From NCBI RefSeq assembly GCF_949628265.1, contig NC_088786.1, positions 42,181,681 through 42,245,680 of the forward strand: a stretch of DNA of 64,000 nt. The letters are read 5' to 3'. Below, one piece after another: positions 1 through 64,000 of this stretch (position 1 is the stretch's first letter; every line of letters starts with the position of its first letter). Below the pieces are notes generated by a model. That model made no database searches and had not been told where the DNA came from. It saw only the letters and a list, made by a program, of their open reading frames with translations. The translations under genes and the position numbers were made by a program. The DNA is from Cloeon dipterum (lineage: Eukaryota; Arthropoda; Insecta; Ephemeroptera; Baetidae).

Positions 1-3000
1 CAAGAGTCACGCTATTCAGTGAACTTGGCACAAAACACTCATATTGGGCAGACACCAGAGCTCAAAATGTTTCAACAAGACATAAAATTCATTATCTCAA
101 AGTGAGTGTCACAAAGAAATTAATCGGAAAAATGTAGATAAGAGCAAACCTAGTTTACTCTCCACACAATCCAACAAAAAGTATATCAGTTTCTAATAGT
201 TAAATTTTTTAGGGCTAAAATCCCAGCAAAACCTTCTTCAAGCACTGATGGGTCTGGTAACGTGAGCAAAGTCTCAAATGAAATACAATCCGTCAACTTC
301 TCCTGGAAATCAGATGAAAGACAAGATATCAGGGGTCGTAGAGGTTTTATTTTATCAGTGGTCCGAAACAAACAAGTGCAAGAAATGACAAGAGCTCTTC
401 AGAACCTGGACTTCGAAGTTACAGACTGGATACTGAGTAGTAAATCCCTGGAGTTTTATTTAAAGACAGGTGAGCAGAAGCCAACGAAGGCGATAAATTA
501 GTTTGATTTAATTCTGGTATTACAGTATCTGAGTTGGAACCCGACGTGGGCTGCATTTTGACCTGCATATTTGGTCCTGTGTTTGAAAACGAACAGAAAG
601 AGGTTTGTGTACGTGTTGGCCAAGATGCTCGTCCAATCGCAGACATCCTCTACAGCTTGGTCGGCCCTAGAAACGACAAATTGATAGGAAAGCCGAAAAT
701 TCTGTTCGTTGTTAACGTGGAAGCACCGAAGACTGACAGTGTAAGCTCTATTCCAACTAATGCAAAAGATGAGATTAATTCATATCTTTTAAATTAGATT
801 TCTTTGGACGTGAAAGATTTACAAGTCTCTGCAACAAACCACAGTGGCTGGCTAGTTTTGATTTTAAAATATGAAGGTAAGTTCAGACAGAACGTGATTC
901 ATCAAAAGATGCGCATACTTAATTACTTCTTTCTCAGATTCATCAGAGAAGTTGATTGAACTACTTGGAAAGATCGGTGAGAAAAGCCTGCAAGAACTTC
1001 TGGAGCCTCTGCTAACTCGTGAGTCAAATAGAGAAAGTGCTGTTCTTCTCAATTCAACTTTGCAGTATATCTTAAAATTTCCGGTTTGGCCAAGAGCATT
1101 TGTAAAACCCGATTTCAAGCTGAAAACGACAAAAATCCCCTGTGACCAAATGGTTACTTTCGAAAATTCTAAGGAATATCCTATTGGGGAAAAGATCGAT
1201 TTTGATACATTATTCAAAATAGCAAAAAGATTGTTTGAGGAAAACAAAAAATCAATTGAGAGTCCACTTCAGGAAATGAGCCATGTTGAAAATTCAGAAA
1301 TATTAAGTGATATTGAAACTTCGATTACGTTGAATCCCGTCAGAGAATTAGAATCTTTATCTGCAGCTGAAAATTCTGCTGAAGCGAGCATTGTCTGGTT
1401 GTTTAATTCAGTTGCTGGAGCAGGCAAATCGACCGTTCTCAAAGAAATGGCGCACCAACTAACCAAACATGATGGAGGTTTTAAAGTACTGCTGATTCCT
1501 CTCAAAAAACATTATCGCTACTTATTTGACATGCCTGCAATGAACGTGAATGAAATCGAATTTCTCGTTAAGACAACTTGCAATTCTCTTGACGACATCA
1601 ACAACTGGATTAAGAAGAGAGAACTCATTGTTTTCCTCGACGGATTCGACGAATTGTGTCCAGATTTCAGAGAAAAAATCATAGATATTTTGATTGCATT
1701 AAATAAAGCAAGAGTCCCACTCTTTATCGGAACGAGGCCTCACGAAGTGCACCACATTCAAGAGAAGATAAAAAACTCGACGATAATTGAGATCGAACCC
1801 CTTGATGAAGCAAAGCAAATCGAGTTTCTGCGGAACGTGACCAGAAAGAATCAGCAACAAATCGACCATTTGATGAAAGTCTTCAAAGACCAAGACATTC
1901 TGGGAAACCCACTCTATCTCACTTTGTTGGCCGAGCACAAAGGTGATGGAAACCTGTATGAAATCTTTGACACAATGGTGCGGCACAAAGTAGAGATTTC
2001 TTTGAAGAGAGAAAATGGAGGCAAAGATGTTGGAGAAGAGAAGATTGAAAATTCATTGAAGTTCATTCAATTGGTGGCCTCTCGTTTTATGACAGGGGTG
2101 AAGATCGACCAAGGTAGTGTTACAAAGGATGAATTGGAGAAGATGAATGCTTTTGGAGTTGTGACATATTACAATGACACAGTAAATTTCACTCACCAAG
2201 TGTTTGCAGAATTTCTTACCGCGCAAAAATGTATATACGATTTGAAAAATCCAGTAGATGAAAGAGTGCCCTTGTTCAATGATGAACTGATGCAGTGCAG
2301 GAAGTTTGTCGACCTTTTCTTTTCCACAGAAATGGGGAAGGACACGTCGTACAAAGAAGCTTTTAAGGTTTTTGCAATATCAACCGATCCTTTGCAATTA
2401 GTTAAACAAACATGTCGAGAGAATTTGAGGCAAATGTTCAATTTACTCAACCCCGATCTCTCATTAAAAAATGAAGACGGAAAAAACGCTTTGCACTTCG
2501 CATTGAGGCATCTTGAAATGGCCAAGATGGTGCACAAAAAGAACAGCAAGCTATCGACCGAAATAACCAACAATGGAGAAAACTGTCTCCACTTGGCGAT
2601 TGATGACGAAGAATGCAGCGAGAAAGTGGCTCTTTGGATTATGCAAAACATTGAAGTGGACAAAAACGCTGAAACCAAAATTGGGGACACACCACTTTTG
2701 CTGGCTGGAAAAAGAAAAAAATGGGAAGTAGCGCAGCAGCTTGTATTGAAATACAAAGTTGAAGTTAACAAAATTGATTCAACGGGAAACACATTTTTGC
2801 ACTATGCTGTCCAGTCAAATAAATTGGATTTAGTGCGCGCACTTCTTGATAAGAGCTCAAATGTCAATTTAAAAAATAAAAAAGGAAACTCAGCCCTTCA
2901 CCTTGCTGCTGGGTGGAATAAAAACCCAGAAATCGTGAAAATATTACTTCAAAAAGGGGCCGAAGTTAATGCAAAAAACAATGATAACTGGACCGCACTA

Positions 3001-5853
3001 CATTATGCCGCTTCAAATAACCCAAATGTAGAAGTGATCCAAAAGCTGCTCGAAAACCGCGCCGACGTTGATTCACAAACTAAATTAGGAACTACAGCCC
3101 TTCACCTAGCTGCTCGGAATAATGAAACCCCAGAAATAGTTACAATTTTGATTCAAAATGGGGCCAAAATAAATGCAAAAGACAATGATAACTGGACCGC
3201 ACTACATAAAGCAGCTTCAAATAACCCAAATGTACAAGTGATCCAAAAGCTGCTCGAAAACGGCGCCGACGTTGATTCACAAACTAAATTAGGAACTACA
3301 GCCCTTCACCTAGCTGCTCCGGATAATAAAAACCCAGAAATAGTTACAATTTTGATTCAAAATGGGGCCAAAATAAATGCAAAAGACAATGATAACTGGA
3401 CCGCACTACATTTCGCCGCTTCATTCAACCCAAATGTAGAAGTGATCCAAAAGCTGCTCGAAAACCGCGCCGACGTTGATTCACAAACTAAATTAGGAAC
3501 TACAGCCCTTCACCTAGCTGCTCGGAAAAATGAAACCCCAGAAATAGTTACAATTTTGATTCAAAATGGGGCCAAAATAAATGCAAAAGACAATGATAAC
3601 TGGACCGCACTACATAAAGCAGCTTCAAATAACCCAAATGTACAAGTGATCCAAAAGCTACTCGAAAACGGCGCCGACGTTGATTCACAAACTAAATTAG
3701 GAACTAGAGCCCTTCACCTAGCTGCTTGGAATAATAAAAACCCAGAAATAGTTACAATTTTGATTCAAAATGGGGCCAAAATAAATGCAAAAGACAATGA
3801 TAACTGGACCGCACTACATTTCGCCGCTTCATTCAACCCAAATGTAGAAGTGATCCAAAAGCTGCTCGAAAACCGCGCCGACGTTGATTCACAAACTAAA
3901 TTAGGAACTACAGCCCTTCACCTAGCTGCTCGGAATAATGAAACCCCAGAAATAGTTACAATTTTGATTCAAAATGGGGCCAAAATAAATGCAAAAGACA
4001 ATGATAACTGGACCGCACTACATAAAGCAGCTTCAAATAACCCAAATGTACAAGTGATCCAAAAGCTGCTCGAAAACGGCGCCGACGTTGATTCACAAAC
4101 TAAATTAGGAACTACAGCCCTTCACCTAGCTGCTCCGGATAATAAAAACCCAGAAATAGTTACAATTTTGATTCAAAATGGGGCCAAAATAAATGCAAAA
4201 GACAATGATAACTGGACCGCACTACATTTCGCCGCTTCATTCAACCCAAATGTAGAAGTGATCCAAAAGCTGCTCGAAAACCGCGCCGACGTTGATTCAC
4301 AAACTAAATTAGGAACTACAGCCCTTCACCTAGCTGCTCGGAAAAATGAAACCCCAGAAATAGTTACAATTTTGATTCAAAATGGGGCCAAAATAAATGC
4401 AAAAGACAATGATAACTGGACCGCACTACATAAAGCAGCTTCAAATAACCCAAATGTACAAGTGATCCAAAAGCTACTCGAAAACGGCGCCGACGTTGAT
4501 TCACAAACTAAATTAAGAACTAGAGCCCTTCACCTAGCTGCTTGGAATAATAAAAACCCAGAAATAGTTACAATTTTGATTCAAAATGGGGCCAAAATAA
4601 ATGCAAAAGACAATGATAACTGGACCGCACTACATTTCGCCGCTTCATTCAACCCAAATGTAGAAGTGATCCAAAAGCTGCTCGAAAACCGCGCCGACGT
4701 TGATTCACAAACTAAATTAGGAACTACAGCCCTTCACCTAGCTGCTCGGAATAATGAAACCCCAGAAATAGTTACAATTTTGATTCAAAATGGGGCCAAA
4801 ATAAATGCAAAAGACAATGATAACTGGACCGCACTACATAAAGCAGCTTCAAATAACCCAAATGTACAAGTGATCCAAAAGCTGCTCGAAAACGGCGCCG
4901 ACGTTGATTCACAAACTAAATTAGGAACTACAGCCCTTCACCTAGCTGCTTGGAATAATAAAAACCCAGAAATAGTTACAATTTTGATTCAAAATGGGGC
5001 CAAAATAAATGCAAAAGACAATGATAACTGGACCGCACTACATTTCGCTGCTTCATTCAACCCAAATGTAGAAGTGATCCAAAAGCTGCTCGAAAACCGC
5101 GCCGACGTTGATTCACAAACTAAATTAGGAACTACAGCCCTTCACCTAGCTGCTCGGAATAATGAAACCCCAGAAATAGTTACAATTTTGATTCAAAATG
5201 GGGCCAAAATAAATGCAAAAGACAATGATAACTGGACCGCACTACATAAAGCAGCTTCAAATAACCCAAATGTACAAGTGATCCAAAAGCTACTCGAAAA
5301 CGGCGCCGACGTTGATTCACAAACTAAATTAGGAACTAGAGCCCTTCACCTAGCTGCTTGGAATAATAAAAACCCAGAAATAGTTACAATTTTGATTCAA
5401 AATGGGGCCAAAATAAATGCAAAAGACAATGATAACTGGACCGCACTACATTTCGCCGCTTCATTCAACCCAAATGTAGAAGTGATCCAAAAGCTGCTCG
5501 AAAACCGCGCCGACGTTGATTCACAAACTAAATTAGGAACTACAGCCCTTCACCTAGCTGCTCGGAATAATGAAACCCCAGAAATAGTTAAAATTTTGAT
5601 TCAAAAAGGCGCCAAAATAAATACAAAAGACAATGACAAATGGACCGCACTGCATTTGGCTGCTAAATTAAACTCAAATCCCGAAGTGGTTCAAAAGCTG
5701 CTTGATCAAGGCGCGGATGTAAATGTAGAAAACGACTGCGGAGAAACTGCTTTATTTCTCGCCATAAAGCATAATCCAGTGAAAGAAGTGATTACGAAAT
5801 TGCGCGAGCATGGGGCCAAGGAAATCAATGACAAAAAATGTATCGTTTCATAA
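1..5853 (+). CDS. Caspase-NACHT-ankyrin receptor, copy 1 (5' end outside window)
   Basis: Visible exons are 1-101, 213-469, 526-740, 798-876 and 938-5853, all phase-consistent and matching copy 2 exon for exon. Exon 1-101 is the tail of a caspase p10 domain (GQTPELKMFQQD). Exons 213-876 encode a second caspase-like domain without catalytic residues. The last exon holds a NACHT ATPase: Walker A SVAGAGKST near 1411-1437, Walker B IVFLDGFDE near 1627, a sensor-like GTRP near 1732, an NPLYL motif, and the winged-helix motif NFTHQVFAEF near 2188. About 33 ankyrin repeats of mostly 34 residues then run to the stop TAA at 5851-5853. By family knowledge, NACHT proteins are nucleotide-switched oligomerising receptors and ankyrins are ligand or partner binders. 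An immune or cell-death role is inferred. The N-terminal half lies left of the window. No frame break is seen. Confidence 0.9.
2890..5650 (+). repeat. Homogenised tandem ankyrin-coding array, copy 1
   Basis: Thirteen occurrences of the TALHLAA start at exact 204-bp spacing from about 3091 to 5539. Each 204-bp unit codes two ankyrin repeats. Units alternate in a higher-order pattern (AAR.N..K then AAP/AAW.N..F), giving 408-bp blocks and a four-unit 816-bp block that appears twice (from about 3091 and about 3907). Neighbouring units are almost identical at the nucleotide level, including third positions, so the expansion or conversion is recent. Confidence 0.9.
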
Positions 5854-8800
5854 CCTCAAAACTCTTGAATTCTGATAAATTGAACCGACCGATATCACAC
5901 AAGTAATAACATGTCAATATACAGATGTATGTAAATGAGGAGTAGGGGATCCTGCTCAGGGAAGCATCATTCTGATTCTGAGTTTGTTACCTGACGACTC
6001 AGGAGCTATACAGCTCAGCTCGTTTTTTTTCATTCCTAACCCTGAATCCTAACTCGCTATCGGCAAGGGGAAACCGACCTGCGGTTTCCTCTGTACAGCC
6101 CGGCTGTTCGTCAAACTGTTTATCCGGTTGAGGCCGATTGCAAGAGTCCCTAACTTTAGTCCACGCGACCGGTCGACTTTTCCAAGTCGTCGTTGGAGTG
6201 CCCGCACGTTTTGCCTTTATTTGAATATTTCAAACCCTAATTTCCCTAGACTAGCCGTAGGCCGCTACGAAATCTTGATGAAAATTATTCTGATGTATCG
6301 TGAAGTTATTGGAAAGGCTTTCTGTTATTTATTATAATATATTTTGTTTTCTTAAAAGTTATACTCGTAGACTATATTATATGAGCTGTATCTGTAAATT
6401 ACGCCACAAAATTTTACGTGAGAATCGCACATTATTTGCAAACTTTATGCTGCAAGTCCTCGGTGCGGAGGCAAGTGGCCCTTGAGTGGTTTGGTCCCTG
6501 TTGCGGCCATATTATCCGTTCGTGGTGTTTTATTGGGACCTGGGTTTCAGCATTCGTGCAGTGCGCGCCCTTCCCGCTCCTCGGCCAGGGATAGAAACGA
6601 AAAAAATGTGTACTATAATATAACAAACACAATAACATTTTAATTGTTAAAATTAGTTAATCTATTTATGTAAGATTGAAGCATTGTTGGACATGTAAAA
6701 AAGGGTGCAAACTTATCTGTAGTATAATTCAAATATGTTTATAGCAATATATGTATTTCAAATGAAAAATCAGAGTGATCTACTGTTAGACCTAGATGTA
6801 GCATATTTAATATAATTAATGAGCATTTGATGTTATCATTTTGTTATTTTTTTTAATTAGATTAATTACGAATGTAAATATTATGGAATGAATGGGATAT
6901 AGAAATGTACAGGCATAATTAAAAATAAAACATTGTTTTCTGTAAAGAACGTTTTGACCTTTTTGCTTATCCGCTTATAAAGTGTATTAGTGTTCAAAAT
7001 TGTTGTGAGTACTCAAATTTGACCCTTTCGCGTGGGAGATTTTATCATTTTTGTTTTGGCTCAACTTATTAAGAATAAAAAAATATTATTTTCTTATTTA
7101 TATTTTTTATTTTGTTTTTCTCACCTTGAAAAATTACATAAAAAGCACGAAAGCCACGGAAGCAGTTGGACAGGCATGAAAAGTCATATCTTTTACAATT
7201 CAGCATTACAAAACTATAAAATAATTGGAATAAATTTTCATCGTCACCGAGAAGATCTAGCAAAATAAATTCTAGCAAGAAAACTTTCTCGCGTCCAAGT
7301 GGGAACTAAATTTTACACCAATTTTCCATGTTAACGTGAGTTTTTATAAAAATAGCGTGTCGTTTGGTTGTATCACAACTGCTGCATTTTATTTTTCAAT
7401 ATATTTCGCATAAATTTTGTTACTTCAGATGCGTGTCTTGAATATTATATTAAGTGTCTAAATTTGGAATAAAAATCACATTTTTTAACAGAGATTTTTA
7501 CCATATAGTTCAGGGAATGTTTCAAAAGTCAGGGTTTCTACGTTGCACTCAGGTCCAGGGCAATTTAGCTTCGAAGGAAATATGCATTTTTAGTTTTAAA
7601 TTTAACTTAAATTATTTTTAGACCAATTAAGACTCGGCCCGATCATAAATGTGGCAGGAGATAGAATTGTACGTGTTTTTTCCCTATCCTGATTAGAATT
7701 ACATTGAAAATCATAATTTTTGCTTGAATTAATTAGTTATTATTTTATTTCAACCATGATAACTGCCCAAAATTACGGAGTTTGAAAATTTTTCTGCCGA
7801 TAAGGGCAAGAGAGCAAAAATGGTTTGCTTATTTTTCTCCTTTTTTGGACCAAAGAATATTAAAATGAACAAAATAAAAGGGTAGTCAACTTACTGGTCC
7901 AGCGTTGATGAGATGCAAGCTCCAGACAGCCTCCAAAGTCCGACTCCAGTGCTGAGAAGGGAAAAGAGATGGATCCCAGGACCCAGGACACGTGACAGGT
8001 ACGTAATTCTCGCTTTTAATCCTGATCTAACTCGCAATATCCAGGGCGAAATCACAGAAAACCGCGCGGCTGCAACAGATTTACCGCCATTCCCTTGTTA
8101 CATTGTTAGAGTGCAATCAATTATTAAAAATTAAGATTAAATTACCATTAGCGCTTGAAATTTTGCAAATTTCAGCTGCAGAAACACTTCACAGTATTTT
8201 GGCCAGCTTCAAATTCACTATTAATGAAAATAACAAACCTCTCTTCTCATTATGACGAGAATAAAGCAAAAAATTTCGTTTTAACATCACTATTTCGCGC
8301 ACATGCATGCTAAAATAAAAAAAACATCTAAATCAAACCGAAAAAGATCGCAATACGAGAGCTGAAATATACGAAAGAATATGCGCAAAATAACTGGCTA
8401 TCAAATTTAAAGGATGATTTCTGCCTGGTTTAGATCGTGGCCAGGTGGCGCCTTTTAGCGAGACTGCGGGCCCTGGCTTCAGGGTCTGCTCGGAGAACCA
8501 GAAGACGATGAGCTCTTAATTGTGGATGGCGTCGCTATTCTGCGGTGAGTTTTTTTAATTTGGTTTCAATTTGCTTTATTTTGGCAAATGTAGGACCTTT
8601 TATTTCCAGTTTTCGGTTTATTGAAAGGCTGAAAATTGGTATGGACAGAGAAAAACACTCTGAGATTAAACTCTTAAGGTTTCAGACCTGTCAGGTTACT
8701 TTGAAAAATTTAATTCACAGTTGAAAATGGTGACAAATTAGTTTTTTCTGTTTCACGCGAACAAAATCAGCATTTTTAAACCCTCATAAGAGTGGCCCTG

Positions 8801-9168
8801 AAAAAATAGAGGTCTGAAATGTCGTAAGAAGGTAAAGCTTTACTCTGATATCATGTTAAAAAGAGTTTAAGCCAACTCGGTACTTTGATTTAATCAAAAT
8901 ATTAATTTGAAAAATGCAAAAAGTACTATTTAAATAAAAAATATTCTCGCAGCACAAACACGTACTTTCCACGGTCCTCCAGTCCAACCGGAATTTAATT
9001 TAAAAAATGAATAATGTTGAAAAATAAAAAGAGACTTCTCTAATATTTAAAATAAATTATATCAGAAAGAGTTTTTATAGTGATAATGACCAATGCAGAT
9101 AATTATTATCAAAATTAGACACAGCTATGAAGCTGAGTTTCATTTTGCACGATTTCGACTTTTAATCA
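5854..9168. repeat. 3' flank of copy 1, duplicated at 36674-40060; no gene
   Basis: This non-coding AT-rich stretch aligns almost end to end with 36674-40060 and differs by small indels and substitutions (roughly 90% identity by eye). A possible polyadenylation signal AATAAA lies near 6926. The last part (about 8420-9000) also resembles the unrecognised minus-strand gene region at 12.4-13.2 kb, including a decayed form of its VRVEDQGK exon near 8940-8995. I see no intact gene. The homology between the two copies ends near 9168 and 40060. Confidence 0.8.
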
Positions 9169-10735
9169 GCCCAAACTGTGGTAACCTTTCTCTCTGTAAC
9201 ACCACGAAAAATGTTATGCCTGGCTGTTTCCTGTAACTTACGGTGCACGCAGAGCCGGGAGGGCCGTCCGCCGCGCCGATCCTTCTCTATTTAAAACTCC
9301 ATCTGCTGCTGGACCAAGCCATTCTCAAAAGCCTCTCCTCAATATTACTAATTCTGCCTCGCTTATTATATTATTTGCTCTCTTTAATTATGCTTCTAAC
9401 AATAAACTCACTCTCCTTAAACTGTGATCCACTGAACTATATTATTCGACTAGGCCGATTAATAACGCCAACAGTTGGTCATATAATTATTACCAACTCG
9501 GCTGGTCATGCGCGGCAGCGAGTTGGAATAATTATGAGACTTTAGAAATATTAATTGCCTCACTCCTTGTGAGCAGTCCGAAATCCTTAGAATAAAATAT
9601 CTGCGTCTTGCTGGCCTGGCAAGAGCGCGCGACTCAATATTCTCAGCAACTTCTAATCTCAAATAAATAGACCAGTTTCTCCAAAAATTTGCAAACTGAT
9701 TGACAAATTAATCTCCTCTTTATTAATTGCGTTATTATCTTTGAATTCTCTGTATTTTATCAAATGGAAAAGTAGAAATAATTATACACAATTATTTATG
9801 ATGTGGTTTTATTGGAACGTAAGTGACTCTAACAATTATAAAAAGGCTTTCAATCGCGATATTTGCCATATTTACCGTTACGTTAACTATTAAAACGCAG
9901 ACGAGACTTTGTCAAAAATGCTTACTTATTACTGTGGCTGTACGCTAGGTGTTGCTCGGCAGAGATCGGAAAACCATCTCAGAGGAAGCCCAAATCCGAT
10001 ATGTCGGTGGAGAGGGTGCATTTGGCTGCCAGTTGTACGCGTCATCCAGTGGTTGGTTCAGACAAATCGTGCACTGAGTTAAACAGTGCTCGTCTCACGC
10101 TCAAAAGAATAAATGCCAATTCTATAAAATATACGGTGTTCTTGACTGTCGACATTGGCGCCTGGTCACGGCGCCTCTAAGGTCAGTAACAGGCCAAAAA
10201 GAGTGTCGCAACAGTATACAAGTACGCATACGCGAAAAAATGATTGCACAGTAAAAACATAAGTAGAACCAAGCGAATGCAATCACAAAACACCGCTAAT
10301 TTATGTTATTGCTCCGTTTACCATTAAATCATTGATAAATTTTTCTAGTTTGGCGAAAAATTTCCGTATTTTATGGCAGAAAAAACAATTCTCAGCTTAA
10401 AAGGTTAAATTAATTTAGAGAGAGAAATTATTCAAGAAACCCGAACCCTGGACCTGAATTGCGAGGAGAAATTCAGTCCAATTAGTCGAATATTTGAAAT
10501 TGCAATTGAGCATTTCATAAATTCAATATTTCACCCCTTCAGGTTTGGCATCCCTCTTTTGATACGTGATCAAAACAATATGCGTTTAATTTTTATAAAT
10601 TCATGGATTGTGCGCCTCGCTTACCCATTAGGAAATCTAGACTAGGATTAGGGGATTTTACCATTTTTTTCACTCTTGCAATGTGAAACTTGCATTCTAT
10701 AAATAAAAAATAATTTTATTTAATAATTGGATGAG
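9169..10735. other. Intergenic stretch, no gene seen
   Basis: AT-rich sequence without a convincing exon. There is one small hairpin near 9480-9535, where ATAATTATTACCAACTCG faces CGAGTTGGAATAATTAT. A pyrimidine-rich, more GC-rich block sits at about 9240-9330. The open frames here are short and do not join in phase. Confidence 0.5.
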
Positions 10736-10940
10736 TGTTCCTAAAGGTGGTGTCGTCAGTGCAGCTGGAGGTGCTCACCTGGCCCTTGCGCCAAAGGTAC
10801 GACTTCCGGCCGCTCAACGCTCGACACCGACGTCTCGGACGACGAGGTGGAGTCGCGGTGGACGCGGCGCTGCCGCAACGACTCCAACTCCTGCTCCACC
10901 TCCGAGTCGCTGACCAGGTTTTCCGACTCCTCGAGTTCTT
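10736..10940 (-). pseudogene. Decayed copy of exon 4 of the 12.4-13.8 kb gene
   Basis: On the minus strand one frame reads an acidic, Gln/Glu-rich segment ending in HRDSTSSSETSVSS. A different frame continues into KGQVSTSSCTDDTTFR. Both pieces match the single open frame of the exon at 12396-12622 (HRDSNSSSSETSVS, then KGRVRTSSHTDETTFR). The frame change between them marks this as a broken duplicate exon, unless an unrecognised splice joins them. The GC-rich base composition contrasts with the flanks. Another weakly similar remnant with DTTF lies near 12065-12160. Confidence 0.5.
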
Positions 10941-12395
10941 CACTCGCTGGCAGATTATCAACACGTGTTTGCGCAATGCCGGTTGCATTAACTTGAGTGA
11001 AGCGTATGAATAAAAAATCGAATAAATCATTTCAACGCCTGCAAAACCTGTTTTTAGCGCAAGAATAAAAAGCGCGTAATTTTACCCTGTGGCTGGGGAG
11101 ACATCCAATTTTGAGCTCGATCACACATTGATTTGCCGTACATTTTCCAATCACTTTGGAATTTTACTGTTCAATAAATCAGAGCATTTTTTGCATCTTC
11201 AGAAATAAAATAAACGATAAAATTTAAGCATCGCAGAGAAACCAAGCACAGAATAATGCAGTAAATTCATTTCTATTTTGCTGATTAATGTGCCTTTTAT
11301 GTTATTCGACGGATTTGGTGTTGGCAGGCCACTCAATTTTAAAATATATTCAAATCACCACAAATTTTACAAAAACTTCAAACACGGTTCTTTAGGTCTT
11401 GCCAGCAAAATAATAAATTTATGGAATTTATCACGATCGATTTCGGACAAGTGCCTAAATTTATTAAATTTAATTGCAGGTTAAATTTTTATCTTAAAAA
11501 TGCTTCTTCGTGCTGATGTTAACAAAACTTACCTATTGTTATTTTTAATTAATTACTTTAAAGATTTAAAGCCATTTTAAATAAAATAAATGAAATTTTA
11601 GCTTTAAAATAAGTTTAATCTTCATCATTAATTTATGCAGAAGTTTCAACTAATTCAGTCTGAGACCAGTGTGTCGATTTTCAGGTGATTTTTAGGTTGT
11701 GGCTCCACCTTTTGTGGCAGAAAGAAGACTTGCACTTCCTCCACTCGAGTGCTGGTTCGATTTCTCCTGGTATAAACTTTGCAAAAAGATAAAAGACTCA
11801 TTCGTGCAGGGATTCTCCAAATTTTAATACCAAATACTACGAATTCTTGGCAAAAATGTCTTAACTGTAGTTAATTTGCAAAAGCGGTTGCAGCGAGAGG
11901 CAGTGTTGAAGCAGCGCAGGCGAGATGTTTTTAATTTTTTCATATAATTTAAATGAATAGTGGGTTGAAAAGAAAGAAAAGTCGACATTTTGGTCCATCA
12001 ACGCAGTGAATTTATTTTTGAGTGGTGGATTAGGGGTGGGAAGGGATGAATCACAGAAAATGCTAGACGTTGGTTAGGAAGGTGGTGTCCCTCTGGTGAG
12101 GCGACGCGGCACTCGGCCTCGCTCGGCGCTCACGTTGCGGCGCGAGTCGGAGAAGCGGCCCGATGCTCACTTCGACGCCTCAAAACTGCAACACGAGTCC
12201 AAAATTCAGAGCGAAACCACCCAGAAATCAGGCGGGGACAAAAATGACGTTAAAATCCAATCTTGGCACAGGTTATTCAAAGGTTGGTGTTTTTGAAGCA
12301 ATATTTCTTTTTTAAAAAAAAATAGAAAAAATTCTTATCAGTTTACAAACTTGGTTGGAAACCTTTTAGCTTGAAGTGACTTTGGATGAGCATAC
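10941..12395. other. Intergenic stretch with one weak exon remnant
   Basis: Mostly AT-rich sequence without a gene I can support. A GC-rich remnant near 12065-12160 (minus strand, ending near a DTTF motif) resembles the exon at 12396-12622 but is short and not clearly open. Confidence 0.4.
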
Positions 12396-13801
12396 CTGAA
12401 GGTGGTCTCGTCAGTGTGGCTGCTGGTGCGCACCCGGCCCTTCGGCGAAGGGTCCGACTCTCGGCAGATCGACACCGACGTCTCGGACGACGACGAGTTG
12501 GAGTCGCGGTGCTGGTGCTGCTCCACCTGCCAGGTGCTGCCCAGGGTGTCTTTCCTCCGCACTTGCTGCTTCTGCCAATCAGGGTCAACCCTCGGCAGGT
12601 CCGCGAGCTCCTCACGCAACGGCTTCACTCACCCTTCTGCAAATAAAAAATATTTTTTCAGGGTTCATTTTTCATTTTCGTTTCAAATTGCTTTTTTTGG
12701 CAAATTTAACACCTAATAAATCCAGTTTTGGGTTAATTAGAAAGATGAAAATCGGTTTGGCCTGAGAAACACACCCTGAGATTACACTCAGAAGGTATCA
12801 ACACTGTCAGGTTGTTGTGAAAAATTTAATTCACAGTTGAAAATAGTGAAAAATGAGTTTTTTGCCTCCACGTGAACCAAATCAGCATTTTAAACCCTTA
12901 TAAGAGCGGCCCTGAGAGATTTAAGAGGTCTGAAATGTAGGAAGAAGGTTAAGCTGCATCCTGATATCAGGTTTAAATGATTTTAAGCCGACTGGGTACT
13001 TTGGTTTAATTAAAATGTTAATTTCAAAACTGCCAAATGGACATTTGTTCGTCTAAAATTTATATTAAAATAATTCCCACCTGAACGACGTCGACGATCT
13101 GATTCTGGGCCGTCACCGTCTGCTCGCCGGCAGAATAATTCAGCCAGCACAAATTCTTTCCCTGGTCCTCAACTCGAACCTGAATTTTATTTAAAAAATA
13201 AATTGAGGAAATTCAGGGACATGGTGAAACGCACCTTTGAGATGCTTAAGAGACCTGCCGCCAGGCCAGGAAGTGCCGCTGATCACCGGAAATCGGCAGC
13301 AATTGCTCGCCGGTCTCAAGGTACCACCTGAAAGGTAAAAAACGGTTATTTTAAGAAAATATTGTAATGCCCTGAGAAATTAAAGATTGGAACCTGTTAA
13401 AATCAGGGTCAACTTTAATGTTTCCCAAATTTTATAACATTAAGAAAAAATGTCTTCAATATGCTTACGTTTTTAAAATTAAGGAAATAAAAAATAGAAT
13501 TTAATTTTTCATCACTTCTAAACGCATTTTGCAGCTATTGAACCATCGCACGGCCCTGAATCAGTTGGAAGGTGCACCCTGCAGGGTCAAAGGGCCCTTG
13601 ACGCCTCTGCTGGAGCGTGTTTAAAGTTTTATTTTACCTTTTGGCGATGTCATCGTCGCAGTTCTCGTTCGCGAGCGCCTTCTCGCACTTGCTCAACGAG
13701 TCGCCGCTCTTTTTCCGCCGCTTGCCGAGCGTGGCCTTGTCTGGCGGCGCCGACACAGTGGTGGAGACAGTGGCGCCGACGAGTGCATACCCGCCGATCC
13801 T
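12396..13801 (-). CDS. Unrecognised gene, four phase-consistent exons (partial)
   Basis: Four minus-strand exons join in phase: 13638-13801, 13255-13327, 13081-13179 and 12396-12622. They encode a Lys/Arg-rich start (GKRRKKSGDSLSKCEKAL), a segment WYLETGEQLLPISGDQ, then VRVEDQGKNLCWLNYSAGEQ, and a polar Ser-rich tail (HRDSNSSSSETSVS, KGRVRTSSHTDETTF). Exon 13081-13179 has clean sites on both sides. The donor after 13255 (GTCTCT) and the acceptor before exon 4 are weaker. I do not recognise the family. No start or stop is assigned, so both ends are partial. Its exons have decayed relatives at 10.7 kb and near 8.94 and 39.84 kb, so the locus has been copied repeatedly. It could itself be a decaying copy. 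Confidence 0.45.
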
Positions 13802-15328
13802 CTGCAAAACGCGAAAAACGTGCCAAATCTGCGAAATTCGCGAGAAAACACAGCCGCCGGCTCCATCAGCTTGTTTGTTTGTGTTTTTTTATCATCAGGT
13901 TCCAGTTAGTCGGTTAAAAAACCGGTTTAAATAATGTTTAATAATAAAATTTCAGTTTAATCAAAAACCAAAACCAAAAAACGACACAAATTAAAAAACA
14001 AAACTAGTTTTTATTGCTTGAAATTTAAATTTTAGGGAAAAAAATGTTTGTTTCGTGAAAATTATATTAATTTGTTTACCGGTATCAAAAAGCAAAGGTT
14101 TTTTAGCAAAGCGGTCATGGAGGTGCTGCCCCTCGTAGCAGCTTTGAGAGTTATCTGCCGCCTGCAAGAACTATGGCGTCTCTCAATTCAAACTCATTTG
14201 GCGCGAAAGCCACGTTTGTTTTCTGTGCATGGTATGGCAGTTGTTGCGTTTCGAGTGCGTCATTATTTGAAGAAAAAAAATAAATAAAAAATCCAGAAGC
14301 GACGAGCAGCCGTACAAATTAAATAACGTCGAGGATCGAACCATAAATAGTTTTGGACGCTACACAAAACGATCATTTTTCCAGGCAATATTTTGTTCAA
14401 GTCGATTTTTAAATTTATTTAATTGATTTGCGTTTCCCGCCGTGCAAATTAGCAGCGATCTACGGCGAGACGTGCAAACGGACGCGCGAGAAAATGAAAA
14501 ATGGAAAGAGAGCAGAAAAGGGCACTGCTTTTTATCGAAGGTCGACAAAACGCAAGAGCCGGAAATTGTGCCCATCAACATCTATGTCTCACGGTCCTTT
14601 TTCCGAATATTCCGCGGATGTGTTGTTTTGCCAAAATGAGAGCAGGTTGCGTGTTAGTTGTTGCGATGCGGCTCGTGTTTTTGTTTTGACGAGGCGCCGC
14701 GAGAGGGAACGCGCGGCCTAATTAAGAGATGAACTGACGCAGCATCAAGTCTGACTTCGCTGACAATGAGAGGAAGAGAGCGAAGGAGGCAGGCGCGCAC
14801 CAGCCGACAGCGAGAGTGAAAGCAGAAAAGCGAGAGCGGACCTTCCTCACTCACAATCACCCCTTTTGGTAAGTTTTCCGGCATTTCCATCTCCTTGTCG
14901 GGTCTCAAATACTTTTAATTTCGCTCGGCTACACAGTACTGCCATAAAGATTTAATTTTTAATTGTATTCCAGCAATTATTCCGACAAAATTTTTGCTCC
15001 GCTTTATTTTCCGAAGGCGTGTGATTTTTAATAATTGAATAAGAATTAAATTATAATTTGAAAAGTTCTTAAGTCCGATTAATTAATCACAATTAATTAA
15101 TTTTTGCATGCGAAAAGTCTCACATTTTCTCGTTTTCCCCAGAATCGTCCCCAATTTTTAATTGCCCACAAGAATTGTAATGTGTAATTGCCAATGGAAT
15201 AAATTACACTTTTCAAAATTGCTCGGCTGAGAGAAAGAGCTGGTCTCGGAAAAGGAACGGGACAGGGACAATCGGCAGCATTAAAAGCCTAAAGATTCTC
15301 AGGTTGTCTGTTCGAGGCGGAAATAAAT
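13802..15328. other. Repeat-bearing intergenic stretch, no gene seen
   Basis: No coding exon is supported. A block near 14750-14900 (purine-rich GAGAG runs, then a strong donor-like CTTTTGGTAAGTTTTCC) has relatives at 20330-20500 and 25180-25345. These may be members of one repeat, or non-coding first exons. A CTCGGCTGAGAGAAAGAGC repeat start lies near 15222. Confidence 0.4.
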
Positions 15329-15759
15329 TTTTTGCAATGCGCAAAAATGCATCGCTTGTTTTTTGCGCGAAAAAACAGCCGGGAAAACTACTAGTTTTGG
15401 TTTATCTGCATTTTTCCGGATGAAACCCCAAAAAAGTCAAATATATTTCGTGCCAAAAGAGGCAGAAATTTTGGAATATTTCGATGAGAGCTGCAATTTT
15501 CGGTCTCTTGGTAAAACCAGTGTGAAATTCACAAAAATCTGCATTTTTTGGAAAAAATGCGGTGCATGACGAAAAATAGGGGTTTTGAAAAACTAGTAAA
15601 AAATGCCACTGGTGTCACCGAGACAGAAAATTGTAACACAAACCGCAATTTTCCAAAATTTCCGACTTTTTTAGCACGAAATATGACCTTTTCAGGGTTA
15701 AATTCAAAACTAAAACTGTTGGGTTTTTTCACTTGGTGCATTTTTGCGCATTGCAAAAT
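15329..15759. repeat. Imperfect palindrome of about 430 bp (foldback or MITE-like)
   Basis: The left end TTTTGCAATGCGCAAAAATG is repeated in reverse complement at the right end (15738-15759). The two arms match through several further stretches, for example GGCAGAAATTTTGGAAT against the complement of TTCCAAAATTTCCGAC. No clear target-site duplication was found, and the element has no coding capacity. Confidence 0.65.
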
Positions 15760-15884
15760 CGGTAAACCCTGAATCTTAGTTTTGGCCATCCAACACGAAA
15801 CATGAGAATTTTTGCAATGCAGGTCTTTATATAAATGCGGGTTTTGTGAATCCTGCACCAAAAACCCGTCGCGGTTTCCCAAGG

Positions 15885-16060
15885 GCCGTGTCGTCACCGC
15901 AGGAAAGTCTTACTTTTCGATTTACTTACTGCGCGCGTTTGAAAAAGAGGCAAAGCGAATAGGCTACAAGCAGAAATTTGATTTTCGGGTCAATTAAAAA
16001 TAATGCATTGATTCTTGTTTTCAACTGTTTCGAGAGGGGTAGCATACAATGAAAATTAAA
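15885..16060. repeat. Dispersed repeat family member (CACCGC-AAAGTCT type)
   Basis: It shares the string GTCACCGCAGGAAAGTCT, then a GCGCGCGTTTGAAAAAGAGG box, then TTTCGAGAGGGG followed by an ACAATGAA box, in the same order as copies near 20985-21200, 21230-21420, 23375-23610 and (inverted) 25540-25700. The family is unclassified, and no terminal repeats or target duplications were identified. Confidence 0.5.
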
Positions 16061-17315
16061 TTACTCTAAATCAGTGGTATAATTATTTTTTACACGATTC
16101 TTGCAATTGATTTCTGTTTGTAATGATGAAAACAACTTTTCAACATCAGCTTCTAAAAAGGCCGATTGCGGTGATCTATACCTAAAAGAAATACAATTTT
16201 CGCCCAAATTACCAATTGCTGAAAGAGTAATCAAGGCGGGGGCCGGCGGAGTTGAACGAACACAACTGTTTTTCACGCGCTTTGCTGCATGGAAGACGCA
16301 TTATTCACAAATTATTAGTTTCAATCTGGGGGTCACTGGGAGGGCTGGCAAGTTTAGAAATTAACTAAGCAACTCGACATTTGTCAATTTTTTGGCTCGC
16401 GCCGAATTGGTCTCCGTTTCCGGCCCGTCGGCTCTCCTGCAGCTCCTCCACAAAGTCGCTTCCACGGGGAGTTTTTTCTTTGCAATTCGCGTCGCGTCAA
16501 GTTTTTGCCTTGCTATCAACCGACACACGCGCAATTCGCCAAAATCCTGCAACAATTGTCAATTGACAAGAAATGATTTATTTTTTCTAATGCAACGAAT
16601 TGTGCTCTATAGGAATAAAATAATCCAAATTTTTGACAGCAGCCGAGGAAAAACTTTCAATTTGAATTTTCAGAAGTTATTTATTATTTTAATAGCACTG
16701 CTGCTTTTATCATGTGATTTACGTTAGTCTCTATCTCTCCATCCCCAAACGGTGCATGAAATGCGTATACATACATCCCCCTTACAATTTCAAAAAAGAG
16801 AAGGACAAAAAGCGAGGAGCAATCATCAAAATTAAATAGAAGAAAATGTTGAGAGTTGCAGCACGCAACATTTCTCGGAATCACTTTTCTCAATATTAAA
16901 AGTCGAGTTTTTTTATTGATAGTTTTCAAAGTTGGCGGTTTTAGACGATTTTGAGTTGATTTTCAGATCAGAGCCAGAAAAGCGCAACAACACTGTTTGG
17001 AAATCGCTTTTTTTCTGCTTTCATTGGCGGAAGTGTTTTTACACTTTATTATTTTTTTTGCATGAAATCGGGCTGATTAGTTGATCGATGGCCAAACAGC
17101 CCGGTTCGTGTTGAACTTCCGATCTCATTGAGCTCAGATAGGATTTTATTTTTCTGCAACGGGAACTGGAAGATAAAAAATCTGGAAATTTTTCTGCTAC
17201 TGAGACAAGGATAATTTTTGAATAAACTAAAATTAGATTTTCGGAAAAATTAGCCGGTTAATCTTGTTTGTTTTCGGATAGTTGAGTGTCAAGGCCGCTT
17301 TTGTGTGCTCTAAGT

Positions 17316-19166
17316 TAGTGCTTTGCGCGGGTACAAATTTTCAACCCAAACCCGCACCGAACCCGCTTATTTCGTACCGCACCCAAACCGCACCCATATC
17401 TTTTTCAAAATTTGAACCCGCACCCGCACCAACCCGCACTACGCCAACCCGCACCCGCAATCCGCCATATTGGATTTGCAAAATCTGGACCCGCACCCGC
17501 GGGTTTGGTGCGGGTTTTGCGGGTTCAACCCTCAAACCCGCGACCCGCGCAAAACAGTTGAGAAAACCCCGACTTTCCAATTTTTGCGGGTTTTGCGGGC
17601 GTTAAAGGTCAAAATCTGGGAATTTTGAGTACTTTATAACTTTGCTCAGGGTGGTCCTAGAACAAAAATTAAAAACCCGCAAACTCGTCTCAACGAGGCA
17701 AACAACTTTTATACTGATCTCAAGGTGGTAGGTCAAAGCCCAAGGTCACAAAAATTAATTTTTGGAATTAAAACTTAAATTTGAAAATAAATATATTGAA
17801 ATGTTTTATTTTTTTCAAAACCGTTTTGTAGAACATAAATTAAGTTAAAAACGTCAAAATTTGGAATGGCGTTTTTCCTCATTTTTTTAATTAAAAATGA
17901 AAAATTCGAAAACCCTTGTTTGTCGAGGTAGGTAAAAACGGTGATTGACCAAAAAATGTCGACTTCAAATCATCCGAATTTCAAAAACCACATACCGTTA
18001 GACTCCTCTCGACATCCCTAAGTGCACTAAAGGGGTATAATTCGATTTTATATTTTGTTTTATAATTGCGACAAGATTTTTAGTGCAGAATTCGAGATTT
18101 GGTGCTCATCAAGCATTTTATTGCACCCGTCTCGATAAAAAAAACTTTGTACACCCGACCCGAATCTCGGATTGTGGTGGTCCTATTTACAAAAAAATAC
18201 GTACCATAAAAAATTTCAATATATTCATTTTCAAATTTGAGTTTTAAATCTAAAAATTAATTTTTGTGACCTTGACCATTGACCTACCACTTTGAGGTTA
18301 AGATAACAGTTTTTTGTCTTGTTAAGACGAGTTTACGGGGTTTTTAATTTTTGTTCTAGGACCACCCTGAGCAAAGTTATGAAGTACTCAAAATTCCCAG
18401 ATTTTGATCTTTGAACGCTCGCAAAACCCGCAAAAATTGGAAAGTCGGGGTTTTCTCAACTGATTTTTAGTTCAATTAGGGCAAATTTAAAGCAAAAAAA
18501 TTCATCAAAATCCATCGACCTATGGACAACAATTTGTTGAGTTCAGAGATTTGGCTCAATTCACCAGTTACATAAACCCTAAGTGTTTGAAGCCGCCAAT
18601 TAACAGATGGCGCCACCGTAGACTTTCGATTTTAAGGCACTTCCGCTGCGATTTCAGACTCAATCTAGCTACCGTGCATTCTTCAATTAATTTGCTATTT
18701 TTTGACGTGCTGAAAACCAAAATCGGTTCAGCCAATCGCCGTAGAATCGTGAAAAACTATTTTTTGAAATAAAAAAATATGTTTCAACGTTTCTACGGCG
18801 AATGGCTGAACCGATTTTGGTTTTCAGCACGTCAAAAAAAGCAAATAATTTATAAAAGCAAAATAGCTAGATTGTGTCTGAAATCGCAGCAAACATGTCT
18901 TAAAACTGCTTAAAACAAAATTTAAAAAAAAAAGTCTGTGGTTGCGCTATCTGTTGGTGGCTTCAATAACTAAAGGTTTATGCAACTGGTAAATTACATA
19001 AAAGTTGCGGGTTTGCCGAGTCAACCCGCACCCGCACCAAACCGCACAACGCCAACCCGCACCCGCAATCCGCCATATTGGATTTGCAAAATCTGGACCC
19101 GCACCCGCGGGTTTGGTGCGGGTTTGCGGGTTCAACCCTCAAACCCGCGACCCGCGCAAAGCACTA
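17316..19166. mobile_element. Non-autonomous hAT-like DNA transposon with nested repeats
   Basis: The ends are perfect inverted repeats (TAGTGCTTTGCGCGGGT at 17316-17332 and its complement at 19150-19166). They are flanked by an exact 8-bp target duplication CTCTAAGT (17308-17315 and 19167-19174). An 8-bp duplication with YAG-type ends fits the hAT superfamily. The duplicate block at about 23970-23990 lacks the element and shows the empty site. The interior has CCCGCACCCGC-rich ends, and the right-end module is present twice (about 17450-17554 and 19040-19166). There is no transposase frame. Confidence 0.85.
17555..18462. mobile_element. Inner inverted-repeat element nested in the hAT-like transposon
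   Basis: Its arms begin CAGTTGAGAAAACCCCGACT at 17555 and end with the exact complement at 18462. The arms remain alignable for about 230 bp, including a shared GGTGGTCCTAGAACAAAAAT. The middle is AT-rich and non-coding. To its right, 18560-19000 holds another hairpin centred near 18775, whose sequence recurs in the hAT-like copy at 27791-28470. Confidence 0.7.
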
Positions 19167-19500
19167 CTCTAAGTGGAGGTTGGCACTTGGCAGGACATAA
19201 AAAAGGAGCACGGATAGTGAAGCGGCGGCCGGAATAAAAAGCAGCGTCGATAGAAAAGGAGAGACGAAAAAAGGCCGCGCGTAGCCAAGTGTCGTGCGAT
19301 AAATAAATTTAATGGAAGCAACGGCCGGGCAGCAGGTCAAAAGTTAATTTATTTTTATTTTCGCCTCGCCCTTCGAATTGACATTGACACTAAACACCAA
19401 GGATTGTCTTTTGTCCCTTGGAAGAGAAATGAACTGGAATCTCAATAAAATTCAACCGGGATTTTGTGAATAAAATACAAGGTTTAACTCTGCGGCTGCC

Positions 19501-19940
19501 GCTCATCACTTTCCGCCTGGCAACAAAGAGGTTTATTCGCACCTGCGTTCAGCGGCAACTCTCTCACAAATCCTTCATTTGTTCACCATAATAGCGACGC
19601 AGAAAATAACAACAACAAAAATGTGGAAATTTTGTCAAGTATGGTTCATTATTTTGGAATTGGCGACCCGTTCATAGAACAGCGTGTCATGCAATCGCAG
19701 GCCAAAGGTGAAAATAAAAATAATTTATCAATCAAAGTATTACCGAGCTGCTGTGACAATTGTTCTCCTCGTTTTGTTAATTTTCTCGATAGAATTAACA
19801 AAATGAAAGTTAAGAATGGTTAAAGTTAAAATGGAGTTGCTCTGTTCTGTTGCAAAGCAAATTTCCTCTCGAGCCTTTGGCAAACGTTCACCTGCTTTTC
19901 AAGAAGAATTATTATTATTTCATTAATTAATATTTCATTG
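19501..19940. other. Intergenic part of block A, no gene seen
   Basis: AT-rich sequence matching 24330-24780 at moderate identity. No exon or RNA gene is supported. Confidence 0.4.
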
Positions 19941-20984
19941 GTCATTTTATCTTACTGCATTTTTTTAAGAAAAGATTTATTTTGAAAACTACAGAAGTCC
20001 AGCCAAGTCCGGAGAATGAACGGCTGGTGCTTGTTCTTCTGCACAAGGCAGCACAAAAATATTTATTTGCTCCACTGAGACGTGCACCCCCTTGTAAACC
20101 AAGGGTTAAACAGGCACAAGAAAAGCTCTTATTCAAAGATGACAGGATTAAAAAAATAAAACGGATAGAAATGCTCTACTTGGAGCCATAAAAGTAAGTG
20201 AAACTTTAGGTTAAGCGGGAATGATTTGGATTTAAAAAAATGAGAAGCCGCGCGTGCGGCTGCGAGCATTCAGGCTTGGGTTTGTAGGACGCCGGGAGAG
20301 GCTAGCTGGTCGGCTGTCGCACACTCGCGCCACTAGGCGGATAAACACACGCAGCGACGAAAAGTCTCACACTCTTTCCTGAGCGCGTGAGAGAAACGGA
20401 TGCTCTGGCGCACATAACTCGCAAGCGAGAGCGAAAACGGATGAGCTACACCCTTCGCACTCGCCGCGCACTTTTCGGTAAGTTTTCCAGCGTTTTCCAG
20501 TACACGAAAAGTATACGGTGGCGCCGCATCTGTTGGCGTCTTTGAACGCTGAGCGTTTATACAACTGCACAATTGTCTACATTTTTAATTCCCTTCTGGA
20601 AATGTAAATTATTTAATGATTACCATCGGAATTTGTTCGAATTTTCATAGCAAGAATAGTCTAAAGGCGAAGCGAATCCAAGCATTTGTTAGATTCAGGG
20701 TTGCATTTTCTCCCCACCCGGTTTTTTACCACTCAGTTTTTACTAATTTCCTGTGCAACAAATGATTTTTCCTTTTTTCTCCAGTCAAAATTTGAGTAGT
20801 CAAAAGTACCTCCATTTTGCAGATTACATCTTTTAAATTTCCATTTTGCATAATTTTTCAAGCCGACGTTATAAGCTAATAGTTATGAGAAATTATTGAA
20901 AAATAAAGGGAAAACATTGCCTGAAAGAAACTTGTAAAAAAAATGCTGGGCTGATAAGAAGGGCGGCAGGAAGGGTGTAGCCGT

Positions 20985-21420
20985 AGCGTCCGGCGTAAGC
21001 TGGCCTTGGAAACATTGTAGGCCATTATGGCGTCACCGCGCAGAAAAGTCTAACATTTGTCGCGTCGCATTTAAAAGAGGGGCGTAGCAAATAAATTAAT
21101 TTTGTTCGCGGCTCTACTTGAGGAGCTAAAATGGACTGATTTTACTTCTCAACCATTTCGAGAGGGGCGCAGTACAATAGTACAATGAAATGAGCGGCCA
21201 ATAATTTATCTATCTAGGCATTAACGACTCACAAAAGTGCTCGGCTGAGAGAACGAGCTGCACGTGCTGGCCTTGGAAATTATTTTCGGCTCGTGCTGAT
21301 CACCGTTGGAACGTCAAATATTTTAATGTTATCCCGTCGCGTTAAAAAAGGGCACAGCAAATAAATTTATTTCAACCGTTTCGAGAGGGGTAGTAGAACA
21401 ATCAAACTATTTTAAATATG
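20985..21420. repeat. Two adjacent members of the CTCGGCTGAGAGAA dispersed family
   Basis: Two consecutive partial copies carry the ordered landmarks GTCACCGCGCAGAAAAGTCT, TTTAAAAGAGGGGCGTAGCA, TTTCGAGAGGGGC, then CTCGGCTGAGAGAACGAGC and GCTGGCCTTGGAAA. Comparable copies are at 23375-23610 and, inverted, at 25540-25700. The family is unclassified. Confidence 0.5.
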
Positions 21421-23370
21421 CGTGACATGGCGAAAATATTCATCACACATTTTTTATAATTAATTTGAGGTAATAAAATGTTGATTTAAAATTAACCCGA
21501 ATTCAAAACCTAGAACACATTTTTAAGATTTAAAAACTGTTCAGTTGCCTGGTTTTCCATCAATCAGCTATCTCTCAAGTTAAGACTTTCTTATTAATCT
21601 TTAACCAGAATTTAAAACATTCGCATTATTTTATTTCTTGGTGTTGAATTAGAAACAGGCGCGGTCCAGAATAACCATTTTGGTACCACGAAAACATGTT
21701 AAAACTAAGAATCACGATTGAAATCTTGTTTAAATTCAAAAAAGTAATTATATTGTGGATCAGTGGGGCAACTATGCCATGCCCCATACTAACCGTAAAC
21801 AAATAAAATAATTAAAAACATAATTTTGTTGCTAACATGGAGAGAATAGTCAATCAATATCAGTAAATTATGTAAAAAAGGAGTATACCTTTTGATAAGT
21901 CGCACTTGAGTTCTCATTAATCCACAGATTCGGTATATTAAATTTAAGTATGAATTTTATTAAAAAAAACAGACCTTTTGGAAAAGGAGGAATTACTTTT
22001 CGTTCTCACGACGTTATGACCAGAGATGAAAAAAGGCGAGTTTTTGCTTCACTTGTGGCGTGTAGATAATAAAAGGCGTTCTCAATATTTGTTGGAATAT
22101 TTTAACCTCTGCTGAGCAGCACTTTCCGTGAGATGCGAGCTCAGCAGCCAATAACACTGCTGAACGGATGTGGCCTCGCGGGTGGCCGCAGGGGAGCTTG
22201 GGCCCAATCTTTTTTATTCTTGTTTATTCTTATATACTCTAGTCAAATACTTAATAAACTATAAGGTCTTTTCGCCTGCCCGCACCAGTTAAGTTCTCTT
22301 TGATTAAAACGCCGACCAGACATTCGTCGCAAAAGCCGCTGGAAAGGTGCGAAAACCAGCCCGTCGCGAGCTATTTGAGCATTTATTATTAATACCAAAA
22401 ATAAGCTCTGACATCGGGCAGCCCGATCGAACTGCTCAAATATCTCCCACGGCTTGGGCACACTCCTTAGAATGCCTTAATAATGCGAGCCACGGGCTGG
22501 TCATTGGAATAAAAACAAATTAATCCGCAAATCGAATGAATATGCTCGGGAGCCTACAAATTTGCTTTTTTAAAGCGGAATTGGCCATCGAATTAATCGG
22601 CCTGAAAACACACTGCGAGAGTTGAAAGTCTAACACTTGACTATTTATTTTTAGCGGGCCACGCAGAGTTTGAAGGTTTTAGAACCTGTTACCTGGCCCC
22701 ACTGCTTTTTCAAAACTGCGCGGCACAGAAAATAAATAAATAGCTAGACTTTTTGTTACGATGAAAGTCCCAGATTTCTATTTCTTTTGCAACGAAGTGG
22801 AGGGGTGAGTTTCGGGTGGCCGAGCAAGGGAAGAGTTGCTTCACTCGGCAAAAATTATTGATTTATCACCATTGGACTTTTCGTAGCGAGAAAAGTCCAA
22901 GTTACAAAAAAAAAGCGGCGCGTGTTGGCCTTGGAAATGTTTTCGTGCTAACATTATTTAGAGGTTGTTTAAAATTTAAAAGGGATGCTCTTTTAAAGGA
23001 GTCTGGCAGAATTATCACAGCGGAATAGTTACAAAAGGGAACTGATGGATAAACAAAGAGCGAATTGAAGAGTGACAGGTTGCGCAGTGCTAATCCGACC
23101 TGGGTTTTTTATTTGGACGAGGCAGCGAGAGGCAGAGACGAAAGGTCTCGCTTTTCGCTTACAGTGAGAATAAAGCGGAGGCAGGCGCAAAAGAGCCAAA
23201 ACATAGAAGGAGAGACTTGAAAAGCAAAATTGTTTCAGAAATTTTAATTTGCAATGGCTTTCCCATGATTTTCATTGCCTTTTAACCTATATTAAATATT
23301 AAGTATTCTCTCATTTTCACCGCAGAATTGTCTACATATCAATTTCCGGTAATACACCATTGTAACGGAA
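21421..23370. other. Intergenic stretch, no gene seen
   Basis: No supported exon. A fragment of the dispersed family lies at about 22870-22945 (GAGAAAAGTCCAAGTTAC, then GTTGGCCTTGGAAATG). A purine-rich block near 23110-23200 resembles those at 14.8, 20.4 and 25.2 kb. Confidence 0.4.
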
Positions 23371-23374
23371 TTCG

Positions 23375-23610
23375 TTAGACTTTTCATATCGAGAAAAGTC
23401 CAACTCACAAAATAGCTCGGCTGTTAGAAAGAGCGGCGCGTGATGGCCTTGGAAACATAATCGGGCCGTCACCGCAACAAAAAGTCTAACATTTGGATGC
23501 AATCGCGCGCGTTTAAAAGAGAGGCGCCGCTAATAAAGAGGCTCAGTTGAGGGAAAATAGGGCTGATCCCGCTTCTCGCAGCTATTTCCAGAGGACACGT
23601 ACAGTGTATA
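23375..23610. repeat. Dispersed repeat family member, best-preserved copy
   Basis: It carries the ordered boxes GAGAAAAGTCCAACTCACAA, GCTCGGCTGTTAGAAAGAGC, TGGCCTTGGAAACA, GGCCGTCACCGC, AAAAGTCTAACATTTGG and GTTTAAAAGAGAGGCG. The same order is seen in the inverted copy at 25540-25700 and partially elsewhere in 15-26 kb. Confidence 0.55.
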
Positions 23611-23634
23611 TTATTATATAATGTAAGTAATTGA

Positions 23635-25345
23635 AATCTGCGATGGCAGTTTTTTCCTGGTTTCATCGGCAGAAAATCTGCTGGAGTGTTTCTAAACTCT
23701 TTTATTCATTTTTATTTGCGTGGAAACGGGCTGGTGAGTTAATCAACGTCCAAACAGCACGGTTGGCGTTGACCTTTGTGACCTCATCGAGCTCAGATAG
23801 GATTTTATTTCTCTGCAACGGGAACTGGAAGATAACTCTTGAAATTTTTCTGCTGGGATAGTGATAATTTTTTAATTAAATGTAACGCGTGACTATTTGG
23901 AAAAACGCGATTTGATTTTTAAAAAATAAGCCAGTTAACCTTGTTTGTTTTCGTATGGTTGAGCGTCAAGGCCACTTCTCTGGAGGTTGGCACTTGGCAG
24001 GAAAAAAATGTGTGACTGTGAAGCGGCAGCTGGAATAAAAAGCAGCCTCGATTTGTCGATTAGGAGAGACGAAAACAGGCCGCGCATAGCCGAGCGACGT
24101 GCGATAAATTCATTTAACGGAAGCAACGTCCGGGCAGCAGTTCAAGTTAATTTATTTCAATTTTTGCCTCGCCCTTCGCCTCGACAATAAACACCAAGGT
24201 TTTTCGGCTGTGATTTTTGTTTATTTGTCCCTTGCAAGAGGAAAGTCAAACGAAAACGAAAATTATATCTAAATAAAAGTCAAGTGGGACTCGACAGAAG
24301 GCGCCGAAAGGTCGATTCATGAAACATCACTTTCCGCCTAGCAGCAACGAAAGCTTCTTTTGCGGCGGCTAGCCTAAATTGGCTAATTTTATATGCTCAC
24401 TCTGTCAGAAAAGTGGAGAGAAATAAGCATTCATTTGTCCCCTATAAGCGCTGCAGAAAATACAAAATCCTGATTACATTTTATTAAATTTTGTACATTT
24501 AAATGGAATTTGTGATCCGTTCATAAAAAAGTGTGGGTTATACTCGCAGGCCAAAGGAATATTAAAATAATTTATCAATCAAAGTAATACCGAGCTGCTG
24601 TGATAATTGTTCTCCTCGTTTTGTGAATTTTCTCGATAGAATTAACAAAATGTAAGTTAAGAATGGTTAAAGTTAAATTGGAGTTGCTCTGTGCTGTTGC
24701 AAAGCAAATTTCCTCTCGAGCCTTTGGCAGACGTTCACCTGCTTTTCAAGAAGAATTATTATTATTTCATTAATTAATATTTCATTGGTGATTTTATCTT
24801 ACTGCATTTTTTTAAGAAAAGATTTATTTTGAAAACTACAGAAGTCCAGCCAAGTCCGGAGAATGAACGGCTGGTGCTTGTTCTTCTGCACAAGGCAGCA
24901 CAAAAATATTTATTTGCTCCACTGAGACGTGCACCCCCTTGTAAACCAAGGGTTAAACAGGCACAAGAAAAGCTCTTATTCAAAGATGACAGGATTAAAA
25001 AAATAAAACGGATAGAAATGCTCTACTTGGAGCCATAAAAGTAAAAGTGAAACTTTAGGTTAAGCGGGAATGATTTGGATTTAAAAAATGAGAAGCCGCG
25101 CGTGCGGCTGCGAGCATTCAGGCTTGGGTTTGTAGGACGCCGGGAGAGGCTAGCTGGTCGACTATCGCACACTCGCGCCACTAGGCGGATAAACACACGC
25201 AGCGACGAAAAGTCTCACACTCTTCCCTGAGCGCGTGAGAGAAACGGATGCTCTGGCGCACATAACTCGCAAGCGAGAGCGAAAACGGATGAGCTACACC
25301 CTTCGCACTCGCCGCGCACTTTTCGGTAAGTTTTCCAGCGTTCGT
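23635..25345. repeat. Duplicated block B (partner 17030-20500)
   Basis: This block is the uninterrupted partner of block A and lacks the 1.85 kb hAT-like insert. Its 24780-25330 part is nearly identical to 19940-20470, while 23635-24300 has diverged more. No coding gene is supported. Confidence 0.75.
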
Positions 25346-25539
25346 ATCTGCCTGCTTGGAACTAAATTATTTTTAATTACGCACAGCCAGCGAGCACCGA
25401 AAGGATTTATATTTAAATAGCATTCCTGCGATTGATAGAAAATTAGCCTGAATTTATTTTCCGAAGTCGTTAATAGCGTTTTATTGTTCAAAAGGAAATT
25501 AACTGCAGGAATTATTTTGGCCAGTTACTATAAATTTGC

Positions 25540-25700
25540 TTTTTTAAACGCGACGCAATAGCATCCAAATGTTAGACTTTTCTGCGTATGCGGTGATGTC
25601 ACGAGTGGATAATAATTTCCGAGGCCAGCACGCGCAGCTCGTTCTCTCACTCAGCCAAGCACACTTTTCTCGATAAAAAAAGTCCAACTATTCCAATCTG
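25540..25700 (-). repeat. Inverted member of the dispersed repeat family
   Basis: It is the reverse complement of the 23375-23610 family: AAATGTTAGACTTTTCTGCG, a GGTGATGTCAC box, CCGAGGCCAGCACGCGCAGC, then CTCGTTCTCTCACTCAGCC and the ACTTTTCTCGATAAAAA end. Confidence 0.55.
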
Positions 25701-27790
25701 TTTGCAACAACCGGCGAAGAGGAGATGTGCCAACAAAGGTTCTCTCTTGATTTGATGAATGCTTTTTTTGTCGATTTTAGACAACTCCCAAAAAAATTAA
25801 TTCCGGAATAAAAAAAAAGAATTTGTCATCTAATAGTAAATTAATAAATCATTTATTCAAGTTTTTGTGGTTGAAATGCCAATTGGTTGCGTATTTTTTC
25901 GAACTGCAAATTGAACAGTGCAGCATTGAGAGAGTAAATTCTGTTCTGTACGCTTTAATCCGAAATAATTAAGTTTTATTTCAATTTTTATAATACTCAT
26001 CAGTGCTTCTATCAATTTCTGACCGTGTTTTTTATAAATGAATCGGGAAAGAAACAGAATTTTCAGCACACACGAATCACTTGAAAGTCGAAAGTTAGAA
26101 AATAATTTATAGCTAATTCTTAACTATTAACTAAAATCGGTGAAAAGTGCTAAAAAGCTTGCCTTTTTTTGGGCATCGTATAAATTTTGTTGATGCGACG
26201 CAAAAGTGGGAGTTTATTTATTTCCTATGCTGCCTCTCGCGAGCAGAGAAGCAACTTTCAGAACCAAATGTAAGCCGATCCTCCCGCAAGTAGTTTTGTA
26301 ACCTGATGACAAAAATAATTCTTTTTTTTTAATTTTGAGATTTTAAAAATTAATTATTTCTTATCCTCTGCTTCAAATTATAATTGAATTTTATTTTCAC
26401 CCACGTACATAATAACTGAGATATTATGTGTGTGGTTATAAGAGTTCGTTGAAGTGGATTTTGAAATCGCGAAGCGGTGCAGCATGCACAGCAGGGGCAC
26501 GTAATTGCTTTTGGCCGCCTCGCACACACTTTTTGTCGATTTTTTTTTTTTTTTTTTTTTTTTTTGCTTAAATTCGACCATTCATTGTATCCTGGACCAC
26601 GAACCCTCATCAGAAGCATATCGCAAAAGGCTTTTAATTGACATATCCAACCGACCTTTTTCAGGGTACGGCGACCTGAAACCCTTTCCCAGGCCGAATT
26701 TTAATGCATTTTAAAGATTTTTTCATTTTTTTTGGCGGCGTTGATTGTTCAACCCCGCCTGCCAGCAGCCTTCCTCAGGTCGCGCAACCTAGCTACTGCT
26801 TTTGCAAGATTTTAGCATCGCCGACGCTCATTCTTTGGTGATTTTTCAGGGCGCAAACGGCGCCACCGGGCCCCCGCAGAGGTTTTCCCTTCCCCGCAGA
26901 GGGGGGAGGGAAAACGGCCTTTTCAACGCTTCTAACAAAATTTTTATTTTTAATCTTTTTCAAAGCACACGCTGATCTGCATTTTATTTTACCAATGACT
27001 AAAACAAAATTTAATAGTCTCCGAAAACTTGCTGCGATTTAAACTGTTTTAAAAATATGTCAGTTCGATGGTTTTAAAAGTTTAGAGCTAAAAAATGCTT
27101 CATTTTAAAATCGAAATGTCCATTACGAAATATTAATTGCATAATTCGTTTCTGTTGATAGGCGAGAAAAATAGAAGATTGACAACTGATTTAATTTTAA
27201 TTAATTAATTATATATCATTTTCTGGGAACCCCTGAGCGAATGTTTATATTTGCCCGTCTGAGATTTTTTTGTGGATTGCCCCTACACTCTAGAGTACCC
27301 CGAACAGTGCCCTCGGGGCCGCACTGGCGATTCAAAGTTTACCGTCAACTCATTTGGCGTCGACAAAATTTCTCTTGCTCCTGAATTTGGCCCCCCTCCC
27401 CCGCTCCCCCCCGTGGCCCTGTATACGCGCGCGTTTTTGGGGTTCAGCAGGGCAAGAGGTGGGCCGACGTAAGGAAGGTTGTTTCATATCCTATTATTTA
27501 GAATTCAAAATTTTGTCTCACTTCTCACTTTTCTGCAGCGCCTTCAGCAGATTTCACACGAGCAGAAGCAGAGCCATGGTGGGCGTGCAGTTATTGCGCT
27601 TGCCACTGCGAAATTAATAGAAACTTGAGCTCAACTGGCGCAATCCAATAAAAACCGTCCGCATCCGAAGTGAAAAGTTATAAAAATTAAATTGAATAAT
27701 CTGCGATGGTGAAAATCGTTATGCATGAAAACACAATGTAATTTTGGAAGTAGTTGGTTAAATCCAGCAGGCACATACATATCTATAAAC
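25701..27790. other. Intergenic stretch, no gene seen
   Basis: No supported exon. It contains a T homopolymer of about 26 bases (26540-26565) and GC-rich patches near 26850-26910 and 27390-27440 (C-runs). Neither patch forms a convincing open frame. Confidence 0.4.
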
Positions 27791-28470
27791 TAGAGCCCTG
27801 CACGGAAGTAAAAGTAACCACACCGCGGAGCGGGAGTTGGTTTAGTGTTTTGTCATTTCAGGTGGGTGCGGTGCGGTTGCGGGTTTAATGTATGCGAGTG
27901 CGGTTTTATGCACTAAAAAACGCGAAATATTTTGTGAAGCCACCAACAGATGGCACCATCATAATATACTTTCGATTTGAAGGATTTTAAATGGGACTAC
28001 TGTGCATTCTTCACTTCAAATCGATTCGTTTGACGTGCTGAAAACCTATATAGGTTATGTAAGCCATTCGGCGTAGGTTCGTGAACAACTTTTTAATATT
28101 AAATACTTTCTACGGAGAATGCGGCTGGACTGAATTTGGTTTCAAGCATGTCAAAAGAAAGCAAATTAAGTGAATTAAATTAAGACAGTAGCAGGATCAA
28201 ATCTGAAATTGCAGAGGAGGTAAATTAAAATTAAATTTTGTACCAAAGTGTACAGTGGCGCCATCTGATGGAGGCTTCGAACACAAGGGCTAAATGCAAT
28301 TGGTCGAATGAAAAATTTAAAGTATGAAGTTTGCGGTTTAAAAACCCGCGGGTGCGGGTTTTTGGTAATGCGGGTAAGGGTTTTCGGAACAAGCCTCACT
28401 GCGGGTAAGGGTTAAAATTTAGAATTCCGTGCGTGGGTGTGGGTGAAAAATCCACCCGTGCAGAGCTCTG
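27791..28470. mobile_element. Non-autonomous hAT-like element upstream of receptor copy 2
   Basis: The terminal inverted repeats are TAGAGCCCTGCACGGA (left) and CAGAGCTCTGCACGGG (right, read inward). They are flanked by 8-bp near-identical target duplications CTATAAAC (27783-27790) and CTATAGAC (28471-28478). The interior shares a hairpin core (GACGTGCTGAAAACC near 28035) and an AACAGATGGC block with the inside of the 17316-19166 element, so the two are related. It ends about 245 bp before the receptor start codon. Confidence 0.8.
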
Positions 28471-28716
28471 CTATAGACTTACTAACATGAGTCTTCTTTT
28501 TGTCTGGTAAGCAAATTAAGAAAATGTTTTTAGTAATACTCATAAAATAGACTTGCAACAGCTTTTTACATATTCCATAAATTGACATTAGTGCTTTTTT
28601 AAAGTAATTAGGGTTTTTTTAATTCGCTCGTTGTTTTGCTTTCTTTGATTTCAGTTTGTATGATGAAATGGAAATATAACGGCTAGTGAAAACGACATTG
28701 TAGACATCCCAGTAAG

Positions 28717-31700
28717 ATGCAAACGGAAGAAAATTATTTCGCTTACTGTTTGGATACGAACACCAACATAAATTACTTTGTCGTACCGTCAAAGTTTTTG
28801 AAACCAAGACCAAAAGCAATAAATTCGAAACCAGGAGTTGCCTGGGTCACTCTTGGTCAAGACTTCTGGGGAGGTGTGTTCCAATCAGCATGGCTAAAGT
28901 CTTTGGAGATGGACCCTGACGATGGGTTCTTCCTGGACAAAAAACCCGACAAGGATTTCGAGCACTTGCTGACCGAGGCAGAGTACAAAGATTGTCTCGT
29001 TCTTGCCACTGCATCCTCAGTCCAAGAATTGCAAGTGTTCGTTCAAACGTGCAACATCAAAATTCCAAAGAAATACAAACGTTTGGACTATTCTGACGCT
29101 TCAGGAAGTCAACAACTCAACGAGACGCAGCAGGTTCGTAAAGAGTTTGTTTTTATGAAAATCCTTTACAACTATATGTATATCTCATTTCATCTTGACG
29201 TCATATAGAACCAGAAACATCAGATAATAATAAATAACCAACTCTTTACTAATATTTCTCAGCAAAACAAGCAATTAGAGAGTGCCGAATCCAATCAGCA
29301 AACGAGTAATAAAGACATTTCAACGGCCTCAAAAGGATCGGAGGAGTCAAACTCTGCCACAATATTTCCGGGAGGTGTGCAAAAATTTTATCACCCTTTG
29401 AAAATCCCATCGAATAATAATGTTTTTACAGGAGCAACTCCTTTCGTTCTGCCACAAGAGCGCAAAGAAATTGATTTGGAAAAACCGATCGAGTCGCATG
29501 ATGTCTCGGAGAATGACTATAGAGGTAGTGCTATAGCGAGGCGTGATTACTACTAAAATTTCCAATCTCCGTCATCACATGTAATTAGAATAGTTGGTAA
29601 ATAATTGCACTTCATTTATTCCAGGCAATTCACACATTCGACCTAAAGGGGTTGCGAATTTAGGATTTTTTGAATCTGAAAAAGATGGAATGGTCAACAG
29701 AAAAAACGCAGACAAGTAATTTTTTCTGAGTTTAGACATATTTAGAAACTAACATCGCCATTTCAAGTGTTTGTGTCCTGGTCATTCACTACGATTTCAA
29801 AAACGATCCTGAATTGATCCGAAATGGAGACGCCCGTGACGTAAAACATATCGAGAGAATCTTCGGGGGAAACCGGAATTGCAATTTCCGTAATTTCCGA
29901 TCACCGAACAAAAAGACTTTGCTTCAACTTCTGGGTGACCAAGAAAAGCTTTTACAGTACTTTAACTCAAAAGGTTTCACATTCAAATTAAAAGTTATAT
30001 GAGATTATGATCACATTTCTGATTCAGATGACGTGCCCTCTGTTTTCGTGCTTTTCATTCTCTCTCATGGGACTGAAAACGGAACAATATTGACAGACCT
30101 TTTAGATAGTGAAACAAACAAATACGAATATTTCACAACAGATGAGGTTTTGGACTCATTGCAGAACCTTAAGAAATTCGAAAAATGTCTGAAAGTTGTA
30201 AATTTTGGGGTAAGCTCAAAATTCATAATTTTTAACAAAAGAAACCAGGAATATTGCAAAATAGTCATGTCAAAATATTCTTTCATGTTTCAGCCATGTC
30301 GGGGGATGTTGGTGGATTCAAAGTTCGTCAAGAAGAATTCATACCCAAACTATAAAAACGACAATTCATGCAGAATCACCAATCGCCCAGGAATGCACAA
30401 CTACGTCGTGTTCTATTCGACAGTTGAAAGTAATTTTTTACAGCAACGATTCTTCATTCGTAACGTCAATAAATTTGAAAATCCTACAGCGACATTGGCT
30501 AACACTGATGAAAATGGTTCATGGATGGTCCGAAATATGTGCACGTGTCTCGACAGCGCTACTGATGATGAGTCCTTGTTGAAATTCTTCACTATTGTTC
30601 AGAATCGCATGCATCAAGAGTCGCGCTCTTTAATGAACCTAGCAAAAAACACTCATATTGGGCAGACACCAGAGCTCAAAATGTTTCAACAAGACAAAAA
30701 ATTCATTATCTCAAAGTGAGTGTCATAAATTTATTAATCGGAAAAATGTCGATAAGTGCAAACCTAGTTGATTTTCCACACAATCCAACAAAAAGTGTAT
30801 CAGTTACTAACAAAAAAAATTTCAGGGCGAAAATCCCAGCAAAACCTTCTTCAAACACTGATGGGTCTGGAAACGTGAGCAAAGTCTCAAATGAAATACA
30901 ATCCGTCAACTTCTCCTGGAAATCAGATGAGGGACAAGATATCAGGGGTCGTAGATGTTTCATTTTATCCGTGGTCCGAAACAAACAAGTGCAAGAAATG
31001 ACAAGAGCTCTTCAGAACCTGGACTTCGAAATCACAGACTGGACACTGAGTGGTAAACCCCTGGGATTTTATTTAAAGACAGGTGAGCAGAAGCCAACGA
31101 AGGAGATAAATTAGTTTGATCTAATTCTGTTTTTACAGTATCTGAGTTGGAACCAGACGTGGGCTGCATTTTGACCTGCATATTTGGTCCTGTGTGTGAA
31201 AATGAAGAGAAAGAGGTTTGCGTGCGCGTGCAAAAGGGTAAAAATATTCCAATCAAGGACATCCTCTACAGCTTGGTCGGCCCTAGAAACGACAAATTGA
31301 TAGGAAAGCCGAAAATTCTGTTCGTTGTTAACGTGGAAGCACCAAAGACTGACAGTGTAAGCTCTATTCCAACTGTTCCAAAAGATGAGATTAATTCATA
31401 TCTTTCAATTTAGATTTCTTTGGACGTGAAAGATTTACAAGTGTCTGCAACAAACCACAGTGGCTGGCTCGTTTTGATCTTAAAATATGAGGGTAAGTTC
31501 AGACAGAACGTGATTCATCAAAAGATGCGCATACTTAATTACTTCTTTCTCAGATTCATCAGAGAAGTTAATTCAACAACTTGGAAACATCGGTGACAAA
31601 AGCCTGCAAGAACTTCTGGAGCCTCTGCTAACTCGTGAGTCCAATAGAGAAGATGCGGTTCTTCTCAATTCTACTTTGCAGTATATCTTAAAATTTCCGA

Positions 31701-34700
31701 TTTGGCCGAGAGCATTTGTAAATCCCGATTTCAAGCTGAAAACGACAAAAATCCCCCGTGACCAAATGGTTGCTTTCGGAAATTCTAAGGAATATCCTAT
31801 TGGGGAAAAGATCGATTTAGATACATTAATCAAAATGGCAAAAAGATTGTTTGAGGAAAACAAAAAATCAATTGAGAGTCCACTTCAGGAAATGAGCCAT
31901 GTTGAAAATTCAGAAATATTAAGTGATATTGAAACTTCGATAAAGTTTAATCAAGTCAGAGAACTAGAATCTATCTCTGAGGCTGAAAATTCTGCTGAAG
32001 CGAGCATTGTTTGGTTGTTTAATTCAGTTGCTAGAGCTGGCAAATCGACCGTTCTCAAAGAAATGGCGCACCAACTAACCAAACAAGATGGAGGTTTTAA
32101 AGTTCTGCTAATTCCTCTCAAAAAACATTATCGGTACTTATTTGACATGCCTGCAATGAACGTGAATGAAATCGAATTTCTCGCCAAGACATCTTGCAAT
32201 TCTCTTGACGACATCAACAACTGGATTGAGAAGAGAGAACTCATTGTTTTCCTCGACGGATTCGACGAAGTGTGTCCAGATTTCAGAGATAAAATCATAC
32301 ACATTTTGATTGCAATAAATAAAGCAAGAGTTCCAGTCTTTATCGGAACCAGGCCTCACGAAGTGCACCACATTCAAGAGAGGATACAAAACACGACGAT
32401 AATTGAGATCGAACCACTTGATGAAGCAAAGCAAATAGAGTTTCTGCGGATTGTTGGCCGAAAGAATGAAAAAGATATCAATCAATTGAGGGAAAACTTC
32501 AAAGACAAAGATATTCTGGGAAACCCACTCTATCTCAATTTGTTGGCCGATTACAACGGTGATGGAAACTTGTACGAAATCTTTGACACAATAGTGAGGC
32601 GAAAAGTAGAAATTTGCTTGAAGAGAGAAAACGGTGGCAAAGATGTCGGAGAAGAGAAGATTGAAAATTCATTGAAGTTCATTCAATTGGTGGCCTCTCG
32701 TTTTGTGACAGGAGTGAAGATTGACCAAGGTAGTGTAACAAAGGAACTTTTGGAGGAGATGAATGCTTTTGGAGTTGTGACATATTACAATGACACTGTA
32801 AATTTCACTCACCAAGTGTTTGCAGAATTTCTTACCGCGCAAAAATGTATATACGATTTAAAAAATCCAGTATCTGAAAGAGTGCCATTGTTCAATGATG
32901 AACTGATGCAGTGCAGGAAGTTTGTCGACCTTTTCTTTTCCACAGAAATGGGGAAGGACACGTCGTTCAAAGAAGCTTTTACGGTTTTTGCAAAATCAAC
33001 CGACAAATTGCAATTAGTCAAACAAATATGTCGAGAGAATTTGAGGCAAATGTTCAATTTTCTCAACCCCGATCTCTCATTAAAAGATGAAGACGGAAAA
33101 AACGCTTTTCACTTCGCATTGAGGCATCTTGAAATGGCCAAGATGGTGCACGAAAAGAACAGCATGTTAGCAACCGAAATAACAAACAATGGAGAAAACT
33201 GTCTCCACCTGGCGATTGATGACGAAGAATGCAGCGAGAAAGTGGCTCTTTGGATCATGCAAAACATTGAAGTGGACAAAAACGCTGAAACCAAATCTGG
33301 GGACACACCACTTTTGCTGGCTGGAAAAAGAAAAAAATGGGAAGTAGCGCAGCAGCTTGTATTGAAATACAATGTTGAAGATAACAAAATTGATTCAACG
33401 GGAAACACATTTTTGCACTATGCTGTCCAGTCAAATAACATAGATTTAGTGCGAGTACTTCTTCAAAGGGGCTCAGATGTCAATTTCAAAAATAAACAGG
33501 GAAACTCAGCCCTCTACCTTGCTGCTGGGTTGAATAAAAACCCACAAATCGTAAAAATTTTGCTACAAAAAGGTGCCAAAGTCAATGCAAAAAACAATGA
33601 TAACTGGACCGCAATACATTGTGCCGCTTCAAATAATCCAAATGTAGAAGTGATCCAAAAGCTGCTCGAAAACGGCGCCGACGTTGATTCACAAACTAAA
33701 CTAGGAGCTACAGCCCTTCACCTAGCTGCTCGGAATAATAAAAACCCAGAAATTGTCAAACTTTTGCTTGGAAGCGGTGCCAAAATAAATGCAAAAGAAA
33801 ATGATAACTGCACCGCACTACATTGTGCCGCTTCAAATAACCCAAATGTAGAAGTGATCCAAAAGCTGCTCGAAAACGGCGCCAACGTTGATTCACAAAA
33901 TGAAGAAGGAACTACAGCCCTTCACCTAGCTGCTCGGAATAATAGAAACCCAGAAATTGTGAGACTTTTGCTTGGAAGCGGTGCCAAAATAAATGCAAAA
34001 GACAATGATAACTGGACCGCACTACATAAAGCCGCTTCAAATAACCCAAATGTAGAAGTGATCCAAAAGCTGCTCGAAAACGGCGCCGACGTTGATTCAC
34101 AAACTAAACTAGGAAATACAGCCCTTCACCTAGCTGCTCGATATAATGAAAACCCAGAAATCGTGAGAATTTTACTGCAAAAAGGGGCAAAAATAAATGC
34201 AAAAGACAATGATAACTGGACCGCACTACATAAAGCCGCTTCAAATAACCCAAATGTAGAAGTGATCCAAAAGCTGCTCGAAAACGGCGCCAACGTTGAT
34301 TCACAATCTAAACTAGGAGCTACAGCCCTTCACCTAGCTGCTCGGAATAATAAAAACCCAGAAATTGTCAAACTTTTGCTTGGAAGCGGTGCCAAAATAA
34401 ATGCAAAAGACAATGATAACTGCACCGCACTACATTACGCCGCTTCATGTAACCCAAATGTAGAAGTGATCCAAAAGCTGCTCGAAAACGGCGCCGACGT
34501 TGATTCACATACTAAAGAAGGATATTCCGCCCTTCAATGTGCCGCTTCAAATAACCCAAATGTAGAAGTGATCCAAAAGCTGCTCGAAAACGGCGCCGAC
34601 GTTGATTCACAAACTAAACTAGGAAATACAGCCCTTCACCTAGCTGCTCGATATAATGAAAACCCAGAAATCGTGAGAATTTTACTGCAAAAAGGGGCAA

Positions 34701-36673
34701 AAATAAATGCAAAAGACAATGATAACTGGACCGCACTACATAAAGCCGCTTCAAATAACCCAAATGTAGAAGTGATCCAAAAGCTGCTCGAAAACGGCGC
34801 CAACGTTGATTCACAATCTAAACTAGGAGCTACAGCCCTTCACCTAGCTGCTTGGAATAATAAAAACCCAGAAATTGTCAAACTTTTGCTTGGAAGCGGT
34901 GCCAAAATAAATGCAAAAGACAATGATAACTGCACCGCACTACATTACGCCGCTTCATGTAACCCAAATGTAGAAGTGATCCAAAAGCTGCTCGAAAACG
35001 GCGCCGACGTTGATTCACATACTAAAGAAGGATATTCCGCCCTTCAATGTGCCGCTTCAAATAACCCAAATGTAGAAGTGATCCAAAAGCTGCTCGAAAA
35101 CGGCGCCGACGTTGATTCACAAACTAAACTAGGAGCTACAGCCCTTCACCTAGCTGCTCGGAATAATAAAAACCCAGAAATTGTCAAACTTTTGCTTGGA
35201 AGCGGTGCCAAAATAAATGCAAAAGACAATGATAACTGCACCGCACTACATTACGCCGCTTCATGTAACCCAAATGTAGAAGTGATCCAAAAGCTGCTCG
35301 AAAACGGCGCCGACGTTGATTCACATACTAAAGAAGGATATTCCGCCCTTCAATGTGCCGCTTCAAATAACCCAAATGTAGAAGTGATCCAAAAGCTGCT
35401 CGAAAACGGCGCCGACGTTCATTCACATACTAAAGAAGGATATTCCGCCCTTCAATGTGCCGCTTCAAATAACCCAAATGTAGAAGTGATCCAAAAGCTG
35501 CTCGAAAACGGCGCCGACGTTGATTCACAAACTAAACTAGGAGCTACAGCCCTTCACCTAGCTGCTCGGAATAATAAAAACCCAGAAATTGTCAAACTTT
35601 TGCTTGGAAGCGGTGCCAAAATAAATGCAAAAGACAATGATAACTGCACCGCACTACATTACGCCGCTTCATGTAACCCAAATGTAGAAGTGATCCAAAA
35701 GCTGCTCGAAAACGGCGCCGACGTTGATTCACATACTAAAGAAGGATATTCCGCCCTTCAATGTGCCGCTTCAAATAACCCAAATGTAGAAGTGATCCAA
35801 AAGCTGCTCGAAAACGGCGCCGACGTTCATTCACATACTAAAGAAGGATATTCCGCCCTTCAATGTGCCGCTTCAAATAACCCAAATGTAGAAGTGATCC
35901 AAAAGCTGCTCGAAAACGGCGCCGACGTTGATTCACAAACTAAACTAGGAGCTACAGCCCTTCACCTAGCTGCTCGGAATAATAAAAACCCAGAAATTGT
36001 CAAACTTTTGCTTGGAAGCGGTGCCAAAATAAATGCAAAAGACAATGATAACTGCACCGCACTACATTACGCCGCTTCATGTAACCCAAATGTAGAAGTG
36101 ATCCAAAAGCTGCTCGAAAACGGCGCCGACGTTGATTCACATACTAAAGAAGGATATTCCGCCCTTCAATGTGCCGCTTCAAATAACCCAAATGTAGAAG
36201 TGATCCAAAAGCTGCTCGAAAACGGCGCCGACGTTCATTCACATACTAAAGAAGGATATTCCGCCCTTCAATGTGCCGCTTCAAATAACCCAAATGTAGA
36301 AGTGATCCAAAAGCTGCTCGAAAACGGCGCCGACGTTCATTCACAAATTGGGGAAGGAAGTACAGCCCTTCACCTAGCTGCTCGGAATAATAGAAATCCA
36401 GAAATTGTGAGACTTTTGCTTGGAAGCGGTGCCAAAATAAATGCAAAAAACAATGACAAATGGACCGCACTGCATAAAGCCGCTACATTTAACTCAAATC
36501 CAGAAGTGGTTCAAGAGCTGCTTGATCAAGGCGCGGAAATAAATGTAGAAAACGACTGCGGAAGAACTGCTTTATTTCTCGCCGTAAAGCATAATCCAGT
36601 GAAAAGAGTGATTACAAAATTGCGCGAGCATGGGGCCAAAGAAATCAATGACAAAGAATATATATTGTTTTAG
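28717..36673 (+). CDS. Caspase-NACHT-ankyrin receptor, copy 2 (complete, 2398 aa)
   Basis: Eleven phase-consistent exons: 28717-29133, 29263-29374, 29432-29524, 29625-29715, 29768-29973, 30028-30209, 30294-30715, 30826-31082, 31139-31356, 31414-31492 and 31554-36673. The start is the first ATG after an in-frame upstream stop. Residues 1-237 are unrecognised. A caspase (C14) domain spans about 238-507, with IRNGDARD (S1 Arg), catalytic LSHG (His about 319), PCRG (Cys about 369) and p10 motifs YSTVES and GSWMV. A degenerate caspase-like domain spans about 508-692. NACHT has a Walker A-like SVARAGKST (about 850) and Walker B FLDGFDE (about 925). About 35 ankyrin repeats run from about 1203 to the end. 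A receptor that activates its own protease arm is inferred. The Walker A carries Arg where copy 1 has Gly. No signal peptide or membrane segment is seen. Confidence 0.9.
33430..36440 (+). repeat. Homogenised tandem ankyrin-coding array, copy 2
   Basis: The array consists of 102-bp ankyrin units in a higher-order 408-bp block with starts at about 35131, 35539, 35947 and 36355. Each block has one LGATALHLAA unit, one INAKDNDNCTALHYAA unit and two HTKEGYSALQCAA units. Blocks are essentially identical at the nucleotide level. The block composition differs from that in copy 1, so the two arrays were amplified separately after duplication. Confidence 0.9.
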
Positions 36674-39600
36674 AAACTCAAAACTCTTGAATTCTGATAA
36701 ATTGAACCGACCGATGTCACACAAGTAATAACATATGTCAATATACAGATGTATGTAAATGAGGAGTACGGGTCAAGACTATAAATTAAGCGCTCCTGCT
36801 CAGGGAAGCATCATTCTGATTCTGAGTTTGCTACCTGACGACTCTAGTAAGTCTGTCAGGGCAGGAGCAATACAGCTCAGCACGTTAGCTTCATTCCTAA
36901 CCCTGAATCATAACTTGTTATCGGCAAGGGGAAACCGACCTGCGGTTTCCTCTGTACAGCGCGGCTGTCCGTCAAACTGTTCATCCGGTTGACGCCGATT
37001 GCAAGAGTCCCTTACTTTAGTCCGCGCGACCGGTCGACTTTTCCAAGTCGTCGTTGGAGTGCCCGTCACGTTTAGCCTTTATTTGAGCATTTCAAACCCT
37101 AATTTCCCTAGACTAGCCGTAGGCCGCTACGAAATCTTAATGAAAATTATTCTGATGTATCGTGAAGTTATTGGAAAGGCTTTCTGTTATTTATTATAAT
37201 ATATTTTGTTTTCTTAAAAGTTATACTCGTAGACTATATTATATGAGCTGTATCTGTAAATTATGCCACAAAATTTTACATGAGAATCGCACATTATTTG
37301 CAAACTTTATGCTGCAAGTCCTCGGTGCGGAGGCAAGTGGCCCTTCAGTGCGCTCGGTCCCTGTGCGGCCTGGTGCGCCCATTCAATCCGTTTGCGGTGT
37401 TATTGGGACCCAGGTTTCAGCATTCGTGCTAGTGCAGTGCGCGCCCTTCCCGCTCCTCGGCCAGGGATTGAAACGAAAAAAATGTATACTATATAACAAA
37501 CAAAATAACTTTTCAATTGTTAAAATTAGTTAATCTATTTATGTAAGATTGAAGTATTGTTGGACATATAAAAAAGGGTGCAAACTTATCTGTAGTATAA
37601 TTCAAATATGTTTATAGCAATATATGTATATTAAATGAAAAATCAGAGTGACCTACTGTTAGACCTAGATGTAGCATATTTAATATAATTAAGGAGTTTT
37701 TGCTTTTATCATTTTGTTACTTTTTTGTGGAATTAGATTAATTACGAATGTAAATAGTATGGAATGAATGGGATATAAACATGTACTATCATAATTAAAA
37801 ATAAAACATTGTTTTCTGTAAATAATGTTTTGAACTTTTTGCTTATCCGCTTATAAAGTGTATTAGTGTGAAAAATTGCTGTGAGTACTCAAATCTGACC
37901 CTTTCGCTTGGTAGATTTTATCATTTTTGTTTTGGCTCAACTTATTAAGAATAAAAAAAGATTATTTTCTTATTTATATTTTTTATTTTGTTTTTCTCAC
38001 CTTGAAAAAGTATTTAAAGAGCACGAAAGCCACGGAAGCAGTTGGACTGGCATGAAAAGTCGTATCTTTTACAATATCAGCATTACAAAACTATAAAATA
38101 ATTGCAATAAATTTTCATCGTCACCGAGAAGATCTAGCAAAATAAATTCTAGCAAGAAAACTTGCTCGCGTCCAAGTGGGAACTAAAATTTACACCAATT
38201 TTCCATATTTATTTGTATTTTTATACAAATAGCGTGTCGTTTGGTTGTATCACAACTACTGCATTTTATTTTTCGATATATTTCGCATTAATTTTGTAAC
38301 TTCAGATAATGCGTCTTTGAATTTTAAATTAAATGTCTAAATTTGGAATAAAAATCACATTTTTTAACAGAGATTTTTACCATATAGTTAAGGGAATGTT
38401 TCAAAAGTCAGGGTTTCTACGTTGCACTCAGGTCCAGGGCAATTTAGCTTCGAAGGAAATATGCATTTTTTGTTTGAAATTTAACATAAATTATTCTGAG
38501 ACCAATTAAGACTCGGTCCGATCATAAATCTAGCAGGAGATAGAATTGTACGTGTTTTTTCCCTACATCCTGATTAGAAGAACATTGAAAATCATAATTT
38601 TTGCTTTAATTAATTAGTTATTATTTTATTTCGACGGATTTTGAAAATTTTTCTGCCGATAAGGGCAAGAGAGCAAAAATGGTGTGCTTATTTTTCTCAT
38701 TTTTTGGCCCAAAGAATATTAAAATAAACAAAATAAAAGGGTAGTCAACTTACTGGTCCAGCGTTGATGAGATGCAAAGCTCCAGACAGCCTCCAAAGTC
38801 CGTCTCCAGTGCTGAGGAGGGAAAAGAGATGGATCCTAGGACCCAGAACACGTGACAGGTACGTAATTCTCGCTTTTAATCCTGATCAAACTCGCAATAT
38901 CCAGGGCGAAATCACAGAAAACCGCCGGCTGCAACAGATTTACAGCCGTTCCCTGCTAATATTTACATTGTTAGAGTGCAATCAATTATTAAAAATTAAG
39001 ATTAAATTACCATTAGCGCTTGAAATATTGAAATTTGGCAAATTTCAGCTGCAGAAACACCAGAAACACTGCACAGTACTTTATTTTGGCCAGCTTCAAA
39101 TTCACTATTAATGAAAATGACCTACGTCTCTTCTCATTATGACGAAAATAAAGCAAAAAATTTCGTTGTAACATCACTATTTCGCGCACATGCATGCCAA
39201 AATAAAAAACATCTAAATCAAACCGAAAAAGATCTCAATACGAGAGCTGAAAGACAAAATAAGAATGTGCGCAAAAAACTGGCTATCAAATTAAAAGGTT
39301 GATTTCTGCCTGGTTTAGATCGTGGCCAGGTGGCGCGTTTCATCGAGACTGCGGGCCCTGGCTTCAAGCTTCAAGGGTCTGCTCGGAGAACCAGAAGACG
39401 ATGAGCTCTTAATTGTGGATGGCGTCGAGTTTTTTTAATTTTGTTTCAATTTGCTTTATTTTGGCAAATGTAGGACCTTTTCAATCCGGTTTTCGGTTGA
39501 TTGAAAGGCTGAAAATTGGTAACATGGACAGAGAAAAACACTCTGAGATTAAACTCTTTAAGGTTTCAGACCGGTCAGGTTACTTTGAAAAATTTAATTC

Positions 39601-40060
39601 ACAGTTGAAAATGGTGACAAATTAGTTTTTTCTGTTTCACGTAAACAAAATCAGCATTTTTAAACCTTTATAAGAGTGGCCCTGAGAGATTTAAGAAGTC
39701 TGAAATGTCGTAAGAAGGTAAAGCTTTACTCTGATATCATGTTAAAAAGAGTTTAAGCCGACTCTGTACTTTGATTTAATTAAAATATTAATTTTAAAAA
39801 TGCAAAAAGTACTATTTAAATAAAAAATATTCTCGCAGCACAAACACGTACTTTCCACGGTCCTCCAGTCCAACCGGAATTTTATTTAAAAAATAAAATG
39901 TCAACAAATATATAGAGACTTCTCTAATACATATTTAAAATAAATTATATCAGAAAGAGTTTTTATAAATGATAATGACCAATACTGATAATTATTATCA
40001 AAATTAGACACGCAATTATGTAGCTGAGTTTCATTTTGCACGATTTCGACTTTTAAAATG
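36674..40060. repeat. 3' flank of copy 2, duplicate of 5854-9168; no gene
   Basis: The block aligns with the 3' flank of copy 1 throughout, with small indels. A decayed relative of the VRVEDQGK exon of the 12.4-13.8 kb gene lies on the minus strand near 39835-39890. No intact coding gene is seen. Homology to copy 1 stops near 40060. Confidence 0.8.
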
Positions 40061-40806
40061 AGCCCGACTTGATTGCGCTGGATGGTTTTCGTTCAATTTT
40101 TATGACTCAGCTAAATTGACGTCATTTCCCCATGTTTTAATGTATCCTGTTTTCACAGCAGTTTGTTTCACTTTTTGGTTCTCGCTCGCGCTGTGATAAA
40201 ATGTGAGCGAAATCATTAATATTGAGTAAAAGCACTTCAGCGACACATCCGGCACAAAATGTAAATTATTGGCATCGTATAAATTATTGCTGCAATTATT
40301 TTACAATAATCTAGTTCGGAGAAATTTTGAAAGCAGAAAATTAAACCTTATAAATGCTTGTTTATTTCAATGGGCCAGCAAAAAATTTATGAGATCCAAG
40401 GATGAAATGGCCACAGAGGAGCTTTTGTGCCCAATCGTGGCCATCTTTGTCTTTTATTGGAACGCCAGAATTTCATCCCAACAGCCGCTGGATGGAAAGA
40501 TGCAATCGCCAAAATCATACAAAATTTTCAAAATCGTGTCCAGTTTAGTAAGTTGCCAGGCAAGCCGCTAGGTGGCAGAAGCTTCAACTCTCCGACTCCG
40601 AATTCGCAGCTCGTGTGTCCATTTTCATCATTCAGATAGAAAAAACCATGGATCTAGGTGGAGTCCCGGTGGATTCAATGTTACTATTGGCATCTGGTAG
40701 CCCAGTAAATAAACGATTCCTTTATTTTAATTATTAATTACTTGGTTTTCTAAAATAAAAACGCGCTTATCAAAAAACTCAGGATTTTATTGGATTTTTG
40801 AAATAA
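40061..40806. other. Intergenic stretch, no gene seen
   Basis: Unique sequence between the duplicated flank and the next repeat. An open frame around 40270-40570 has no ATG start and no recognisable domain, so it is not annotated. Confidence 0.4.
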
Positions 40807-43000
40807 CCCGCATAAAAAAATATAACCCAGGAATATCCGGAATAATCTTAGATTAATCAAAATTTACCAGAAAAAATTAATCCAAAAAATTGATCCAGGA
40901 TTAATCCTGTATTAATTGAGATTAACCTAAGAATGTTTAAGATCAATCTAGAGATTAATCTAAAAAATATATCCTAAGATTATTCTTTAGATCATTCTGA
41001 GATTAATCCAAAAAAATAATTTTTGGAATTTTCTTAGAATGAATCCAGATTAATCTTAAAATGTTTTAAAGTCAATCTAGAGATTAATTTACAAGAATAT
41101 CCCTAAAATAATCCCAAAGGGGAAATTTGAATATAGTTAATAGAATATCCCCAGATTATTCTATGGATTATTCTGAGATTAATTCTAAATATTTTTTTAA
41201 TATTCCTAGAATATTCTTTAAAAATCCGAAAAGAGAAGAACTTATATATTTTTCTTACAATTAAAAACACAAAAATAAGTACGAAACATAATTTAATCAA
41301 GAAAATGAACTGTCATATTGTTAAATATTTTGAAATCGTTATCACAAAAAATATTTTTTCTCGCAAATATTTTTTTAATTAATGCGATGGATTCAATTTT
41401 TATATTAAAACCTAACAAATTTTTCATTATCTTAACAAAAAATTATGATGCCTTTATTTTTCAAAGAATCTGCCCAGATTAAAAAGGGTAAAAATCATAA
41501 ATGCGATTGAATAAATTAATTTCTTAACACAAAGAGTCTTAATTAATGCTACCGACAACCGGGCAAATTTGAAAGAAAGGTCAGAAGGACAAAAAGGGTT
41601 AAAAGGGCGATTTTAGTGTGCGCGTGGTTGCGGCGGCTGCACATGCATGCACGCACTTGCATGGAATGCCTGCTGCCTGCCTCTGTTGTGGAGCGGGGGA
41701 GGGGCGACGGGCGGTGGCAGCAGGACTAGCGAGCAGCAGCAGCAAGAGACTTACAAAATCCTGCTTCGCTCTCTTTGTCTAACGCGTCAACGGTCAACCG
41801 CCGTTCAAATCAAAGTTATTAACGGACGCAGGACGCCGGACGCCGCCAGTATGGGACAACACGGACGTCCCGCGGACTCGGACGGATGGCCTGGATCTTG
41901 CGGTTAACAGGGTAAGTCCCATTTTATAGATTAGCGTCCAAAGAAATTAGAACAGATCGCGCAACTTTGAAATCCAACGGTTTTATGGTAAAATTACACT
42001 TTTCGCCGCTACTTATGCAGTTTTCGCCACCAATATTTTGATATATGGGATTCTCGCCAGTCCTTAAGTTATTAATTAGAACCCCATAAATAAGTTTGGG
42101 TGGCGGAAACTGTAAATCGGTGAGGAAAAATGTAATTTTTCCATGTAAATCACCGGTGACATTTTTTCTTTTACGCTTACGAGAATTTAGAATGGCATGC
42201 TTTATTACACATTCTGATTCAATTGGCTTTGCAAGGAAAATGGAAAAATATTATGCATGCACTTTTAATACTTGAACCTTCCATTTTCCAAGCAAAACTA
42301 ATTGAAATAAGCTTTTATTTATATTTTTCTATGAGTCGCTTCCCCTTTTTTTAGCTTCAAGCCATCCGCAGATATTTTGCACGACTGAAAAAGATGTAAC
42401 CGTTAAAGTTCTGCAGTTTGGGCTTCAAGATCGGCGATGCTGGCATCGTATAATAAAAAATTTTGTAGCTGTAATATGTGATATGGTTAAAAACTAATAA
42501 AGTTTGCATATTTTTTACATTTAATGAAGTTTGTAATTTTTTAAATAATTCCAGATGAATCGCAATAATAAACGATTTTGGTATATTCTAGGAACAATCC
42601 GAGGTTAATATTAAGAACATATTAGAAATAATTTTTGTCGCACTTTATGTTGATCTTAAAATGATATTAGAATAACCAAAGAATGTTCCAAGATTAACCG
42701 AAAAGAATAATCCTATGTAAAGATTTGATACGCTAAATATTAATCTTAGATCAATCCCAAGATTAATCCATAAGTATATTCTGAGAATGTTCTAAGATCA
42801 TTCTTTAAAGCTTTTTGAAACAAAGCCCGGCAGAATAATCCTGGAACATTCTAAGGTTATTCTCTTAAATTAATCTACAGATTAATCCAGTATCACGAAA
42901 AACCGTATCATAAGTTCATATATAATTAATTTTTTAGATTAATCCTGGGCGAAGTCGGTTTATTCTTAGAACATTCTCAGGCGATATTTTTTTATGCGGG
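40807..43000. mobile_element. 2.2 kb element with inverted ends and degenerate GATTAATC arrays
   Basis: CCCGCATAAAAAAATAT at 40807-40823 is repeated as its exact complement ending at 43000. Both inner flanks (40830-41200 and 42590-42985) carry many degenerate copies of GATTAATCY and AGAATNTTCTAAGA motifs. I found no target-site duplication, so the transposon type is open. The middle includes small hairpins at about 41978-42150 and 42190-42330, and a GC-rich block at 41580-41925. There is no transposase frame. Confidence 0.55.
41580..41925 (+). other. GC-rich block, possible non-coding first exon
   Basis: It is much richer in GC and CpG than its AT-rich surroundings and includes CAGCAGCAGCAAG. 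It ends at a strong donor-like GCGGTTAACAGGGTAAGT near 41900-41915. It could be a promoter with a 5' exon, or part of the surrounding element. No acceptor or open frame downstream could be tied to it. Confidence 0.25.
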
Positions 43001-43091
43001 AAGTGAGATATTTAATAACTCGGCAAACCACGCAGAAAATTTATTTAAAGAAAACACGTGCATATGTTTTAAAATCAAACAAAATTAGCGA

Positions 43092-46000
43092 TTACGGTTG
43101 CTCGCATATAAACGATGTTGCAAAAACACTTGGCGGATTCTTAAAATTGAGGTAAAAATCGTGGATGCTCCCTTTCATCAGGCTGATCAAGACCAGTTTG
43201 ACGTCGCTTATCTTGACCGCGACGACGGATTCGGTGCACGGATATCTGTATGCTCCACTTGAGAAACCGTAGAGATTCTCAGGCAACAACTTGCGGCTGC
43301 GACACCAAACCTCGCGCGTCTGGTCGATCGATTCCGTTTCGCCCACAAGCACGCTGTTTTCAGCTGAAATTTCTGAAACACCCAAATGCTGTCTTTGAGG
43401 AAATTTCTGAGCCCAGCAATCGATTCCTGAGAATCGAATTTGGTAAAATGGATGTTAAAAAAGTTCATCGCGACGTGCGAACTTTTTTCCCGCCAAAACA
43501 ATATGAATGCGAGAAGCGCGCATGCGTGAGAGCTTGACAAAGAAGTCATTCGTACAGGTGATCTCTCTGCAAGTGCTCAAACCAGCTCTGACGCATGCGC
43601 AGTCCTCGCATTTACGTTCATATTTTTTGGCGGGAAAACCGAAAAACCTCCTTTTTACCTAATTCGACCGTCAGGAATCGATTGGTGTGCTCAGATACTT
43701 CGTCAAAGATGGTTTTCAATACAAATTTGCAGCAAGGAATAATTAAAAAGCATAAATAAAACGATTTTACTCGATATATTGAGGGCCACTTGCAGATCTG
43801 CCGGAGTCATTGGTTCAAAGAGTTTCATTCCAAGGGCGCAGCAATGATTGAACGCTGCAACCGCATCCTGAAAAGATTATTTAGCTCGATCAAAAGGTAA
43901 AAATATTTGTGAAATCTTCAACCGTGTTAACGTAGGTACCGAAAAAGTAGGTCTTTCCATTAATAATCACCCTGCTGCCGAATTGGTCTGCGTGCAAAAT
44001 TAGTTCTAATTTTTTTCTTAAAACCGTTTTGATTTTAATTGCCTGTTCCATTCTGGCTGTCGAGGATATTGATGGCCGTGGCCTTGGATTTAAAATTAAA
44101 TTATTCTCGGAATTTCACGAATAAATGCATACATTCGGAGTGCACGGAAAGCGCTCAGACAACCAGCAACCTCGCCGCTTTGGAGCACAGGCAATGGGTT
44201 GAGGCGTCTTAAAGAATTTTAATCGAAGAAAACATTTGAATCATTTAAATACAGACCACTGGCACTGCGCTGTCAACTTTGACCATTTTCACGACCAAGT
44301 CCGGCTCCTTTTCCAAACCGCATTTGTATGTGTCGTAGGCAGTCACGCACTCGTCGGCAGATTCTAATTTAATTTATAGGTAAAATATATTTTTAAATAA
44401 ATTTTAGATGAGACTTTTTCCGCTGCATTCGTCATAAGCAATGAATCCCCGTTCCATCTTGACGGGATCTTCTTCAGAGGCGATTTCTACTTTGCGCAGC
44501 GTGTCAATGCCGCTCACTCCGCCTAATTTAAACTGTAAAAATAATATTGAAAAAGGTCCAACATGGATTTCCCCTAAAATACCATTCCAACCTCGGTGCC
44601 AACGCATTTCAAGAAGCACTGCAATTAAAAAATAAATTTTATATTAAAAAAAATTGTTTTGCGCACCTTCAGATTTAACGAAACACTTCTTGCTGAACTA
44701 AAAATGCTGACGTTCAAAAGAAAATCAATTTCATCTATAAAATTTAATATTATTCAGTTTCTTAGTTCAAAAAATAAATCAAATCATTATACAGGTGCTA
44801 ATATTCCAAATTTCAGCGCATTCAGATTGGGTCTGATGTTGAGAGGAGTCTGCTTTCTTCCGAAAATCGCATAAAAAATTCTTTTCCTCGGCGCAATCGG
44901 CGGTGGCCAGAAGCGAGGATTCGTTTCTCACCTCGAGATAAACGCAATTTAGGCCTTTTTTCGTGTGTCCCTCCTTCCACCCGAGCTCAGGGTTGACGAA
45001 ATCGCGGTCTAGGGAGCACCACCTGAAATTTGAGGGGCAACCCAGGTTCGTTCCGGAGAGCCAGTAATCGCCAACGGTCAAAGACGCGAATTCTTCGAAT
45101 TAAATTTAATTTAAAAATTTAATAAAAGGTTTCCGTTCTACTTGTCATCAGTTTGGAAATGCAATTCAATTTCTCGGTCGACTCGATAGACATTAATTTC
45201 ATTCCAATAACGCAGCACTGATCCCTTGCATTTTTCCAGGAAGACTATTTGATCAATTATAGGTGGGTATGGATTTTTAAAAATTTGTTAACCTTAGTTT
45301 TGGTGTAGGTCAAAATACTTCGGCCGCAACTATCGTACCACTCGCCGTAAGAGGTGAAATCTTATATTTATTTATAAAAATTTATTTCCCATTAAAAACA
45401 GAAATCCTTTTACCTATTAGATAGTTTTTATTGCTCGTGTTGAAAAGGTTGACCTATATTTATATTTTTTAAATTGTGTACACCGAAATAAAATTAAATT
45501 CAACGCACGTCTCGCTGGCATTTATTCAAAGGGCAAGAAGCAGCACACGCCGGCATTTGAGGGAGTTTTGTCTGAAAAAAACCTTTTCTCATATTTTACG
45601 ACGTAATTTTTAAATAATATCCTGCCTTGCAAGCGTAGATGTATCTGTTGGTGCAGTTCCTGTCGGTCATGATGGCCGCTGTTGCGTTCAAAACGAAGCG
45701 AAAATGCACGCAGCTCTCGTTTCCGTTTTTGTTGTCGGGCTGGCCGCGCTCCCAAGTCAGACTCGGGCTGAAAACCGTGGGTCCGTCGGCTTTGCACCAC
45801 GACCAATGACCCAAAGGAGCACCCTTCCTCGTTCCAGAAGTCCAGTAATTGAAATTCATCTTCCAGTCGGCTGGAATAGGTTTTTATTTATGGCTTTCTT
45901 GATAATCTTAAGCACAAACTGGCGTTTTTTCCAATTGTCAAGCTGGACAGGCCCTGTTGCTCGGCTGCGTCCTCGAGATTGAGCGACTCCATTCCCAAAG

Positions 46001-48341
46001 CACAGCATTGCTGCCAGCTGGACGACCAGGACATCTATTATGTCAAGAATAAATTAATTCCTCGAGTTTCATTGATTAAATAATTAATAACTGGCTTGTT
46101 TCCCAAAAGATACGAGAAGCTGCCAATGTTGATCCACACTCCGTAAGAATTTTGGTCTAAAAATGACCAATTTTTATATAAAGACAGTCTTTGACGAAGT
46201 TTCTGAGCTCACCAATCGATTCCTGAAGGTCGAATTAGGTAAAATGGATGTTTTTTCCGTTAAAAAAGTGCATCGCGACGTGCGATCTTTTTTCCCGCCA
46301 AAACAATTTGAACGTATTTGCGAGAAATGCGCATGCGTCAGAGCTGGCTGGATCTGAGAAACAAGTCATTCGTACAGGCGGTCTCTCTGCAAGTGCTCAA
46401 ACCAGCTCTCACGCATGCGCACTTCTCGAAAATACGTTCATGTTGTTTTGGCGGGAAAAAAGTTCGCACGTCGCGCTGCACTTTTTTAACGGAAAAAACA
46501 TCCACTTTACCTAATTCGACCCTCAGGAATCGATTGGTGGGCTCAGAAACTTTGTCAAAGATGGTCTTTAAAACGTACCAATTAAATTTCCTGCAGAGTC
46601 GAATAAGGAATCCTGCGAAATTGAAAATAATTTCCATATTTTTTCCAAATAATCCTGAGATCGCACGTTTTTGTTGCACTGTTTGGGACAATCGACGGAA
46701 AAGTGGCAAATGTAGGGCAAGTTCTCTTCACAATTCCTGAGCACCATCCCCTTTTGGGGGGCGGTTGAGAGGTCAAGGGCAAGACAGCGGTTGAGGGTGG
46801 ACGGAGTAGCAGTGGTCGGCATCCAAAATTGCGTCGCGGAAACCAATTCTGGGGAAATATTGAAGCCGATGGAGCACCAAGCGAATTTGTGCTCCAAATC
46901 GCAGTTGAGGTCTTCGTTCGAGCCGCTCGTCCAAAAAGTTCCAACAGCTGATTCGAGGTTATGAATTTCTGTCCGAAAATTTGATCAAACCTGTCAAAGA
47001 GGCCAGACAGTTCAGCTCGTCGAGAGAAGTGACGGCCAAAAGCGCCATTCCAATCGACTCGCATCGCAAAGCTGCTTCGTTTCTCGTCACCTTGTGATTT
47101 TTTTATTAATTTTAATTCATGTATAAATTTAATTACAGCAATTTTTGAGAGGAAATATTGTTTGCCACACAGTGCTGCCGTCTGCGTGGAACCGTCCGCT
47201 GTTAAAGAACAAATTTTGTTTCGTTTTAAAAAGGTTTAAATTTGAAGAAAATTTGTCCAAGAATAATTTCATCACATTTAATATTTTTAAAAATTATTTC
47301 TATTTAACATTTTACTTACATGGGGAAGGGCTTATTGTTGGAGATTTCTTTAAAAAACAGTTTCGAATGGTTAAAATAAAAACTGAGGGAACAGTAAACG
47401 CATAATAATTACCAATTGGTAGTTTGAACACGTTAAATGACACGGCGCAGGCTTCGTTTACAAAAATTTGATTTCAATATTTAATTTTGAATAAATTTTA
47501 ATGACTCACTGTGGTGGAAGTAGTGGTTTTTGTTGTCGTTTCTTCGATTATATTAGATTGAGTTTTTGAATTTTGCGGAATCGTCGTCGTTAGTGGAGAA
47601 ATATCCGTCGTAGTCGTGATTGAATAAATATTCGTCGACGAAATTGGAGAATCATTTGTTGTCGTTTTTGGAGAAATATCCGTTGTCATGATTGTAGAAA
47701 TATTTGTCGTCATGATAGGAAAAATAATCGTCGTTGGTTTTGGAGCAAAATCCGTCGTCGAAATTGGAGAAATGTCGGTAACACCTTCTTCTGAGGACAA
47801 AAAAGTCGAAACGGTCGTCGAATCAGCACTAACTTGTCCATTTTCTGTGCCATCAGCCACGGCAGTAGTCTCTCCAGGATGGTTTTTATTTAAATCTTGT
47901 GCTGTTGGTTTGTCCTCTAATTTTTATTTATCCATTTGATATTTTATTTACCCGTTTTTGCAGTAATTTTCGTAATTTTCGAAAGTGGTGTTGAACTACT
48001 GCTGTTCTTCTGATCGTGGAATTAATTTTATTATTTGTTTTAGAAATATTTTAACAAAAATACTTGCCCCACTAACTCCGAGCAGCTTTGTGGAAGAAGT
48101 TCTTCTTTCTGTTGGACTGCAGGTTTTTACTCCGCAGCACTTGATGATGTATTTCCTCCGCATTGGACGGTTTAAAGAATTTCCTTTACTTTTCTTGGAA
48201 TTCTTTTTTCTGCCCTATTTAAAGTTGATTGAAATTATTTAAATCTTCAGATTAATTAACGTTTGGTAGAATTACTTGGGGTAGAGCCTGTCCGATGCTG
48301 ACGAGAAGCATCGAAACGAGGCACACCTTGCTCAAATTCAT
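43092..48341 (-). CDS. Secreted mucin-stalk, C-type lectin x3, OBP, C-type lectin protein (1032 aa)
   Basis: Twenty-five minus-strand exons join in phase. From the 5' end: 48276-48341 (signal peptide MNLSKVCLVSMLLVSIGQA), 48077-48193, 47952-48009, 47510-47916 (Thr/Ser-rich stalk), 47413-47451, 47137-47181, 46991-47090, 46579-46968, 46092-46156, 45920-46034, 45626-45870, 45509-45571, 45414-45453, 45293-45360, 45142-45244, 44793-45092, 44667-44734, 44583-44618, 44415-44532, 44257-44363, 44133-44207, 44043-44082, 43932-43987, 43771-43867, 43092-43372. Lectin domains lie at about 217-380, 408-549, 584-720 and 889-1032, each with a CCALGM-like motif or equivalent. The second keeps a QPD sugar-binding motif. 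Residues about 732-850 form an OBP domain with spacing C-x31-C-x3-C-x42-C-x8-C-x8-C. Lectin 3 and the first OBP Cys share one exon. The weak points are exons 47413-47451 and 47137-47181, the GTCTGT donor after the OBP, and two GC donors. Confidence 0.75.
43388..43713. repeat. Palindromic MITE-like element in last intron of the lectin-OBP gene
   Basis: Left arm GTCTTTGAGGAAATTTCTGA and right arm complement (ending TCGTCAAAGAT) fold together through CAATCGATTCCTGA, GGTAAAA and TTTTTTCCCGCCAAAACAA-type stretches. It is a relative of the 46180-46569 copy. It has no coding capacity, and no certain target duplication was seen. Confidence 0.65.
46180..46569. repeat. Palindromic MITE-like element in another intron of the same gene
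   Basis: The arms AAAGACAGTCTTTGACGAAG and CTTTGTCAAAGATGGTCTTT fold over about 150 bp, sharing ACCAATCGATTCCTGA and TTTTTCCCGCCAAAACAA. The centre carries GCATGCGTCAGAGCTGG and its complement. Same family as 43388-43713. Confidence 0.7.
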
Positions 48342-50380
48342 TTCGCTCTCAACTGAAATGCGTGATTTTTGGGCAGTTTTGATTCCACTGCTCCGACACG
48401 ACTCGCTCTCATCGTCGGCTCAAACGGCGTTGTTGTTTCCTGTTTACCGCAGTTGCAACACACCGGGCTTTCAAAACGAGAGCACGAAACATTTTGCGTC
48501 AGCACGAGCAGTGTGTCACGCGTTCGCTGTGTGTTGTTAAAAGGTACAAAATATGAAAGAGAGAGGAAATTTCATGCAAATTGCGTCGCGTTTCACGTGC
48601 TGTTTTCAAAGCTCAACGCTTCTCTGTTTTCCTGCCATATTTTCCCACCCATTCCTATTCAATTGTAGGACATTAGAGCCGATTCACAGAGGTAAAACAT
48701 GGAGCTCCACGAACCATCTAAAGTATTTCTTGCCCCCATCCCCTTTCAACCCCATTGATTATAAAAACTTTAACATACTTCCTCTGTGGGCTAAAAAACA
48801 TTTTATCCTAAAAACTCTTCTAAATTAACATCCCGTCCCAAAAACAGAAATATATATTTGAAAATTAAATGGAAATTAGTATTAAAATCTAGAGGAATGA
48901 AATTTTGTAATTTTTCGAGGGGTTGAAGTATAAAAACTTAAGGGTGGAGGGTGAGCATGCACCCCTAAACCCTTCAGCCGGTTAGGGGAGGTCGATACGA
49001 GTTCAACGGTGGGTGGTTTTTGTAATTCTAATGATTGAAACCCGAGGCTTCGAGTTGAAAAATGTAGAAATTTGAAAAATTCCACTTTTTTTGGAGCATG
49101 GAATATTTTGGAAAAGTTCACGCATGGGACAGCATTAGAATACATTTTCTAATGTTCAAAATCATTTTAAAAATAGATTTAGATTTTTTTATTTTTAATG
49201 ATTTTGTGTTAACTCAATATTGGACCATTTTTCCTGCTGTGACGCTTGCAACTGGCAACCCCTTGCGGGGCCAAAATGAGTCATCGCACGAAAGGTTATC
49301 TTGCGGCCCGACACGTAACTCGATTCGTGCGCTCAGCACAGCAACAGCAGAGCAGCACACAACGGGAAAAGGAGCCGCGCCAGACACACGCCCGCGGTGA
49401 GTTAGCTCTCCTCCACTCATTTCTATTTGTCGGCGGATATTCAGACTAACCGATCTATATTTTCGGACAAAAAGCAGTGCCCCAAAATCCATTTTCCTGA
49501 ATTTTGCTGGTTAGGCCCTCTTTTTTAGCAAAGGAAATTAATTTCTTCCGGGGCGGTGAGAAAAATTATGAAAGTTTAATTGTAACAAGATAAAAAATAG
49601 TACTTCTGAAGTTATGAAATTTTTTTCTTTTTCAAAGATTGCAGAATTTCGAAAGGGAAATAATTTTGTTTTCTAACTCTTTGCAATGTGAAGCATTTAT
49701 TTTTCAAAATGTTTTAATTTCCTGCTTTTCCCAATTTCGTAAAAACCAGAAAAAACAGTAAAATAAAAATTGAAGAATATTTCTTTGATTTGTTTCAATC
49801 CTCGGTTCTCGAAATTAAATTTAAAAAAATAACAAAAATGCATGAAAACTCCAATTTAACAGAGTGTATGTACAATTTTATCTTTTTTGTGCAAACCTTT
49901 GACCTCTTTACTTTTCTTTTTTCAATCGCAATCGTCTGAGTTTTTTATTCGAACGATTCCGGTTGTGTGGTTTGACAAACAAATAAGTTATTCGACTCAC
50001 TAGAAGAGGGGGAAGGCTTTTTTCACACATTTAAAACAGAAAATTGGTCATCGGTGGGTTTAATTTTTTTATAGTTTTTAATTTGAAACTGTACGTTATT
50101 CGGTTTATAGACGTGGCGGTGTGGTGCAAGTGTTAGGAAAATTCGGGGTTTAAGTGGAGGCACGAAAGGGAAAGAGCGAAATTTTTCTATTTAATTTTTG
50201 TGGTGTGGTGCATTGCGCACAAGGAAAATTATGAATATTATTCGCGACTCATGCAAAACTTGCTCGACAAATTTTATCTGTGCACCGGGGTCCGGGTTAC
50301 GATCTGTGTTGCTTTCCGCCGGTCAGAAGTCAATAAATGGTGTCGAAATTTATAGTTTATTGAATAATCGACCATTTTGA
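48342..50380. other. Intergenic stretch upstream of the lectin-OBP gene, no gene seen
   Basis: It presumably contains the promoter of the minus-strand lectin-OBP gene, but no clear TATA box was found. No exon is supported. Confidence 0.4.
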
Positions 50381-50389
50381 GGCTGCGCA

Positions 50390-50520
50390 GTAAACTTGTG
50401 CGCATCTGAAGTACGCGCAGTTTGTTCCAATCACTTGTTTATCTCACAGGGAGTCTGAAACGCATCACTGCGCATGCGTGACCCAAATTAAAACCTTCTG
50501 CGCAGTCGTAATTCTCACCG
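50390..50520. promoter_or_regulatory. Cluster of TGCGCA / GCGCATGCG motifs upstream of the Yellow-family gene
   Basis: GGCTGCGCAGTA, TGTGCGCATC, ACGCGCAGTT, CTGCGCATGCGTGA and CTGCGCAGTCG fall within about 130 bp. The core resembles the palindromic NRF-1/Ewg site TGCGCATGCGCA. A regulatory role is inference, and a simple repeat is the alternative. Confidence 0.35.
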
Positions 50521-50762
50521 GGGGTCGGGTTCCGATCTGTGTTGATTCTCGCAGGTCAGGAGTCAATATGACGTCGAAATAATGGAGGCCAATCAGGAGC
50601 GTCAAAAAATGGGGCGTGCCGACCTAATTTTGACCGCGTATTTTGTTTCGCAACAACTTCGGCAGAATTTCGCTCCTTGCACCAAAATCTCATTCCCCGC
50701 CATTTTGTCCCCACCACAAAGATATTTCACTGCTTCATTCTCGTGCATCGAAATGCGTGTAG

Positions 50763-50771
50763 ATATAAAAG
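50763..50771 (+). promoter_or_regulatory. TATA box of the Yellow-family gene
   Basis: ATATAAAAG lies 86-94 bp before the start codon at 50857. This leaves room for a transcription start near 50795 and a short leader. No other TATA-like site lies closer. Confidence 0.55.
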
Positions 50772-50856
50772 CCCTCTCCCACTCTTCTCACTATGTTCCG
50801 AATTTTCTCTAAATTTTACAATTCTTTTTGTGAACAGTTTGGAACAGGCTGGAAGC

Positions 50857-52790
50857 ATGACGACTCCGTTCCTCGTCGCCAGCATTTTCTTGCTCGGCCT
50901 TTCGTCCCTGACCACGGCCGCCAACTTCACTCAAGTCTTTGAGTCGAATGAAATAATAGACTTCGAGTGGCCGTCGGAGGAAATCAAGTCACAGGTCTTG
51001 GAAGATGGAACTTTCAAGCCAGAACATATGTATCCTATTTTCATGGCTGTCTACGGAACAAGGATCTTCTTCAGCCTGTACAAAATTCGCCCAGGCACTC
51101 CGGTGACTCTGGTGTCCTTGCCGACCAGCAACGCGTCCTCTGCACCCCCGAAGCTCACTCCGTTCCCTTCGTGGGACATGCATGTGAGTGGTAGAAAATA
51201 TATTATGCTATTTGTTGTACCTTTTAATGAGGAACGTTTTCCTGAAACTACAAAGGACACATATATATTTAAATATATAAGTTGCAGATTTATGCCAATG
51301 GTTGGTTGCGTAAAAATCGTAAAAATAAAAAATTTTGAGGTTGACCCTGTTTTAAACAATTCCTCCATTTGCAGAAAACAGGAGACTGCAACAAAATTGA
51401 AGAAGCAAAAGGGCTGGAAGTGGATTCTGTTGGAAGGCTGTGGGTGCTCGATGAGGGTAGCTACAATTGCAATTGCAAAATTTGGACCATCGACTTGATC
51501 AAGAACGACCATCACACCAAACTTATTCACCGGTTTTCTTTTCTCCATTCCTTGCATGACTTGGTTCTTGACGAAACGCCCAACGGAACCTTTGCCTACA
51601 TCGCGCGGAGGTATGACTTCAACATTGTCGTGTTTAGTCTGGAGAGAAACCAGTCTTGGATTGTGGACACGCCAGGAAAAAGGGTTAATTCCATTGCCCT
51701 GTCCCCTAAGAATCAGGAAGCGAGAACGCTCTACCTCTACGAACCCTTCTCAAAAGAACTGAATTCGATTTCCGTTGCTGAAGTCCGCAAAGGAACTCGA
51801 ACTGCAAATCCGAAAGCAATCGGAAACTGGAGTGCAGAGACTTACAGAATGCTGATGGACAACCGCGGGACCATATACGCCACCTTTTGGGGAAGAAACT
51901 TCATAAACTCTTGGAATACTTCCCAACCGTTTGAGGTGCAGCGTTTTTATGAGGTATATAACATTTGAGGACGCAGAATAAATAAAATTGATCTCTTTTT
52001 TCGGGTATATTGTGACCAAAAGTTAATATTTTGTCCAGTGCAATGTTTCACGATCTGACCGTTCAATGATAAATATTTTCAATAATTTGAGAGCCAAAAA
52101 GAGCTAGTTTGAGGGGATGGATTTGGGAAAATGGGAAATGGTAGTTTCTTGTTTCAAATTTTAAAATATCACATATTTTCGTTCAATTGAATAAAATTTG
52201 TTGGATTGTTTTATTTTAAAAACAGGGAAATTTCTTAGTTGGAGCCAGGAATTAAAAAAAACGGGCAATTAATGTTGCAGTTAATTGCGAAAGGAAAAAA
52301 CGCGCTTGTTTCATTTGAATTTAACACGGTCTCAAACACTTTTCCTGCATTTTCCAATGAAGTACCAAATTTCGGCTGTATATCTATGGTTATCTGGTTA
52401 ATTTATTAGTTATTGAGTCGGTGCATTTTGCTTGGTTTTAGGACGCCGGACTGGAATTAGATTTTGATCAATTCGCGTTTACTTTTGCCTTGGACCAAAG
52501 TGAAACTCTTTGGATGACGGTGTTAGATTGGAACAGACAGCCGAAATACAGGCTTTTGAAGGCTGCGGTCGGCGCAAAATCGTACATCTTCGAGGCCTCA
52601 CAAGGTAAGTTTCCTCTGTCCCTTGAAATCATTTTAAAAATAATGAAAAATGTCAATTTTCTTCATAATAAAGTACACCTCGTAAGCATATATTTTTTTA
52701 AATTTTAATATAATTTTTATCTGTTCATTCACGTTTGTAGTCCTAAAAAAGCAAAGAGTACAGCGCAATAGTGACGTCAAAATGTTATAG
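50857..52790 (+). CDS. Yellow / major royal jelly protein family, secreted (372 aa)
   Basis: Four phase-consistent exons: 50857-51183, 51375-51953, 52442-52604 and 52741-52790. An N-terminal signal peptide (ATG, then a hydrophobic SIFLLGLSSLTTAA) precedes a Yellow/MRJP domain. Family motifs seen are IDFEWPSEE, GTPVTLVSL, LTPFPSWDMH, the cysteine in GDC, VDSVGRLWVLDEGS, LHDLVLDE and FAYIARR. Yellow proteins are secreted beta-propellers used in cuticle colour, amine binding or other extracellular roles. The specific function here is unknown. The protein is somewhat short for the family and ends in a basic tail from a 50-bp final exon, which is the least certain exon. Confidence 0.85.
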
Positions 52791-53737
52791 TATTAATTAG
52801 CAAATAAATATTTTAATTATTATAAAAAGTTACCATTTTCAATTGTACTCTTTTGCTAACAGTCTAGTATACATATTTTTATTAATTACATCAATAAAAT
52901 TGTCCAATAATCGTCTCTCTGCGCTCATTCTTTTTTATTTTCATCTTTATTGAGACGTACGCAAACCTATTTTAATTCACGATTTGCACGTCAGTTTCAG
53001 AATAGACGGTGCGATCGGCGGAAAGGAAAATGTTGCGGAATACTGATCGACTCGAGCGTATATTCTACGTTTACCTCATGGCTGTGGCTATTTCGTAGTT
53101 TTACTAGCGTGTTAAAAACCATTTTCGGTTCAAATGACGAGGTTAATTTTTGGATTTTCTAAGAAATGTGTAGTTTCTCGATTAATATTCACGAAAGAAA
53201 AGAAATCTTCCGTAAGGTCATGTCAGACGTCAAGGACATCGTCTACAAAATTGCTTACCTCCTCGATTCATTGCGATCAAGAGTTTTTGTAATGGTTAAT
53301 AAATGTTCAGGCTTCAAAGTTTCCTGGTTTGTATTTTTTCAAATTTACAAATTCATTTTTTTTTTGCAACAAATCGACCAAACTGTCATTTTCAACCCCT
53401 GATAAAACAGCCCCTAGGTCATCTAAAGGGATGAAGATTTTCAGGAATGTTGAACTCTAGCCTGGCATCAAGTCCAGAAAATTCAGGACGAATCTGACGC
53501 AATCTTAAATGGAAAATCTCGTTCCAAAAATCCCAAAAAATCATTTTTTCACGTTAAGAAGCGGTGCGCCTGCTAAAGTTGCAACTATGCAACCGGCAAG
53601 ACACGCGCAAAGCTTTTTTATTTCTTATCTAATCAGCGAATAATCATGCTTACTCGAGAAATAAATAATAAAGTTGATAGAAAAAATAATACGCATATCT
53701 TGTAGATTATTGAAACAATTGAATTAAAACATTTATT
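52791..53737. other. Intergenic stretch, no gene seen
   Basis: AT-rich. Open frames here are short, lack domains and have no phase-consistent partners. Confidence 0.45.
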
Positions 53738-54490
53738 TTAATAACAGTATTGAGGCAGTTGGCAGATGAAGCGGTGGGTGTCGGAGCAGCTGTAGTCCCT
53801 CAGCTTCTCGTTGGCCTGGTTGTTGACGTGGACGCACACGTTTTTCGCCTTGTTGACGAAGTTGGGGTCTCCGCCGGACCAGAGGACGCTGTTTTTGGCC
53901 AGCAACTCGCCGTCGCCCCACCAGAACTTGCCCGACGAGCGGCCGCCGTCCGACGCCGCCATCGCCCACACCCACCAGTTCGCGTCTAAAATTAAAAAAT
54001 TAATAAATAAAAATTAATTTGAGAATTTTTTACTCACGGCTCGTGACCTTCCTGGTTTCCTCGAAGAAAAGCGCGAGTTCTTCCACGGTCTTCGGCGCTG
54101 CCAGGTGCATTTTGTTGGTTTCGCAGAACCTTCTCGCTTCGTACCAATCCACCTGAGGAATTTAAAATTTATATTAGGCGTGTTTAAGGTTAATAAAATA
54201 AAAACCCACTTCAAAAGCGGAGAAATAGTATTTCTTGCCGTTCGCCAAAGAGGTCAAATTCAGTGCTAAATTTTTAAAATAGATTTTAAGCGAGGATTGC
54301 AATTTAAATTAATATTTACTCACGATTTGGTTCGCATTGCAGTCTTTTAACCAGCTGCAAGATTGATTACGATTATTTTTATTTAAAAATAAATGTGTGA
54401 TTTAATTTAATTTACCAGTGAAACATTCAGATTCGTGTCTGCAGACGCAGACACAATTCCCAAAAACAGAACAGAGAAGAGAATCCGCAT
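53738..54490 (-). CDS. Small secreted C-type lectin (174 aa)
   Basis: Five phase-consistent minus-strand coding exons: 54416-54490, 54324-54354, 54210-54265, 54038-54152 and 53738-53985. The start MRILFSVLFLGIVSASA is a signal peptide. The rest is a single C-type lectin domain: LANGKKYYFSAFEVDWYEAR, RFCETNKMHLA, FWWGDGELL and the closing cysteines of KNVCVHV, YSCSDTH and FICQL. It has no clear EPN or QPD sugar-binding motif, so calcium-dependent sugar binding is doubtful. A probable 5' non-coding exon begins at 54551, spliced from a GTAAGT donor to the acceptor before 54497. Confidence 0.85.
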
Positions 54491-54600
54491 TGTTAAACTG
54501 TGGAAATTTTAAATTAAATATTCTGAGAAAAAATACAATGGAGAACTTACCAAGAAAGCAGCAGATGACAAAATGATTATTTGTATCGGCGTCTCTGCCT

Positions 54601-54608
54601 TTTTATCG
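54601..54608 (-). promoter_or_regulatory. TATA-like box of the small C-type lectin
   Basis: On the minus strand GATAAAAAGG lies about 25-30 bp upstream of the inferred start of the 5' non-coding exon at 54551 and upward. Confidence 0.45.
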
Positions 54609-55088
54609 CTTGAGTCGGAATAAATAATAAAGATAAAAGGCCTATAAATAAACTTGACCTTTTCCCCATGCGATCCTCGTCGCTTTGAGCTTGTTTATTT
54701 ATCTCAATCTTTAACCAACAAGCCCTAATAAATAAATTTCACGAGCTTTTCTTTGGCAATTCGCTTAAAACAAATTTAGGAAGTTCCAACTCTTGAAAAG
54801 GGGGCGTGGCATTTTATTTAGACGGTCCAAGGAATTTTCCCACAATTTTAATTTTGCTATTTTGGTAAAAGAACGATTTCATTTTATTTCGACAACACAA
54901 CAGACCTTGAACTGGAAAGAATATCCACGATAACATTCGACCTAAATAATTCAGCGCTGTTTTTGTTGTTTAGTAAATAAGAAAATATAGGTCACCGAAA
55001 ATAAAATCAATAAAAAAATAATTTCAACATTTTATTAACAATATAAAGCATTTCTTTCAACTATATAATATCCCTGAAAATTTATAAT

Positions 55089-58000
55089 TTATTTCGAGCT
55101 GAGAATAGACGACGCGAAGATTTGCTGCATGATCTGCGGAATCTTCTTCAGGTCCAGGCACACGAAGGCTCGACCTGACGGCAGTTTCTCAGTCAACCTA
55201 CGAGCAAAAATCAATAAAAAAGACGGAAAAAACTTTGTGCGCATGCGCGAAGAGCTTAAAAAAAGATTACTGCGCATGAGCACGGTTAGAATAATAATTA
55301 CCTGTCGGCCTGGTTGCCGAGCGACCCGATGAAGATGGCGTAGGCGTTGACGTTGGGGTGGGAGGTGAGCACGCGCGCGAATCGCTCCGGCGGAATGCCG
55401 TAGCGCTCCAGATTGGCGTCCGACAGCACGACGACGAACGCCTCGTCGCAGTCCTCCTTGGCCAGCGCCTCCACGGCCACGCTCGTCGCCTCCAGCGTGT
55501 GGTCGCCCGACATGCAGAATTGCGCATGCGCGTGCATCGTCTGACAGGAAAAAGAGAAAATTTTAGAGTTAAAATCGTATTATCAAACGGTTCTTTGTAA
55601 CTGCGCATGCGCAGTAGGGATGGGACTTAACTAGGCAAACGCAGAAGAATTTTAAAAGCCAATTAAATGCGCAGAACGAAGATAATCGTCATTACGCATG
55701 CGCAGAACGGTTTTTTAAAAGATAGGCAAGCGCAGAAGGGCTCCAAAAGCAAATTAAATGCGCAGTGAGGATAAACCGACTCTTCGCCTGCGCAGTGGTA
55801 ATAATCATGCGCCCTAGTACCGTCCGAACATCCTACGCATGCGCAAAAAAGAATCCGAGCACCAAATAACGAAATTCACGTACCTTGATGAGGTCGAGGC
55901 GTTGCTTGTTGTCGGTGGGCGGCGAGCTTTTGTCCACGAAGCGCAGGTCGCAGCTCTCGCCCGAGTGTCCGACGATGTCGTACTGGAACTTGTCCTCGTG
56001 GCCCTCGAAGGCCTCCATCATGAGCGTGGCGGCCTCCATGACCCTGTCGAGGCGTCCGTCGTAGCTGTTGAAGCGGTACATGCTTCCGGACACGTCCACC
56101 ACCAGCTTCAGACGCTTTGGCTTCAGCTGCGGCGCCCCCAGCTCCGGCTCTCGCTCCGCGCGCCGCCGGTAGATGCCCTTCTCACCAGTCAACCCTGAGA
56201 AAAGGTTCGATAATTCACTTCGAACGACGCAAAGGAATAAAAACCGACCTTCGATGAGCTTGGCGTCGTCTAGTTCGCCTGTGGTCTGGTGGCGGAGCCA
56301 CTGTCTCTCCTTAGCCTTGGCCTGAAGGCTGCTCAGGATGACCCTGAGGGCCCTGACCTCCCGGTGCACCGCCTCCGAGTACTGGGCGTACAGCTGGGCG
56401 TCGTACTCGCTCATCCGGATTTGCCGGAGACGCTCCTCGAATGCCTTCCGCCCCATTTCCCGGGCTGCGCGCTTCACGTGCTCAGGTACCGCGTCCTTCT
56501 CCTCCTGACTCACCTGAAAATCCGATTAAAAAGTTCAAAATTTAGAGGGGAGAGCGTAAAAAGGGTCAAATACGCTCAAAATTCTAATAATTTTTTTTTT
56601 ATTTTTAATTCTACACATTTTTAAATAAAACTCAGGGTAATTTACCTGGTAGACGTTGTGCCCTGCGTCGAGCCTGTAGGGTCCGCCCTTTCCGCCGAGC
56701 CCGGCGGTGTCCCTGCCGCCGGTGCCGCCGGCCCAGGTGTTTCCGCCAACGTGCGGGTCGTTGGTGGGGTCGACCTTGCCATATTTGGGCCCTGAGACGG
56801 ACCTGCCGCTCGGCTGCTCGATGGTCAGCTGCAGGTTGCTCGGATCGCCGCCGAGCGCGCGGCGCCACTCTCCGAGCGCCCTTTCCAGCCCGGCGACGCC
56901 CGTCTCCCAGAAGCGCACCGTGCCGCCGGCGTCCACGGACGCCAGGCCCTCGCCGCTCGTGCCGCACACCTGCACCGGCACCTCCAGAGTGTCCAACAGC
57001 CACGCCGTGTACGGCGACACCGTTCGAGGCCTGCACAAGAACGATTTATTAAAATATTTTCTTGAGGCCTGCAGAACGGTGCAGACCGCATAAATAAATC
57101 AGTCCGGGGACGAATGCCAGGTCACGTGACCTGAGGAAGGTCGGTGAAGCGCGAGGGTAAAAAATTGATAGCGAGTAACCCGAAATATGCTTAAAATTAG
57201 TGAAAAAGAATTAATAACCGGCCTCGGAGCGGATCTCAGGTCGCGAGGTACCCTGAAAAAGGTCACAAGGGTACCGCACGTTCAAGCCGAACCAAATACC
57301 TATCTGATGAGGGGTCGTAGTCGTGAATAGGACGAACGGTCGAATTTAGATAAAAATAAAACCATTTTCGGCTGTGCACTTTCCGAGGCAGAAGGAGGGC
57401 AAAAAAAAATTAATTTTAATTTTTCTATGGGCGAGAATAATCTGAAAATCGGTATCCAGACTGGCGTTGGACCTGCGCGTGCGTTGGAGTTGGTAAGACC
57501 CTTCAAGTTTCCTCCGTTCGGAAAAAAAATATTTAATTTCAGATTTCCAACGTAATCCTAATGGAGAATTAAAAAAAAAAACACGTTTTTCAAACTTCAA
57601 AATCGATCTCCTCTTAGAATTTTTATCGGATCGGCTCGAATTTTGTCTCAAAATGTTTCCAGATAAATTCCGCGTCGATTTACCGAGCGGTTTGTTGGAT
57701 TTTTCCCCAAGCGCGAGATATATGGTATCCGGAAGGCGGAAGGCTTTGTAAGAACCGATACTTTGACTGTTTAAAACCTATTAATTAAACGATTTGGATA
57801 AAACTTTCACACAACTTGGATTATCTAATGCCTTGCTCAGACGGCTATAAGCGGCATATCCGTGAAAATCCATTTCCCAGATATAACTTTTAAAATTATT
57901 GATTTTTCCAAAATATTGGCAGATAAAAATTATTTTAAAATTCTAAAAATGGTCCTATTTTGGAAAACCGTTCATGGGCAAATGTGCCCCACCGAGGGGT

Positions 58001-61000
58001 ATCGATTGGTACCTGAATCTTTACCGTGCGGCCCATAGGGCCCCGTCTGGGCCCCAAAAACCAAAATTGGCTAGTGTCACACATTGCATTTTTCGACTTT
58101 AAAAATTAATTACTCGGCTCCCATGGGTCGTAGAGTAAAAATCCAAAGTTAATGAGACTCGCCGTTAAATTTCGCGTTGAATGAATCCAAATGCCACCTT
58201 ATAAATATGCACTATTAATTTTTTAAATTCACCCTCGGGCTGATTTAAATTTATGACTTGAACATCCTGACTTACTCTGGAACAGGGATGTATCTGAGCT
58301 TTTTGAAGAGCAAATCTGCGACTTCAATGAAGGCAGCAGGGCTTCCAGCACCCTTGACGCCGGCAGAAGGGCGGATGTCCGCAGGCACCTGCCACCTGGC
58401 CACCGGCCGCACCACCTGACCGCTTTTTGGCAAGAAAATTGGCTTCTCCGGACCCTCCTAAATACCACAAAATAATTTTTTATTAATTAATTAAAATAAA
58501 ATGTGTTACCCTTGAAGAGGAGCGTCGAGATGCCCCTGGTGGCACGTAATTCGACTTGGTTTTGGGCCAAAGGAAAATCTCCGTCTCGGCAAGGTCCGGA
58601 AGACCGACGGCCAAAGCGGCGTGGGCGTCGCGAGAGGCGAGCAGGCGATTGGGCGCCGTCACCTGTTTGCCGAGCACCTTTCCTAGGGTAAAAGGCGTCA
58701 ACTCCACGCTCGCGACGCCGCTGATTGGGCCGAGAGCTGCGACACCGCCCTCCTCCACCAGACGACGCAACTGGCTCGGACACGCGTCTTCAGGGCGAGT
58801 TTTCTCCATTATGTATTTGCTGTGAACATTTTTTTTAATGAGACGGCGAAATTTAATCACCTGAGAAAGGTCGGTGACACGCAAGGATGAAAAATCGCCA
58901 AATGTGCTCGAAAATACTGAAATGATCATTAAAAACCGGCCTGGGAGTGAATCTCAGGTCAGATTACCCTGAAAAAAGGTCGTCAGGGTATCCCAGGTAA
59001 AAGCCCAATTTATAACCTGTCTGATGAGGGGTCGTGGTCGACGATCGGACATACGGCTGAATTTTAATAAAAATAAATCGATTTTTTTGAAAATTTCATT
59101 TTTTTTAAAAATTGATTGAAAAAAATTCGTTAAAAATCTAAAAATGGTCCGATTGTGGAAAACCAAACATGGGCAGACGTGGTTTAACAAGGGGCATCGA
59201 TTAGTGCCCGAATATGAAACGTCCGGCCCATAGGGTCCCGCCTGGGCCCCGAAAATAAAAATTTGAAATGTCACAAAATTCGCGTTTTTGGAATTTAAAA
59301 ATTAATAACTCTACTGCTATGGGTCGTAAAGTGGAAAACCAAACTTTATCTGACTCCCCGTAAAATTCTACGTTCTTTAAGCCCTTTTTCCACCCCCGCC
59401 GCTGCCCCATAAATTTTAATTTTTTTAATTTTTTAAAAAAAATTTATATATATTTAACTATGTGTAGAGTAATTATTAATTTACTTTCTCCTGGTGTCCT
59501 CGAGGAGCCACCTGTCCTCAGCGACAAGGTGCAGGTCCTGAAGGTCAAAGGGCAGCTGCATCGATTGGACAGCAAGTCCTTCGACGTCCAGCACCTCCAT
59601 TTTGTTGCCGCCGGCCTCAAAAAGAACCTGCAGAGCCACCAATTTCTTAGAATCGATTATTTTTGGTAAGTAATTGGGACTAACGGTCCAGTTTTTGTTG
59701 GCGAAGTCGTTCTTCATGCGCCACCGCACCGCCGAGCGGCCCAGAAAGGACTGCGAGATTTTCCCGGCCGTCTCGGTCACGTTCGTCCTGAGCATGATTT
59801 GGCTCGCTTCTTTCGTCTCCGGACACACGATCACTACTTTGTTGTTCTAGGGTTGAACTAATTATAAAATAATAATTTTTGTTGAATAAAATGTTACGTT
59901 TTCGTCATGGATGAGGAGGCAGCCGTGCAGTTTTCCGCCGAGGCTGGCCATGCTGTAATTCGGGAAAATTCCCCTGGTCGATTCGAGCAGTTTCCTCAAT
60001 TCTAGCTGCTGCACCCGCTCCTCGGAGCTGTTCACCGAGAACAAACTGGCCGGATTGGCCACCAGCACGTGCAGAGTGTCTTTGCTCGGGTCCTCGCTCT
60101 CAGGGTCTATTTAAAATTTAATTATTTTTATTTAATTTAATTTAAAATATTTGGACCAACCCATGGTGACGGCGGCGCCGGCAACGACGTTCGGCTCGAC
60201 GAGCGGCAGCGAAAAGTAAAACTGCTGCTCGGTGAAGCTGCTCGAGCGGGCCTCCACCCTGTCCAGCAGGTGCGAGTGCGTCTCCACCCTGACGCCACCC
60301 TGCAAGACTCACTGATAACCAAATTTTATGCAATAATTAATCTCACTTTTAGCTTGACGCTGCGTTCCGAGACCTCGAGCACGTCAGGTTCTCCGAATTT
60401 CGTCTTCCAGTGTCCGGCCATCTTGAGCGCGGGTAAAGGGTATCTGCAAAGGACAGGGAATGGTAAATAAAACTCTGTTTATTTCGCAAAAATGTCTGTA
60501 TTTTTTAATTTTAAAATAACAAACAACAATTAAAGGAAAGCAGCGAGTTTTACTCTTTTCCGAGGGCGACGTTGCTCGGTTTGGTTCCGATCGGGATTCC
60601 GTGTTTGTGCAGGGTGTTGACCAACACCTCCTTCGCTTCCTGGCTGTACGAGTCGAAGTCGAACACGTTCCGCACCACACTGGCAATGCCCTCCTCAGGG
60701 AATTTCTAAAAATTTCAATTTAATTTTAATTTTGAAAAATTAATAAACAAATTTCTCTCACCTGTAAATGCTTGACGACATTGACGACCTCCCTGGTGGA
60801 GTAAGGGTACTGAACAAGGCCCTGATCGGCCATGGCCCTGAGCTCGGAGAAGGCCCTGACGAGCTTGAGCACAACCTGCTCAGGTACGTCAGGTCCGTAG
60901 TTCTTGAGCAGGGCAATTTCAGACGCCTGGCTCGGATTGTCGACTGCGTGGCAGCTGAAGAGGTCACCTGGAGCCCAAACCAAAGGTTAACTCAGGTCGG

Positions 61001-64000
61001 GAGTGACCCCGAGATTGTAAATTTACCAAGGGCGCCGAAAAAGTCGTTGCCGAGGAACGGGAAACCGGGTCTGTTCGCCAGGACGATCATCCTGAAGTCA
61101 GGGTGCATGCCTATCACGCCAGGTTGGCCTACCCTGAGGTCGGAATGAGGCACAATCCGCCGGCCGTCGCACAAAATCATCTCTCCCGACTCCACCAGAG
61201 TCTGCAAAAAAGGGTTTTCCGGTCAAGACGCTACTGGCGGCCATATTTGCGCAGGAAAAATATACCTTCAAAATGCAGGTGACGTGGGTGGGCGCCTTGT
61301 CGGCCTCGTCCACGACCAGAACGTGTCCGAATTTGCACGCCTGCACGAGGGGCGAGTCCTCGTAGACGACGACCCCGTCGCGGACGGTCGGCTGCAGGGT
61401 GAGCGTCTGCACGGTCGTGTCCCTAAAACACACGCCACTCGAATTAATTAAAATGGTGACCTAGAAAGACGTGCGAGTGTGTGTGTGTGTGTGTGTGACG
61501 CACTGCTCGGCTAATTTTCGAATTTGTGCGTTGACGAGCACCGATTGATTTGCCCTTGGGCGCGCCGAGCGAGCCAGCGAGCAGCCAGCAGCCAGCAGTG
61601 CGCGCGGCTCTTTGTCAGTTCTCGACAGCCACAGCCATGAACCTGCTCGCCCTTTGCGTTTTCGCCCTTTTCCACTTAGGTCCGTATTTCAACACCATTT
61701 CTCGCACATCTGCATTTTCATTTGATTAAAACCTTGCAGTCTCCCTCGGCGATGCGTGTACCAACAATAAATTACGTAAGTAATCGAGTCTAATTAGCTG
61801 CGCTTTATTTCAATCGAGCTCTGTGCTACGCAGCGGCCCAAGCCGACTTGATAAAAAGGGACGGCAAGACCTACTACCTGAGCAGAATCGAGGACGAAAG
61901 GGACATGCAGGTAGTTTAAAGAGTTTCATTTATTGCAAGGGTGAGTTTACGAGGGGTTTCGCAGCTGGATTGGAGTTCGGCGCAAGCGTGGTGCAAAGAG
62001 CACGGCATGGAGCTCTCTTCCCTCGAGACTAAGGACGAAATGCGGTACCTCAGGGAACAAATGGGAGGTTGGTGCCATTATTTTTCCTTTTGCGCACGTT
62101 TCCAATGAACAGAGAGCTACTGCGCAGGCTTATTAGTGTACGCATGCGCGGCAAAATGCATAGTAATATAGTTACGCATGTCTAGTACGCTTACAAATCA
62201 ACTGCGCATGCCTTACTTTCATAAGAACCTACTGCGCAGGAATACTAGAGTGCGCATGCGCAGGGAAAATTAATTACTGACAATTTATGCATTCCGTGTA
62301 CCCATTAAATCCACTGCGCATGTCTTACTCTCACAAGAACCTACTGCGCATGAACACAAGTCATAAACAATACAGGCTGCGCAGTAGTTTTGTGCGCAAG
62401 TTGGACATGCGCACTTATCAAATTGTCGATTTCCAGCCTATTATTGGACAAGCGGCTACCACACCCAGGGCGACACGTTGAGGAGCGCCGCATTCCGGGA
62501 CCTGATCACGGACACGTTCACGTGGGCGGGCACCGGCAAGAAGGTGGAGCTGGAAATCCGCAAATCGTACTACGCGGGCGAGTGCGTCGGCGCCAGCAAG
62601 GACGGCCTGTACGCGTGGCCCTGCTCCAATCTGCGCTACTTCGTGTGCGAGCTGGAGAAGTGCTAACTGACCTGTGCAGCTGGATGTAGTCACGCGGCCG
62701 GTTGAGCAGGAAGAGCAGCCGGTCGGCCAGCTTGTTCTTGCCCACGCCCTGGTTACCCACCAGCAACAGGTGCTCGCCCAGCGCAAAGTCCTGCATTAGC
62801 CACTCCAAAACTGCCAAGTGCTGTTGTAACAATAACATTTAATAAAAATCACTCACAGATTGGAGTTTACGGCGCCTTTTTTTAATCAGAACCTATTTTG
62901 GCGGGGTAAAAATCCCCTATTTTTAAAAGTTACAAGTAATTGAGGCTAAATTAAAACTGCGCATGCGTCAATTCGTGTTTTGTGGTAAAACAGCGCGGCG
63001 ACCAATCAGATGCGCTCTGTAGGCCCCCTAGCGAGCATCACGCCTCACGGTACAGAGAGGAGCTCTTTGCCCGTGACGACCACTCCCACACTGGAGTGTA
63101 AGGAAAGGAGAGTAGATACTAACAGGCGACAATGACATCAGAGCTGATACTCTTCTACTCCTTTCCTTACACTCCTCTATTCTAGGGGGGCCTAGAGAGC
63201 CGGAGCATCTGATTGGTCGCGGCGCTGCTTTACAACAAAACATGACTTGAGGAATGTGATAGTTTTCTTACCTGAGGAACGTCAAAGAAGAGGACGTCCG
63301 GGACCTTGGACTTGGCTTCCGTGTAATGGCGTTGGATCGTGGTGCTGCCGATGGTCACCTGGCGCTCATCAACCTGACAGGTAAGGTCCGCAGCCTCTGA
63401 TTCGCCAGCCGGAACCACGCCCACCTCGGCCAGGGCGCTGTCCAGCGCTTGCCGCGCCATGCTCGGCAGGAATCTGAAATTCTATCAGTCCAAGAAACTC
63501 TTTAAAGGAGGTTCAGGTATTCACCTTGCCAGGCATGCCCTTTGCATGGCATCGTAGACGTTCTCCTGAGGGAATTCCTTCATGCGGCGTGCAACCCGCA
63601 GCAGCTGCCTCGTGGACAGCGAGCCGGCCAGCGACTGCACCGTCTGGTCAGCTGATCCACGCAGGAAGTGGGCAGCTTCAACCACCTTTCGCAATGCGTC
63701 AGGCACGCCCCCGTACTACAATAACCACAAATTAACCCTGATTTAATTTAATCCGTGTCTTCCGAGCTCATTACCAGGTTGTGGATCAGGTGCAGCTCTT
63801 CAGGCATGCTGAGCGGCCGCATCTGATGGTACAGGAAGAGACTAAGCATCTCTGGACTCAACCACTGACCCTGAGAGCCACCTGAAAGTAGGTTGTAACA
63901 ACAGATGATTGGCTGAAGACGAGACGCACCAATTGTAGGGGGTTCGGCTAGGGCAACGATCCTGAAAGAAGGGTGAATCCGCAGGACTCCCGCCTCCTGC
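55089..64000 (-). CDS. VWA8: von Willebrand factor A domain-containing protein 8 (5' end outside window)
   Basis: Twenty visible exons join in phase, coding about 1338 residues: 63930-64000, 63775-63881, 63525-63715, 63272-63473, 62672-62820, 61266-61422, 61027-61201, 60762-60967, 60554-60705, 60347-60443, 60161-60299, 59898-60106, 59485-59846, 58510-58819, 58276-58457, 56646-57030, 56249-56513, 55884-56194, 55302-55540, 55089-55197. It starts inside an AAA+ module (RIHPSFRIVALAEPP). A second AAA+ module has Walker A GNQGVGKNKLAD and Walker B HVLVVDEADKA, then FRMIVLANRPG. The C-terminal VWA domain has the metal-site motif DVSGSM near 56080, and the end QIFASSILSSK resembles known VWA8 ends. 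VWA8 is a mitochondrial AAA+ protein. Human VWA8 is about 1900 residues, so roughly a third is missing to the right. Confidence 0.9.
55595..55855. promoter_or_regulatory. Cluster of TGCGCATGCGCA-type motifs in a VWA8 intron
   Basis: About seven GCGCAG or GCATGCGCA motifs occur in 260 bp (for example CTGCGCATGCGCAGTAG, ACGCATGCGCAGAACGG, CGCCTGCGCAGTGG). The core equals the NRF-1/Ewg consensus palindrome. It lies in the intron between exons 55302-55540 and 55884-56194. It could be a regulatory array or a degenerate tandem repeat. Confidence 0.4.
57110..58200. repeat. Intronic repeat, long copy (partner 58855-59390)
   Basis: The repeat shares ordered boxes with 58855-59390: AAGGTCGGTGA, ACCGGCCTSGGAG, CTGATGAGGGGTCGTRGTCG, CATGGGCA, GGCCCATAGGG, CTGGGCCCC and ATGGGTCGTA. 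Both copies are in VWA8 introns in the same orientation. The family is unclassified. The short copy lacks about 500 bp of the middle. Confidence 0.6.
58855..59390. repeat. Intronic repeat, short copy (partner 57110-58200)
   Basis: It holds the same ordered boxes as the long copy but is shortened in the middle. It is located in the VWA8 intron between exons 59485-59846 and 58510-58819. No coding capacity. Confidence 0.6.
61477..61497. repeat. (GT)n microsatellite
   Basis: About ten GT units in the VWA8 intron, 140 bp before the nested lectin start. Confidence 0.8.
61637..62666 (+). CDS. Small secreted C-type lectin nested antisense in a VWA8 intron (162 aa)
   Basis: Five phase-consistent exons: 61637-61679, 61740-61775, 61834-61910, 61965-62067 and 62437-62666. 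A signal peptide (MNLLALCVFALFHL) precedes one C-type lectin domain: DGKTYYLSRI, DWSSAQAWCKEHGMELSSLE, YYWTSGYHTQGD, then GECVG, WPCSN and FVCELEKC. No EPN or QPD motif is present, so classic sugar binding is unlikely. The whole gene lies within the VWA8 intron 61423-62671 on the opposite strand. Its stop TAA (62664-62666) shares a base with the VWA8 splice donor, so its 3' UTR must run antisense through the VWA8 exon. Confidence 0.85.
62130..62415. promoter_or_regulatory. Cluster of ACTGCGCATG-type motifs in the lectin's last intron
   Basis: About ten motifs of the CTGCGCA or GCATGCGC type lie in 290 bp (CTACTGCGCAGG, ACGCATGCGCGG, AACTGCGCATGCC, GTGCGCATGCGCAGGG and others). Same sequence type as 55595-55855 and 50390-50520. 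Function is inferred only. Confidence 0.4.
62976..63245. repeat. Palindromic MITE-like element in a VWA8 intron
   Basis: The ends TGTTTTGTGGTAAAACAGCG and CGCTGCTTTACAACAAAACA are near-perfect inverted repeats. The arms continue through CGACCAATCAGATGC and AGGCCCCCTA, and an inner pair GGAGTGTAAGGAAAGGAG / CTCCTTTCCTTACACTCC folds. No certain target duplication. Confidence 0.7.

Follow-up and report, generated by a model that had tools for sequence, protein, structure and literature searches.

The mayfly Cloeon dipterum carries a gene that encodes a caspase, a second, catalytically dead caspase domain (pseudocaspase), a NACHT domain and ankyrin repeats, all in one chain. This gene, LOC135948375 in RefSeq, lies at positions 28717-36673 on the plus strand of the analysed window, a stretch of 64,000 nucleotides. 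It does not stand alone and belongs to a large caspase-NACHT family. We lean, with reservation, towards the reading that its product is an NLR-like receptor of the cytosol that contains its own effector protease and, next to it, a dead partner comparable to cFLIP.

An insect protein of this composition had been proposed in the initial annotation and was obtained both by hand splicing and in the RefSeq prediction. Hand splicing with GT-AG borders throughout gave 11 exons with agreeing phases and a single frame of 2398 aa. The RefSeq protein (P0068) has 2378 aa and 12 exons, because RefSeq splices an additional in-frame intron, the sole difference between the two models (Table 1). Thus, the phase-consistent frame of the initial annotation stood and its exon number has to be raised from 11 to 12. 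In a comparison with five paralogues the exons from 4 onward (caspase to NACHT) were found in the same order in all five. Exons 2-3 had no match in paralogue L048, exon 3 had none in L050 and exons 1-3 had none in L051. A 30-nt intron as alternative exon 4/5 junction was ruled out by the same comparison. Of 93 fetched proteins, 15 (that of LOC135948375 itself counted) contain the N-terminal domain encoded by exon 1 wholly or partly; Pfam gave no match for this domain, and in the PDB nothing scored below E 2.8. At the other end of the protein the Pfam scan detected 31 PF00023 stretches, so a long ankyrin array was recovered with fewer repeats than the roughly 35 counted before. The window also contains the last-exon frame of a neighbouring paralogue, whose 5' exons start upstream of the window.

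Table 1. Features of LOC135948375 and of a neighbouring paralogue (window positions).
Feature	Position	Strand	Content
Exon 1	28717..29133	+	N-terminal domain, ~139 aa
Exon 2	29263..29374	+	linker
Exon 3	29432..29524	+	linker
Exon 4	29625..29715	+	leads into caspase
Exon 5	29768..29973	+	caspase start; R256 (Arg-64 equivalent)
Exon 6	30028..30209	+	caspase; catalytic His320 in SHG, motif codons 30063-30071
Exon 7	30294..30429	+	caspase; catalytic Cys369 in GPCRG, motif across exon 6/7 junction
Intron	30430..30489	+	60 nt, in-frame, spliced in RefSeq, missing from 11-exon reading
Exon 8	30490..30715	+	small-subunit part of caspase
Exon 9	30826..31082	+	linker with putative cut site SSNTD↓GSG (30848-30871), then pseudocaspase start
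Exon 10	31139..31356	+	pseudocaspase; Phe in place of the His (CIFGP); IGKPKILF, a caspase motif, without Cys (31300-31323)
Exon 11	31414..31492	+	small-subunit part of pseudocaspase, ATNHSGWLV
Exon 12	31554..36673	+	pseudocaspase end, NACHT, ankyrin repeats from about 33086, stop
Walker A	32021-32050	+	NACHT, exon 12
Walker B	32246-32269	+	NACHT, exon 12
FTHQVFAEFL motif	32804-32833	+	exon 12
Ankyrin-coding array	33507..36522	+	204-nt period (two repeats), 14.8 copies, 75% matches
Neighbouring paralogue, last-exon frame	898..5853	+	1651 aa: NACHT with VAGAGKST, ankyrins

The size of the family was determined by a genome search. NACHT was detected at 101 places in the C. dipterum genome. At least 80 of these have a caspase match within 7 kb on the 5' side on the same strand, and at least 13 of the remaining 21 have a pseudocaspase match. 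To find NACHT at about 100 places in the genome of an insect is unexpected: according to the excerpted text of PMC7308585, NLRs are missing from Drosophila and bona fide NLRs from various arthropods, in agreement with the absence of NACHT receptors from Drosophila assumed initially. All named relatives that were found come from two baetid mayflies. The tree contained a Cloeon-only clade of 56 rows and a Neocloeon-only clade of 14 rows. The two species expanded the family separately, and such lineage-specific birth of copies is typical of immune receptors. The catalytic His and Cys, the Walker A Lys and the Walker B Asp are all present in 59 of 90 family proteins, and several fetched proteins have no caspase or no NACHT part. 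Protein P0064 combines a dead caspase, the pseudocaspase, NACHT and ankyrins with two BIRs and, under the Pfam cut-off, a RING match. The genome also gave 107 BIR matches, numerous caspase matches, five NB-ARC matches (four at NACHT places) and one CARD match.

The caspase recognised in the initial annotation was borne out by the Peptidase_C14 model (PF00656), which scored 60.3 bits against a cut-off of 21.4 with a query that still contained the 20 residues coded by the intron. Pocket positions are named here by caspase-3 numbering, in which Arg-64, Gln-161 and Arg-207 form the Asp-binding pocket. The earlier statement that all key residues are present held for H320, C369 and R256, the Arg-64 equivalent, but not for the Arg-207 and Gln-161 equivalents, which are Thr and Gly, respectively. 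In the alignment of 90 mayfly proteins the catalytic His is kept in 78/79 and the catalytic Cys in 76/80. The Arg-64 equivalent is conserved in 69/75 rows, the Arg-207 equivalent is Arg in 51/85 and Thr in 26/85, and 73/81 rows carry Gly at the Gln-161 equivalent. Intact members, of the R/H/C/R class, make up 44 of 90 proteins. The dN/dS of the domain was 0.30-0.53 for LOC135948375 against four paralogues, the fifth being saturated. As a single sequence the caspase reached PDB entries only at E 0.25, and profiles were needed. With the family profile the best 60 of 145 rows were all caspases, CED-3 and apopain included, and caspase-3/7 were reached at about 1e-12. By profile, the mayfly domain thus appears to be a caspase of the metazoan type.

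The pseudocaspase of LOC135948375 alone remained under the Peptidase_C14 cut-off of 21.4 with 13.6 bits. With a profile of 11 members, each of the 56 PDB rows at E ≤ 1 was a caspase or cFLIP, the best at 2.7e-6; caspase-8 was among those reached, and cFLIP itself at E 0.37. The catalytic columns hold His in none of 87 rows and Cys in none of 83, and the G and P of the GKPK motif are kept in 86/86. The second domain has thus lost its catalytic residues under constraint: its dN/dS of 0.23-0.34 (LOC135948375 against four paralogues) points to purifying selection. The initial description as degenerate is correct for the catalytic pair and too strong for the domain, which is conserved and not merely decayed. 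A recent tandem duplication of the caspase as its origin is not supported, because hhalign found no profile similarity between the two domains, though both match caspases.

The linker between caspase and pseudocaspase is variable, yet it keeps a motif S-x-T/S-D↓A/G/S, missed by the earlier reading and new here, that resembles an internal site for caspase cleavage. D[AGS] occurs in 69 of 86 linkers against 31.8 expected from shuffles, and none of 2000 shuffles reached the observed number. After thinning to below 60% identity the count was 23/33 (11.2 expected), and below 50% identity it was 14/22 (6.5 expected). Below 45% identity the excess was weak (6/13 against 2.9; 154 of 5000 shuffles reached 6). 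The site is absent from 17/86 linkers, and from 8/20 when Neocloeon linkers are counted. Asp-small pairs are also over-represented in the intersubunit linker (49/79 against 25.2) and in the pseudocaspase linker (44/88 against 26.0). The Asp site would indirectly support cleavage after Asp by the family caspase and offers a directly testable prediction.

The NACHT domain postulated for LOC135948375 was confirmed above the model cut-off of 26.7 bits in a 1262-aa piece (27.7 bits) and in the genome search (30.7 bits), and scored slightly under it in the 1705-aa last-exon frame (25.6 bits). Caspase-bearing relatives reached up to 51.5 bits in the genome search. The P-loop departs from the intact form GxxxxGK[ST]: Ser replaces the first Gly in 62/73 family rows, and LOC135948375 also has Arg where 74/76 rows carry Gly. 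LOC135948375 may be weak or altered, because of this Arg and the Thr at the Arg-207 equivalent. In a sequence-only PDB search the NOD profile aligned 4-296 of its 315 positions to NAIP (E 1.9e-5), and 20 of 24 hits were NAIP, NLRP3 (partial matches) or NLRC4. From the NAIP alignment, HD1, winged helix and HD2 are predicted to follow NACHT. The Pfam scan of LOC135948375 gave no LRR match. Since the C-terminal repeats in that place are ankyrins, the protein is best classified as NLR-like and not as a bona fide (NACHT-LRR) NLR. NCBIfam gave weak NACHT/ATPase and ankyrin matches, all under its cut-offs (three proteins). PADLOC gave weak ATPase matches and matches to the ankyrin stretch, the best being PDC-M72A (6.8e-41) over the ankyrins of relative P0050.

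In the mechanism that we favour the repeat-rich ankyrin array would sense a ligand or a modified host protein. The NACHT/winged-helix switch would then bind nucleotide and oligomerise, so that the caspase domains at the N-terminus would meet. The part that cFLIP plays for caspase-8 may here fall to the conserved dead caspase, a fixed partner that would help the active caspase into an active dimer. The caspase would cut host substrates and probably also the linker Asp site behind it, which would release it from the receptor. Oligomerisation, heterodimer, autocleavage and immune role are what we infer from these features, as is the shortcut of the inflammasome suggested initially. More tentatively, baetids may possess a private arm of innate immunity, in which dozens of proteins would each be a single-chain "inflammasome" that unites a sensor, a NOD switch, an active caspase, a cis-acting pseudocaspase and a self-release site, and would be held in check by a parallel IAP expansion. 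With an active caspase, its dead partner and the NOD switch in a single polypeptide, such a receptor would allow one to study how the switch activates the protease.

The same receptor might direct its caspase to immune signalling through a DREDD-like cut of, for example, IMD or Relish that turns on defence genes, which we consider possible but rather unlikely. DREDD, the known immune caspase of insects, is a precedent. The very large IAP/BIR family also fits, as insect IAPs act in immune signalling too. No gasdermin match was found in the C. dipterum genome, which removes the simplest lytic substrate; however, this search was performed in six frames, exon by exon, and divergent genes can escape it. 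The abundance of both caspase and BIR matches and the separate expansions in two species would also suit a non-immune cell-death family of tailored caspase switches for development or tissue turnover, moulting or the short adult life. This is improbable, as a NOD plus repeat layout and species-specific copy birth seem nearer to immune receptors than to developmental genes.

Some members without catalysis carry BIR domains, e.g. P0064, as might be expected if the caspase only frees itself or is a scaffold or decoy for IAPs and does not act on other proteins. The nearly invariant catalytic pair across the family makes this very improbable. The many copies and the proteins with missing parts could point to a gene model that wrongly joined adjacent genes, or to a decaying, repeat-rich pseudogene family. 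However, the same-order fusion recurs in two species, the exon junctions from the caspase onward are common to five paralogues, all domains that were compared with four paralogues have a dN/dS under 1, and fused proteins are predicted by RefSeq and by another annotation on shorter contigs. We give such an artefact hardly any credence.

Like the animal NLRs NAIP, NLRC4 and NLRP3, the mayfly proteins have a NACHT with Walker B DGxDE followed by an FxHxxFxEFLAA motif, besides the NOD alignment to NAIP. They differ in carrying ankyrins and not LRRs, a protease domain where NLRs have a CARD, PYD or BIR adaptor, and Ser for the first Gly of the P-loop. The active caspase beside a conserved dead one is analogous to caspase-8 and its dead partner cFLIP, both reached by the dead-domain profile (cFLIP weakly); the cFLIP mechanism is a lead only for the mayfly proteins. 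In contrast, the mayfly pair stands in cis in one chain with no DED reported, and would form a heterodimer there. The Drosophila apoptosome also places a caspase under a STAND switch, but Dronc and Dark are two proteins joined by CARDs, whereas the mayfly receptor is one chain whose scanned pieces gave no CARD match.

Among the listed titles and abstract openings of CC-licensed PMC papers, none dealt with NACHT genes of mayflies or with caspase-NACHT genes of any animal. The table of a cnidarian survey, whose excerpt reports 35 Pfam domains co-occurring with NACHT (PMC8260672), may already include such an animal protein. Fungal NLRs with an N-terminal S8 or CHAT protease are described, in the part of PMC12881547 seen, as controlling gasdermins. 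They likewise contain their own protease as signalling module, but from other protease families, and the mayfly genome gave no gasdermin match. The likeness to microbial protease-NACHT fusions noted initially is real, as excerpts of the literature describe bacterial metacaspase-NACHT-WD40 proteins (PMC3501461) and caspase-bearing STAND conflict systems (PMC8195603), which also join a caspase-superfamily protease, a STAND NTPase and repeats. The mayfly protease, in contrast, matches animal caspases and is accompanied by a pseudocaspase and ankyrins, and the two architectures were presumably assembled independently. The mayfly family places in an animal a protease-receptor layout that the literature covered here otherwise reports from fungi and bacteria.

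The gene at 28717-36673 (+) was spliced by hand as a single 11-exon GT-AG model which was open throughout and coded for 2398 aa. The RefSeq protein of LOC135948375 differed from this model solely by an extra in-frame intron of 60 nt (30430-30489). Removal of this intron gives FYSTVETTLANTDENGSW, a better fit to relatives. Thus, the phase-consistent 11-exon gene of the initial annotation was right as one open frame and has to be amended by this intron. The proposed union of caspase, degenerate caspase, NACHT and ankyrins in one chain was borne out by the open frame, by RefSeq and by Pfam, where caspase and NACHT exceeded the cut-off. The NACHT assignment also held in the proposed HMM search, with 30.7 bits in the genome-wide model search, yet it was marginal (25.6 bits, cut-off 26.7) on the 1705-aa frame of the last exon. 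The ankyrin array was present, with 31 stretches counted by Pfam instead of about 35. The N-terminal domain (28717-29133) found no match in Pfam or PDB; four members of one subfamily share 45-76% identity with it. The gene and its family are solid.

Domain order of LOC135948375 and putative cut site
Feature	Position	Strand	Remark
N-terminal domain without Pfam or PDB match	residues 1-139		followed by a linker
Caspase	residues about 235-487		followed by a short variable linker
Putative cut site SSNTD|GSG	30848-30871	+	linker motif, between caspase and pseudocaspase
Pseudocaspase	residues about 521-732		
NACHT with helical and winged-helix continuation	residues about 829-1100		
Ankyrins	from after the NACHT part to the C-terminal end		

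Residue counts come from an alignment of 90 mayfly proteins and exclude gaps. In the first caspase domain the catalytic His was retained in 78/79 and the catalytic Cys in 76/80, the latter within GPCRG as against the textbook caspase motif QACRG. The Arg-64 equivalent was Arg in 69/75. The Arg-207 equivalent was Arg in 51/85 and Thr in 26/85, LOC135948375 among them; of the "all key residues" initially claimed, the catalytic pair therefore stands and this Arg does not. Altered catalytic residues occurred in the mayfly proteins P0004 and P0090 (both Cys to Ser) and P0064 (LOC135942178; His to Tyr, Ser at the Cys column). The best matches of a nine-member caspase profile were caspase-3 and -7 (E about 1e-12). 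Codon comparison of LOC135948375 with four paralogues gave a dN/dS of 0.30-0.53 for the caspase exons; a fifth, L051, was saturated.

The pseudocaspase retained the caspase signature WIGKPKIFF, and all 56 PDB rows matched by its 11-member profile (E up to 1) were caspases or cFLIP. Its His column held Phe in 79/87 and His in 0/87, its Cys column Cys in 0/83. This dead enzyme is nevertheless constrained (dN/dS 0.23-0.34, lower than the active domain in 3/4 paralogue comparisons), and consequently a partner or regulatory role is likely.

About 33 variable residues join the two caspase domains. An Asp with Ala, Gly or Ser directly after it was found in 69/86 of these linkers compared to 31.8 in shuffles, and 0/2000 shuffles reached 69. 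After re-alignment Asp occupied a single column in 70/76 rows. Among the 69 linkers with the site, P4 was Ser in 49 and P2 was Thr or Ser in 47. Controls with Glu, Asn or the reversed order on the inter-caspase linkers showed no excess, and Lys plus small residue a slight one (56 vs 48.7, 81/2000 shuffles). Upon thinning by identity the excess held to 50% (14/22 vs 6.5) and was weaker at 45% (6/13 vs 2.9). The intersubunit and pseudocaspase linkers also showed an Asp-small excess (49/79 vs 25.2 and 44/88 vs 26.0), the linker to NACHT little (28/75 vs 21.7, 109/2000 shuffles). Behind an intact His-Cys pair the site was present in 61/75 linkers. The catalytically altered proteins, with three members too few for a test, comprised P0064 and P0090 without the site and P0004 with it.

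A seven-member NOD profile aligned with NAIP over positions 4 to 296 of 315 (E 1.9e-5). Among its 24 PDB matches (E up to 0.1) 20 were NAIP, NLRP3 (partial) or NLRC4, and the other four Rho and CDC6. The Walker B Asp was invariant (78/78). The first P-loop Gly was replaced by Ser in 62/73, and LOC135948375 alone carried Arg at a Gly retained in 74/76. With this Arg, LOC135948375 may switch poorly.

NACHT matches (E up to 0.001) lay at 101 places in the genome, mostly on contigs C4 (46) and C2 (34). At least 80 had a caspase-domain match within 7 kb on the 5' side of the same strand, and at least 13 of the other 21 a pseudocaspase match within 3 kb. Among the matches listed, a caspase lay on the 3' side at five places and on the other strand at one, and eight of the 21 places had neither domain. 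The paralogue 30 kb upstream (898-5853 (+), L047; P-loop VAGAGKST) shows 91% DNA identity to LOC135948375 across 4.5 kb of both exons and introns, so that duplication or gene conversion must be recent. By eye, open frames elsewhere in the window resembled a yellow/MRJP-type protein (50572-51968 (+)) or carried a VWA-like DVSGSM motif (55833-57098 (-)).

Two mayflies of the family Baetidae, Cloeon dipterum and Neocloeon triangulifer, supplied 66/66, 27/27 and 57/60 protein matches, the remaining three being NACHT proteins; these counts cover relatives with shared 5-residue words, which these searches reach. A midpoint-rooted FastTree tree of 77 rows, with LOC135948375 entered twice (own model and P0068), grouped 56 rows in a clade exclusive to Cloeon (support 0.983) and 14 in one exclusive to Neocloeon (support 0.998). 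The caspase-NACHT proteins P0047 (Cloeon) and P0050 (Neocloeon) paired with support 1.0. Together, this pair and the one-species clades indicate that the fusion predates the split of the two species, with copies then multiplying separately in each.

The genome search yielded no gasdermin match, one CARD match and 107 BIR (IAP) matches, 44 of them within about 105 kb (G000:C3:7772011-7877466), a large IAP expansion beside the caspase-NACHT family. P0064 combines dead caspase, pseudocaspase, NACHT, ankyrins and two BIRs with a RING match below cut-off; P0090 also carries BIR domains. BIR abundance and the P0064 layout are suggestive of numerous caspases needing restraint. Several more caspase matches, among the genome's best PF00656 scores, cluster at G000:C5:27147932-27160033, with no NACHT match of the genome search nearby.

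LOC135948375 is best read as an immune receptor that carries a caspase of its own, an interpretation we favor with somewhat better than even confidence. By analogy with cFLIP, the pseudocaspase may serve as a dead caspase partner. The combination of a genuine animal caspase, a pseudocaspase in cis and an animal NOD, in many copies in one insect, was not found among the titles and abstract openings listed by the literature searches. Earlier papers already describe NLRs carrying a protease in fungi (PMC12881547) and caspase-NACHT proteins (metacaspase-NACHT-WD40) in bacteria (PMC3501461). Thus, the logic of joining receptor and protease is already known.
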